A DNA stretch of 46,842 nt from Marinifilum sp. (lineage in GTDB: Bacteria; UBA9089; CG2-30-40-21), in assembly GCA_020717845.1 (NCBI GenBank), contig DYDG01000006.1:1-46842 (forward strand), written 5' to 3'. Below the pieces are notes generated by a model. That model saw only the letters and a list, made by a program, of their open reading frames with translations, did not search any database and was not told the origin of the DNA. Position numbers and translations under genes: made by a program. Of this stretch, positions 1-46,842 are shown one piece after another (the first letter of the stretch is position 1; the number at the start of each line of letters is the position of its first letter).

Positions 1-90
1 TATTGCAATCTCTTGTTTTGTTGGATATTTTTCATCTTTTTTCAGGTTTTGGAGGACGATCTTTGAACACAAAGATTCTTTTCTTAGTGA

Positions 91-123
91 ACTCTGTGTA
101 TCCTTTGTGTACTCTGTGGTTAA
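91..123. repeat. short dispersed-type repeat
   Basis: The stretch contains ACTCTGTGTATC, TTTGTGT and ACTCTGTGGTTAAA, a pair of imperfect direct copies of an ACTCTGTG unit. Text of this kind recurs in intergenic DNA of many uncultivated bacteria (general knowledge). Nothing coding is visible in bases 1-165. Confidence 0.35.
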
Positions 124-165
124 ATCCAATTTGATTTGCTTGCTAAATATGGTCAAAGTAAAAAC

Positions 166-240
166 TGGCTCCTCGGGTAGGACTCGAACCTACAACATTT
201 CGGTTAACAGCCGAACGCTCTACCATTGAGCTACCGAGGA
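166..240 (-). tRNA. tRNA-Asn (anticodon GTT), CCA encoded
   Basis: Read on the minus strand, the acceptor stem TCCTCGG pairs with CCGAGGA. A D-arm with GGTAGAGC, an anticodon loop CTGTTAA (anticodon GTT) and a T-arm with GGTTCGAGTCC follow. The discriminator is G and the 3' CCA is encoded. The gene is the only product visible downstream of the consensus minus-strand promoter at 267-295. Confidence 0.97.
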
Positions 241-266
241 ATATTGGTTGGGAATTATAGCTGATT

Positions 267-295
267 ATTATAAACGAAAATTATGGTTTTGTCAA
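267..295 (-). promoter_or_regulatory. consensus sigma70 promoter of tRNA-Asn
   Basis: On the minus strand TTGACA (290-295) is separated by exactly 17 bp from TATAAT (267-272), a perfect match to the sigma70 consensus. The expected start lies about 20 nt upstream of the mature tRNA. It is divergent from the promoter at 326-354. Confidence 0.85.
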
Positions 296-325
296 GCAAA
301 AAATATACATTTTTTGAAATTTTAC

Positions 326-354
326 TTGACTTTTAGGATAAATTTTGTTAATAT
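326..354 (+). promoter_or_regulatory. sigma70-like promoter of the TPR/TonB cluster
   Basis: TTGACT (326-331), a 17 bp spacer and TAATAT (349-354). A GGGAGG ribosome binding site at 369-374 and ATG at 381 follow. The same -10 variant occurs at 12668-12673. Confidence 0.7.
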
Positions 355-380
355 AGATATATTATTATGGGAGGATTAAA

Positions 381-2942
381 ATGTGTTTCAAAAAAATACA
401 ATGGTTAAGTATTGCCTGTATTGGACATTTTTTGTTTGCTTTGCCTGCATACCCTGCCAATCCTCAAGTAGAAAAAGGTTTTACTGAGGCAGAGTCTCTC
501 TATCAAACAGGGATTTATGCCTTAGCTATCCCCAAACTTCAGGATTTTATCCAAAAACACCCGGAAAGCCCATTGTGCTCCAAGGCTAAGCTGATATTAG
601 GCGAGTGCTTTTATCAACAAAAGGAATACGATGCTGCCTTATTGGAATATAATTTCCTTGTTCAAACCCAGGTTTCTATAGATATTGTTCCCAGGGCATT
701 ATATCGCATGGCTGAGATATACCTTTCTCAGAGAAGGGATGAGGATGCGATAGCTGCCTATCGCCAGATTATAAAGAATTATCCAAAGCTTCCCCTGTCT
801 GAGGATGTCCTTTGTAAGATTGGGGAATATTACTTTAAACAGGGAAAATATAATGAGTGCGAGGATGCCTTTAAGCAGATGTTGAGGATGTTTCCCAATA
901 GCTCCAACATATCTACAGCTTATTACTATCAGGGGATAAGTGCCTACCATAAAAAAGAATACGAAAAAGCAGCCATCTCTTTCAGGGATGTTGTTGATCC
1001 AACATTAAAACCCATTGCCAATTATTATGAGGGTGATTCATGGTACAGGCAAAAGGAATACGATAAGGCAATAGCTGTTAGCTCAAGCTTTATTACTGAT
1101 TATCCAACACATGAACGGAAACCAAATGCCCTTTTTATCGTGGGCTCATCCTTTTATAATATGGAAAATTATAAAGAGGCAAAGAATGCCTTTGCTATGC
1201 TGGAAAAGGATTATCCTGCCTATTCTAACATAGATTATGTCAGATACTGGCTGGCAGAGTCATGCTATAAACTGGAAGAATATGAAAATTCCCAGAAAGC
1301 GTATAAGGTATTGTCGCAGAACTGTCAGACAGCAAGCCTTATTCCTTATGTCTATTATGGGTTGGGTTTTTCTTGTGTAAAAACCGGGGCACTGGAAGAG
1401 GCAGCTGCTGCCTTTGAAAGGGTGGTAAGCAGCAGTGCTAAAGGGAAATTGGGTGTTGATGCCCTGCTGCAGATGGGAAGATCGTATAGAAGCCTCCAAC
1501 GGCTTGAAAAGGCAATAGATGCCTTTAAGAAGCTGCTGGAAGAATATCCTGATGACGCAATGATCCCTCAGGTAAAATATGAATTGTTTGAATGCTATGT
1601 AAGTATGGATAATTTAACCGTAGCACAGGTGGTCTGTGACCAGATGATGGAGTCTTATCCAAAGGATAATCTTACCTGCTTTACCCTGTATAAGCTGTCT
1701 AATGTGTTTTTTTCTAAAGAGCAGTATTCGTATGCAGCAAATTGTTATATCCGTGTGCTGGAAAGGTATCCTGAAAATGAAGTGGCAGAGGATGCCTGTT
1801 ACCAGTTGGGACTGTGTCACTTTAAGCTGGGTAATTATGAACTTGCCAGGGATTGTTTCAAAAAGCTTCAGCAGCAGTATCCCAGCAGCTCTATGGCTGA
1901 ATTAGCCCAGTATGCTATTGCCTGGACATACTCTGAAGAGGGAAGGTTCAAGGAGGCTATTGCTGAATACGGAAAGCTTCCTCCAAGCGGAGAATTAAAT
2001 GCTGAGGCAGCCTATCGTATTGGCAATTGCTGGTTTAACCTTAAGGGTTATCATAATGCGATTGAGTCATATAAAAAGGTTATTGATTCTTATAAAGAAA
2101 GCAAGCTCTATGATGCGTCCCTGTATCAATTAGCCCAATGCTATTACAAACAGGAAAATTATCAGGAGGCTAAAGTATATTTTGAAAGGCTGTTAACAGA
2201 GTGTTCAAGCAGTAAGTATGCCCCAGAGGCTATCTATTGGATAGGATGGGGTTATTTTAATCAGGAAAAATATGATGATGCTATTATCTGGTATCGAAGG
2301 CTTATTGAACGCTTTCCAAAGAATGAGTTTATGGATGATGCCTGCGGACGGATTGCTGCCTGCTATTATAATCAAAAAAAGTATACTGAGGCTGTCTCAG
2401 AATATCAGCGGTTGCTTGCCAAAGAGGATATAAATGATGCTATCAAGATGGATGCCCTTTATCAGATACCAAATTGTTTGTATCAGCAGGGTAAATTAAA
2501 TGAGGCTATAGAAGGCTATCGTAATTTCATCAAGAGTCATCCGAGAGAAAAAAAACTTTGCGGCGAAATCCAGTATAAGATTGCCAGGATATATTATGAA
2601 AGGGATGCTGTGACTCATGCAATAGAGGAATATAATCGTCTGATAGATGAATATCCTGCGGCAGATAATATCCCGGATGCCCTTTATTGGATGGGGAAAT
2701 GCTTTGTTAAAGAAAAGGATTATTCTTCGGCTGTGGTTACATTCCGTGCCCTGGTTACTCAGTTTTCTGAGTCATCATGGGCAGCTGAGGCTCAGTTTCG
2801 AATAGGGGTATCACTTTATAATGACAAGCAGTATCATGAGGCATATCAGGAGTTTCAGAAGCTTATTGACAGCTATCAGGATAGGAAAGATCTTGTCAAT
2901 GATAGCATGGATTATGTGAAGAAGTGCAAAGGGAAGAAGTAG
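381..2942 (+). CDS. secreted multi-TPR repeat protein
   Basis: An 853-aa protein with an N-terminal signal peptide (hydrophobic stretch at residues 8-24, likely cleavage after AYPA). The rest is a continuous array of roughly 34-residue helical repeats with the TPR pattern, for example Y-A-x-G-x-YY, Y-x-A-I-x-x-Y and a terminal FP/YP. Many repeats resemble the YbgF/BamD-type periplasmic TPR family. No catalytic domain is visible, so a scaffold or adaptor role in the periplasm or at the outer membrane is the inference. The start is supported by GGGAGG seven bases upstream and by the promoter at 326-354. It is the first gene of a plus-strand run followed by a TonB-receptor-like barrel, ExbB, ExbD and TonB, which suggests it works with an energised outer-membrane process. 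It lacks a lipobox cysteine at the cleavage site, so it is probably soluble in the periplasm. Confidence 0.88.
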   Translation: MCFKKIQWLSIACIGHFLFALPAYPANPQVEKGFTEAESLYQTGIYALAIPKLQDFIQKHPESPLCSKAKLILGECFYQQKEYDAALLEYNFLVQTQVSIDIVPRALYRMAEIYLSQRRDEDAIAAYRQIIKNYPKLPLSEDVLCKIGEYYFKQGKYNECEDAFKQMLRMFPNSSNISTAYYYQGISAYHKKEYEKAAISFRDVVDPTLKPIANYYEGDSWYRQKEYDKAIAVSSSFITDYPTHERKPNALFIVGSSFYNMENYKEAKNAFAMLEKDYPAYSNIDYVRYWLAESCYKLEEYENSQKAYKVLSQNCQTASLIPYVYYGLGFSCVKTGALEEAAAAFERVVSSSAKGKLGVDALLQMGRSYRSLQRLEKAIDAFKKLLEEYPDDAMIPQVKYELFECYVSMDNLTVAQVVCDQMMESYPKDNLTCFTLYKLSNVFFSKEQYSYAANCYIRVLERYPENEVAEDACYQLGLCHFKLGNYELARDCFKKLQQQYPSSSMAELAQYAIAWTYSEEGRFKEAIAEYGKLPPSGELNAEAAYRIGNCWFNLKGYHNAIESYKKVIDSYKESKLYDASLYQLAQCYYKQENYQEAKVYFERLLTECSSSKYAPEAIYWIGWGYFNQEKYDDAIIWYRRLIERFPKNEFMDDACGRIAACYYNQKKYTEAVSEYQRLLAKEDINDAIKMDALYQIPNCLYQQGKLNEAIEGYRNFIKSHPREKKLCGEIQYKIARIYYERDAVTHAIEEYNRLIDEYPAADNIPDALYWMGKCFVKEKDYSSAVVTFRALVTQFSESSWAAEAQFRIGVSLYNDKQYHEAYQEFQKLIDSYQDRKDLVNDSMDYVKKCKGKK

Positions 2943-2944
2943 CG

Positions 2945-2965
2945 AACGGTCGTGACCGTTTTATT
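2945..2965 (+). terminator. short hairpin followed by T-rich tract
   Basis: AACGGTC-GT-GACCGTT forms a perfect 7 bp inverted repeat followed by TTATT. It lies between the TPR gene and the receptor gene, so at most it is a weak attenuator inside the operon; it may simply be a dispersed palindrome. Confidence 0.3.
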
Positions 2966-2985
2966 AAAAACTATGGGGGGGAGAA

Positions 2986-4749
2986 ATGAAAAGATATCAG
3001 GTAATATTTGCGATTATTTTTTTAGCTTTTTCAGCTGTTAATGTCCTGGCTCAAAACCAATCAGAAACGCAAGTTGGAACATCAACGCCAAACACAGAAA
3101 AGAGCCTTGGGGCATCAGATGAGGTCTTACCGCCTTCACCTGCTCCGACACCGCCTGCCTCTCAAAATACTAAAAAATCATTGCCCAAGATAGAAAAGCA
3201 GGATATTGTTATTACTGGTGAAGACAGGTCAAAGATTGGGCATGAAGAGCAGAGGGTTGCTATTGAAAAACAGCCTGGAAGCGTGAATGTCCCGGCTGTT
3301 GGTGTGTTGAAAACAGAAACACCAGAGGTATTGTCTGTGCCAAGGGTTATAGAAAATCAGGCAATAAAACCATCCAGTAAGTCTCTTGCTGCCTCTCAAA
3401 CACCACGTTATTCATTTTCTGTTAATTATGGAAGCAAGGAATTCTTAGCCTATGATTTTTCTCATTCCCGTGAGTTGCAAAGGAATGGGAAAGATAGCCA
3501 GAGGTTTTCCTATTGCTTTGGTGTGCAACGGGAAAAGTCCGATGGATTTCATCAGGGCACTGTTTCTTCACCGTTTGGATGTTTTAGCACCGATGGATTG
3601 AATGGGGAGGGTGTTATTTATTTTAAGGATTATTCTGTGCGGACAGGCATGTCTTATTTTAGCCGTGTTACTACCCTTCCTTATAGCGGAACACAGACAA
3701 ATAAACTGGAAAAGAGTGGATTTGCTGATTATGATATAAAGATACCAGGTGGTTCAGCCCTAACCCTGGGTATTAATTGTAATAAGTGCACCTTGTTTAA
3801 GGCTGATGCTAATAATGTTTCTGGTTATTTGAAGTTTACTACCCCATTTACGGCAAATACCCCGCCTATTGCCCTTGGCAGCATTATCTCTAACGAAAAG
3901 GTAACTCGTAAAGGGACATCAAGCTATGATCGCGGCTATTATTCTCTATATGCTGAATCAAGATATATCAAGGTCTCTAAGCTTAATCTTGATATTAAGG
4001 TGGCTCTTGATGGCTATAAGCATATGGAAACTACATCGCAGGTAGATTATCTTGTTGCAGCCTCATATCCATGGAAACCTGATACAGTCTTTCAAATGAA
4101 TCTGGAAAGAAAGCTATCTTTGCCAGATGTAAGCGAAAGTTATGTCCATGAGGATTATACCAGTATAAATTCTATGTTAAAACCGCAATCCAGCACAAAG
4201 ATACGCCTTAGCGGGAATTGGCGTATATCTCAGGATGTTTCCCTGGGTGCAACTATCTTTACTGAAAATATCTCTGATTATATCAGCTGGGGCACAGCCA
4301 CAGATAGTCTTTATGAGCCGATAAATATCGGTGATGTTAAATTATCAGGGATAGAGTTGAGGCTGCAGCATAACCTGACAAAAAAATTAGTTGAATCTAT
4401 CAGCCTCATCAATACAAGTCATACCTTAAAGAATCAATCAGGCAGTAATAAGGTTGTTCCTTATGTCCCGGATGCAAGGCTGGTGATTGGTCTGAAATAT
4501 GCAGATAGCAAGGAATTGTCTGTATCATTGAATGGTGAATATATAGGCGAGAGATATGCCTTGCCAGATGATAAGGATAAGAAACTAAAAAGCTGCTTTC
4601 TTGTCAATTTGGCAGCAAGTAAACGGGTTAATGATACCCTGTCATGCACCTTTGACTGGGAAAATTTGCTTAATGAGAACTATGAACTGCGAGATGGATA
4701 CTACGGCAGTCTGACTGTTGCTAAGGCAGGGTTGAAGTTGAGGTTTTAG
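2986..4749 (+). CDS. TonB-dependent receptor-like outer-membrane barrel lacking a plug
   Basis: A 587-aa protein with a signal peptide (residues 1-22, ending VLAQ). A Pro/Ser-rich linker follows, containing DIVITGEDRS near residue 72, which resembles the stretch that precedes the plug in TonB-dependent receptors. From about residue 140 the sequence is rich in alternating aromatic/polar beta strands. The C-terminus carries the receptor signature: a W-ENLLNENYELRDGYY stretch and a final strand ending in L-K-L-R-F. Typical receptors have 600-900 residues and a plug of about 120-150 residues; here the barrel seems to follow the linker directly. It is preceded by a GGGGGGGAGA ribosome binding site. 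Neighbours exbB, exbD and tonB fit an energised transporter. The substrate cannot be told; no siderophore, haem or cobalamin genes adjoin, and no riboswitch is visible. Confidence 0.8.
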   Translation: MKRYQVIFAIIFLAFSAVNVLAQNQSETQVGTSTPNTEKSLGASDEVLPPSPAPTPPASQNTKKSLPKIEKQDIVITGEDRSKIGHEEQRVAIEKQPGSVNVPAVGVLKTETPEVLSVPRVIENQAIKPSSKSLAASQTPRYSFSVNYGSKEFLAYDFSHSRELQRNGKDSQRFSYCFGVQREKSDGFHQGTVSSPFGCFSTDGLNGEGVIYFKDYSVRTGMSYFSRVTTLPYSGTQTNKLEKSGFADYDIKIPGGSALTLGINCNKCTLFKADANNVSGYLKFTTPFTANTPPIALGSIISNEKVTRKGTSSYDRGYYSLYAESRYIKVSKLNLDIKVALDGYKHMETTSQVDYLVAASYPWKPDTVFQMNLERKLSLPDVSESYVHEDYTSINSMLKPQSSTKIRLSGNWRISQDVSLGATIFTENISDYISWGTATDSLYEPINIGDVKLSGIELRLQHNLTKKLVESISLINTSHTLKNQSGSNKVVPYVPDARLVIGLKYADSKELSVSLNGEYIGERYALPDDKDKKLKSCFLVNLAASKRVNDTLSCTFDWENLLNENYELRDGYYGSLTVAKAGLKLRF

Positions 4750-4765
4750 GTAGAGGCAACCACAA

Positions 4766-4801
4766 GGAGGTAGCACCTCTGGCGGAGGTAGCACCTCTGG
4801 C
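4766..4801. repeat. 18 bp tandem duplication
   Basis: Two exact tandem copies of GGAGGTAGCACCTCTGGC. Each copy is itself near-palindromic (GAGGT-AGC-ACCTC). The CTCTGGC core is shared with the long hairpin at 12532-12574, suggesting one family of mobile palindromes. Confidence 0.7.
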
Positions 4802-4852
4802 AGGCTTGTCCCTACCTTTTTAATACCACTGAAGATTTCAGAGGAGGAAGAT

Positions 4853-5482
4853 ATGTTTCAAAGCTATAACTTATTGCAAATATTAATCCAGGGTGGAATA
4901 GCCATGATTCCGCTATTAATTTGTTCACTGTTGATTGTAGCAGTAATTATTGAAAGGTTCTTGGCTTATCGCCGCATAAAATTTGATGTAGAGGATACAC
5001 TATACAAGATTCAACATAGTGTGCTCAAGGGAAATATCTTAGAGGCAGTCAGCCTTTGTGAGGCAAAGACATCACCTATAGCCGTAATATTCAAGGCAGG
5101 GCTTTTAAAGTATGACCGTGATCGTGATGAGATATTAGAGGCAATGGAACGTGCCCGCATAGAAGAAAGCAGGAAGCTGAAACGATATGTCTGGCTATTG
5201 GGAACTATTGGGAGTTGTGCCCCATTTATCGGGTTGTTTGGTGCAATTATCGGCATCATGAGAGCCTTTCATAATATTGCTGCCACTGGCTCAGGCGGAA
5301 TGGCTGTTGTTGCCGGCGGAATAGCTGAGGCATTGGTGGCTACAGCCTATGGACTGGTTGTGGCCATTGTTGCGGTTGTTGGATATAATTGCTGCATGGT
5401 AAAGATTTCCAATACCACCGAGGATATGAAGGTTTATACCCTCAGACTGCTGGAGATATTGATGGACCATCGAGGAAAATAG
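4853..5482 (+). CDS. exbB: ExbB/TolQ-family proton channel protein
   Basis: A 209-aa MotA/TolQ/ExbB family inner-membrane protein that, with ExbD, uses the proton gradient to energise TonB. A first transmembrane helix lies at about residues 16-36 (MIPLLICSLLIVAVIIERF). A cytoplasmic region with the family's E-A-M-E-R-A-R-I-E-E stretch follows, then two helices at about 113-137 and 150-178. The glycine-rich GLFGAIIGIMRAF and GGIAEALVATAYGLVVAI segments are family hallmarks. The ribosome binding site GAGGAGG (4841-4847) sets the start. ExbB is favoured over TolQ because a tonB gene follows and no tolA, tolB or pal is present. Confidence 0.93.
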   Translation: MFQSYNLLQILIQGGIAMIPLLICSLLIVAVIIERFLAYRRIKFDVEDTLYKIQHSVLKGNILEAVSLCEAKTSPIAVIFKAGLLKYDRDRDEILEAMERARIEESRKLKRYVWLLGTIGSCAPFIGLFGAIIGIMRAFHNIAATGSGGMAVVAGGIAEALVATAYGLVVAIVAVVGYNCCMVKISNTTEDMKVYTLRLLEILMDHRGK

Positions 5483-5503
5483 GGATGGTGACTGGCTTAT
5501 GTG

Positions 5504-5534
5504 GCTGAAAAAAGCTGAAAAAAGCTGAAAAAAA
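5504..5534. repeat. 10 bp tandem repeat (three copies)
   Basis: GCTGAAAAAA is repeated three times, with the last copy one A longer. The array fills the exbB-exbD gap and ends about 15 nt before the exbD start, so copy-number change would alter the spacing but no reading frame. Confidence 0.75.
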
Positions 5535-5549
5535 GGGCGTTTATAAATA

Positions 5550-5984
5550 ATGAAAACTTTTGTTTCTGAAAATAGTGAACAAAATATAATCTGGGAGATA
5601 AATATTACCCCTTTTACAGATATGTTCTTAATCCTGTTGATTATATTTATGGTAACTACACCGTTTTTGATGCAGGAAGGGATAAAGGTTAATCTGCCTT
5701 CCTCTGGGGTAAGTCAGGCTCAGCCTGAAGGGGTAATCGTTACCCTGACAAAGGATAATAAGATATTTGTCGAGAATGAGGAGGTAACACTGGAAAGCCT
5801 TAGCAATGTCTTGATAAAAAAGGTTGGGGCATCTAATGAAAAACTGGTTGTTGTGCGGGGAGACAAGGATGTCTTTCTGGGTATTGCTGTAAATATTATG
5901 GATGTGGCAAAGCTCGCAGGGGCAACAAAGATAGCTATTGCTACAGTAGTGACAGAAGAGGAGGAGACGGCTGCGGTTGAATGA
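5550..5984 (+). CDS. exbD: ExbD/TolR-family protein
   Basis: A 144-aa biopolymer-transport protein that partners ExbB in the proton-driven TonB motor. It has a short cytoplasmic N-terminus and one transmembrane helix at about residues 24-42. That helix begins with the family motif ITPFTDMFLILLIIFMVTTP; Asp24 in it corresponds to the conserved protonatable aspartate. A periplasmic domain of about 95 residues contains the typical strand VIVTLTKDNKIFVENEEV. The ribosome binding site is weak (AAAGGG), which may mean translation partly coupled to exbB. Confidence 0.92.
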   Translation: MKTFVSENSEQNIIWEINITPFTDMFLILLIIFMVTTPFLMQEGIKVNLPSSGVSQAQPEGVIVTLTKDNKIFVENEEVTLESLSNVLIKKVGASNEKLVVVRGDKDVFLGIAVNIMDVAKLAGATKIAIATVVTEEEETAAVE

Positions 5985-6020
5985 CTGTCCAATGCTATTG
6001 GATCGGATGAAAGGGAAGAT

Positions 6021-6306
6021 ATGCAAAATATATATACTGCTGTGACAAAACAAGATGAAGATTGGTGGATAGGATGGATTGAAGAGGTGCATAGGGGTAA
6101 ATTGCCAGGAGCGGACGAAAGAAGACCTGCTGGGAAGCTTGAGGGTAACCTTAAAGGAAGCACTTGAGTTCAATCGTGTGGCTATATTGAAAAATGGAGG
6201 GGGAGAAAATGAACGAGGAGATTATGAATCAAATGGAGGCTATTGGTCAGGATGTTACTCGAAAGATAGAGGAGTTAAGACAAATGGTCAATATGAAGTT
6301 AAATGA
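6021..6306 (+). pseudogene. frameshifted HicB-like antitoxin
   Basis: An ATG at 6021 opens a frame reading MQNIYTAVTKQDEDWWIGWI then EEVH. The homology then continues one frame over as GVNCQERTKEDLLGSLR and VTLKEALEFNR. Together these reproduce the N-terminal fold of small HicB/DUF1902-type antitoxins (Y-T-A-V, W-x-G-W-I-E-E-V-P-G-V-N-C-Q, L-x-x-L-x-x-T-L-K-E-A-L). A one-base shift lies at about 6085-6095. No HicA-like toxin is found next to it. The last third of the downstream frame, after about 6190, does not resemble the family. Confidence 0.65.
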
Positions 6307-6364
6307 GGCATGTGTAAGCCAGATGCCTTACGAGTATGATCTGGAAGCAAAAAAGGCTGCGTAA
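6209..6364 (+). CDS. small hypothetical protein (51 aa)
   Basis: A 51-codon frame beginning MNEEIMNQMEAIGQDV and ending YDLEAKKAA, preceded by a strong GGAGGGGGAG ribosome binding site. Composition suggests a charged, mostly helical peptide. It overlaps the decayed 3' part of the hicB-like pseudogene in another frame. It could be a short remnant of a toxin-antitoxin partner or chance; I do not recognise the family. Confidence 0.35.
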   Translation: MNEEIMNQMEAIGQDVTRKIEELRQMVNMKLNEACVSQMPYEYDLEAKKAA

Positions 6365-6426
6365 ACGTTTAGGCGTTAGCGGGAAATAAACCGTTATAGA
6401 AAGTGTTTGGCAATAAGTGAGTTAGT

Positions 6427-6476
6427 CCCCCTTAAAAAAGGGGGTTAGGGGGTTGTTACTCCCCTCTTGAGAGGGG
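6427..6476. repeat. dispersed palindromic repeat, two hairpins
   Basis: CCCCCTTAAAAAAGGGGG is followed by TTAGGGGGTTGTT and then CCCCTC-TTGA-GAGGGG. A diverged copy of the first half is at 14749-14780, and a relative at 12387-12418. It lies in the gap before tonB, which otherwise holds nothing I recognise. Confidence 0.65.
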
Positions 6477-6538
6477 AAAGGTGTATAGTCTTTGCTAACT
6501 GCTTTGATACCTGAACGCTTTTTTAGGGAGAGCAGATT

Positions 6539-7357
6539 GTGATGGAATCAAGGGCACTCAATCGACCATTAGTGGTTTCAATAACTATCCATATAGCTAT
6601 AGCCATGATTTTCTGGTTTATTGTCATCAAACCACCAAGTCAGATTCAAAGATTGATCGAGGTTAGCTTGATAGAACTCCCTGTCTTAATTGTGCCGGAG
6701 CCGACACCTGAGGTTGAACCAATAAAGCCAAAAATGGTTCGTGTGAGGAAGGAGATGAAGAATATTCCTCCCATAAAGCCGCAGGTTAGACAGGTTAGAC
6801 AGAATTATCCAGAACAATTACAGGGAAATGTTATCCCCAAACCCAGGCAAATAGTAGAACAGCCAATAAGGGTAGAGAAACCTTCTCCTCTTCCTGTTGA
6901 ACCGACAACGAACAGGGTTGTTGTTGAGGAAAAACATGCTGTATCCCTTCCAGTTGCCCGTTCTACAGAGCTGCAAAAACCAAAAGAAGATGCAACGGCA
7001 AGGATTCCAGCAGCTGTGGCGATTGCACCGTCACCGCCATCACCTCATTTTGTAAAGGGTGCTTCTATCCAGATTGAAGGGCTGGGAAATCGAAAGGTAA
7101 AGCATCGGCCTATGTTTATGGTGCCCAAATCTGTTGAAGAAAAAGGGGTGAACTTGAGTGGGGCATTGAAATTCTGGGTATCACCAGATGGATCTGTAGA
7201 CAGGGTGGAAGTAATTAAAACATGCGGCTCATCTGAAGCAGATAGTAATGCCCGTGATACTGTGTATAGATGGAGATTTGAGGAATTATCAGAAGAACAA
7301 GAAGAAGGGAGAGGAGCTGATTGGGGAATCGTTAAATTCAGAATACAATTGCAGTAA
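6539..7357 (+). CDS. tonB: TonB family protein
   Basis: A 272-aa energy transducer linking ExbBD to outer-membrane receptors. It has one N-terminal transmembrane helix (about residues 12-32) and a long Pro/Lys/Glu-rich periplasmic linker (about 45-175, with repeated PxP and KP elements). A C-terminal TonB domain of about 80 residues contains LKFWVSPDGSVDRVEVIKT and a terminal VKFRIQLQ strand. The start is GTG at 6539 or ATG at 6542; GGGAG at 6526-6530 fits either. The gene closes the plus-strand run that begins with the TPR gene. It is separated from exbD by about 550 bp holding the hicB pseudogene and repeats, which look like later insertions. Confidence 0.9.
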   Translation: MMESRALNRPLVVSITIHIAIAMIFWFIVIKPPSQIQRLIEVSLIELPVLIVPEPTPEVEPIKPKMVRVRKEMKNIPPIKPQVRQVRQNYPEQLQGNVIPKPRQIVEQPIRVEKPSPLPVEPTTNRVVVEEKHAVSLPVARSTELQKPKEDATARIPAAVAIAPSPPSPHFVKGASIQIEGLGNRKVKHRPMFMVPKSVEEKGVNLSGALKFWVSPDGSVDRVEVIKTCGSSEADSNARDTVYRWRFEELSEEQEEGRGADWGIVKFRIQLQ

Positions 7358-7416
7358 TCGATAGTCCTATCTGTTTTATCCGCTAAATTCTCTTGCAATC
7401 ACGATACATAATTTTG

Positions 7417-7445
7417 TTGACAAAACAAGATTGTTTTGTTATAAT
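7417..7445 (+). promoter_or_regulatory. perfect sigma70 promoter of the penicillin-binding protein gene
   Basis: TTGACA (7417-7422), a 17 bp spacer and TATAAT (7440-7445). The ribosome binding site AGGGGGGAA and an ATG follow within 45 bp. The spacer is almost entirely a palindrome, annotated separately as a candidate operator. Confidence 0.85.
7420..7439. promoter_or_regulatory. candidate operator: perfect palindrome between -35 and -10
   Basis: ACAAAACAA-GA-TTGTTTTGT is a perfect inverted repeat (9 bp arms, 2 bp centre) filling the spacer of the promoter at 7417-7445. Two further outer base pairs match after one mismatch. Its place is where a dimeric repressor would block RNA polymerase. 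No regulator gene adjoins, so the cognate protein is unknown. Confidence 0.55.
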
Positions 7446-7485
7446 TAAAAAATATTATTCCATTAAATAAAGGGGGGAATTTTTG

Positions 7486-8829
7486 ATGGAATGGAGAAAA
7501 TACCAGAAGAGGTATGTGAAAAAACGCAAAGGGAAAGGTCTGCCCTTTCTGTCCGGTCTGTCCTGGAAAAGGGAATGGAATAAGCCATGCTATATGGTGT
7601 TGACACTCCTTTTGGTTGCTTTTTGCATTTCGTATAGTCATACCTATATCAGAATTGCTTCAGCATCTTATTTAAGCAAAAAGATCTCTGAATCGTATAT
7701 GTGTGGGACAAATATTTCTCCTGCTTCCTTTAAGCAAACATCAGAAAATGAATACACCATGAATATTGGCCATAAAAAAAGGGCAATATCTACCCTTTTG
7801 CCATCTCTTCAAAATGCTGCTCTTGAGCTCTTCCAACAATATAAAATACCTGTTGGGGCAGTTGTTGCCATGGATCCGTCTACCGGGGCAATCCTGGCTA
7901 TGGCAAGTCAAGGGAATAATTCCACTAATCATCGGTTTCCATTAACCCTTTCATCCTCATATCCAGCTGCTTCTATATTTAAGATTGTAACCCTATCAGC
8001 TGCCCTTGAAGAGGAAGTGATCCAGCCTGATGATATTCTGAAGGCTACAAAAAGGCTTAAATATGATGGTAAATGGATACAAGATTCATCCAATGTTGCT
8101 TCAGGGCCAATTAGTGTAGGAAATGCCCTGGCTAAATCATGCAATACAGCCTTTGCAACCATGGCCGTAGATGTAGGATACCCATGTCTGGAAAAATATG
8201 CTACAAGGTTTGGATTTAATTCCAAGCTATGTCCTGACATGCCAGTAGAGGTTTCATCAGCAGTTATCTCTGATGAAACATATGATATTGCTGCCTCTGG
8301 GGCTGGATTTGGAGATATAAACATGAGCCCTCTTCACGGGGTATTGATTGCTTCATCTATTGCCAATAAAGGGAAGATAATGAAGCCAACCCTGATTAAA
8401 CAGGTTGTGAATGCAGAGGGAAGGGTTCTGGCAACACCCTCTCCTCAGGTGATGAGAACGCCGATTACACCAGAAACTGCAGAAACAATCAAGATCATGA
8501 TGGTGCAAACGGTTCATGGTGAAGGAAACGCTCATAAGGCATTTTATGATAGGCGAGGCAACCCTTATATTCCTGGGATTAAGATAGCTGGCAAAACAGG
8601 TTCACTTTCTTCTAAAACCCAGCCTAAAAACTGCACATGGTTTGTCGGATTTGCTCCAGCAGATAATCCAGAAATAGCTATAGCTGTGTTAATTGTTAAC
8701 TATGATACATGGCGGGCAAAGGCATGTACTATTACCAGAAAACTCTTAGAGACATATTTTGAGGATAAGGATAAAAATTCTACTCTACGTATGGTCAATA
8801 AACAACATGTCCGGGATGCTGAGTCGTAA
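7486..8829 (+). CDS. penicillin-binding protein, transpeptidase domain
   Basis: A 447-aa peptidoglycan D,D-transpeptidase anchored by one transmembrane helix (about residues 35-53). All three active-site motifs are present: SxxK as SIFK near residue 163 (nucleophile serine), SxN as SCN near 217, and KTG as GKTGSL near 369. The domain begins GAVVAMDPSTGAILAMAS, typical of the PbpA/FtsI group. The N-terminal segment between the helix and the catalytic domain is only about 60 residues, far shorter than the pedestal domain of class B FtsI or MrdA (570-650 aa in total). This is therefore a compact class-B-like enzyme, not clearly FtsI. ATG 7486 is preferred over TTG 7483 because AGGGGGG lies 8 nt upstream. 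It is a monocistronic unit convergent with neuB, with only 33 bp between. Confidence 0.88.
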   Translation: MEWRKYQKRYVKKRKGKGLPFLSGLSWKREWNKPCYMVLTLLLVAFCISYSHTYIRIASASYLSKKISESYMCGTNISPASFKQTSENEYTMNIGHKKRAISTLLPSLQNAALELFQQYKIPVGAVVAMDPSTGAILAMASQGNNSTNHRFPLTLSSSYPAASIFKIVTLSAALEEEVIQPDDILKATKRLKYDGKWIQDSSNVASGPISVGNALAKSCNTAFATMAVDVGYPCLEKYATRFGFNSKLCPDMPVEVSSAVISDETYDIAASGAGFGDINMSPLHGVLIASSIANKGKIMKPTLIKQVVNAEGRVLATPSPQVMRTPITPETAETIKIMMVQTVHGEGNAHKAFYDRRGNPYIPGIKIAGKTGSLSSKTQPKNCTWFVGFAPADNPEIAIAVLIVNYDTWRAKACTITRKLLETYFEDKDKNSTLRMVNKQHVRDAES

Positions 8830-8862
8830 AGCAATGGGAGGCTGAAGGCTGAAGAAAATCAA

Positions 8863-9894
8863 TCAGATATTCATCCTTATTTGTCCCCACCCAATTGGTT
8901 CATTCTCTGCAATAGCTACCATTGTCTTTTTGCCAATGACCAGATCAAAATGAGCTGGCAAGATACCAATGGCTGGCCTCTTCATACATATAATTTCTGG
9001 TGTAATCACCTCTCCCTGAGCAATATCCCTTTTAGCGGTAATCCCTTTTCTAACCTGTTGGTGAGCTGTTATCTCTGAAGGGGTAAGGATTTTTTGTGCT
9101 TTTCCGAGACATTGCTCTGCCTCTCTTATTTTTTGGACCAGCTCCTTTAGTTGTGCTGGCTCGACAGATGCCTTATGGTCAGGACCAGGAAGGGATGTGC
9201 TCAAGGTAAAATGCTTTTCAATTACCCTTGCCCCAAGGGCAACAGCAATAACAGCTGCGGTTGTTCCTATGGTATGATCTGAGTAGCCTATTAATAACCC
9301 AAAGGCATGATGCAGGCTCTGAATGACCATCAGGTTTGCGTCTTCAGGTGAGCAAGGATAGCTTGTGGTGCATTGCAAAAGAATAAGCTGTGGATTTTCT
9401 CTTAAGATTATCTCAACAGCTTCGGTTATTTCTTCCATGTTTGCCATTCCGCATGAAAGCAGAACAGGTTTTTTCTTTCTGGCAATGTGTTTTAAGAGAG
9501 GATGATTGGTTAATTCGCCAGATGGAATCTTAAAGGCAGGGACATTAATTTCTTCAAGCATATCAGCACTTTCTTCATCAAAGGGTGTTGAGAGAAAAAT
9601 GATGCCTATTTTTTCTGCATATTCTGAAAGCATAACATGATCATCCCTGGATAATTCCAGAGATGCAAGCATCTGGAACACATCCTGTGGAACAGCATTG
9701 GAAAGCAGATTTTTTGCAGTAAAGCTTTGAAACTTTATGGCATCACACCCTGTTTCTTTTGCTATCTCAATCATCTGCCGGGCTGTCTCTAACGAGCCAT
9801 TATGATTGACCCCTGCTTCAGCAATAATGAATACATGACTATGAAAAACCTGACCAATAACTTTATCCTTTATAACTATTTGGGGTAATGGCAT
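8863..9894 (-). CDS. neuB: N-acetylneuraminate synthase family protein
   Basis: A 343-aa sialic-acid synthase family enzyme that condenses PEP with an N-acetylated hexose to make a nonulosonate (Neu5Ac, legionaminate or similar). The NeuB TIM barrel shows FIIAEAGVNHNG, DAIKFQ, FLSTPFD, FKIPSGE, QCTTSYP, GYSDHT and EKHFTL. The C-terminal 60 residues form the SAF/antifreeze-like domain (KGITAKRDIAQGEVI). The frame stays open to 9972, but the true start is ATG 9894, with GGAGG at 9906-9910. That gives the usual family length and ends the overlap with ridA. It is last in a minus-strand run after dapB and ridA. No neuA, neuC or other nonulosonate genes are in the window, so the substrate is uncertain. 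Confidence 0.93.
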   Translation of the reverse strand: MPLPQIVIKDKVIGQVFHSHVFIIAEAGVNHNGSLETARQMIEIAKETGCDAIKFQSFTAKNLLSNAVPQDVFQMLASLELSRDDHVMLSEYAEKIGIIFLSTPFDEESADMLEEINVPAFKIPSGELTNHPLLKHIARKKKPVLLSCGMANMEEITEAVEIILRENPQLILLQCTTSYPCSPEDANLMVIQSLHHAFGLLIGYSDHTIGTTAAVIAVALGARVIEKHFTLSTSLPGPDHKASVEPAQLKELVQKIREAEQCLGKAQKILTPSEITAHQQVRKGITAKRDIAQGEVITPEIICMKRPAIGILPAHFDLVIGKKTMVAIAENEPIGWGQIRMNI

Positions 9895-9955
9895 TATTTG
9901 TTTTTCCTCCAGAAGACAGCAGTGGATGGGGCAGGTTATGTGTCTTATGAAATTC

Positions 9956-10324
9956 TTATGAAATATAGGCAATGGCTTCTATCTCCACCTTAATCTCAAA
10001 GGGGAGTTTGGCTGCTTGAATGCAGGATCTGGCAGGTTTATTGGCAGGAAAGTATTCCTTATAAATCTTGTTCATGATGTCAAAATCATTCATATCAATC
10101 AAGAATACCGTAACCTTGAGAACGTTATTTAATGATGATCCACCAGCATGAAGAACAACTTTGAGGTTTTCCAGGGTTAATCGGACTTGTTCTTCTATGC
10201 TGCCATGCCTTATTTGCCCTGTTTCTGGATCTTTGGGGCACTGACCAGAGACAAAGAGTAAATCCTTGAAAGATACTGCTTGAGAATATGGAGAATCAGA
10301 ATTTGCACCAATAACCTGTTTCAT
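9956..10324 (-). CDS. ridA: RidA/YjgF-family enamine/imine deaminase
   Basis: A 122-aa RidA-family protein that hydrolyses reactive enamine/imine intermediates released by PLP enzymes. The family features present are SPYSQAV near the N-terminus, LLFVSGQCPKDPETGQI, LKVTVFLIDMNDF and the C-terminal PARSCIQ with the substrate-binding arginine, then EIEAIAY. Length is normal for the family. It starts 11 nt after the dapB stop, so it is probably translated from the same message, and neuB follows 61 nt later. The initiation site has only a weak AGG upstream. Confidence 0.93.
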   Translation of the reverse strand: MKQVIGANSDSPYSQAVSFKDLLFVSGQCPKDPETGQIRHGSIEEQVRLTLENLKVVLHAGGSSLNNVLKVTVFLIDMNDFDIMNKIYKEYFPANKPARSCIQAAKLPFEIKVEIEAIAYIS

Positions 10325-10335
10325 CCTATTTTATC

Positions 10336-11163
10336 CTATTCCCCCTTGATTCCCAGGACATCCATCATATTGTATAACCCTGGCGAGGCATTAGCGGCAA
10401 ATCTTCCTGCCCGCAAGGCACCAGAGGCAAAGGTATCCCTGTTTTGGACACGATGGGTTATCTCCAATCGTTCACCATCTCCAATAAACATGGCTGTATG
10501 CTCACCAATAATATCCCCGCCTCTTATGGCAAATATTCCAATCTCTTCAGGCTTTCTCTGTCCAACAGAGCCCTGTCTGCCATACACAGCCACCTTGTCC
10601 AGATCCCTTTCCAGAGCTTCGGCAATTACCCCAGCTATCTTCAAGGCAGAGCCTGAAGGGGCATCAACCTTTTTATGATGATGTGCCTCAAGTATTTCCA
10701 CCTCATATTCGTTGCCAAGGGCTTTAGCTGTCAGAGCTGCCAGCTTAAAGAGAAGATTCATCCCAAGGCTCATATTTGCAGAATAAACGATGGGGATAGA
10801 CTCAGCTGCTGTGGATAGTCTTTCATTTTGAGCTTTGTTTAGTCCAGTAGTCCCAATAACTATTGGACAATTGAAAAGACAGGCTGTTTCAAGATGATTG
10901 ATTGTTGTCTCTGGTGAGGTAAAATCAATGATGACCAATGGGGAGGAAACTATTGCTGGCATTTGTGGTTGTCTTAAATCCTGAAGCGTAGCTTCCAAGT
11001 TTGATGTTAAGATAATACCCTTTCCTGCATCTGTCCCAAGCAAAGGATGTTCTTTCCGTTCAATACAACCTGCTATCTCCATATCTTCTGATGCAAGAAT
11101 CTGTTGGACAATTGCTTTACCCATGCGACCCATTGCACCTGTAACAACAACCTTTATCACCAT
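10336..11163 (-). CDS. dapB: 4-hydroxy-tetrahydrodipicolinate reductase
   Basis: A 275-aa DapB, which reduces HTPA to tetrahydrodipicolinate with NAD(P)H in lysine and meso-diaminopimelate synthesis. The Rossmann motif VTGAMGRMG lies at residues 7-15. The catalytic block EAHHHKKVDAPSGSA is at about 159-173, and the GTTGL and YSANMSLGMN stretches are in place. The frame stays open upstream to 11262, but that extension translates a repeat. ATG 11163, with GGAG just upstream, gives the usual family length. It is cotranscribed with ridA; dapA, dapL or dapF are not in the window. Confidence 0.95.
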   Translation of the reverse strand: MVIKVVVTGAMGRMGKAIVQQILASEDMEIAGCIERKEHPLLGTDAGKGIILTSNLEATLQDLRQPQMPAIVSSPLVIIDFTSPETTINHLETACLFNCPIVIGTTGLNKAQNERLSTAAESIPIVYSANMSLGMNLLFKLAALTAKALGNEYEVEILEAHHHKKVDAPSGSALKIAGVIAEALERDLDKVAVYGRQGSVGQRKPEEIGIFAIRGGDIIGEHTAMFIGDGERLEITHRVQNRDTFASGALRAGRFAANASPGLYNMMDVLGIKGE

Positions 11164-11175
11164 AGTCTCCTTATT

Positions 11176-11219
11176 CGTTCCCTGAGCATGTTGAAGGCGT
11201 TCCCTGAGCTTGTCGAAGG
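11176..11219. repeat. 22 bp tandem repeat pair (CTGAGCTTGTCGAAGG type)
   Basis: Two adjacent 22 bp copies starting CGTTCCCTGAGC and ending GAAGG, identical at 20 of 22 positions. The unit is a familiar short intergenic repeat in many genomes. It lies just upstream of dapB and creates the spurious N-terminal extension of that frame. Confidence 0.75.
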
Positions 11220-11225
11220 GGACAA

Positions 11226-11435
11226 TTAAAATCCTGCCAGGACAGAAAGGTCCACCACACAATTTATCATACAGACAAGCATGCTTACCAGCATAGTTAA
11301 TACTGGAACCTTAACCAGACAAACGACTCGTTCCTTTTTCGCCCAGGACTTCATTGTCTTTCGATAAACAAAAATAGCCTCGTAACAAGCAAAAAACATA
11401 ACCAATCCCATCAAAAGCATATACAATCGTTCCAT
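11226..11435 (-). CDS. small membrane protein of unknown function
   Basis: A 69-aa protein with two hydrophobic segments (about residues 4-24 and 41-68) flanking a basic stretch, YRKTMKSWAKKER. A hairpin topology with the basic loop in the cytoplasm is likely. AGGAG lies about 11 nt upstream of the ATG. It sits between tRNA-Ser and dapB in the same orientation and may be cotranscribed. I do not recognise the family. Confidence 0.55.
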   Translation of the reverse strand: MERLYMLLMGLVMFFACYEAIFVYRKTMKSWAKKERVVCLVKVPVLTMLVSMLVCMINCVVDLSVLAGF

Positions 11436-11548
11436 TTTGCAATATTCTCCTTATTCATGATCTTTGTAATGACAATAAGATAGCATATGTTATTTATTTT
11501 GTCAAGAAAAATATTTACAGGATACAGGGATTGATAAGACTGAAGGTT

Positions 11549-11623
<75 letters not shown>

Positions 11624-11647
<24 letters not shown>

Positions 11648-12130
11648 GATATGAGCTGCAGCTCTTTGTTCCTTAAAAAAGTCCTGGATTAATTCCCTTG
11701 CCTCTTGTTCCAATACCCCGTGAACAACCTCGATTTGATGATTCAGTTGAGAATTTTGTGATAGATTTACTACTGATCCACATGCCCCAGCCTTTGGATT
11801 GTCTGCACCATAAACTAATTGTTTTACCCTTGCCCAGACCATGGCACAAACACACATCCCGCATGGTTCGATGGTAACAAACATGATTGTCTCAGTCAAT
11901 CGATGATTGCCAATAACCATAGCAGCCTTTTGTATGGCAAGCATCTCAGCATGGGCTGTTGGATCTCTGCGAGTTTCTACCTCATTATGTGCTCTGGCAA
12001 TAATCTCTGATTCAAGGGTAATTATTGCTCCAACAGGCACCTCGCCACATTGATATGCTGCTTTTGCCTCGATAATTGCTTCTTTCATGAAGTATGTATA
12101 ATTGCAAGGGTACAAATAAATACCCTCCAT
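11624..12130 (-). CDS. tadA: tRNA-specific adenosine deaminase
   Basis: A 168-aa zinc deaminase that converts A34 to inosine in tRNA-Arg(ACG), allowing one tRNA to read CGU, CGC and CGA. Zinc and catalytic motifs are HAE (residues 60-62) and PCGMC (89-93). The VPVGAII and RRDPTAHAE contexts are typical of TadA rather than guanine deaminase. ATG 12130 gives the usual 14-residue lead before MKEAI, though its ribosome binding site is weak. The gene lies 26 nt downstream of tRNA-Arg(ACG), its own substrate. Its last seven codons (about GEVPKWS) and UAA stop lie inside the tRNA-Ser gene. Confidence 0.95.
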
Positions 12131-12156
12131 ATTTCTGTGGTAAAACTTTATTAATC

Positions 12157-12233
12157 TGGTGCGCCCGAGAGGATTCGAACCTCTAACCTACTGATTCGTA
12201 GTCAGGCACTCTATCCAATTGAGCTACGGGCGC
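12157..12233 (-). tRNA. tRNA-Arg (anticodon ACG), CCA encoded
   Basis: On the minus strand the acceptor GCGCCCG pairs with CGGGCGC. The anticodon stem-loop CTGACTACGAATCAG gives anticodon ACG, and the T-arm is GAGGTTCGAATCCTC. The discriminator is A and CCA is encoded. Its A34 is the substrate position of TadA, whose gene follows on the same strand. Confidence 0.97.
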
Positions 12234-12268
12234 ATAATCGCATAAGATTATCCAATGTTATTGTATAT

Positions 12269-12297
12269 AGAATACCAAATTTTTCCCTATATGTCAA
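12269..12297 (-). promoter_or_regulatory. sigma70 promoter of the tRNA-Arg-tadA-tRNA-Ser unit
   Basis: On the minus strand TTGACA (12292-12297), an exact 17 bp spacer and TATTCT (12269-12274). The start would fall about 30 nt upstream of the mature tRNA-Arg. No other strong promoter is obvious before dapB, so this may drive the whole minus-strand run to neuB. Confidence 0.75.
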
Positions 12298-12386
12298 GGA
12301 AAATTACTCAATAAAGATAATGCGTTAGTGAACAAAGAGGGAAATGATGAGATAGCAGCGAGAGGACAGAAGAAAAGGACAGAAAC

Positions 12387-12418
12387 CACCCCTAACCCCT
12401 CCTTGGGAAAGGAGAGGA
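12387..12418. repeat. dispersed CCCCTAACCCC-type repeat
   Basis: CCACCCCTAACCCC followed by TCCTTGGGAAAGGA, with a small hairpin CTCCTT-GGG-AAGGAG. It is related to the repeats at 6427-6476 and 14749-14780. The non-coding gap 12298-12644 holds only this, the hairpin at 12532-12574 and the heptamer array; open frames across it are repeat-encoded. Confidence 0.5.
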
Positions 12419-12531
12419 ATAATACAAGGACAGGATAGTGGGGCGGAAACGAAAGGGTGAATCGGGCGGTAGGGGTGGGGTTTCCACGTCCTGAATGGAG
12501 GAACGGAGCGAGAGACAGGAGAGTGGTACGG

Positions 12532-12574
12532 GGTGCGGAGGCAACATCTCTGGCAGAGATGTTGCCTCCGCACC
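12532..12574. repeat. long perfect palindrome (20 bp arms, 3 bp loop)
   Basis: GGTGCGGAGGCAACATCTCT, loop GGC, then the exact reverse complement. As RNA or single-stranded DNA it would form a very stable hairpin. It has no T-run, so it is a mobile palindrome rather than a terminator. Its TCTCTGGC centre resembles the 18 bp repeat at 4766-4801. Confidence 0.85.
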
Positions 12575-12598
12575 TCGCACCTCGCACCTCGCACCTTG
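12571..12598. repeat. 7 bp tandem repeat CACCTCG (four copies)
   Basis: Three exact CACCTCG copies and a fourth, CACCTTG, beginning inside the right arm of the palindrome at 12532-12574. No CDS lies across it, so length changes would not alter a protein. Confidence 0.75.
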
Positions 12599-12644
12599 TT
12601 TCCCTCCCATTTACTGACCCATTACGAAACAAACTAAAAAATCC

Positions 12645-12673
12645 TTGACAAAAATTAAAAAATATAGTAATAT
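12645..12673 (+). promoter_or_regulatory. sigma70 promoter placing the start at the DUF502 ATG
   Basis: TTGACA (12645-12650), a 17 bp spacer and TAATAT (12668-12673). The expected transcription start, about 7 nt downstream of the -10, coincides with ATG 12680. No ribosome binding site lies between, so the message may be leaderless. Confidence 0.7.
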
Positions 12674-12679
12674 TATCAT

Positions 12680-13363
12680 ATGAGCAATGCTATGAAAAAC
12701 ATACCATGGAAAACACAATTAAAGGCATATTTTATTACCGGATTCTTGACTATCGTGCCGGTTATGGCTACCATCTTTTTGATGACAATAGCCATGAAGA
12801 TTTTAATCAAGATTCTTGGCAGTCCATTTCTTTTTTTGTTAGAGACGCTTTTTCATGTAAAGATCGCTGGAGCATGGCTGCTGTTATTTGATGTGCTGGG
12901 TATTGCTTGTGGTATGCTTTGTGTTTTTGTAATCATTACCTTGATTGGCATTTTAACAGCCAATATCTTTGGACGGACAATCTTTGTCTGGTTTGAGACC
13001 TTTTTAGTAAAGCTCCCTTTGATCAGTAATTTTTATGGGGCAATAAAACAGCTGATGGAAATCCTTTTTTCCAAAGGCAAAAACTCATTTACCAGGGTAG
13101 TCTTGGTGGAATATCCCAGAAAGGGTGTGTTTTCTGTAGGTTTTGTTACTGCAGAGGATAATCAGATTGTTAGTCCCATGCTTGGGGAAAAGATGATTAA
13201 TCTCTATTTGCCTACAGCCTTAAATATTGCCTCTGGCTTTATGCTTATTGTTCCGGCAAAGGATGTTATTCCATTGGAGATAGGTGTTGAAGATGGCTTA
13301 AAACTGGTTATTTCCGGTGGATTTATTTCTTCACCTATAGCGAATGGAAAGGAAACAGAATGA
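12680..13363 (+). CDS. DUF502 family membrane protein
   Basis: A 227-aa protein of the DUF502 membrane family, whose function is not established. Two transmembrane regions are seen at about residues 16-45 and 63-100. The conserved loop with FGRTIFVWFETFLVKLPLI, the YGAIKQLMEIL stretch and a C-terminal soluble domain with FMLIVPAKDVIPLEI follow. ATG 12680 and ATG 12692 are both possible starts, and neither has a ribosome binding site; the promoter places the transcript start at the first. The stop overlaps the HU gene start (ATGA), so the two are translationally coupled. Confidence 0.85.
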   Translation: MSNAMKNIPWKTQLKAYFITGFLTIVPVMATIFLMTIAMKILIKILGSPFLFLLETLFHVKIAGAWLLLFDVLGIACGMLCVFVIITLIGILTANIFGRTIFVWFETFLVKLPLISNFYGAIKQLMEILFSKGKNSFTRVVLVEYPRKGVFSVGFVTAEDNQIVSPMLGEKMINLYLPTALNIASGFMLIVPAKDVIPLEIGVEDGLKLVISGGFISSPIANGKETE

Positions 13364-13638
13364 ATAAAAGTGAACTGAGTTCTCTGATTGCTTCCAAAAC
13401 AGGGTTTTTAACTAAGGACACCCTGTTTATTATAGATTTAATTCTCACTACTATGAGAGATGGGTTGTGTAAGGATGGAAGGCTCGAATTAAGAGGACTG
13501 GGCAGCTTTGAGGTGAGGGAAAGAGCTCCACGAAAGGGGAGAATAATGGCTACCGGAGAAATGGTTGATATTCCCAGTCATAAAACGGTTGTCTTTATCC
13601 CTGGCAAGTCATTTAAAAACAAAAACAAGCGGCTGTAA
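13360..13638 (+). CDS. HU/IHF-family DNA-binding protein
   Basis: A 92-aa nucleoid protein that binds and bends DNA as a dimer. It has the N-terminal helical dimer region and the canonical LRGLGSFEVRERAPRKGR stretch with the beta-arm. The arm tip reads ATGEMVDIP, then VVFIPGKSFKNKNKR at the end. Alternative family members such as IHF subunits cannot be excluded. ATG overlaps the DUF502 stop by 4 nt. The final three codons and UAA stop form the first 10 nt of tRNA-Gly, so RNase P processing of a joint transcript would remove the stop codon from this message. Confidence 0.93.
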   Translation: MNKSELSSLIASKTGFLTKDTLFIIDLILTTMRDGLCKDGRLELRGLGSFEVRERAPRKGRIMATGEMVDIPSHKTVVFIPGKSFKNKNKRL

Positions 13639-13703
13639 TTCAGTGGTAGAATGCAAGCTTCCCAAGCTTGACGTCGTGGGTTCGAGTCCCATCGGCCGCT
13701 CCA
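13629..13703 (+). tRNA. tRNA-Gly (anticodon CCC), CCA encoded
   Basis: The acceptor GCGGCTG pairs with CGGCCGC, including one G-U pair. The anticodon loop TTCCCAA on a CAAGC/GCTTG stem gives anticodon CCC. The T-arm is GTGGGTTCGAGTCCCAT, discriminator U, CCA encoded, followed by T6. It lies directly upstream of glyQ, the alpha subunit of the enzyme that charges it, and overlaps the 3' end of the HU gene by 10 nt. Confidence 0.96.
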
Positions 13704-13770
13704 TTTTTTGGCTCTTCATACATTCATCCCTTCCAAATCCCTATTTCTCACTTAAACAAAGGAGTATCTT

Positions 13771-14649
13771 ATGAATTTTCAAGACATAATCTTAGGCTTG
13801 CAGACATTCTGGAGTAAGCAGGGGTGTCTGCTTGCTCAACCATATGATATTGAGGTTGGTGCAGGGACATTTAATCCGCATACATTCTTGCGGGTTTTGG
13901 GTCCAGAGCCATGGAAAGCAGCCTATGTCGAGCCATCAAGAAGGCCTACTGATGGCAGGTATGGCGAAAATCCTAATCGTTTGCAACACTATTATCAATT
14001 CCAGGTTATCCTAAAGCCATCACCTGACAATGTTCAGGATCTCTATCTCCAGAGCTTGATAAGGATTGGGATAAACCCGAATGAGCATGATATCAGGTTT
14101 GTAGAAGATGACTGGGAATCCCCTACACTTGGTGCCTCTGGCTTAGGCTGGGAGGTGTGGCTTGATGGGATGGAGATAACCCAGTTTACCTACTTTCAAA
14201 GTGTGGGCGGATTGTCCCTTTCCCCTGTGTCTGTAGAATTAACCTATGGACTGGAAAGAATAGCTATGTATATCCAGAAAAAGGATTCTGTGTTTGACTT
14301 AGACTGGACTGATAAGATAAAATATGGTCAGGTGCATCATCAAACAGAGGTTGAGTTTTCAAAATATAACTTTGAAAAGGCTGATACGGGGATGTGGTTT
14401 GGGCTTTTTGAGAGATATGAACAGGAATCGCTCAGATGTATCAAGGAGAATCTTCCATTCCCTGCCTATGACTTCTGCCTGAAAAGCTCACATGCCTTTA
14501 ATATGCTTGATGCTCGCAGTGCTATAAGCGTTACCGAGCGAACTGGCTATATTGCCAGAGTACGAAACCTTGCCAAAAAATGCGCTGCGGCTTATATAAA
14601 AGAAAGAGAGGAGGCAGGGTTTCCGTTGATTGTAGATAGTGCCAGATAG
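13771..14649 (+). CDS. glyQ: glycyl-tRNA synthetase alpha subunit
   Basis: A 292-aa catalytic subunit of the heterotetrameric glycyl-tRNA synthetase, which charges tRNA-Gly with glycine. The nearly invariant N-terminus ([20 protein letters not shown], then GAGTFNP and the [20 protein letters not shown] block) is intact. So are the [20 protein letters not shown] and QVGG-like QSVGG regions. The ribosome binding site AAGGAG is appropriately placed. Its partner glyS normally follows directly; here about 3.3 kb of toxin-antitoxin and defence-type genes lie between. Confidence 0.97.
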
Positions 14650-14748
14650 TATGAAAGAAATTTGGGAAAAAGGTGACCTGTGAAATAGAGTGATTTACTG
14701 CAAGAATATAGAGGTTTTTTAACTAAATTCTGTGATATTATTAAAAAT

Positions 14749-14780
14749 CCCTCTTAAAAAAGGGGGTTCGTGGGTTGTTA
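14749..14780. repeat. dispersed repeat, second copy of the 6427 family
   Basis: CCCTCTTAAAAAAGGGGG then TTCGTGGGTTGTTA, closely matching 6427-6458. It occupies the gap between glyQ and the toxin-antitoxin pair and marks the left edge of the inserted segment. Confidence 0.7.
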
Positions 14781-14859
14781 TTCTCTTTTTCTTTAACTAT
14801 ACCTCTGTAGTCAAACAATCCTAATAACGCAAAAACCAAACTTAAAAGGAGGTCGAGAA

Positions 14860-15096
14860 ATGTCAGTTATGGAAAATGTAGCTTTTGAAAGCAACTTGTT
14901 GCCAGATGGACATCTGTATTGTCCTAAAGAGTTTGCATATAATCAAGATGTCCATTTTAAAGTAGTTGCAACTTTTAAGAAACCTGAACTTGAAGCATCT
15001 GAGCACGAAATTGAATTGTCAAATATTAAGGATATTTCTGAAGATTTCCTTTCTCCAGAAGAACTGAACTATTATCTTAATTTGGAGCCATTATGA
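14860..15096 (+). CDS. putative antitoxin of a PemK/MazF pair
   Basis: A 78-aa acidic protein just upstream of, and overlapping by 4 nt (ATGA), a PemK/MazF-like toxin. This is the standard antitoxin-first arrangement. An optimal AGGAGG (14847-14852) lies 7 nt before the ATG. The N-terminal half contains LLPDGHLYCPKEF, like the short strand pair of some antitoxins. The acidic C-terminus (EDFLSPEELNYYLNLEPL) could wrap the toxin. The antitoxin call rests on position more than on sequence; I do not recognise the family. Confidence 0.7.
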   Translation: MSVMENVAFESNLLPDGHLYCPKEFAYNQDVHFKVVATFKKPELEASEHEIELSNIKDISEDFLSPEELNYYLNLEPL

Positions 15097-15434
15097 GTAA
15101 ATTCCAACAAGGACAAATATGGCTGGTGAATTTTGACCCAAGCTTTGGACATGAATATAAAAAGGTTCGACCAGCCTTGATTGTTCAAAATGACAGGTAT
15201 ATAGAATTAAGCAATTTGTTGACTGTTATTCCAATTTCTTCACAAATAACTAAACAAACAGATCTTGATATTTTGCTGAAGAAAAATACTCAGAATAGGC
15301 TTATGACAGACTCTTTACTTAAAACGAAACAGATTAGTTCATTTGATAAACAAAGATTTATAAAGCTCATTGGCATTGCTGATAAAGAAACAATGATAAA
15401 GATTGGAGAGAATATTAGGCTTTTTTTAATTTGA
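15093..15434 (+). CDS. PemK/MazF-family mRNA interferase toxin
   Basis: A 113-aa toxin of the PemK/MazF family, ribosome-independent endoribonucleases that cut mRNA at short motifs. The first strands GQIWLVNFDP, the loop SFGHEYKKVRPALIVQND with the conserved Arg, and TVIPISSQ with the conserved Ser are present. The C-terminal IKLIGIADKETM helix fits. Length is normal. Translation is coupled to the upstream antitoxin by ATGA overlap. The recognition sequence cannot be read from the protein. Confidence 0.9.
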   Translation: MSKFQQGQIWLVNFDPSFGHEYKKVRPALIVQNDRYIELSNLLTVIPISSQITKQTDLDILLKKNTQNRLMTDSLLKTKQISSFDKQRFIKLIGIADKETMIKIGENIRLFLI

Positions 15435-15560
15435 GTAGGTATACTTATAACTTAATTTGTAGGGAAATACTCTAAAAAGTGTAAAAAAGTGACATGTTGT
15501 CTTTGGCGTTAGCCACGAGAAAATAGACCAAGGATGTGATTATTAATACCACAATTGACA

Positions 15561-16017
15561 ATGAAAGAGGTCTATCATAAGGGGATTGTCATTCCCCAAG
15601 AAAATGTATTGTGTCCCACTTGATACGTTCAATTCGTAATGTGGAGAGTAGAGACGCAAGATGTTGCGTCATTTCGACTTCGCTCAATAACCACTCTGCT
15701 GCGTGGACAATAGGACTGATGAAAAAGGCTGATACTTGTTGATTTCGAATTGATAGACAGGAGTGGCAGGAAGAAATTGTCGAGTGGGAGTTGATAAGGC
15801 GAGAGAAGAATGGTATCGACCGTTTCCTGCCTACATAACAAACATATGGTCTGCTCCGTTTGGACAATTCGATACCCTTGATTTCATCAAGAATAGTAGC
15901 CTGAACGGTTGCAAAATTCACAAGTTATGACGGCTTAAAGTATATATCAAACCCCAAAAAGCAACAATTACTGATGATGAAATTATGTGGATAGTGCAGA
16001 AAGAAGGGTTGGTATAG
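15561..16017 (+). pseudogene. interrupted DUF104/AF2212-like antitoxin gene
   Basis: ATG 15561 starts MKEVYHKGIVIPQENV, similar to the N-terminus of DUF104-type antitoxins (V-x-A-I-Y-x-x-G-V-x-x-P). At 15931-16017 a frame reads RLKVYIKPQKATITDD then EIMWIVQKEGLV and stop, resembling the matching second strand (E-G-T-x-V-x-V-x-I) and a C-terminal tail. About 320 bp of repeat-rich DNA (about 15606-15927) sits between. The match is by eye and the insertion ends are not defined. Confidence 0.4.
15646..15699. repeat. composite dispersed repeat (TAGAGACGC hairpin plus TTCGACTTCGCTCAAT box)
   Basis: An imperfect hairpin TAGAGACGCAAGATGTTGCGTC is followed by a box with core TTCGACTTCGCTCAAT. The 30 nt at 15670-15699 match the reverse complement of 46641-46670 at 28 positions, and a third diverged copy is at 37841-37866. 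The rest of the 15435-16050 gap holds only the pseudogene fragments. Confidence 0.75.
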
Positions 16018-16050
16018 AGAAAGAAAGGGGGCAGACTAAAAGATAAAACA

Positions 16051-16079
16051 TTGACAATACAATAATTTTGTGGTAAGAT
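16051..16079 (+). promoter_or_regulatory. promoter of the ATPase-PIN pair
   Basis: TTGACA (16051-16056), a 17 bp spacer and TAAGAT (16074-16079). The start would fall near 16086, about 39 nt upstream of the ATPase ATG. A dedicated promoter marks the two genes as a self-contained transcription unit. Confidence 0.65.
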
Positions 16080-16124
16080 TATTACGGTTTCAATACATAC
16101 CCTGAATTAAAAGGAGAAATGGGA

Positions 16125-17444
16125 ATGCAATTTATTTATATTGATAACTATCGCGGATTTAATGATTGCTATATACCAATACTTGATGTCAATTTTATGG
16201 TAGGCGAAAATTCTACTGGTAAGACATCTATCTTATCTTTGTTGAATATCTTTGCAACGACTAACTTCTGGTTTAATCCAGATTTTAATCAAAAAGACGT
16301 TCAACTTGGTTCTTTCAAAGATATTATTAGTGCTGACTCAACAAACCGAGACTATTTTCGAATTGGAATAGCAGAGTATAATAACAAGTGCAATAAATGC
16401 AATAGGAAAGATGCTGAAAATGATTTCATGTTCCTCTTAAAATTTGTTTCAAAGGAGGGGTTGCCTTCTATTTCACAATATTCGTTTCTTCAAGGAAATG
16501 TTGCGATAACTGCCCGCATTAGAGAAGATGATGAAATTGAGTTTATGCATGAAAGAGTCAATCTTGCTGAAAACACTGGAGACGAATTATTAACAGTATA
16601 TAAAAAATGGGTTAAAGAAAAATTTAAGCCAGAAGAATTTAAGCTATTAAAGTCTCCATTCAAAAGTCGTTCTTTGATACACTTGTCGTCGCTTATCCAG
16701 AATGAAATTATAGCCAAAGGAAATCGTTCTGAACATGATTTTGGAGTGAACATTCCTGCTTTTGTAGACAATACGGCCTGGATTGCACCTATTCGAACCA
16801 AGCCTAATCGCACATATGATCAATACTACAAAATTAATTTTTCGCCAGAGGGTGAACATGCACCATATCTTATAAAAAAATTACTTAACCAGAAAGATAC
16901 TGCAGAATCTTTTCAAGAATTCATCAAAGAGTTTGGTGATAATAGCGGGCTATTCCGCTCAATTGCTGTCTCAAACCTTGGCGAAAATCCAGAGAGTCCA
17001 TTCCAATTGGATGTAACACTTAACAAATCACCAATAAATGTTACATGTGTCGGGTATGGTGTTTCACAATCCTTGCCAATAATTGTTGAGTTATTTGCTC
17101 GTCGAAAATTGTCGTGGTATTTCATTCAACAACCTGAAGTTCATTTGCACCCAAGGGCACAAGCAGCTTTGGGAGATATTTTTTATCGTTTTGCAGCTAA
17201 AGAACGCAAAAGATTCTTTATTGAAACGCACAGCGATTTTGCTATTGATCGTTATAGGCTCAACATTAGAAAAAACCCTGAAACAAAGCATTCTTCACAG
17301 GTACTATTCTTTGAACGGAAAGAAAATGCAAACTGTGTTTCATCTCTAAGAATCGATTCAAAAGGAGCATATCCCGATGATCAACCAGATACTTTTCGGA
17401 GCTTCTTTATAAATGAAGAGATGAGCATTCTGGGATTGGAGTAA
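16125..17444 (+). CDS. OLD-like AAA/ABC-type ATPase, candidate defence protein
   Basis: A 439-aa ATPase of the AAA_15/AAA_21/DUF3696 type, related to the ATPase half of OLD and RecF-like proteins. Walker A GENSTGKTS lies at about residues 27-35. The ABC signature-like GYGVSQSLPII is near 307, the Walker B region QQPEVHLHP near 335 and the switch ETHSD near 367. In Walker B the usual hydrophobic-E/D-E-P-E is replaced by Q-Q-P-E. There is no C-terminal TOPRIM nuclease; the gene ends about 70 residues after the switch. Start 16125 is chosen because AGGAG lies 8 nt upstream, while the ATG at 16119 is only 2 nt from it. The PIN gene follows after 2 nt, so the pair probably acts as sensor ATPase plus nuclease. 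Confidence 0.85.
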   Translation: MQFIYIDNYRGFNDCYIPILDVNFMVGENSTGKTSILSLLNIFATTNFWFNPDFNQKDVQLGSFKDIISADSTNRDYFRIGIAEYNNKCNKCNRKDAENDFMFLLKFVSKEGLPSISQYSFLQGNVAITARIREDDEIEFMHERVNLAENTGDELLTVYKKWVKEKFKPEEFKLLKSPFKSRSLIHLSSLIQNEIIAKGNRSEHDFGVNIPAFVDNTAWIAPIRTKPNRTYDQYYKINFSPEGEHAPYLIKKLLNQKDTAESFQEFIKEFGDNSGLFRSIAVSNLGENPESPFQLDVTLNKSPINVTCVGYGVSQSLPIIVELFARRKLSWYFIQQPEVHLHPRAQAALGDIFYRFAAKERKRFFIETHSDFAIDRYRLNIRKNPETKHSSQVLFFERKENANCVSSLRIDSKGAYPDDQPDTFRSFFINEEMSILGLE

Positions 17445-17446
17445 TT

Positions 17447-17932
17447 ATGTGCTTAATACTTGATGCAAACTGTCTGGCTGCAACATTTAATCCAGAAGAT
17501 TCGCGGCATGCTGACTTTTTACCAGTTTGTAACTGGATTGTAAAAGGTAAAGGGAAGATTGTTTATGGCGGTTCACAAATCCAAAAGGAATATAAAGCCT
17601 GCCAGAAATATCTCCATATGCTTATGAATCTTGAGAAACGTAATAAAATTGTTCTCTTATGTGATGCAGCCGTTGACAGAGAGCAAAAGGTTCTTAAAGA
17701 TAAAAAGAGCCATCGTGATTTTGATGACAGTCATTTATTGGCGATGGTAATAGTTTCTGGCGTAAGAATTGTTTGTACTGCCGAATCAAGGGCAATACCA
17801 TTTCTAAAGGATCGCAATCTTTATCCTGCACATATCAAGAAGCCCAAGATTTATTCAAAAGCAAAGAACGTGACATTGCTTATAGATAGCAATATTGCAA
17901 AAATATGTAGGTCATGTGTAGAGAAAAAATAA
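17447..17932 (+). CDS. PIN-domain nuclease paired with the ATPase
   Basis: A 161-aa PIN-like protein, presumably a metal-dependent RNase. It begins LILDANC with acidic Asp6. A conserved-looking Glu48 (QIQKEYK) follows, then the Asp91/Asp93/Asp94 cluster in HRDFDDSHLLAMVI and the VRIVCTAESRAI strand. This is the usual acidic quartet arrangement of PIN domains. It starts 2 nt after the ATPase stop, with GGAG inside the ATPase 3' end, so expression is coupled. It is longer than a VapC toxin (about 130 aa) and no VapB-like antitoxin adjoins. The upstream ATPase is therefore the likely controller. Confidence 0.75.
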   Translation: MCLILDANCLAATFNPEDSRHADFLPVCNWIVKGKGKIVYGGSQIQKEYKACQKYLHMLMNLEKRNKIVLLCDAAVDREQKVLKDKKSHRDFDDSHLLAMVIVSGVRIVCTAESRAIPFLKDRNLYPAHIKKPKIYSKAKNVTLLIDSNIAKICRSCVEKK

Positions 17933-17963
17933 ATCTTAATATTCCACAAAGGAGATACAAAAT

Positions 17964-20063
17964 ATGCCTGATCTATTGTTAGAGATTGGCACAGAGGAGA
18001 TACCGGCAGGGTATATTCAGTCTGGCTTAAAACAAATGCAAGAGTCTATGCAGTCTTTGTTACAAGGGGAACGAATAGGCTTTGAGGGGATTGATACCTA
18101 TGGCAGCCCGCGAAGACTGTCTATTCTTGTGACAGGGGTGGCTGCATCTCAAATGGATGCAGATGTTGAGGTGTTGGGGCCGCCTAAGACTGCAGCTTAT
18201 GACAAACAAGGCAACCCTACAAAAGCAGCTGAAGGGTTTGCAAAATCTCAAGGGATGAGCATAGAAGACTTGAAGATAAAAACCACGCCAAAGGGTGAAT
18301 ATTTGTGTGTGGAAAAGCATATTAAGGGTAAGGCAGCCATAGAGGTATTACAAGAAAACCTGCCCGGATTGATTACTGGTATCTATTTCCCCAAATCTAT
18401 GAAATGGGGGGATAAAGAGATTCGTTTTGCCAGACCAATACGCTGGCTATTGGCATTGCTTGACCGTGAGGTAATCCCCTTTGGAATAGATGGTATCTGC
18501 TCAAGCAATATAAGCTATGGGCATCGGTTTTTGGCCCCATCCTCAATTACTATTTCTCACCCAAAAGAATATGTCTCATCCCTGGAAAAGGGATTTGTCC
18601 TGGTTGATATTGAAAAACGCAAGGAAATAATTGCCTCTATGATTCAAGAAGAGATGCAAAAGCACAAAGGCAGAGGGAATGATGAAACACTCTCCAGCCT
18701 TCAGCCTTCAGCCTTCAGTCTTCAGCCTGATCTTCTGGATGAAGTTACCTGTCTGGTAGAGTATCCTGTGGTTCTTAGGGGTGGGTTTGATGAGAAATAT
18801 CTGTCTCTTCCCCAGGATGTGGTGATTACCTCTATGTGTGAGCATCAGCGATATTTTCCAGTTATGGATAATGACACCCTTTTGCCGTATTTTCTGGTTG
18901 TAGCCAATACTACTCAATCCCCGGACATTGTTCGAGAGGGCAATGAGCGTGTATTAAGGGCAAGGCTGTCTGATGCTGCCTTTTTCTGGGATTCAGACCG
19001 TAAGGTTTCACTTGATGAAAGGGTTGAACAGCAGAAAAAGGTTGTCTGGCAGGAGAAGGTAGGCACATTATACGAAAAAACACAGAGGATTGTAGAGATT
19101 GCAGAGAGGATAGCCGAAGAGCTTAACCGCATAGGGAAAACCGCTTCACTGGACATAGAAAGTGTCCAGCGGGCTGCCTGGCTTTGCAAGGCTGACCTTT
19201 TGACAGACATGGTGTATGAGTTCCCAACCCTTCAGGGTATCATGGGGTATCATTATGCCTCATCTGCTGGTGAGGCAGAGGATGTTGCTATGGCTGTCAA
19301 GGAGCATTATCTGCCAAAATCATTTGATGGTGATGTGCCGGAAACACTCATGGGTGCGGTTATAAGTATTGCCGATAAGATTGACTCCATTGTTGCTTGC
19401 TTTCATGTAGGGCTTATCCCTACAGGATCAGAGGATCCTTATGCCTTGAGAAGACAGGCTCAGGGGATAATAAATATTATCCTCAAGCAGAATCTGCCGC
19501 TAAACCTTCGTTGGTTGATAGCTGGCTCACATGAGGAGCAAGCTGGCCAGATTATTGGATTCATGAAGCAACGATTAGAATATGCTTTAACCAATAGAGG
19601 ATTTATGGCAGATACAATAGACGCAGTCTTAGGGGCTGATTTTTCATTCCCAACAGATGCCCTGCTGCGTGCCACAGCCCTTGAGGAAATAAGGAAGATG
19701 CCTGATATTGAGCCGCTGAGTATTTCGTTCAAACGGGTGATGAATATTTTGCGGTCAGAACCATCAGTAAAAAGTGAATACGTGCAAGAATCACTGCTTA
19801 TGGAAGAATCTGAACGCAAGCTGTATCACTCTATCTGTGGGATTAAAGAAACTGTAGAGGCATTGGTTAAAGAGGCAAATTATCTTGAGGCACTAAGCAT
19901 TCTGGCTACCCTGCGAGGGGATATTGACAGCTTTTTTGACAAGGTAATGGTTATGGTTGAAGATAACAAGCTTCGTGAAAACAGGCTGGCTTTATTGCAG
20001 AGCATTGCAGCATTGTTTTTGAAGGTAGCAGACCTTTCGAGGCTCAGACAGGCAATATCATAA
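17964..20063 (+). CDS. glyS: glycyl-tRNA synthetase beta subunit
   Basis: A 699-aa tRNA-binding subunit of the heterotetrameric glycyl-tRNA synthetase. The N-terminal LLLEIGTEEIPAGYI, the FPKSMKWGDKEIRFARPIRW block, the FALLY-like region, LVEYPVVLRGGFDEKYL, CEHQRYFPV and the DPYALRRQAQGI C-terminal segment are all present. Length is normal. At residues about 244-256 a stretch encoded by five 7 bp tandem units (LSSLQPSAFSLQP) interrupts the usual linker before LLDEVTCLVEYP. It is separated from glyQ by inserted cargo and has its own AAGGAGAT ribosome binding site. It is followed closely by waaA. Confidence 0.97.
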   Translation: MPDLLLEIGTEEIPAGYIQSGLKQMQESMQSLLQGERIGFEGIDTYGSPRRLSILVTGVAASQMDADVEVLGPPKTAAYDKQGNPTKAAEGFAKSQGMSIEDLKIKTTPKGEYLCVEKHIKGKAAIEVLQENLPGLITGIYFPKSMKWGDKEIRFARPIRWLLALLDREVIPFGIDGICSSNISYGHRFLAPSSITISHPKEYVSSLEKGFVLVDIEKRKEIIASMIQEEMQKHKGRGNDETLSSLQPSAFSLQPDLLDEVTCLVEYPVVLRGGFDEKYLSLPQDVVITSMCEHQRYFPVMDNDTLLPYFLVVANTTQSPDIVREGNERVLRARLSDAAFFWDSDRKVSLDERVEQQKKVVWQEKVGTLYEKTQRIVEIAERIAEELNRIGKTASLDIESVQRAAWLCKADLLTDMVYEFPTLQGIMGYHYASSAGEAEDVAMAVKEHYLPKSFDGDVPETLMGAVISIADKIDSIVACFHVGLIPTGSEDPYALRRQAQGIINIILKQNLPLNLRWLIAGSHEEQAGQIIGFMKQRLEYALTNRGFMADTIDAVLGADFSFPTDALLRATALEEIRKMPDIEPLSISFKRVMNILRSEPSVKSEYVQESLLMEESERKLYHSICGIKETVEALVKEANYLEALSILATLRGDIDSFFDKVMVMVEDNKLRENRLALLQSIAALFLKVADLSRLRQAIS
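18695..18729. repeat. 7 bp tandem repeat (CAGCCTT, five units) inside glyS
   Basis: CAGCCTT x3, CAGTCTT and CAGCCTG. The 35 bp array lies inside the glyS frame. Its unit matches intergenic text at 8840-8854 (reverse complement) and 23513-23524, so an intergenic repeat type has entered a coding sequence. A gain or loss of one unit would shift the frame. Confidence 0.85.
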
Positions 20064-20079
20064 GTAACAAGAGGCAAAT

Positions 20080-21372
20080 ATGCACCTACTTTATAATATA
20101 CTTTTGCATCTATTATTCATTCCTATCCTGTGCTATCTTCGCCGCGGTATTTTTCAAAGGCTTGGCTTTTTACCTGAGCGGGTTCGAAATATCTTTAAGG
20201 GGAAAAAGATTATCTGGGTTCATGCGGCATCTGTGGGTGAGGTGATGGGGATATCCAGGATGGTTGCGGAATTAAAACTTAATCTTCCTGAATATTCTAT
20301 CCTCATCTCAACCATTACAACTACAGGGACAAATATTGCCAGAAAGCTGTCTACAATGGGGGTGATTTATCTTCCTATTGACCTGCCATTGGTTGTCCAT
20401 AGGGTGCTTGGGATAATTAACCCAAAGATATTGGTTATTACTGAGACAGAGTTGTGGCCAAATCTAATCTTGCAGGCAAAAAAGAAGGGGATCAAGGTTA
20501 TTATTGTTAATGGACGAATATCTGAGAAGAGCATTGGCAGGTATCAAAAAATTAAATGGTTATTCAAAAAGCCTCTTGGAACAGGGGTTGACTTGTTTTG
20601 TATGCAGACAGAATTGGATGCTCAAAGGATAGCTTCTCTTGGTGCACCCTCGGAAAAGATAATGGTTACTGGCAGCACTAAGTTTGACCTGGGTGTAGAT
20701 GTCCCCTGTCCTGAAGAGATAAGGAGATTCTTGAAAGAGATTGAGATTACAGAAGAAAAAGATGTGTTGCCAATCATTACTGCCGGAAGCATTAGAGAAA
20801 AAGAGGAGGAAATAATCCTTGATGCTTATCAGCAAGTAAGACAGCAAATACCAGATGCTGTCCTGATTATTGCTCCCAGACATCTTCAAAGGATTGAATA
20901 CATTAAAAAGGCTCTCCAGAAGAGGAATCTTTCGTATGGCTTGCGCACAAGAAGAAACCAGAGAGGGATAGAAAAAAAAGAAGAGAAATCGGTTATTATT
21001 CTTGATACCATTGGAGAGCTTCTTCTGGCATATGCTGTCTCTTCTGTGGCTGTAGTAGGGGGAACGTTTGTTCCTGTTGGTGGGCACAATATTATTGAAC
21101 CTGTTGCCCTGGGTAAAATGGTTCTGTTTGGCCAACATATAAACAATTACCGTGAAGCGGCTAATCTGCTGATTGCTGCAGATGCAGCTATTCAGGTTTC
21201 TTCTGCTTCAGGATTAGCGGATAAGATCGTTTATGTGCTGGAAAATCCGGATGAGATGTCTCAAAAAGGGATTGCTGGTAAAAAACTTGTAGAGGAGAAT
21301 CAGGGTGCTTCAACGAGAAACGTTGAGGCAATAATAAAATACGGAATGTGGAATTCAGAATGCGGAAGTTAG
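20080..21372 (+). CDS. waaA: 3-deoxy-D-manno-octulosonic acid transferase
   Basis: A 430-aa GT30 glycosyltransferase (WaaA/KdtA) that adds Kdo from CMP-Kdo to lipid A precursor on the inner membrane. An N-terminal membrane anchor (residues 1-20) is followed by IWVHAASVGEVMG, ISTITTTGTNIARKL and LVITETELWPNLI. Later come VNGRISEKSI, ITAGSIREKEEEI and the donor-site GGTFVPVGGHNIIEP near residue 327. The C-terminal residues (KYGMWNSECGS) are encoded by a short dispersed repeat that recurs just downstream, so the 3' end has been eroded or extended. Starts 16 nt after glyS. Together with the LptD-like protein it shows the cell makes lipopolysaccharide. Confidence 0.95.
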   Translation: MHLLYNILLHLLFIPILCYLRRGIFQRLGFLPERVRNIFKGKKIIWVHAASVGEVMGISRMVAELKLNLPEYSILISTITTTGTNIARKLSTMGVIYLPIDLPLVVHRVLGIINPKILVITETELWPNLILQAKKKGIKVIIVNGRISEKSIGRYQKIKWLFKKPLGTGVDLFCMQTELDAQRIASLGAPSEKIMVTGSTKFDLGVDVPCPEEIRRFLKEIEITEEKDVLPIITAGSIREKEEEIILDAYQQVRQQIPDAVLIIAPRHLQRIEYIKKALQKRNLSYGLRTRRNQRGIEKKEEKSVIILDTIGELLLAYAVSSVAVVGGTFVPVGGHNIIEPVALGKMVLFGQHINNYREAANLLIAADAAIQVSSASGLADKIVYVLENPDEMSQKGIAGKKLVEENQGASTRNVEAIIKYGMWNSECGS

Positions 21373-21420
21373 GAGTCTGAATGAAAAGCAATTCCGCATT
21401 TATCGCATAGGAGAAACAAC

Positions 21421-23334
21421 ATGGCAAAGACTATTACGCAGAAGATATTTGAAAAGCACCTGGTAGAGGGGAAGTTTGAGCCGGGCAAGGAGATAGCTGT
21501 CAAGATAGATCAAACCTTGACTCAGGATGCAACCGGCACCATGGCCTATCTTCAGTTTGAGGCAATAGGGGTATCACAGGTTAAAACAGAGCTTTCTGTA
21601 AGCTATGTGGATCACAATACCATTCAGATAGGGTTTGAGAATGCGGATGACCATCGATACCTTCAGAGCATTGCTGATAGATATGGGATTCTGTTCTCTC
21701 AGGCAGGAAATGGAATCTGCCATCAGGTGCACTTAGAACGATTTGGCAAGCCAGGCAAGACGCTGCTTGGCTCTGACAGTCATACTCCCACAGCCGGCGG
21801 ATTAGGGATGATTGGGATTGGTGCTGGTGGACTGGATGTGGCTCTGGCCATGGCTGGCAAGCCGTTTTACCTTACCTGTCCGAGGGTTATCCGAATAAAT
21901 CTGCATGGGGCATTAAATCCATGGGTTTCAGCCAAGGATGTGATCCTGAAGGTATTGGAGATATTTGGCACTTCTGGCAATGTTGGCTGTGTGTTTGAAT
22001 ATGGTGGAGATGGGCTAAAAACCCTTTCTGTGCCTGAAAGGGCAACTATTACCAATATGGGCACAGAATGCGGGGTTACAACCTCTGTTTTTCCTTCAGA
22101 CGAGATAACACGGGAATTCCTCAAGGCTCAGGGTAGAGAAGGGGATTGGACAGAGATAACGGCTGATGAGGATGCAGGGTATGATAGGATAATTGATATT
22201 CAGCTTGATGAGCTTGTGCCTATGGCTGCCTGTCCTCATAACCCTGGAAATGTCAAAACAGTGCAGGAGCTTGAGGGTATGGAGGTTAATCAGGTATGTA
22301 TTGGCAGCTGCACCAATTCATCTTATAAGGATCTGATGATTGTTGCCGGGATATTGAAGGCAAATAAAAAACATCCAAATGTCAGCCTTATCATCTCACC
22401 CGGCTCAAGGCAGGTGCTTTCTAATATTGCTCTGAATGGGGCATTGGCTGATCTTTTAGCTGCTGGTGCAAGGATCACAGAGCCTATTTGTGGTTTCTGT
22501 ATCGGTAATAGCCAATCACCACAAACAAACGCTGTCTCTCTTCGCACATCTAATAGAAACTTCTTTGGCCGGTCAGGGACAAAGGATGCTCAGGTATATT
22601 TAGTCAGCCCTGAAAGTGCTGCGGCAGCGGTTATTACAGGCAGGATAACTGACCCGCGTCATCTGGGTATGGAATACCCTCAACCCCAGATGCCTGAAAG
22701 GTTTTATACAGATGACAGCATGATTATTGGACCATCTCTGTCATCGACTGAGATATATCGGGGACCAAACATTGGGAAGCCGCCGAGTAATACGCCAATA
22801 CCTGAATCTATCCAGGGTGTAGTTACGATTAAGGTTGGGGATAAGATTACCACAGATCACATCATTCCGGCTGGCTCACGAATGAAATATCGCTCAAATG
22901 TCCCTGAATACTCAAAATTTGTGTTTGAGATAGAGGATGAGGGTTTTGCTAAGAGGGCAGCAGCCTACCGTGATAGCGGTAGGCACAATATCATTGTTGC
23001 CGGAATCGGTTATGGTCAGGGTTCATCTCGGGAGCATGCGGCAATATGTCCAATGTTCTTAGGGGTAAAGGCAGTGCTGGCAAAGTCATTTGAAAGGATA
23101 CATGCTGCAAACCTGATAAACTTTGGCATTATTCCGTTAACCTTTGCAAACGATGCTGATTATGAACAGATAGATGCGGGTGATGAGGTAATAATAGCCG
23201 ATATTCGAGGATTGTTGGCTGAAAATAAACCGTTGAAAGCAAAGATCAATGGTCGAGAAGTAGATATAAACTGTTCCCTGTCTGACAGGCAGCGGCAGAT
23301 ACTGCTTGCTGGCGGGATGCTGGGGAGAGGGTAA
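21421..23334 (+). CDS. aconitate hydratase (short, bacterial AcnA_put type)
   Basis: A 637-aa [4Fe-4S] aconitase family enzyme, isomerising citrate and isocitrate. The catalytic domain has LLGSDSHTPTAGGLGMIGIG, cluster ligands in GSCTNSS (near residue 297) and PICGFCIG (near 358-361), and SPESAAAAVITG. The swivel domain follows, with TTDHIIPAGSRMKYRSN and GYGQGSSREHAA. The length of about 640 fits the compact aconitase of anaerobes and early-branching phyla rather than the 890-aa AcnA. Homoaconitase or isopropylmalate isomerase are less likely because both domains are fused. AGGAGA precedes the ATG. Confidence 0.92.
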   Translation: MAKTITQKIFEKHLVEGKFEPGKEIAVKIDQTLTQDATGTMAYLQFEAIGVSQVKTELSVSYVDHNTIQIGFENADDHRYLQSIADRYGILFSQAGNGICHQVHLERFGKPGKTLLGSDSHTPTAGGLGMIGIGAGGLDVALAMAGKPFYLTCPRVIRINLHGALNPWVSAKDVILKVLEIFGTSGNVGCVFEYGGDGLKTLSVPERATITNMGTECGVTTSVFPSDEITREFLKAQGREGDWTEITADEDAGYDRIIDIQLDELVPMAACPHNPGNVKTVQELEGMEVNQVCIGSCTNSSYKDLMIVAGILKANKKHPNVSLIISPGSRQVLSNIALNGALADLLAAGARITEPICGFCIGNSQSPQTNAVSLRTSNRNFFGRSGTKDAQVYLVSPESAAAAVITGRITDPRHLGMEYPQPQMPERFYTDDSMIIGPSLSSTEIYRGPNIGKPPSNTPIPESIQGVVTIKVGDKITTDHIIPAGSRMKYRSNVPEYSKFVFEIEDEGFAKRAAAYRDSGRHNIIVAGIGYGQGSSREHAAICPMFLGVKAVLAKSFERIHAANLINFGIIPLTFANDADYEQIDAGDEVIIADIRGLLAENKPLKAKINGREVDINCSLSDRQRQILLAGGMLGRG

Positions 23335-23394
23335 GAAAAGGTGGATAGACTGAATCAGAACCTAACCTGGACGAGCCAGAACCAAACAGGAACA

Positions 23395-23453
23395 GGTGAT
23401 CGGTGATCGGTAAACGGTGATCAGGTAATGTAGGATACCGATCACTGATCACC
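23395..23453. repeat. inverted repeat of GGTGATCGGTGATC units
   Basis: GGTGATCGGTGATCGGTA (23395-23412) faces TACCGATCACTGATCACC (23436-23453), 17 of 18 positions complementary around a 23 nt loop. Further CCGATTACC copies follow. It lies between the aconitase gene and folE. Confidence 0.8.
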
Positions 23454-23467
23454 GATTACCGATTACC

Positions 23468-23496
23468 AAAATTCTTGCTTTTTGTGCAAGAATTTT
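23468..23496 (+). terminator. candidate bidirectional terminator
   Basis: AAAATTCTTGC, a 7 nt loop, then GCAAGAATTTT: a perfect 11 bp stem flanked by A and T tracts, after the aconitase gene. The T-tract is short and the stem AT-rich, so efficiency is uncertain. Confidence 0.5.
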
Positions 23497-23542
23497 ACTG
23501 GTAAGGTACTAACAGCCTTCAGCCTAAACTAAGGAGATGCTT

Positions 23543-24100
23543 ATGGACATTGCAAAGATTGAAACTGCGATCAAAATGCTTTTAGAAGGCATAGGGGAGG
23601 ATCCATCAAGACCAGGTCTATTGGAGACCCCAAGACGAGTGGCACAGATGTATGAGGATATACTCAGCGGAATGAATGTTGATGCTAAGCAGGAGATACT
23701 GCCATTTTTGCCGGATGAATATGATGAGATGGTTATTGCCAAGGATATCACCTTTCATTCTATTTGCGAGCATCACCTTGTCCCATTCTTTGGCAAGGCA
23801 CATATTGCCTATGTGCCTAATAAGGGGCGAATGATTGGACTATCAAAATTGTCCAAAATAGTTGACATATTCTCCAGAAGGATGCAGGTTCAGGAAAGGC
23901 TTGTTTCAGAGATTGCAAATCTATTAATGGAAACACTTAAGCCTCAAGGTGTTCTTGTGGTTATGGAGGCAGAGCATTTGTGTATGACCATGCGCGGGGT
24001 AAAAAAGCCCGGCAGCATGATAATTACCTCTGCGGTCAGGGGTATATTCAATAATAAGACAACCAGGTCTGAAGCATTATCCTTGATTCGGGGAAAATAG
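23543..24100 (+). CDS. folE: GTP cyclohydrolase I
   Basis: A 185-aa enzyme converting GTP to 7,8-dihydroneopterin triphosphate, the first step of folate synthesis. Zinc ligands are in SICEHHLVPF (Cys75, His78) and EAEHLCMTMRG (Cys147). GRMIGLSKLSKIVDIFSRR and QERL, with the catalytic region, are intact. Start 23543 is preferred over ATG 23537 because AAGGAG ends at 23536, directly against the earlier ATG. It is followed by folP. Confidence 0.96.
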   Translation: MDIAKIETAIKMLLEGIGEDPSRPGLLETPRRVAQMYEDILSGMNVDAKQEILPFLPDEYDEMVIAKDITFHSICEHHLVPFFGKAHIAYVPNKGRMIGLSKLSKIVDIFSRRMQVQERLVSEIANLLMETLKPQGVLVVMEAEHLCMTMRGVKKPGSMIITSAVRGIFNNKTTRSEALSLIRGK

Positions 24101-24154
24101 GTCTTATATGGCCGATAGGTCTTATAGGACATATAGGACTTTAGGAGGAAAAAG

Positions 24155-25348
24155 ATGCACAATATCAGGATCCTAAATATTATCAGGGAAATAGACGCTA
24201 TCCATGAGATGCAGAGGATGAATGTTGACCCGCAGGGCATCAATCTCATGTCTCCAAAGGCAATGGATAATGTCATAAAATTGGAGAATATACCCCTTAA
24301 GTGTGCCCTTATCCTTAAACAGGAATTGCTGGCAAGGGGTGGTGAGGTGGCATTGCCCAAGGGGGCAATCGATTTGAGTGTTGAAAACACGGATGTTTTG
24401 TTGATAGCTACACGGAGTCAATACCATAAGCTTATCCTGAAATTGAGGCAGCAATATTTTAACTTGTCAAAGTTGGGTGAGAGGATTGAGAATGCCTTAA
24501 AATGCTTTGACCGCTCATCATGGATTATCAAATGCGGGACACATAGATTAGAAGCAGGTAAAAAAACGATTATCATGGGTATTCTGAACATTACCCCAGA
24601 CTCATTTTCTGATGGAGGCAGCTTTCTTTCACCAGAGGATGCGATTAACCAGGCTAAAAGGATGCAAGACGAGGGGGCAGATATTATTGATATTGGCGGT
24701 GAATCAACCAGACCCGGTGCAAAAGCAGTCCCCATAGAAGAGGAAAAGAAGAGGGTTATACCGATAATAGAAAAGCTGCAAAGCCTGAATATCCCTATAT
24801 CTATAGACACCTATAAATCAGCTGTTGCTGATGCTGCCCTTTCAGCTGGGGCATGTATGGTGAATGATATCTCAGGGTTAAGGTTTGATCCAGAGATGGC
24901 AAGTGTAGTGGCAAGACATAGGGCAGCGGTTGTTATTATGCATATCAAAGGAAATTCGACAAGTATGCAGGATAACCCCCAGTATAAGGACGTTCTTGGA
25001 GAGATTATCAGCTATCTTCAGGAGGGTATTGATATTGCTCTTCAGGCAGGCATTTCAGAAGAGCATCTGATTGTTGATCCAGGGATTGGTTTTGGGAAAA
25101 CCCTTGAACATAATCTGCATATCTTGAGGAATCTTAGTGAGCTAAGGGTCTTTGGCCTGCCCATCCTGATTGGCACATCCCGCAAGTCATTAATCGGGGA
25201 TATCCTGTCTCTGCCAGTCCATGAACGGATAGAGGGCACTGTCTCAACCGTAGCTGTTTCTATTATGAATGGTGCCAGCATTATCAGGGTTCATGATGTT
25301 CAGATTATGTCAAGGGTAGCCAGAATGACAGATGCGATAAAAGGTTGA
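24155..25348 (+). CDS. folP: dihydropteroate synthase with N-terminal extension
   Basis: A 397-aa enzyme joining p-aminobenzoate to dihydropterin pyrophosphate. The catalytic barrel starts near residue 138 with IIMGILNITPDSFSDGG. It continues with DIIDIGGESTRPGA, ISIDTYKSAVA, MVNDISGLR, VIMHIKG, VDPGIGFGKT, GTSRKSLIG and RVHDV. The first 130 residues form an extra domain (SPKAMDNVIKLENIPLKCAL) seen in the long DHPS form of some bacteria and archaea; its function is not established to my knowledge. AGGAGG precedes the ATG. The 54 bp gap after folE carries short TATAGGTCTTATAGG-like repeats. cdaA follows after 43 bp, a common arrangement. Confidence 0.95.
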   Translation: MHNIRILNIIREIDAIHEMQRMNVDPQGINLMSPKAMDNVIKLENIPLKCALILKQELLARGGEVALPKGAIDLSVENTDVLLIATRSQYHKLILKLRQQYFNLSKLGERIENALKCFDRSSWIIKCGTHRLEAGKKTIIMGILNITPDSFSDGGSFLSPEDAINQAKRMQDEGADIIDIGGESTRPGAKAVPIEEEKKRVIPIIEKLQSLNIPISIDTYKSAVADAALSAGACMVNDISGLRFDPEMASVVARHRAAVVIMHIKGNSTSMQDNPQYKDVLGEIISYLQEGIDIALQAGISEEHLIVDPGIGFGKTLEHNLHILRNLSELRVFGLPILIGTSRKSLIGDILSLPVHERIEGTVSTVAVSIMNGASIIRVHDVQIMSRVARMTDAIKG

Positions 25349-25391
25349 AAATAAGTCTTATAGGGCTTTTATATCTGATTGAGGTACTCAA

Positions 25392-26174
25392 ATGTTCAGT
25401 AAACTATTATCTTCAGTCACTATCACCGATATTATTGACATTATCCTTGTAGCCTGCCTTTTTTACGGGCTCTTTATCCTGATAAAGAGTACCAGGGCTG
25501 TTCAGGGGCTAAAGGTTTTAGGGGTACTGATCATCTGCTCATTTATTGCCCAGTTTTTTCAATTACACACCATAAACTGGATATTAAAAGGATTATGGAT
25601 GATCTTGCCCTTAGCTTTTCTTATCCTGTTTCAGCCAGAATTCAGACGGGTAATAGATGAAATTGATAAGAATTACCTCTGGGGGATATTGTTTAAGCAG
25701 GAAAAAAGATTGATCTCAGAGATTATTAAGGCAACCGTGTTTTTATCAAAAAAGAAGATAGGGGCATTAGTTGTGCTTCAGCAGAATATATCCCTAAAAC
25801 ATTATGTGGATGCAGGGATAAGGCTTGATGCAGAGACATCAGCTGAATTATTAAATACCATATTTTTCCCTGGCACCCCGCTTCATGATGGGGCAGTTAT
25901 TATCCAGGGCGACAAGATAGCCTCCTGTTGCTGTGTTTTACCCTTGAGCCAGAATCCGGATATAGAAGTATCTCTGGGCACAAGACATCGGGCAGCTATC
26001 GGGCTTTCTGAGGAAACAGATAGTCTTATTATCGTTGTTTCTGAGGAAACAGGGAGTATTTCCCTGGCATTAAATGGAAAGATTGTCCATGGATTGGATG
26101 AGGAAGGGTTGACCGAGATGCTTACCCTTTATCGTTCAAAGGAGGCAGCTGCTGCCTCTGAGGAGACACAATGA
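25392..26174 (+). CDS. cdaA: diadenylate cyclase (CdaA family)
   Basis: A 260-aa membrane-bound enzyme making cyclic di-AMP from two ATP. Three N-terminal transmembrane helices (about residues 14-85) precede the DAC domain. That domain contains GALVVLQQ, the catalytic DGAVII near residue 166, and GTRHRAAIGLSEETDSL near 195-211, then VVSEETGSIS. It overlaps the next gene by 4 nt (ATGA); the CdaA-CdaR pair is conserved in many phyla. glmM, the usual third gene, is absent, with the defence island beginning downstream. Confidence 0.95.
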   Translation: MFSKLLSSVTITDIIDIILVACLFYGLFILIKSTRAVQGLKVLGVLIICSFIAQFFQLHTINWILKGLWMILPLAFLILFQPEFRRVIDEIDKNYLWGILFKQEKRLISEIIKATVFLSKKKIGALVVLQQNISLKHYVDAGIRLDAETSAELLNTIFFPGTPLHDGAVIIQGDKIASCCCVLPLSQNPDIEVSLGTRHRAAIGLSEETDSLIIVVSEETGSISLALNGKIVHGLDEEGLTEMLTLYRSKEAAAASEETQ

Positions 26175-26554
26175 GGAATCTTCTCAAGTCTATATCAAAC
26201 CATATTGAAATCAAGGCATTCTGTTTCCTCCTGGCAATATTTCTCTGGCTTTATGTTACCAGTGAAACCATTATGAGAAAGAATTTTCATGTACCGGTGA
26301 AGTTTGAGATCTCATCAGCCATGAATGTTGCCTCTGTAAGTGCTGGAATTGTGCTTGTTGGTGTTGAAGGGGAAAGGAAAGCAATATTAAAGGCAAAATC
26401 TGAGGATTTTTCATTGATAGTAAGCATGAAAGGGAAAAATCTGCCAGGAATATACACCGAGACAATTCTTCCAGACGATATCAAACCTCCTTCAGGCATG
26501 ACTATTACTAATGTCTCACCAACCAATATTGTTATCACATTGAAAAAGGGATAG
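26171..26554 (+). CDS. cdaR: YbbR-domain protein (CdaR-like), short form
   Basis: A 127-aa protein with one N-terminal transmembrane helix (about residues 16-32, FCFLLAIFLWLYVTSE) and a single YbbR-like domain ending VSPTNIVITLKKG. CdaR regulates CdaA activity in Firmicutes. Most CdaR proteins carry three or four YbbR domains (about 400 aa); one domain here is short but common outside Firmicutes. ATG overlaps the cdaA stop by 4 nt. Confidence 0.85.
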   Translation: MRNLLKSISNHIEIKAFCFLLAIFLWLYVTSETIMRKNFHVPVKFEISSAMNVASVSAGIVLVGVEGERKAILKAKSEDFSLIVSMKGKNLPGIYTETILPDDIKPPSGMTITNVSPTNIVITLKKG

Positions 26555-26585
26555 TTTTTAAGCTGTGTGATCAAGATTTAATCCG

Positions 26586-26609
26586 CAGATTGCACAGATT
26601 GCACAGATT
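26586..26609. repeat. 9 bp tandem repeat CAGATTGCA
   Basis: Two full copies of CAGATTGCA and a partial third. It belongs to a 565 bp gap (26555-27119) that separates the housekeeping block from the defence island. Apart from this array and the palindrome at 26751-26778, that gap shows only a 29-codon frame at 26957 with no family resemblance. Confidence 0.7.
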
Positions 26610-26750
26610 TAAGGAAAGAGAGAAAAGCGATACCTGCTTGAATTAATTGAATGGGAGAATGGAATATAATCCTGATATACATCTGGGTCTTTTGCCCCAT
26701 ACGTTTAGAGTGCATCAACTATATCGATACATACAGTCGGGGATAAAATT

Positions 26751-26778
26751 GTAGAGACGCGATTAATCGCGTTTCTAC
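26751..26778. repeat. 28 bp palindrome (GTAGAGACGC family)
   Basis: GTAGAGACGCGATT followed by AATCGCGTTTCTAC, a full palindrome with one mismatched pair. It is one of three GTAGAGACGC-type hairpins in the window, with 15649-15670 and 46540-46565. Confidence 0.8.
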
Positions 26779-27119
26779 TGCATCATACATATCCACAATT
26801 ATGGATAAAATAGACAAAACTTTGTCGTCAGAGGGAATTGTGGGATTTAGATGCGTTTGCCCTGAGGAGAAATAAAAAACCAGTTGGAAAAAGTGTAGAT
26901 ATATGATAATATTAGTTACCCTCCCAGGAAGAAGTCTGCTTTCTGGAGGGGAGAAGATGTATTCATTATTGTTTTTTGTTACGAAGTTCATAGAGGATAT
27001 AGATAAAAGGTTAAAAGAGATTGATCCTAAAGTTTGTCGGGACTAATCTTAATGTAGATACTGTGATGTTTAAAACCTTGAACATCGAGTGATAATAAGA
27101 CAAAGGGGCAAGGGCATAA

Positions 27120-30100
27120 ATGATACAATGCATTAATAATAAAACCGAGAAAGTAGGCGATGATTTTAAAAAGAATCTCGGCAAAAATAGCCGGCTACAG
27201 GCCGCGGCCAGTATTTTTACGATATATGGGTTCGAATGTCTTAGCGATGAACTAAAAAAGATTGAGAAGCTGAACTTTATTTTCACGGATCCCACCTTTA
27301 TCGAAGTGGATAAAAATAGACGTGAAAAAAAACAATTTCAAATTAAGTCCGACTTTCGGCAAAAGGCTATCAGCGGGTCAGAGTTTGAAATAAATTTGAA
27401 GAATGAGCTCAAAGGGAAGGCAATTGCCAAAGAGTGTAAAAAATGGATTGAGCAAAAGGTAATATTTAAAACCAATGTAGGGAACAAATATATCCAACCG
27501 CATATAACGCTTGAGAATGGTGAAAATAAATATGTGTATATGGGGATAAATGAATTTAGTAGTGCCGGTTTTGGCTATGAAAAAGACAATTCTATTCTGC
27601 ATCAGATAATCAAAACAGATGATTATGAGACGACCAAGCAGTACATCCAAAATTTTGAAGAAGTTTGGAATGATGAGAAGATATTAAAAGATGTAACAGT
27701 TGAGGTTCTTGGATACATAGCGGACCTCTATAAAGAAAACTCCCCGGAATTTATCTATTATCTGACACTTTACAATATTTTTGATGAGTTTCTGGAAGAT
27801 ATTTCCGATGATGAACTTGCTAATGAAAAAACTGGGTTTAAAAAATCTGTAATCTGGAATAAACTCTACGATTTCCAAAAAGACGCCACATTAGGCATTA
27901 TTAATAAATTAGAACGGCACAACGGATGTATTCTTGCTGATAGTGTTGGACTCGGCAAGACTTTTTCAGCATTAGGCGTTATTAAATATTATCAAGAGAG
28001 GAACCGCACCGTACTCGTCCTTTGTCCCAAAAGGCTTGGGGATAACTGGCAAACATTTTTAAACAACTACGATGATAATCCATTGGTTAAAGACCGCTTA
28101 AATTATCATGTCTTGTATCATACGGATTTATTAAGAGATCAAGGGCAGTCTAATGGCATCGATCTATCCAGAATTAACTGGGGTAATTACGATTTAGTTG
28201 TTATTGATGAATCCCATAATTTTAGAAATAATGACCCGCAAAAAAACAGAGTGACTCGATATCAAAAATTGCTGAACGATGTCATGAAGGCCGGCGTTAA
28301 AACAAAGGTTCTCATGCTCTCGGCAACTCCTGTTAATAATAAGTTTACCGATTTAAAAAATCAGATAGCTCTGGCCTGCGAGGGTGAAACAAATATTGCT
28401 GATGGGAGGATGGATACAGATAAATCTATCGGAACTATCCTGTCAAATGCTCAACGGACCTTTAACGAGTGGTCCAAGCTATCAGTAGAAAAAAGAACCA
28501 GCCAAGATTTGTTGAAACGGCTTAGTGCGAATTTTGATTTTTTTAAATTACTCGATAGCGTTACAATCGCCCGAAGTCGAAAACATATAGAAAAGTATTA
28601 TGATATCAATAAGATCGGTAAATTTCCCAACAGGTTAAAGCCGATTACTCATCATGCTGATATAACGGATCTTGAAGGATTTATTAAGATATCAGACCTC
28701 TATAAAGAACTCTCAAAACTATCACTGTCTATATACTCACCAACCGAGTATATATTGGACAATAAACGACAATTTTATAGCGAAATTTACGACACAAAGA
28801 TCAATGAGAATTCTATCTTTAAACAGGTTCACAGGGAAAAAAATCTCCAAACCCTCATGAGGGTAAATTTTCTTAAAAGATTAGAGAGTTCCGTTGATTC
28901 ATTCCGGATCACTCTTGGCAAATTTATTAAGGAAAATGAAGGCACTATTGCCAAAATCGAAGCGTTTGAAAAGACCGGCGTTCAAGCGTCAGTCGAATCT
29001 ACGCAGTTTAACGATATCAATTTGGATGCAGACAGCGACGACTGGCTGAATGATGAATTTAGCGTCAGCGGCAAAGTAAGGGTTAATCTGGAGGATATGA
29101 ATACTTCCGGATGGAAGCATGACCTTGAGGCGGATATTTTTATTGCTAAAGCAATATTTGACGAGATGAAAAAGGTGACGCCTGATCATGATTCCAAACT
29201 TAGGGACCTGAAGACATTTATTAAAAAGAAGATTGAAACCCCAATAAATTCAGGGAACCGCAAGATTCTGATATTCAGCGCTTTTGCGGACACAGTGAAT
29301 TATTTGTATAAGAATATTGTCGACTACAATAAAACACTTAATCTGGAAACTGGTAAGGTAACCGGATCAGATGAAAATCAGACAACGCTAAAATTAAGTA
29401 ATAATTTTAACAACATCCTTATCAATTTCTCTCCCCGCTCTAAAGAGCGACGAGATAAGGCCGCTTCCGAGATAGATGTTTTAATAGCTACAGACTGTAT
29501 TTCAGAGGGGCAAAATCTTCAAGACTGCGATACGCTTATCAATTATGACATTCATTGGAATCCCGTCCGCATTATTCAGCGGTTTGGGCGTATCGATAGA
29601 ATAGGGTCGATTAACAAGGATATCCAGCTGATTAACTTCTGGCCTCAATTATCGCTTGACGATTATATTAATTTGAAAAGCCGTGTTGAGGGCAAAATGT
29701 TTATAGTGGATGCAACTGCAACAGGCGAAGATAATGTTCTTACCAATAAATCGTCGGATTTATTCTTCAGAAAAAAGCAGTTGGAAAAACTACAGGAAGA
29801 GGTTGTCGATATTGAAGAAATGGGATCAGGAGTCTCCATAACTGATCTGGGGCTAAATGATTTTCGTATGGATTTAGTGAATTATATAAAAGAAAACGGA
29901 AGCCTCGCAAGTGTTGCTAACGGAATGCATGCGGTTTGTGGGAAAGATGTTGATCGCGGGATTAAAGAAGGTGTCATTTTTGTCTTAAAAAATATTAACA
30001 GCGAAGTCAATATTGACAAGACAAATCAGCTTCATCCGTTTTATTTGGTCTACATAACTGCGAACGGAGAGATTTCATCAAACCATTTGAACGTGAAAAC

Positions 30101-30365
30101 TACGCTGGATATCCTCCGTGCGATTTGTAAAGGCAATAGTGAGTCTCTAAGAGATGTGTATGAAGTGTTTAACGATGAGACTGGCGATGGCAAGAATATG
30201 GCCAAGTATTCCGGACTACTGAACAAGGCTATCGAATCCGTGCTTCATGTGAAGGATGAAAGCGACGTCGACAGCCTTTTTACGGCGGGAGGCACAACCG
30301 CACTTATGAACAATATAAGGGGGCTGGAAGATTTTGAACTTTTGACTTTTGTGGTGATTAAGTAA
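27120..30365 (+). CDS. SNF2/DEAD-like helicase of the extended type III locus
   Basis: A 1081-aa superfamily 2 helicase or translocase. The first 255 residues form an accessory N-terminal domain. The core follows: motif I DSVGLGKTFSA (near 273), motif II VIDESHNF (near 360), motif III LSATPVNN (near 399), motif V region ATDCISEGQNLQ (near 790) and motif VI IIQRFGRIDRIGS (near 818). The DESH box and Q-R-x-G-R-x-D-R-I-G pattern place it near the SNF2-type helicases found in defence loci. About 200 residues after the core may be a target- or partner-binding domain. No nuclease motif is evident, and no PLD domain is seen at the N-terminus. It heads a same-strand run with DUF4391, Mod, RhuM and Res genes and probably supplies a second motor to that system. 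The start follows a modest purine-rich site, and no strong promoter is seen upstream. Confidence 0.85.
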   Translation: MIQCINNKTEKVGDDFKKNLGKNSRLQAAASIFTIYGFECLSDELKKIEKLNFIFTDPTFIEVDKNRREKKQFQIKSDFRQKAISGSEFEINLKNELKGKAIAKECKKWIEQKVIFKTNVGNKYIQPHITLENGENKYVYMGINEFSSAGFGYEKDNSILHQIIKTDDYETTKQYIQNFEEVWNDEKILKDVTVEVLGYIADLYKENSPEFIYYLTLYNIFDEFLEDISDDELANEKTGFKKSVIWNKLYDFQKDATLGIINKLERHNGCILADSVGLGKTFSALGVIKYYQERNRTVLVLCPKRLGDNWQTFLNNYDDNPLVKDRLNYHVLYHTDLLRDQGQSNGIDLSRINWGNYDLVVIDESHNFRNNDPQKNRVTRYQKLLNDVMKAGVKTKVLMLSATPVNNKFTDLKNQIALACEGETNIADGRMDTDKSIGTILSNAQRTFNEWSKLSVEKRTSQDLLKRLSANFDFFKLLDSVTIARSRKHIEKYYDINKIGKFPNRLKPITHHADITDLEGFIKISDLYKELSKLSLSIYSPTEYILDNKRQFYSEIYDTKINENSIFKQVHREKNLQTLMRVNFLKRLESSVDSFRITLGKFIKENEGTIAKIEAFEKTGVQASVESTQFNDINLDADSDDWLNDEFSVSGKVRVNLEDMNTSGWKHDLEADIFIAKAIFDEMKKVTPDHDSKLRDLKTFIKKKIETPINSGNRKILIFSAFADTVNYLYKNIVDYNKTLNLETGKVTGSDENQTTLKLSNNFNNILINFSPRSKERRDKAASEIDVLIATDCISEGQNLQDCDTLINYDIHWNPVRIIQRFGRIDRIGSINKDIQLINFWPQLSLDDYINLKSRVEGKMFIVDATATGEDNVLTNKSSDLFFRKKQLEKLQEEVVDIEEMGSGVSITDLGLNDFRMDLVNYIKENGSLASVANGMHAVCGKDVDRGIKEGVIFVLKNINSEVNIDKTNQLHPFYLVYITANGEISSNHLNVKTTLDILRAICKGNSESLRDVYEVFNDETGDGKNMAKYSGLLNKAIESVLHVKDESDVDSLFTAGGTTALMNNIRGLEDFELLTFVVIK

Positions 30366-30370
30366 TAATA

Positions 30371-30419
30371 AATTATGAATTATGAATTGTGAATTATGGA
30401 TGATGAATTATGGATGATG
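30371..30419. repeat. heptamer array spanning the DUF4391 start codon
   Basis: Seven consecutive 7 bp units: AATTATG, AATTATG, AATTGTG, AATTATG, GATGATG, AATTATG, GATGATG. The start codon of the DUF4391 gene (30410) lies in the sixth unit. No ribosome binding site is visible within or before the array. Confidence 0.8.
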
Positions 30420-31048
30420 AATTAAAATTACCAATAGCGGCTTTTGTAAATAAGCTTATCGCTAAAAGCAAGTTTTACAAAAAGGCGGCTTTAGGCGCGA
30501 AATTGCAGAAAGAATTTGTTGATAAGATACAGAAGATCATCTGGAAATATAAGCTGGCGGAAAGCACCATAGGTATCGCAAAAACAGACAAGGTAACCGA
30601 GATACAGATATTTGAAATCGAGCTTAAAGAGCAGGTGATTCCCAAGAATGTTTTACGGGTCATTGATAAAGCGATTCCCTATCAGATACTGTACCGGTTT
30701 ATTTATAAGAAAAATGTGGCGTATGGGGCCACATTAAAAGATAGCGGTATAGAGAATTATTATTTTTCCGGCTGGAATGAGGATAAGAGTTTTGATTTTA
30801 CCGGCATTGACCTGGAGAAAGTTTATCAGAAGATCATTAAGGTTTTTATAACGAGTGAGGCAAAAGCAAAAACCAGTTTTAACGAAATTATAGACACCGA
30901 CAATAAGATCAAGGCAATAGAAAACGAGATCGGGGTTTTGGAGAGCAAAATATCAAAAGAAAAGCAGTTTAACCGCAAGGTTGAACTGAATAAAATATTG
31001 CTGGAAAAGAAAGCCGAATTCATGTCAATTAAAGAAGAGCTGAAATAA
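30410..31048 (+). CDS. DUF4391 family protein
   Basis: A 212-aa protein matching what I recall of DUF4391, a family typically found beside helicases and methyltransferases of restriction-like loci. It starts LKLPIAAFVNKLIAKSKFY and has the VIDKAIPYQILYRFIY stretch. The C-terminal 50 residues form a charged coiled coil (IKAIENEIGVLESKISKEKQ). No enzyme motif is visible. A role as adaptor between helicase and modification proteins is inference. It starts 44 nt after the helicase stop inside a heptamer array. Confidence 0.75.
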   Translation: MDDELKLPIAAFVNKLIAKSKFYKKAALGAKLQKEFVDKIQKIIWKYKLAESTIGIAKTDKVTEIQIFEIELKEQVIPKNVLRVIDKAIPYQILYRFIYKKNVAYGATLKDSGIENYYFSGWNEDKSFDFTGIDLEKVYQKIIKVFITSEAKAKTSFNEIIDTDNKIKAIENEIGVLESKISKEKQFNRKVELNKILLEKKAEFMSIKEELK

Positions 31049-31131
31049 AAACTAAAATAAATTTATACGGATTTTAATTAGGGCGAATTTGCCACAATTA
31101 AAAGTTAGATTTGCAAAAAAGGAGATGGTAA

Positions 31132-31443
31132 ATGGAAAAAGATATCGTTATATCATTGAGCAATAATTTTGAATCATTTGCGCATCACACAGAGGATGGC
31201 GTTGAATTTTGGCTGGCAAGAGATTTACATCGCCTGCTTGGGTATGAAAAATGGGATAATTTTAAAAATGTTGTTTCCAAAGCTAAAACCGCCTGTGAAT
31301 TATCAGGGCAAATAACAACAGACCATTTTCCCGATGTCGGGAAAATGGTTGATATCGGTTCCGGCGATACAAAAGAGATAGACGACATAATGCTTACCCG
31401 CATAATAGAGCCTTTAAGGGAGAAAAATAAATGGATAAACTAA
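31132..31443 (+). pseudogene. truncated DNA-damage-inducible protein D (DinD)
   Basis: A 103-codon frame whose first 90 residues match the DinD N-terminus: NNFESFAHHTEDGVEFWLAR, LLGYEKWDNF, VVSKAKTACELSG, DHFPDVGKMVDIGSG and EIDDIMLTR. Full DinD is about 270-290 aa. Here homology stops just after LTR, and the frame runs 13 more codons into the start of mod. A good AAGGAG ribosome binding site precedes it, so a short protein is probably still made. The truncation point abuts the mod gene, suggesting a recombination junction. Confidence 0.8.
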
Positions 31444-33428
31444 AAATGCAAACCCCGGATCTGACAGATAAGAATATCGAGCGACTCGCCGAACTTTTCC
31501 CGAATATTATTACCGAAACAAAAGATGAGAACGGCACCATCAAAAAGGCTGTTGATTTTGATCTGCTTAAGCAGGCTTTGTCCAAGGATCTTGTAGCGGG
31601 TGATGATGAGCGATACCGTTTGGACTGGCCCGGGAAAAAGGCATCACTTCTGAAAGCCAATATTCCCATAACCAAAACCTTGCGGCCTTGCCGTGAGGAA
31701 TCGGTTAATTTTGATACGACAGAGAATCTCTATATCGAAGGCGATAACTTTGAAGTGCTGAAGATTTTGCAGGAGAGCTATCTTGGTAAGGTGAAGATGA
31801 TCTATATCGATCCGCCGTATAATACCGGAAATGATTTTATTTATAAGGACAATTTTACCAAAAGCAAAGAGGATTACGAAGAGGAAATTGGCGTAGAAGA
31901 TGAAGAAGGCGGGAAGCTTTTTAGGAATACGGATTCAAACGGTAGGTTCCATTCGGATTGGCTGAGTATGATGTATGAACGGCTGGTTGTTGCGCGGGAT
32001 TTACTCAGAGATGATGGGGTGATTTTTATAAGCATTGATGATAATGAAGTGCATAATTTGAGGAAGATTTGTGATGAGGTGTTTGGAGAGCAACAATTTG
32101 AGTCGCAAATCATACCAATAGTAAATCCGGGCGGAAGAGACTATAAGCAAATAGCGATTACTAATGAATATCTATTGGTTTATTCAAAAAGTCCAGAACT
32201 TATACTGAATGAAATGCCTAAAGAAGTTGATTTTAAATTATCAGACTCCAAGGGAGGTTACATTCTACGAGAATTAAGAAATCGTAATCCAAAATTTCAT
32301 AGCGGTAACCGTCCAAATTTATTTTATCCATTTTTTGTTAATCTCGATTCTTTTTTAAATGGCTATTGCACAGTGAGTCTTACAAAAGACGCGCAACATA
32401 GCATAGAAGTAAGGCCTTACAATAGCGAAGGTAAAGAAAGTGTATGGAGATGGGGGAAGGTGAAAGCGGGAAAGGCAATTGAACCAAATAACCATGATTT
32501 AAGTCAAGTGCTTGCAAAACAGAAATCAGACGGAAATTGGAATATTTATGAGAAAAATAGAAGAAGTACCACGAAAGTCAAATCCGTTTGGGACGAAACG
32601 GAAATGCGCACAGAAAACGGGACAAGAACAATAAGGAATTTATTTGATGCAACTTATTTTGATCATCCCAAGCCGGTTGATTTAATCAAGCGTTGCGTGC
32701 AAATTGGATCAAATGGTGGTGATATAGTTTTAGATTTTTTCGCAGGATCTTCCACCACTGCTCATGCGGTTTTAATGCAAAACGCAGAGTCAGAAGATAG
32801 TGAGCATAGAAAGTTTGTTATGGTTCAGCTCCCTGAAAAAACTGATGAAAACAGCGAAGCCTATAAAGCGGGATACAAAACCATTGCAGATATCGGTAAA
32901 GAGCGTATCCGTCGCGCGGGCAAGAAAATAGTTGAAGATCTTAAAGCAAAAAATCAACAATTAGAGCTTGGTCAGGAGCTGGTTGACGCGAGCAAGCTTG
33001 ATATCGGGTTTCGTGTTTATAAAACCGACGAAAGCAATATGAAAGATGTGTTTTATCATCCGGCTAAGTTGGACCAGAAACAACTCGCATTTTCAGAGAA
33101 CAATATCAAAGAAGACCGCACTCCGGAAGATCTCTTAACTCAGGTGATTCTTGATCTTGGATTGGAGCTTTCTCTGCCCATTGAAACAAAGGAAATAGGC
33201 AAAAATACGGTCTTTATTGTTCAAACTAACGCGATTGTAGCTTGTTTTGACAATGATATTGACTTCAAAACTTGTGCTGAGCATGGTTGCATAGTTGACA
33301 CGATCGCGGGGCTAAAACCATTCAAAGTAGTTTTTAAAGACGCGAGTTTCAGGGATGACAAAGACCGTATTAATGTGGAAGAGCGGTTTAAGAGGCTTTC
33401 CCCTGAGACAAAGGTAACGGTGATATAA
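31431..33428 (+). CDS. type III DNA methyltransferase (Mod), N6-adenine
   Basis: A 665-aa DNA adenine methyltransferase and specificity subunit. Motif IV IYIDPPYNTGND lies near residues 123-134. Motif I VLDFFAGSSTTAHAV lies far downstream near 432-446, the beta-class order used by type III Mod. The intervening 300 residues contain the target-recognition region. The N-terminal LAELFPNIITE and the LDWPGKKASLLKAN stretch are typical of Mod. ATG overlaps the end of the truncated dinD by 13 nt, with AAGGGAG upstream. The target sequence cannot be read from the protein. Confidence 0.95.
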   Translation: MDKLKMQTPDLTDKNIERLAELFPNIITETKDENGTIKKAVDFDLLKQALSKDLVAGDDERYRLDWPGKKASLLKANIPITKTLRPCREESVNFDTTENLYIEGDNFEVLKILQESYLGKVKMIYIDPPYNTGNDFIYKDNFTKSKEDYEEEIGVEDEEGGKLFRNTDSNGRFHSDWLSMMYERLVVARDLLRDDGVIFISIDDNEVHNLRKICDEVFGEQQFESQIIPIVNPGGRDYKQIAITNEYLLVYSKSPELILNEMPKEVDFKLSDSKGGYILRELRNRNPKFHSGNRPNLFYPFFVNLDSFLNGYCTVSLTKDAQHSIEVRPYNSEGKESVWRWGKVKAGKAIEPNNHDLSQVLAKQKSDGNWNIYEKNRRSTTKVKSVWDETEMRTENGTRTIRNLFDATYFDHPKPVDLIKRCVQIGSNGGDIVLDFFAGSSTTAHAVLMQNAESEDSEHRKFVMVQLPEKTDENSEAYKAGYKTIADIGKERIRRAGKKIVEDLKAKNQQLELGQELVDASKLDIGFRVYKTDESNMKDVFYHPAKLDQKQLAFSENNIKEDRTPEDLLTQVILDLGLELSLPIETKEIGKNTVFIVQTNAIVACFDNDIDFKTCAEHGCIVDTIAGLKPFKVVFKDASFRDDKDRINVEERFKRLSPETKVTVI

Positions 33429-33430
33429 GT

Positions 33431-34465
33431 ATGAAAAAGAAAGAGCATAAATTGATTATTCGTAATTCAACAGCGGAGTTTTTGGTCTTTACTTCTCAAG
33501 CAGGAGAAGACGGGATTGATGTTCGTGTTGAAGATGAAAATGTCTGGCTTACGCAAAAATTGATTGCTAAACTCTTTGATGTTAAAATTCCAACAATTAA
33601 CGAGCATTTAAAAAACATTTTTGAGACACAAGAATTGCAGGAAAATTCAGTTATTAGGGAATTCCTAATAACTGCGGACGATGGGAAAAATTATCAGACA
33701 AAACATTATAATTTAGAAGCGATAATCGCGATGGGCTACAGAATAAATTCAGAAAGAGCAACAAATTTTAGAAGATGGGCAACGCAAGTATTAAAAGATT
33801 TTACTCTTCGCGGGTATGTCCTTGATGCTATGCGTTTAAAAAACGGAGCATATCTCAGCAAGCAATACTTTAAAGATTTAATTCTTGAGATTCGCGATAT
33901 TCGTGAAAGTGAAAGGAATTTTTATCAGCAAATTACGGATATCTATGCAACTGCGATTGATTATGATTTAAAGTCTCCTGCTACACAAGCCTTTTTTGCG
34001 ACAGTTCAAAATAAACTTCATTTTGCTACTCATGGACAGACGGCCGCAGAGATAATTGTAAATCGTGCCAATCATCAAAAAGAGTACATGGGACTTACAA
34101 CGTGGAAAAAAGCGCCTGATGGTAAAATCATAAAGTCAGATGTGATAGTCGCAAAGAATTACCTCAATGAAAAGGAGATTAAGTTTTTAAATAGAATTGT
34201 AACCATGTACCTTGATTATGCGGAGCATCAAGCAGAAATAGGTATTCCTATGACAATGAGTGATTGGGCAGAAAAATTGAATGCGTTTTTGAAATTTAAT
34301 AATGCAGACATTTTAAATGACTGTGGGAAAATAACAGCAGAAATTGCAAAATCATTCGCAGAGAGTGAATTTGAAAAATACCGTCCAACTCAAGATAAAC
34401 TTTTTGAAAGCGATTTTGATAAAGAGATGAAGAAGCTGGTCAATAAAATGGAGATAGACAAATGA
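33431..34465 (+). CDS. RhuM family protein
   Basis: A 344-aa protein of the RhuM family, first named from a Salmonella pathogenicity-island gene and of unknown biochemical function. The N-terminal VWLTQKLIAKLFDVKIPTIN domain, with an H-x-x-I segment resembling an HTH, the YNLEAIIAMGYRINS motif and FRRWATQVLKDFTLRGYVLD are characteristic. The C-terminal half contains ATHGQTAAEIIVNRA and MTMSDWAEKLNAFL, like a Fic-associated or DNA-binding module. It lies exactly between mod and res, 2 nt after mod and overlapping res by 4 nt, so all three are one translated unit. Confidence 0.88.
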   Translation: MKKKEHKLIIRNSTAEFLVFTSQAGEDGIDVRVEDENVWLTQKLIAKLFDVKIPTINEHLKNIFETQELQENSVIREFLITADDGKNYQTKHYNLEAIIAMGYRINSERATNFRRWATQVLKDFTLRGYVLDAMRLKNGAYLSKQYFKDLILEIRDIRESERNFYQQITDIYATAIDYDLKSPATQAFFATVQNKLHFATHGQTAAEIIVNRANHQKEYMGLTTWKKAPDGKIIKSDVIVAKNYLNEKEIKFLNRIVTMYLDYAEHQAEIGIPMTMSDWAEKLNAFLKFNNADILNDCGKITAEIAKSFAESEFEKYRPTQDKLFESDFDKEMKKLVNKMEIDK

Positions 34466-37400
34466 AATTGCAATTTAAACATCAACAATACCAAACAGAC
34501 GCCGCCTCAGCGGTTGTCCGGTGTTTTATCGGGCAAAGTAAAGGATTTAGGAAGGAAGTGGTGGAGAGGAGAGGAATTCTTACTTGCGAGATTTTTTCCA
34601 ATAAAAAACTGGAAATTATTGATAGCGATATCTTGAAGAATGTTCAAGCCTTGCAAAAAGAACAGGAGTTGAAGGTAGTTGACCGTTTAGATGGCCTGAA
34701 TTTTACTATCGAGATGGAAACTGGAACCGGTAAGACCTATGTTTATACCAAAACAATGTATGAGCTGAATAAGCATTATGGCTGGAACAAGTTTATTGTC
34801 ATGGTGCCATCCGTGGCTATTCGCGAAGGCGTGCATAAATCACTTGAAATAACCGCAGAGCATTTTCAGGGAATATACGGCAACAAGATCCGTTTTTCCA
34901 TTTACAACACCCAGAACAAATCAAATCTCATTAATATCAAGAGCTTTGCGGATACCTCGAATATCGAAGTGATCATTATGAATTATCAGGCTTTTGCCAC
35001 AACCAGTCAGGAATCCAGAAAAATTTTCCAGAAGCTCGATACATTGCAGTCCGAAAAGCCAATAGATATTATCAAGAGGGCCCGGCCAATCTTGATTATT
35101 GACGAGCCTCAGAGGTTTGGAGAGAAGGCGGAAAAGATCTTTTCCGACAGGGAATTTGACCAGTTGTTTACTTTGCGTTATTCCGCAACCCATAGACGAG
35201 ACTTTAATAAAATCTACCGCCTTGATGCCATTGATGCCTATAACCAGAAATTGGTTAAAAAGATAAGCGTAAAAGGTATTGAAGTGGTTGGCAACAGCGG
35301 AACCAACAGTTATCTGTTTTTGGATCGGATCCAGATCAGCACCGATAAATACCCGGTTGCTTATGTGGAGCTTGAAGTAAAGCAGACGACTGGTATTCAG
35401 AAGAAAATCAGGAAGATCAAGGAAAAGGATGATTTGTTTGTTTTATCCAACGAGCTTAATCAATATAAAGGGTTTATTGTAAAAGAAATTAATGGATTGA
35501 CTAATACGGTAGCGTTTACGAATGGCATTGAATTATCCGTCGGGCAGGCCACAGGGCATGTCGATGAAGAACATGTGCGGCGTATTCAGATACGGGAGAC
35601 AATAAAGTCGCATATTGAGAAAGAACGGATCATGTTCGCAAAGGGGATCAAGGTATTGTCGCTGTTCTTTATTGATGAGGTGGCGAAATACCGTGATTAC
35701 TCAAAGCTCGATCAGAAGGGTGATTACGCGCAAGTCTTCGAAGAGGAGTACAGGGAAGCCATAAGCCAACTTAACTTTTTTGAAGAAGAATATAACAAGT
35801 ATCTTTTGGGCCATTCAGTTGATGATATTCATAAAGGATATTTCTCGATCGATAAGAAAGGACACTTTGTTGATTCTAAAGAGAAAAAGAGTGAAGGCGG
35901 AAGTGATGATGAGAGCGTTTATGACCTGATCATGAAAAATAAAGAGAAACTTTTGGATTTGAAAGAGCCGACGCGGTTTATATTTTCCCACTCGGCACTT
36001 CGGGAAGGTTGGGATAATCCAAATATTTTTCAAATATGCACCTTAAAACACAGCCAGTCAACCATAAGTAAAAGGCAGGAGATCGGCCGGGGCTTAAGAA
36101 TCTGTGTTAATTCCAATGGTGATAGGATGGACACATCAGTGCTCGAGGGGGAGTTTTTTGATGTGAATAAGTTAACCGTTGTGGCAAGTGAATCGTATGA
36201 CTCTTTCGCGAGAGAGTTGCAGAACGAGATCGTTGAGTCGCTTTCTGAAAGGCCGGTTAAGCTGACCATCGATGTATTGAAAGGACTTGTTTTAAACAAT
36301 GATAAGGGTGAGAAATTTGTTTTTGATGATAAGACAGCAACAATTTTAATAGCAGATTTTATGAAAAAGAATTATATAAACGAAAACCTGCAAATAACAG
36401 ATACTTTAATTAAAGATATAGCGGATAAAAAGTTTGAAGTGCCACCCAAGTTAAAAGGATTTGAAACACAAGTTACCGATCTGTTGACCAAGATTCATAC
36501 AACAGCCAATTTTAAAGCATCGGAAAATGAAAACGCGAATAATGTAGCCGTTGAGGTATTGACTCCCAACGAAAACTTTGCGAAAAAAGAGTTTCAGGAT
36601 TTATGGAAGAAAATAAAAGTCAAAACAGTTTATGAAGTGGATTTTGACAGCGACGAGCTGATTAAAAAGAGCGTGGAGGCGATTGATAAGAATCTGACAG
36701 TTAAGAAGATTCTGGTGCATATTACTTCTGGTGAACAAGAAGACAAAATGGATGAATCAAGCCTTAAATCAGGCGAGAGCATGAGGAAACAGCAGAATAT
36801 CACGGAAAAAGTCGATTCACTTCTTGGTTCATTGAAATATGATATTGTTGCGGAGATTGCGAAAGAGACAAATCTTACAAGAAGGACTGTCGTTAAGATA
36901 TTGCAGGGCCTGCGGGTTGACACTTTTTGCAATTTCAGAGTAAATCCGGAAAGTTTTATCCATGGAGTGGTGAGTCTGATTAATAGTGAAAAGGCGTCAA
37001 CTCTCATCAATAATATAGTCTATTCAAAGACAGACCAATCCTATGATGACAGTGTATTCACTATCAATAATTTTAAGGGATCTCTGGCCGACAACATTCT
37101 TAAAGTGAAGAAACATGTGCATGATTATGTCAAAACTGATTCTATGGTAGAAAGAGACTTCGCGAAAGCGATTGAAACCGAAGATGTCTTGGTTTACGCC
37201 AAATTGCCGCAAGGGCAAAAAGGTTTTCAAATACCGACACCGCTTGGTAATTATTCTCCTGATTGGGCTATAGTCTTTGATGGAGAAAAATATAAATATG
37301 TCTATTTCATCGCGGAAACAAAAGGAAGCATGAAAAGTCTCCAGTTGAAAGAAGTTGAACAGAAAAAAATAAGCTATGCCAGAAAGCACTTTGAGGCTTT

Positions 37401-37470
37401 GGGTCATGCGGATATTAAGTATGATGTTATCGATTCGTATCAGTCGCTCCGGGATAAGGTGATGAAATAG
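34462..37470 (+). CDS. type III restriction endonuclease subunit (Res)
   Basis: A 1002-aa helicase-nuclease that, with Mod, translocates or slides on DNA and cuts between inversely oriented sites. Superfamily 2 motifs are Walker A METGTGKTYVY (near 85), Walker B-like IIDEPQRF (near 212), LRYSATHRRD (near 244) and ISKRQEIGRGLRI (near 535). The C-terminal nuclease has PDWAIVF (near 932) and FIAETKG (near 949), the PD...E-x-K pattern of type III Res. All motifs appear intact. The ATG overlaps the rhuM stop by 4 nt (ATGA). It is the last gene of the run; a 766 bp inverted-repeat element begins 57 bp later. Confidence 0.95.
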   Translation: MKLQFKHQQYQTDAASAVVRCFIGQSKGFRKEVVERRGILTCEIFSNKKLEIIDSDILKNVQALQKEQELKVVDRLDGLNFTIEMETGTGKTYVYTKTMYELNKHYGWNKFIVMVPSVAIREGVHKSLEITAEHFQGIYGNKIRFSIYNTQNKSNLINIKSFADTSNIEVIIMNYQAFATTSQESRKIFQKLDTLQSEKPIDIIKRARPILIIDEPQRFGEKAEKIFSDREFDQLFTLRYSATHRRDFNKIYRLDAIDAYNQKLVKKISVKGIEVVGNSGTNSYLFLDRIQISTDKYPVAYVELEVKQTTGIQKKIRKIKEKDDLFVLSNELNQYKGFIVKEINGLTNTVAFTNGIELSVGQATGHVDEEHVRRIQIRETIKSHIEKERIMFAKGIKVLSLFFIDEVAKYRDYSKLDQKGDYAQVFEEEYREAISQLNFFEEEYNKYLLGHSVDDIHKGYFSIDKKGHFVDSKEKKSEGGSDDESVYDLIMKNKEKLLDLKEPTRFIFSHSALREGWDNPNIFQICTLKHSQSTISKRQEIGRGLRICVNSNGDRMDTSVLEGEFFDVNKLTVVASESYDSFARELQNEIVESLSERPVKLTIDVLKGLVLNNDKGEKFVFDDKTATILIADFMKKNYINENLQITDTLIKDIADKKFEVPPKLKGFETQVTDLLTKIHTTANFKASENENANNVAVEVLTPNENFAKKEFQDLWKKIKVKTVYEVDFDSDELIKKSVEAIDKNLTVKKILVHITSGEQEDKMDESSLKSGESMRKQQNITEKVDSLLGSLKYDIVAEIAKETNLTRRTVVKILQGLRVDTFCNFRVNPESFIHGVVSLINSEKASTLINNIVYSKTDQSYDDSVFTINNFKGSLADNILKVKKHVHDYVKTDSMVERDFAKAIETEDVLVYAKLPQGQKGFQIPTPLGNYSPDWAIVFDGEKYKYVYFIAETKGSMKSLQLKEVEQKKISYARKHFEALGHADIKYDVIDSYQSLRDKVMK

Positions 37471-37527
37471 GCTGGCTTGTTTGGTATGGGTAGAATGAAA
37501 TATCAATAGACGATGGATGATTTATTT

Positions 37528-38293
37528 GGTTCTTTAACGAATCGTGTGGGCAAGTCAAATTTAAGTTGAATTTAACTTGCCTACATGATTAATTAAAGAA
37601 TCAGAAAAGTTAAAAAAAGAGTTAGCACGCTGATGAATAACTTTTTAGGTTGTGCATGATTGAGAGGATGACAGGCAAAAGTTATTCACAGCGAAATTGC
37701 AAAGGATTCTTTGAAGATTTAGGACACAGATTATAAAAGCAAAAAATAGGGAAAAAGCAAGAAACGATCGAAAAAACCGAAAAACCGAAAAAGCAGTGAA
37801 GGAGTGGAGAGGAAGAGGGATTAACCCAAAAATCCCGTAGTATTTCGACAGTGCTCAATGACCACGACAGACTGTTACGGAATGCAAAATCAGCGACAAC
37901 GACATACCTTATATGGTGGGCAACAGTAAATTTGACGCAACATATTGTGCACCTCTCATGCCAAATTCTTATTCCGTAACAGCCTGACGACTGAACGGAC
38001 AAATCGCTGTCTGGAACGTTGGCATGTCCACACCCGCAAGCCAGAAGGTCAGCGTTTTTTCTGAGAACATAATCTGTAATACAGTTGTGAGCATATATTT
38101 GTATGCTCTAAGCTGTCATAATCTGCAATTCTTTGGCAGCGTCAGACTACTTGTCTGTGAAATATGGTGAATCAGCGATACAAACCACAGACAGGGATGT
38201 CTGTAATGCCTTTAGATAGTATCTGTCACATTTATTGGTGTGCTATTTGGATGCGTTTGACATGGGCGGACCCACATGATTCGTTAAAGAACC
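37528..38293. mobile_element. 766 bp non-coding element bounded by 23 bp inverted repeats
   Basis: GGTTCTTTAACGAATC plus GTGTGGG at 37528-37550 is the reverse complement of 38271-38293 at 22 of 23 positions. A third, diverged inverted copy at about 37583-37602 makes the left end a hairpin by itself. The inside has no recognisable transposase but several hairpins (37872-37982, 38089-38108, 38189-38204). The 8 bp flanks differ, so no target duplication is seen. It looks like a non-autonomous or decayed transposon. The whole gap between res and yhcG (37471-38702) otherwise holds only the orphan promoter region. Confidence 0.55.
37872..37982. repeat. nested inverted repeat inside the 766 bp element
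   Basis: CTGTTACGGAAT (37872-37883) is the exact reverse complement of ATTCCGTAACAG (37971-37982), with partial matches continuing beyond. It encloses an 87 nt interior. A diverged TTCGACTTCGCTCAAT-type box lies immediately to its left at 37841-37866. Confidence 0.7.
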
Positions 38294-38303
38294 TTAATAT
38301 TGA

Positions 38304-38332
38304 TTGACAAAAGGGAGGTGAATGTTTATACT
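38304..38332 (+). promoter_or_regulatory. strong orphan promoter 370 bp upstream of yhcG
   Basis: TTGACA (38304-38309), an exact 17 bp spacer and TATACT (38327-38332), eleven bases outside the 766 bp element. The predicted start is about 38339. No convincing ORF begins within the next 360 bp, so it drives either a small RNA or a long 5' leader for yhcG. Confidence 0.65.
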
Positions 38333-38338
38333 GTATTT

Positions 38339-38404
38339 ATCTGGTGAAACAAATTTTTCCAATAAGCTTTATTGAGGGATCGACTGCTTGAGGGATAACC
38401 AGAT
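38339..38404 (+). ncRNA. candidate structured RNA / leader
   Basis: The predicted 5' end begins with ATCTGGT (38339-38345), complementary to ACCAGAT (38398-38404). This would form a closing stem around a 52 nt interior. The interior holds the hairpin AATAA-GCT-TTATT (38361-38373) and a TGAGGGAT direct repeat. A 5' end that immediately pairs is typical of small RNAs or leader elements. It matches no RNA family I know, and no terminator with a T-run is clear downstream. Confidence 0.3.
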
Positions 38405-38702
38405 GAAGTTGTAAAAGTCAGGGAAATCAGTGTCCTCAATCAGCTAAAATAAGGTGATTAATCTAATAATCTTGAGCTTACTTTTATGATTAAAAAACCC
38501 TCAGAATTTGGGTCGGAGTCCCATGAAAAATTCGCTAAATTTTTGAATGAAAAATTATAATTCACAGTGAACCAACACAAGTGTGAGTGTAGTGGTGCAG
38601 GAATGCGATTTTAGATTCGCAATCCACAATCTACGATTTGTAGGCTTCTCCACCATTTATTGACCGATTACAGACAATCCAGTCTTTTTGAGAGGGAATT
38701 AG

Positions 38703-39782
38703 ATGAAAAATAATGAAAAATCGGTAAGGAAACAGGTAGAAATGACGGCTAAAGTAGAGCCGAATATTCTTGTTTCAGATATCCGAAAAATGATAGATGA
38801 AACTCGCGGGGCTGTTGCTGTTGCGGTTAATGCAGGACTTACGATGCTTTATTGGCAGATAGGCAAGAGGATAAATACAGAAATACTTAAAGGTAACCGG
38901 GCCGAATACGGCAAGGAGATTTTGCCGACAGTGTCGGCAAAATTAACGCCCATATATGGCGAAGGATTCAAAGAGCGTAATTTAGCGCGAATGGTCAAGT
39001 TTACCGAATATTTTCCTGATGAACAGATTTTCTCGACACTGTCGAGAAAATTGAGCTGGAGTCATTTTGTTGAAATTCTGCAGGTTCGAGATGGGTTAGC
39101 CCGAGATTTCTACGCTGAGATGTGCCGTATGGAGCGTTGGAGTGTGCGGACATTGCGAAAGAAAATCAGCGGGATGATGTTTGAACGCACGGCTATTGCC
39201 AAAGAGCCCGATACTGTGATCAAAATGGAACTTGCCTCTTTAAGGGAAGAAGACAAACTTTCGCCTGATTTGATATTCCGCGATCCATACTTTCTTGATT
39301 TTCTGGGGCTTAAAGATGGATATCAGGAAAAAGACCTTGAATCGGCAATATTGCGTGAGTTGGAATCATTCATCCTGGAGCTTGGCGTTGGGTTTACTTT
39401 TGTCGAACGGCAAAAGCGAATTATTGTTGACGGTGAAGATTTTTATCTCGATCTTTTGTTTTATCACCGCAATTTACGCAGGCTTGTGGCAATCGAATTA
39501 AAGCTGGAAAAATTCAAGCCCGACCACAAAGGGCAGATGGAATTATATCTTCGCTGGCTGGATAAATACGACCGCAAAGAAGGTGAGGAACAACCGATTG
39601 GGTTGATATTGTGTGCAGGAAAAGCCAATGAACAAATAGAGCTTCTGGAACTTGGCAAAAGCGGCATTCGCGTAGCAGAATATATGACGAAACTTTTGCC
39701 CAAGGAAATCCTTGCCAAGAAATTTCACGAAGCAATCAGAATTGCTCATCTGCGGCTTGAAAATAATGGAAAGGAAGAGTAA
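38703..39782 (+). CDS. YhcG/DUF1016 family PD-(D/E)XK nuclease
   Basis: A 359-aa protein of the YhcG (DUF1016) family, putative nucleases common in defence islands. The N-terminal DUF1016 region shows LYWQIGKRI, EYGKEILPTVSAKL and FKERNLARMVKF. SWSHFVEILQV and DFYAEMCRMERWSVRTLRKK follow. The C-terminal nuclease domain has the YLDLLFYH strand with its acidic residue near 250 and VAIELKLEKFKPDHKGQM with the E-x-K near 264-266. The active-site residues appear intact. GAGGG precedes the ATG. It is the last gene of the defence island; lptD follows. Confidence 0.9.
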   Translation: MKNNEKSVRKQVEMTAKVEPNILVSDIRKMIDETRGAVAVAVNAGLTMLYWQIGKRINTEILKGNRAEYGKEILPTVSAKLTPIYGEGFKERNLARMVKFTEYFPDEQIFSTLSRKLSWSHFVEILQVRDGLARDFYAEMCRMERWSVRTLRKKISGMMFERTAIAKEPDTVIKMELASLREEDKLSPDLIFRDPYFLDFLGLKDGYQEKDLESAILRELESFILELGVGFTFVERQKRIIVDGEDFYLDLLFYHRNLRRLVAIELKLEKFKPDHKGQMELYLRWLDKYDRKEGEEQPIGLILCAGKANEQIELLELGKSGIRVAEYMTKLLPKEILAKKFHEAIRIAHLRLENNGKEE

Positions 39783-39901
39783 AAAGGAAGAGTAAATGGC
39801 TCTTTAGTAGTGAGGGTCGGGAGACCCGTAATTTAACTCAAGACATGCTTAAGGACGCACCTGAAGGTGCTCACTACATTATGGCACAAAGGGATATAAA
39901 A

Positions 39902-41740
39902 ATGAGACAGGCAGTAATACGAAAATCTCAAGGCAAAAACATCCTGATAGGATGTCTCTGCTGCTTATATCTTCTTCTGCATTTCAATGCCTATGCCGAG
40001 GAAATAATCGTTGAACAGGCAGATTATGCAGAATGCTGGGGAACTACAGCAAATCTTAATGGAAGCGTGACTATCAGATGCAATGAACAATTACTACAGG
40101 CACAAGGGGTAAGCCTTAACACACAAACAGGGAATCTGACAGCCACAGGAAGCATAAGATTAATTGACCCAGCCAGGGTGATTGAATGCAGCCATCTTGA
40201 TTACAACCTTCATAGCAAACAAGGAAAGGCAGAAGATATATACATTGATGTAAAAAGGTTGTTTTTGCAGGCTGAACAGGCAAGGATAGGCACAGCAGCA
40301 ATTACCTTAACCCATGGAATCATTACAGGCTGCAATCTAAAAAAACCACACTATGGTATCTATGCTTCAAGCCTGAGGTTTTATCCCAATGATAGGGTAG
40401 TGGTAAAGAATATCGTTTTTAAGGCAGGGAATATCCCGTTTTTTTATTTTCCTTATTACGCACAATCCCTTAAGGATAGCAGACCGCTGTTTGAGTTGGT
40501 TCCATCTTATGCAGACATTGATGGCCGTATATTAAAATCTACCTACAACTATTTCTTTTCTGAAGACTCAAAGGGCTCACTGTTCATGGATTATGTTGAG
40601 AAAAGGGGTATTGGCAAGGGTTTTTCTCATACAGTTAGAAACAAGAATACGCAGAGCAACATTTTTCTTTATCATCTGAATGAGTCTCAACAGCGTCCAT
40701 ACCTTCTGCATAGTGAAAGGTGGTTGGCTGAAACAGATTGGCTGTGTCAAGACAAGAGTATGAGTGCCATGCTTCATCTTGATGCCTTAAGTGATCCGCA
40801 GGTGAGAAGAGATTATCATGGGGACAAATCTGTTCTTGAACCATCATCACACCTGTCTATTAGCCGGGTAATGGATGATTATCTCTTGAGGCTGACATAT
40901 GCAAAAAAATATGCCTGGCAAATTCCTTGCAACAAGTTTGTTGTAACCACAGAACAGACTCCATCACTAAAATACGAGACAAAGCTCAGCAGGTGGAGAA
41001 ACACCCCATGGTTTACCACCTTTTCTTCTATTGCTCAAAGGGATGCTGCTACAAAAACTGTTGCCTTAGAGGCAATGGTATCAGGAATGCGAAATTATCG
41101 ATTAACCAAATCCACAACCCTTACCCAGAGTATCTTGCTTGGAGGAGATAAGAAACACCCTGTGTGGTATGGAGAAAACTTGAACCTCAGACAAAGAATG
41201 GGAAGCACAAACCTGAACATTGGATATGTTATCAAGAGTAACCCTGACGAATTGATGACACACAAACTTGCGGCAGAGCTGTTTCAAATAACACAGGGTA
41301 ATTACCTGAGGTTGTGGACAGATATTGACCTGCGTCCTAAAAGACAGTTAGGAACTAATACGGTCAGGGTCAATGCTATTAACGGGTTATGGAAAAAGGA
41401 ACATGCCTCTGTTCAACTTGACTTTAGTCCAGATAAAGGAAGGGTTGAGAGTATTGAGGGCTTTATCTGCTTGCAAAACAATTTGCTTTCAACAAACCTT
41501 GGGACAACCTATCTTAAAGGGACAACATGGGAGGCAACAATGCATTGCTTTCTCAAACTAAATCCAAAAACAACACTTCAAGCTGATGCATACTATGACC
41601 TTAAAAATAGCCGTGTCCATGAGGCTAACTACTCAATCAAAAGAAATCTGCACTGCTGGGAAGCAGAACTTGGATTCAAGTCTCAACCCTATATTGGGAA
41701 CAAGGAGTTTCGGATAAGGATTAATCCATGTGGACAGTAG
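39902..41740 (+). CDS. lptD: LptD-like LPS-assembly outer-membrane protein
   Basis: A 612-aa protein for export of lipopolysaccharide to the outer leaflet. The signal peptide (residues 1-32, ending FNAYA) is followed by an OstA/LptA-like jellyroll domain (about 35-135: LNGSVTIRCNEQLLQAQGVS, LTATGSIRL). The LptD barrel region follows, with the diagnostic IPFFYFPYYAQSLKDSRP near residue 178. The usual family length is 700-900, so the barrel is short. The frame opens at 39845, but ATG 39902 gives a clean signal peptide; the ribosome binding site is weak (AAAGGGAT). The 60 bp upstream hold short hairpins such as GGTCGGGAGACCCG. Confidence 0.88.
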   Translation: MRQAVIRKSQGKNILIGCLCCLYLLLHFNAYAEEIIVEQADYAECWGTTANLNGSVTIRCNEQLLQAQGVSLNTQTGNLTATGSIRLIDPARVIECSHLDYNLHSKQGKAEDIYIDVKRLFLQAEQARIGTAAITLTHGIITGCNLKKPHYGIYASSLRFYPNDRVVVKNIVFKAGNIPFFYFPYYAQSLKDSRPLFELVPSYADIDGRILKSTYNYFFSEDSKGSLFMDYVEKRGIGKGFSHTVRNKNTQSNIFLYHLNESQQRPYLLHSERWLAETDWLCQDKSMSAMLHLDALSDPQVRRDYHGDKSVLEPSSHLSISRVMDDYLLRLTYAKKYAWQIPCNKFVVTTEQTPSLKYETKLSRWRNTPWFTTFSSIAQRDAATKTVALEAMVSGMRNYRLTKSTTLTQSILLGGDKKHPVWYGENLNLRQRMGSTNLNIGYVIKSNPDELMTHKLAAELFQITQGNYLRLWTDIDLRPKRQLGTNTVRVNAINGLWKKEHASVQLDFSPDKGRVESIEGFICLQNNLLSTNLGTTYLKGTTWEATMHCFLKLNPKTTLQADAYYDLKNSRVHEANYSIKRNLHCWEAELGFKSQPYIGNKEFRIRINPCGQ

Positions 41741-41783
41741 TAAGTACCTTGTTGCAGCTAAAAAGCTAAAACAGAAAAATTTA

Positions 41784-41812
41784 TTGCTTTCTACAGTTAA
41801 TCATGATATAAT
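41784..41812 (+). promoter_or_regulatory. extended -10 promoter of the HD-GYP gene
   Basis: TTGCTT (41784-41789), a 17 bp spacer and TATAAT (41807-41812) preceded by TGA, an extended -10 element. The start would fall near 41819, leaving a 25 nt leader. Confidence 0.65.
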
Positions 41813-41844
41813 GAATTCTACCAAACTTAGGGGGTTTTTAGGTT

Positions 41845-42849
41845 ATGACACATGCAGGCTTTTTTGTTGCTGCTCCACCAAAGGTAGACCTTTTAGAGGA
41901 AAAATTACCAAAGGATAAGGGTGCTCAGGAGTTAATAAAGGATATTCCTGTGCTTTTGAAACCAGAGATAAAAAAGGATGCCATTGATTATGTTAAAACT
42001 ACGGTTAATGATGTTAGGGCAGGAAAGCTGATAGATAAAGATGATACCAGGAGGGTTGTCCGCACCCTGGTAGAAGAGGTGATGAATAATTACCAGCATA
42101 CCTTGCTTAATCTGATAGATATAAGGCATCACGATGAGTATACCTTTGCGCATTCTATAAATGTTTGCGTGCTGGCTATTCTCATGGGAATAAGAAAGGG
42201 GCTGGAAAAGCCAGAGTTAGAAGAGTTAGGCATAGGTGGAATACTTCACGACCTTGGGAAAATAAGAATTGAGCATGAGATATTAAATAAGCCAGGTAAG
42301 CTTACCAAAGAAGAGATTGATACCATGAAACAACATCCAACCTATGGATATGAAATCCTTTGCTTTGATCGAGAGATAGGCTCAATCCCCCGGGAGATTG
42401 CCTATCAACACCATGAACAATATGATGGTAGGGGATATCCTCGTGGTCTGCGTGGAGAAGAGATCCATCAATATGCCGTTATCGCTGCCTTAGCAGATGT
42501 TTATGATGCCTTGACTACAGACAGGCCATATCGAAAAAGATTTCTTCCCCATGATGCCATGAGGGTTATTATTACTGATACAGATGCTAAATTCTCTCAG
42601 GAATCCATAAGACTCTTTTTGGAATATATGTCCATATATCCAGTAGGCAGTATGGTCAGGCTTAATTCAGGAGAGGTGGCGGTTGTGATCAAGTCTCACG
42701 AGCGGGCATTGATAAGACCAACGCTAAGGATGATCCTTGACCCAAGAGGAGAATATTATCCCGAAGCCCATGAGGTAGACCTGAGAAGAGACAAAAAAAG
42801 GTTTATTGTTGGACCGGTTGGGGATGATGTGTTTGTGCAAAGGTATTGA
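41845..42849 (+). CDS. HD-GYP domain phosphohydrolase
   Basis: A 334-aa protein with an HD-GYP domain, the c-di-GMP phosphodiesterase family. The first 110 residues form an N-terminal region without a clear receiver domain (VKTTVNDVRAGKLIDKDDTR). Metal and catalytic motifs follow: HDEYTFAHSINV near 93, GGILHDLGKIRI near 131, KQHPTYGYEIL near 165, HHEQYDGRGYP near 189 and ALADVYDALTTDRPYRK near 212. All canonical residues are present, so it is probably active. The C-terminal 80 residues contain VGSMVRLNSGEVAVVI, a small beta domain common in the family. AGGGGG lies upstream of the ATG. Confidence 0.92.
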   Translation: MTHAGFFVAAPPKVDLLEEKLPKDKGAQELIKDIPVLLKPEIKKDAIDYVKTTVNDVRAGKLIDKDDTRRVVRTLVEEVMNNYQHTLLNLIDIRHHDEYTFAHSINVCVLAILMGIRKGLEKPELEELGIGGILHDLGKIRIEHEILNKPGKLTKEEIDTMKQHPTYGYEILCFDREIGSIPREIAYQHHEQYDGRGYPRGLRGEEIHQYAVIAALADVYDALTTDRPYRKRFLPHDAMRVIITDTDAKFSQESIRLFLEYMSIYPVGSMVRLNSGEVAVVIKSHERALIRPTLRMILDPRGEYYPEAHEVDLRRDKKRFIVGPVGDDVFVQRY

Positions 42850-42873
42850 TTGGATAAGGAGGAACAAAAACAT

Positions 42874-43076
42874 ATGGACATGCAATTATCCAATCTTATC
42901 CATCTATTATGATGGGAAAACCTGTAGTCGCAGGGACACGAATTACCGTCGAAGTGATTTTAGAAAAGTTGTCTGCTGGAGAAACGATTGAGCAAGTGCT
43001 TGAAGCTTATCCACGTCTCACAAAATCGGCAATTTATGCGTCATTGGACTTTGCAGCTATGTTATTTGTTATTTAA
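42874..43076 (+). pseudogene. frameshifted DUF433 (VapB-like) antitoxin
   Basis: AAGGAGG and ATG 42874 open MDMQLSNLIH, then a stop. One frame over, PSIMMGKPVVAGTRITVEVI continues with LEKLSAGETIEQVLEAYPRL, TKSAIYASLDFAAML and a stop at 43076. This is the DUF433 pattern (P-x-I-x-x-G-K-P-V-x-x-G-T-R-I, A-G-x-S-I-E-x-x-L-x-x-Y-P-R-L). A small indel near 42898-42902 breaks the N-terminus, and the usual toxin partner is absent. ATG 42909 could still make a 55-aa product. Confidence 0.75.
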
Positions 43077-43085
43077 GGAGATATT

Positions 43086-46000
43086 ATGCCCAAAAGAACA
43101 GATATAAATAAGATACTTATCATTGGCTCAGGACCAATAATCATCAGTCAGGCTTGTGAGTTTGATTATTCGGGCACTCAGGCATGCAAGGCATTGAGAG
43201 AGGATGGCTACTTTGTTATTCTTGTCAATTCAAACCCAGCCACCATTATGACTGACCCTCAAACTGCAGACCGAATATATATTGAACCAATTACCCCGGA
43301 GATAGTGGCTAAAATCATTGAGATTGAAAGGCCTGATGCCATTCTACCTACCCTTGGCGGACAAACAGGGCTTAATATAGCCATAAAGCTGTTTGAGATG
43401 GGTGTCCTGGATAAGTATCAGGTTGAGATGATTGGGGCAAACTATGGGGCAATAAGAAAGGCAGAGGATAGGAGCCAGTTCAAGGAGGCTATGATCAGGA
43501 TTGGGCTTGATGTGCCAAAAAGCGGGCTGGCATATAATATGGATGATTGCCGCAGGATAGCAAGAGAATTGGGATTTCCACTGATTATCCGGGCAAGCCT
43601 TACCCTTGGCGGGACAGGTGGCGGTATTGCCTATAATATAGAAGAGTTTGAGCAGATAGCAGCCCTTGGGCTTGAATCAAGCCCTATCTCAGAGATATTG
43701 GTTGAAGAATCCATCATTGGCTGGAAAGAGTATGAGCTTGAGGTAATGCGTGACATCAAGGATAATGTGGTTATTATTTGTTCTATAGAAAATCTTGACC
43801 CAATGGGTGTTCATACAGGCGATTCCATTACCGTTGCCCCATCTCAAACCCTGTCAGATAAGGAATATCAATTGATGCGTGATGCGGCTATCAAGGTCAT
43901 TCGTGAGATAGGCGTGGAAACTGGCGGCTCAAACGTTCAGTTTGCCCTAAACCCTGAAACTGGCCGGATGGTGGTTATTGAGATTAACCCGCGTGTTTCC
44001 AGAAGCTCTGCCTTAGCCTCAAAGGCAACCGGATTCCCTATTGCCAGAATGGCCGCAAAATTGGCTGTTGGCTATACCCTTGATGAGATACCCAATGATA
44101 TTACCCGTGAAACACCAGCCTCATTTGAGCCAACCATTGATTATTGTGTGATCAAGATACCACGATTTACCTTTGAAAAATTTCCTGGGGTAGAAGATGT
44201 TCTTGGAATATCCATGAAGTCTGTTGGTGAGGCAATGGCTATTGGCCGAACATTTAAGGAAGCACTTCAGAAGGGCTTGCGATCCCTGGAGATAGGGAGA
44301 TTTGGGCTTGGTGCTGACGGTAAGGATACACCAAAGGATATTGAAGAGATAAAGAGGAATATTAGTATTCCTAATTCCTTGAGGATATTTTATCTCCGCG
44401 AGGCATTGCTGGCTGGGATGAGCATGGATGAAATACATGAGATTACCAGAATAGACAAGTGGTTTTTGCATAACATTAAACAGATTGTAGAGATGGAGCA
44501 GGAGATCAGGGCTGAGGGGTCAGGGATTAGTGCTGAAACCATCAAAAAGGCGAAGCAGTATGGCTTTTCTGACAGGCAATTGGCACATCTTTTAGATTCA
44601 GATGAGGAGGCTGTGCGGAAGCTGCGTAAGGGATATGGGATTGAGGCGGTCTTTAATCTTGTTGATACCTGTGCAGCAGAGTTTGAGGCACGGACACCCT
44701 ATTATTATTCTACCTATGAAACAGAGGATGAGACACGTTCAAGCAATAAGAAAAAGGTGATAATCCTTGGCGGCGGACCAAATCGAATTGGGCAGGGGAT
44801 TGAATTTGATTATTGCTGCTGTCAGGCATCCTTTGCTTTAAGGGAAGAAGGCTATGAAAGCATCATGGTGAATTGCAACCCTGAAACCGTTTCCACAGAT
44901 TACGACACCTCAGACAGGCTTTATTTTGAGCCAATGACACGAGAGGACATCTTGAACATCGTTGATCGTGAGAAGCCTCTGGGGGTGATTATCCAGCTGG
45001 GTGGGCAGACACCATTAAACCTGGCTATCCCTCTGGAAAAGGCAGGGGTGAAAATCCTTGGCACATCAACCGATGCTGTTGATAGAGCAGAGGATAGGGA
45101 ACGTTTTAAGCTGTTGCTCCAAAAGCTGGAATTAAAACAGTCACCCAATGGAACCGCTGTTGTTATGAAGGATGCAATAAGAATAGCACAGGAAATAGGT
45201 TATCCGATAATTGTTCGTCCATCATATGTTTTGGGCGGCCGGGCAATGGAGATAGTTTATGATGAGCAGAGTCTGGAAAAGTATATGAGAAATGCTGTTT
45301 TTGTCTCTCCAGACAGGCCTGTATTGATTGACAAGTTCTTAGAGGATGCGATTGAGGTTGATGTTGATGCCATAGCAGATGGAGATGTGGTGATTATTGG
45401 CGGGATTATGGAACATATTGAATTTGCCGGCGTGCATTCAGGTGATTCTGCCTGTGTTCTGCCGCCGCATACCCTTAGCCCATCCATTATTCAAGGGATT
45501 AAAGAAAACACCTATGCCATAGCAACGGAGCTTGGGGTGATTGGGCTGCTGAATATCCAGTATGCCATCCAGGGCAATGATATCTTTGTCATAGAGGTCA
45601 ATCCCAGGGCATCTCGAACAGTTCCCTTTGTCTCAAAGTCAATTGGTGTTTCATTGGCAAGATTGGCGACTAAGGTCATGCTTGGTAAGAAGCTTAAGGA
45701 ACTTGGCTTTGACAAAGAGATAGAGCCGCAGCATATAGCTGTAAAAGAGGCTGTCTTTCCATTTACCCGCTTTCATGGGGTTGACCCTTTGCTTGGACCT
45801 GAGATGAAGTCAACCGGAGAGGTGATGGGTATAGACACGAGCTTTGGTAAGGCATTCGCAAAATCTCAGGTGGCTGCAAGTCAACACCTGCCGACAAAAG
45901 GAACTATCTTTATCTCGGTCAAGGATAAGGATAAACCAGTAATCCTTTCTGCAGTGCAGCGGTTTGTTGAATTAGGATTCAATCTGATCGGGACTGAAGG

Positions 46001-46310
46001 AACGGTAAAATACTACAAAGAAAAGGGCATTCCTATGGATAGAATCTTTAAGGTGGGTGAGGGAAGGCCTGATGTTGTGGATATGATCAAGAATAATGAG
46101 ATTGCCCTGCTCATCAATACCCCGTCTGGCAAAAAACCAAGAACAGATGAGATAACCATTCGCAGTCATGCCTATCTTCATGGCATACCTATTATTACTA
46201 TTGCCCAGGGCGTTCTGGCTGCATCTGATGGTATCGCTGCCCTGATAGATGGTTCGTTGCAGATAAAGTCTATTCAAGAGTATCATCAGGAGATTGGTGG
46301 AGGCAAGTGA
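43086..46310 (+). CDS. carB: carbamoyl-phosphate synthase large subunit
   Basis: A 1074-aa synthase making carbamoyl phosphate from ammonia (from CarA), bicarbonate and two ATP, for pyrimidine and arginine synthesis. Two ATP-grasp halves are visible. The first begins [20 protein letters not shown] with [14 protein letters not shown]. The second begins [20 protein letters not shown] with [20 protein letters not shown]. The oligomerisation region between them, and the C-terminal MGS-like allosteric domain ([14 protein letters not shown] near 965, [17 protein letters not shown]), are present. Length matches the family. AAGGAGA precedes the ATG. carA is not in the window. Confidence 0.98.
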
Positions 46311-46377
46311 AGAAGGGTGGACTACAAAATTTAAATATGTTCAGGATGTTTTATGACCGTGAAGCAGATGACAATGA

Positions 46378-46500
46378 ATGACTCTGTTGATTTAGTCAAT
46401 TTTTGCGAGACCATCATACCACATATTGTGCTTCATGTCCACCAAATAACCACATGCTGTATGCCTAAGATACTAAAAGGTAGTAAATCAACAGAGTCAT
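46378..46500. mobile_element. 123 bp MITE-like element with perfect 17 bp inverted repeats
   Basis: ATGACTCTGTTGATTTA (46378-46394) is the exact reverse complement of 46484-46500. The 89 bp interior encodes nothing. It starts 67 bp after carB. The bases 46311-46377 between show nothing I recognise. Confidence 0.7.
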
Positions 46501-46539
46501 GAATGTAGCTGCAGGGCTTGTCCCTGCCTTTTTCCAATG

Positions 46540-46565
46540 TAGAGACGCAAAATTTTGCGTCTCTA
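46540..46565. repeat. 26 bp perfect palindrome (TAGAGACGC family)
   Basis: TAGAGACGCAAAA and TTTTGCGTCTCTA form a perfect palindrome with no loop, preceded by the hairpin GCAGGG-CTTGT-CCCTGC at 46511-46527. It is a family member with 15649-15670 and 26751-26778. Confidence 0.8.
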
Positions 46566-46573
46566 TCTCTACT

Positions 46574-46723
46574 ATACTCAACATTGGCACAAATTGTGAT
46601 TTTCCTTGCTTGCAGATAGCGTTGAGAATACGGTCGTTAAGCGGAGTGGTCATTGAGCGAAGTCGAAATGATGCCTGAAACGGCTAAAATTGAAAAATCA
46701 CAAATTATAACGGTGTTGAGTAT
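46574..46723. mobile_element. 150 bp element with imperfect 30 bp inverted repeats
   Basis: ATACTCAACA ... TTGTGATTTT (46574-46603) faces its reverse complement at 46693-46723; the outer 10 and inner 10 bases match exactly and the middle has diverged. The interior carries the reverse copy of the TTCGACTTCGCTCAAT box (46641-46670). Confidence 0.65.
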
Positions 46724-46793
46724 GTTTGTGGCAAAACGCCCTAATTGTTCAGGTCGAAAATAGTTGAGGACATGCCAGAGAGAAGGTGTATAG

Positions 46794-46842
46794 ATGAGCC
46801 GTAAGGTGCAACGAGTTAATTATCATCTCGATACAGGAGAAA
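46794..46842 (+). CDS. 5' end of a gene cut by the window edge
   Basis: ATG 46794 opens 16 codons, MSRKVQRVNYHLDTGE, running off the end. A purine-rich AGAGAGAAGG lies about 10 nt upstream. The opening recalls small DNA-binding proteins of the RQC-minor-1 type that begin with a V-N-Y-x-L-x-T-G-E pattern. That is a memory-based resemblance on 16 residues and cannot be relied on. Confidence 0.35.
   Translation, partial: MSRKVQRVNYHLDTGE

Follow-up and report, generated by a model that had tools for sequence, protein, structure and literature searches.

An insertion with a GC content of 34.9%, compared with 43.9 and 44.6% in its flanks, lies between glyQ and glyS (positions 14650–17963) in the window, by which we mean the whole 46,842-nucleotide stretch of DNA analysed. 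Flanked by glyQ and glyS, it comprises a small ORF, a MazF-type gene, a gene for an OLD/AAA_15-type ABC ATPase (16119–17444, forward strand; 441 aa, without a nuclease domain) and a gene for a PIN-fold nuclease (17447–17932, forward strand; 161 aa), the latter assigned by PIN profile and AlphaFold2 model. In three congeners, glyQ and glyS are close together with neither the ATPase nor the PIN gene between them, and the window copy looks like a foreign insertion. The MazF/PemK-type toxin gene (15093–15434; PF02452, E 6.8e-27) overlaps a 78-aa ORF (14860–15096) that has no Pfam or PADLOC match, and the two likely form a separate toxin–antitoxin pair.

The ATPase and PIN ORFs are on the same strand, 2 nt apart. 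Upstream of them is a sigma-70-like sequence, TTGACA-17-TAAGAT (16051–16079, forward strand), matching at 10 of 12 positions and with TG ahead of the −10 element. The sequence that the earlier note had read as the promoter of the pair is present and is the top-scoring of 7 such sites, but because shuffled sequence averages 9.5 sites, its role as a promoter is only plausible. A predicted ribosome-binding site, AAGGAG (16111–16116, forward strand), is spaced 2 nt from the ATG at 16119 and 8 nt from a second ATG at 16125. This latter spacing, together with the starts of ATPase homologues at the matching position, makes 16125 the more likely true start, which would give a protein of 439 aa. The putative ribosome-binding site of the PIN gene, GGAG (17438–17441, forward strand), falls within the end of the ATPase gene.

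Pfam places the ATPase in AAA_15 (E 3.2e-28) and AAA_21, and its best PADLOC families are NsnB (E 1.6e-39) followed by AriA (E 8.4e-30), with HEC-03B also recovered; these are defence ATPases, and PADLOC recognises the protein as no more than their relative. Pfam and NCBIfam profile scans gave no TOPRIM match, in agreement with its earlier description as an ATPase lacking that domain; of the label "DUF3696/AAA_15-type" given to it, the AAA_15 half holds, whereas DUF3696 has no Pfam match at E ≤ 1. The AlphaFold2 model (pLDDT 92.7), in which the ATPase fold reaches the end of the protein, aligns to the heads of SMC/Rad50, retron and Septu PtuA, and GajA with Z scores of 17–19. Judged by profile and predicted fold, the protein belongs among the OLD/PARIS/Septu-like ABC ATPases, the kinship first proposed for it. 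Assignment to the OLD family nucleases (classes 1–3), in which the ATPase protein itself ends in a TOPRIM domain, was rejected: the 441 aa have the ATPase fold throughout.

The motifs of an OLD/AAA_15-type ABC ATPase are all present: Walker A, an ABC-signature-like motif, a Walker B region and the histidine of a THS motif. Their conservation was counted in an alignment of 81 of 86 rows, with L025, L028, L031, L078 and L088 left out (odd starts, truncation, copies) and some starts shifted to match start. Walker A (GENSTGKT, residues 29–36; 16203–16226, forward strand) has G29, N31, S32, G34 and K35 in 81/81 rows, and the ABC-signature-like GYGVSQ (residues 312–317; 17052–17069, forward strand) likewise has G312, G314 and Q317 in 81/81. 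Little or no variation is seen in these rows at E340, at H344, in the ETHSD motif or in a C-terminal FF..E. The Walker B motif, remarked on as unusual at the outset, reads QQPE (residues 337–340; 17127–17138, forward strand) and is a family trait, occurring in 79/81 rows; this count is partly circular, as one of the scan patterns contains QQPE. Of 48 sequences recognised by the other pattern, which is free of it, 46 also have the motif, as do all 30 loci retrieved PIN-first from the phylum of genome G348. Five related ATPases with other partners (L107–L111) have EQPE; the OLD chain 6p74, which we take to be a Thermus-type OLD protein, has EEPE, and PtuA has DQIE. By these alignments, QQPE is a signature of the PIN-paired ATPase family, and together with a downstream PIN gene it offers a ready diagnostic.

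In QQPE, both places usually held by Walker B acids are glutamine, with E340 retained, and this replacement may slow ATP hydrolysis. Related cases are described in PMC12796447: GajA has kept ATP binding and lost hydrolysis, and replacing both Walker B acids in Cran1 left its activity intact. The fixed QQPE provides a natural test of whether such ATPases need hydrolysis or binding only.

Turning to the downstream gene, its product matches no PADLOC family, no NCBIfam model and no Pfam family above the cut-off, with PIN_3 falling below it at E 0.12; PADLOC matches of its relatives are few and weak (E 0.01 or more). The AlphaFold2 model (pLDDT 93.6) places it in the PIN fold, with Z ≥ 8 to 46 of 994 chains and the best alignment to VapC toxins (5x3t_B; Z 11.7, with 127 residues aligned at rmsd 2.6). 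With Foldseek on its own, no match to a PIN protein reached an E below 0.001. The acidic quartet of the PIN nuclease superfamily active site is kept: Asp6 (17462–17464) is Asp in 83/83 sequences, Glu48 (17588–17590) is Glu in 80/83, Asp94 (17726–17728) is Asp in 83/83, and the fourth acidic residue, Glu113 (17783–17785; all forward strand), is Asp or Glu in 82/83, with Asp in most relatives. These counts include L088, L028 and L077, which were dropped from the PIN alignment itself (80 of the 83 rows) as from the same contig as L011, a near-copy and truncated, respectively; the relatives' PIN gene starts were set by a scripted motif. Since the quartet is kept, the PIN protein should be an active nuclease.

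The pair was first met in three genomes of one genus and on two IMG/VR contigs. The ATPase alignment was then run against named genomes, which gave 285 pattern matches and 200 relatives; the best 80 of the relatives were kept. Among these best 80 of 200, 77 have an open PIN ORF directly downstream, and all 77 ORFs are recognised at E ≤ 1e-3 by a PIN profile whose six seed pairs were taken from outside the 80, one of them (L011) lying on the contig that also appears as L088. Pairing at this rate is far above what chance would give. L091 has a PIN gene with one internal stop, and L040 and L068 retain PIN remnants only (tblastn E 2.7e-5 and 1.8e-4, against a 960-base target). The ATPase is open in all three of these loci, which suggests that PIN is lost before the ATPase when the pair decays; PIN is also broken or partial in G432, G453 and G479. 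The gap between the two genes is −4 to +18 nt in 82/82 pairs, 21 of which overlap. Pairwise distances of the two proteins are correlated (Mantel r 0.78 over 77 pairs; maximum of 2000 permutations, 0.22), and by this measure ATPase and PIN evolve as a unit. In a quick tree, the ATPase rows fall in 19 named groups, two of them archaeal, and 10 rows are left unassigned. A Fibrobacterota MAG holds the closest relative of the window's copy, at 68% identity.

Searching from the PIN side gave the same association. PIN matches at E ≤ 1e-3 were found in 10 of 386 genomes, at 11 places, 8 of which are strong, including that of the window. The ATPase is directly upstream at 7/7 of the strong places outside the window; the 3 weak places have no ATPase and are probably ordinary PIN proteins. 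One genome, G266, has the pair twice, at separate loci (L160 and L161). The ATPase and PIN genes are an obligate two-gene module that is widely conserved, well beyond the source genome, and the arrangement first described, an ATPase gene followed closely by a PIN gene, is one that its relatives share.

A VapB-like antitoxin is not part of the module, because, among ORFs of at least 35 aa lying up to 1.5 kb from the pair, none is common to more than 3 of 81 loci. Such a gene had been named at the start as an observation that would tell against the module, and none is conserved near it. VapBC was also considered as the class of the system: the PIN fold and the acidic quartet are shared with it, but the place upstream of PIN is held by a 441-aa ATPase, with no small VapB-type antitoxin gene next to it.

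OLD-type ABC ATPases are known with TOPRIM, HNH, HEPN or PD-(D/E)xK effectors, and several such systems invite comparison with the pair. PARIS likewise consists of two genes, for an OLD-type ABC ATPase and a separate nuclease, and AriA ranks second among PADLOC families for our ATPase; its effector AriB, which cuts tRNA (PMC12409363), is a TOPRIM/DUF4435 protein, whereas the partner in the window has a PIN fold with no PADLOC match, and the window ATPase has QQPE as its Walker B. WonAB, PD-T4-4 and the pairing of an OLD-ABC ATPase with a novel REase are also two-gene systems of ATPase and nuclease, and WonAB is described as aborting infection by stopping translation (PMC12137116); WonB has a PD-(D/E)xK fold in place of PIN, so that the pair was not assigned to WonAB/PD-T4-4. 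Septu and retron PtuA–PtuB share the ATPase fold (Z about 18) and the separate nuclease gene, but PtuB is an HNH protein (PMC10440598), and the PIN-fold partner here has no HNH match. Menshen (NsnA–NsnB–NsnC) provides the best PADLOC family for the ATPase, NsnB, and ptuXYZ joins a PtuA-like ATPase to a PIN-like domain (PMC11980606). Both differ in having three genes, including a DUF262 gene, according to PMC10952713 and PMC11980606, compared with two here. The PIN-like domain of ptuXYZ is described as lacking catalytic residues (PMC11980606), whereas the window's quartet is intact; for Menshen, neither a DUF262 NsnA nor a TOPRIM-like NsnC lies beside the pair, and PIN has no NsnC match. Finally, the PIN nucleases of DS-3 and DS-5 are reported as needed for phage defence (PMC13092281); DS-3 is a single protein with a split PIN and DS-5 a PIN protein with a DUF5830 protein, and the available part of that source mentions no OLD ATPase with either. 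A published pair of OLD/AAA_15 ATPase and PIN was not found in open-licence PMC, although surveys of ABC ATPases and PIN proteins (Krishnan 2020, Matelska 2017) could mention one in silico. The pair looks to be a so far undescribed two-gene anti-virus system of the type that shuts down translation in infected cells.

We consider it probable, by analogy, that the pair works in abortive infection as a two-gene module akin to PARIS, Septu and WonAB, with a PIN RNase as its effector. PARIS, WonAB and the RNase toxins neutralised by AAA ATPases are the analogues on which we propose that the ATPase most likely controls PIN, which when activated would cut tRNA or rRNA. In such a co-translated immune module, the OLD/PARIS/Septu-like ABC ATPase would be the sensor and regulator and the PIN ribonuclease the effector. 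The ATPase may bind ATP and build head-to-head dimers or larger assemblies, and in a complex with PIN could hold it inactive or position it. A phage-caused trigger, possibly an anti-restriction protein or altered nucleotides or DNA ends, would change the assembly, after which PIN would cut tRNA or rRNA, so that translation stops and the infection is aborted. This reading draws on a pairing that is observed to be conserved, on the co-evolution of the two proteins, their folds, the catalytic residues, carriage on prophages and the lack of a third gene; the PADLOC matches to defence ATPases and the foreign look of the insertion also speak for it. Ordinary genes as nearest neighbours, near-core status in one phylum and the lack of a match to the window's PIN in complete phage or plasmid records weigh against it. 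The earlier note had suggested an RNA-cutting variant of the OLD/PARIS/Septu logic; the module and the PIN catalytic residues bear this out in part, and RNA as target and defence as role would follow by analogy. A more specific and tentative version is that the pair represents an unnamed OLD-like immune class, with archaea among its 19 or more named groups and near-core in one phylum. In it, a hydrolysis-poor QQPE ATPase would lock a PIN tRNase or rRNase by binding nucleotide, and would release it in response to a phage that binds the ATPase or shifts nucleotide pools.

Possibly, the pair is instead a plain toxin–antitoxin system, in which the ATPase would bind and neutralise a PIN toxin, addiction would keep the pair together, and defence would be secondary or absent. 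The antitoxin-first gene order with coupled starts, the VapC-like fold of PIN and the open ATPase in the three loci with decayed PIN are consistent with this, the last in a main scan that began from the ATPase and would miss loci that had kept PIN and lost the ATPase. AAA ATPases have also been shown experimentally to be antitoxins of RNase-like and TOPRIM toxins, as in the NetFlax pairs AarT:AAA, in which the ATPase neutralises the RNase-like toxin AarT, and AbiL-like (PMC10440598); the partners of the NetFlax AAA hub given in the available part of that source are TOPRIM, RloB, HNH, HEPN and an mRNase-like fold, not PIN. Against neutralisation alone, a 441-aa ATPase with all nucleotide-site motifs strictly kept is more than binding needs, and in WonAB the toxicity of the nuclease is described as requiring the ATPase, which rules out simple sequestration there (PMC12137116). 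We regard a plain toxin–antitoxin role as rather unlikely.

A housekeeping or stress function in RNA processing, such as tRNA or rRNA quality control, fixed in some lineages, is less probable still. Its main support comes from the phylum of genome G348, perhaps Poribacteria by likeness to L091, where the PIN of the pair occurs in 49 of 84 genomes. There are 50 PIN places in that phylum, and all 30 that were made into loci have the ATPase; 11 of 18 places have a downstream run of gene families in common, with ATPase identities of 62–85% among them. The 49/84 genomes and the common downstream context suggest long vertical upkeep of the pair there, not a mobile defence gene. Near-core status was seen in genera g50 and g348 of this phylum, and raises the question of whether an immune module could have acquired a permanent function there. 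A related OLD-family ATPase, Cran1, is described as acting in the cell cycle and not in defence (PMC12796447), which also speaks for a housekeeping function. Elsewhere, in contrast, the pair is patchy: strong PIN matches occur in 7 of 386 genomes of the broad sample, the source genome included, and in 1 of 19 genomes of the window's phylum. Carriage on prophages and the foreign-looking insertion that holds the window copy also argue against a housekeeping role.

Prophage carriage was seen with the ATPase alignment, which found the pair on two prophage-type IMG/VR contigs. In L011 portal and terminase genes flank the pair, which is encoded on the other strand, and in L010 it is downstream of an endolysin gene and a Rha-like regulator. 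The window's PIN alone had no match in complete phage records, plasmids or IMG/VR, nor did a four-row PIN alignment against IMG/VR, probably owing to fast PIN evolution. The nearest gene on each side of the pair (up to 800 aa) was scanned, giving 146 genes, from which two of L028 were dropped as near-copies of those of L027. The remaining 144 are mostly ordinary genes with few defence matches, the commonest PADLOC family and the commonest Pfam family, among the 25 most frequent listed, each accounting for 3/144; no enrichment in defence islands is clear in this uncontrolled count of 144 neighbours. The argument for defence drawn earlier from the toxin–antitoxin neighbour is not upheld, no neighbour being conserved.

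That the PIN effector cuts DNA and not RNA, the pair acting like Septu or Gabija, appears doubtful. PIN-like folds include flap DNA nucleases, and the closest folds to the ATPase include PtuA and GajA, from DNA-cutting systems. The PIN model, in contrast, finds its best solved matches chiefly among VapC-type toxins, followed at lower rank by SMG6, Nob1 and RNA-free RNase P; these proteins are RNases. Chance neighbourhood of a VapC, with its own antitoxin elsewhere, and an unrelated ATPase might be imagined at a place that collects toxin genes, given the MazF-type toxin and small ORF just upstream, but is refuted by the conservation of the pair in 77 of the best 80 of 200 relatives, by co-evolution and by the lack of a third gene in more than 3/81 loci.

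If the proposed abortive-infection module is confirmed, a strictly paired PIN version found over many phyla and in archaea would add an RNase arm to the OLD-type ATPase systems, and with the pair the idea that effectors are swapped on one ATPase chassis can be tested. Other partners were seen beside related ATPases. In L109 (243–2913; phage P2-EC5) and L110 (3020–5642), the gene after that of an EQPE ATPase encodes a protein containing a PD-(D/E)xK-like stretch; both look WonAB/PD-T4-4-like, with Pfam PDDEXK_4 at only E 0.08 for L109. On plasmids of Aeromonas, Azotobacter and Acinetobacter, a DUF3696 ATPase gene overlaps a hypothetical gene for a 177-aa protein starting VIDTN (L108, 3401–6029; L162, 2114–4732). 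The L108 ATPase has EQPE, and its 177-aa partner is PIN-like to the eye; profile comparison was weak (probability 5%), and we do not claim it as a PIN relative. The small VIDTN gene is present in 12 plasmid records, and in L108 and L162 it is followed by an RNA ligase family gene; a cassette of RNase and RNA ligase, if real, would be of interest.
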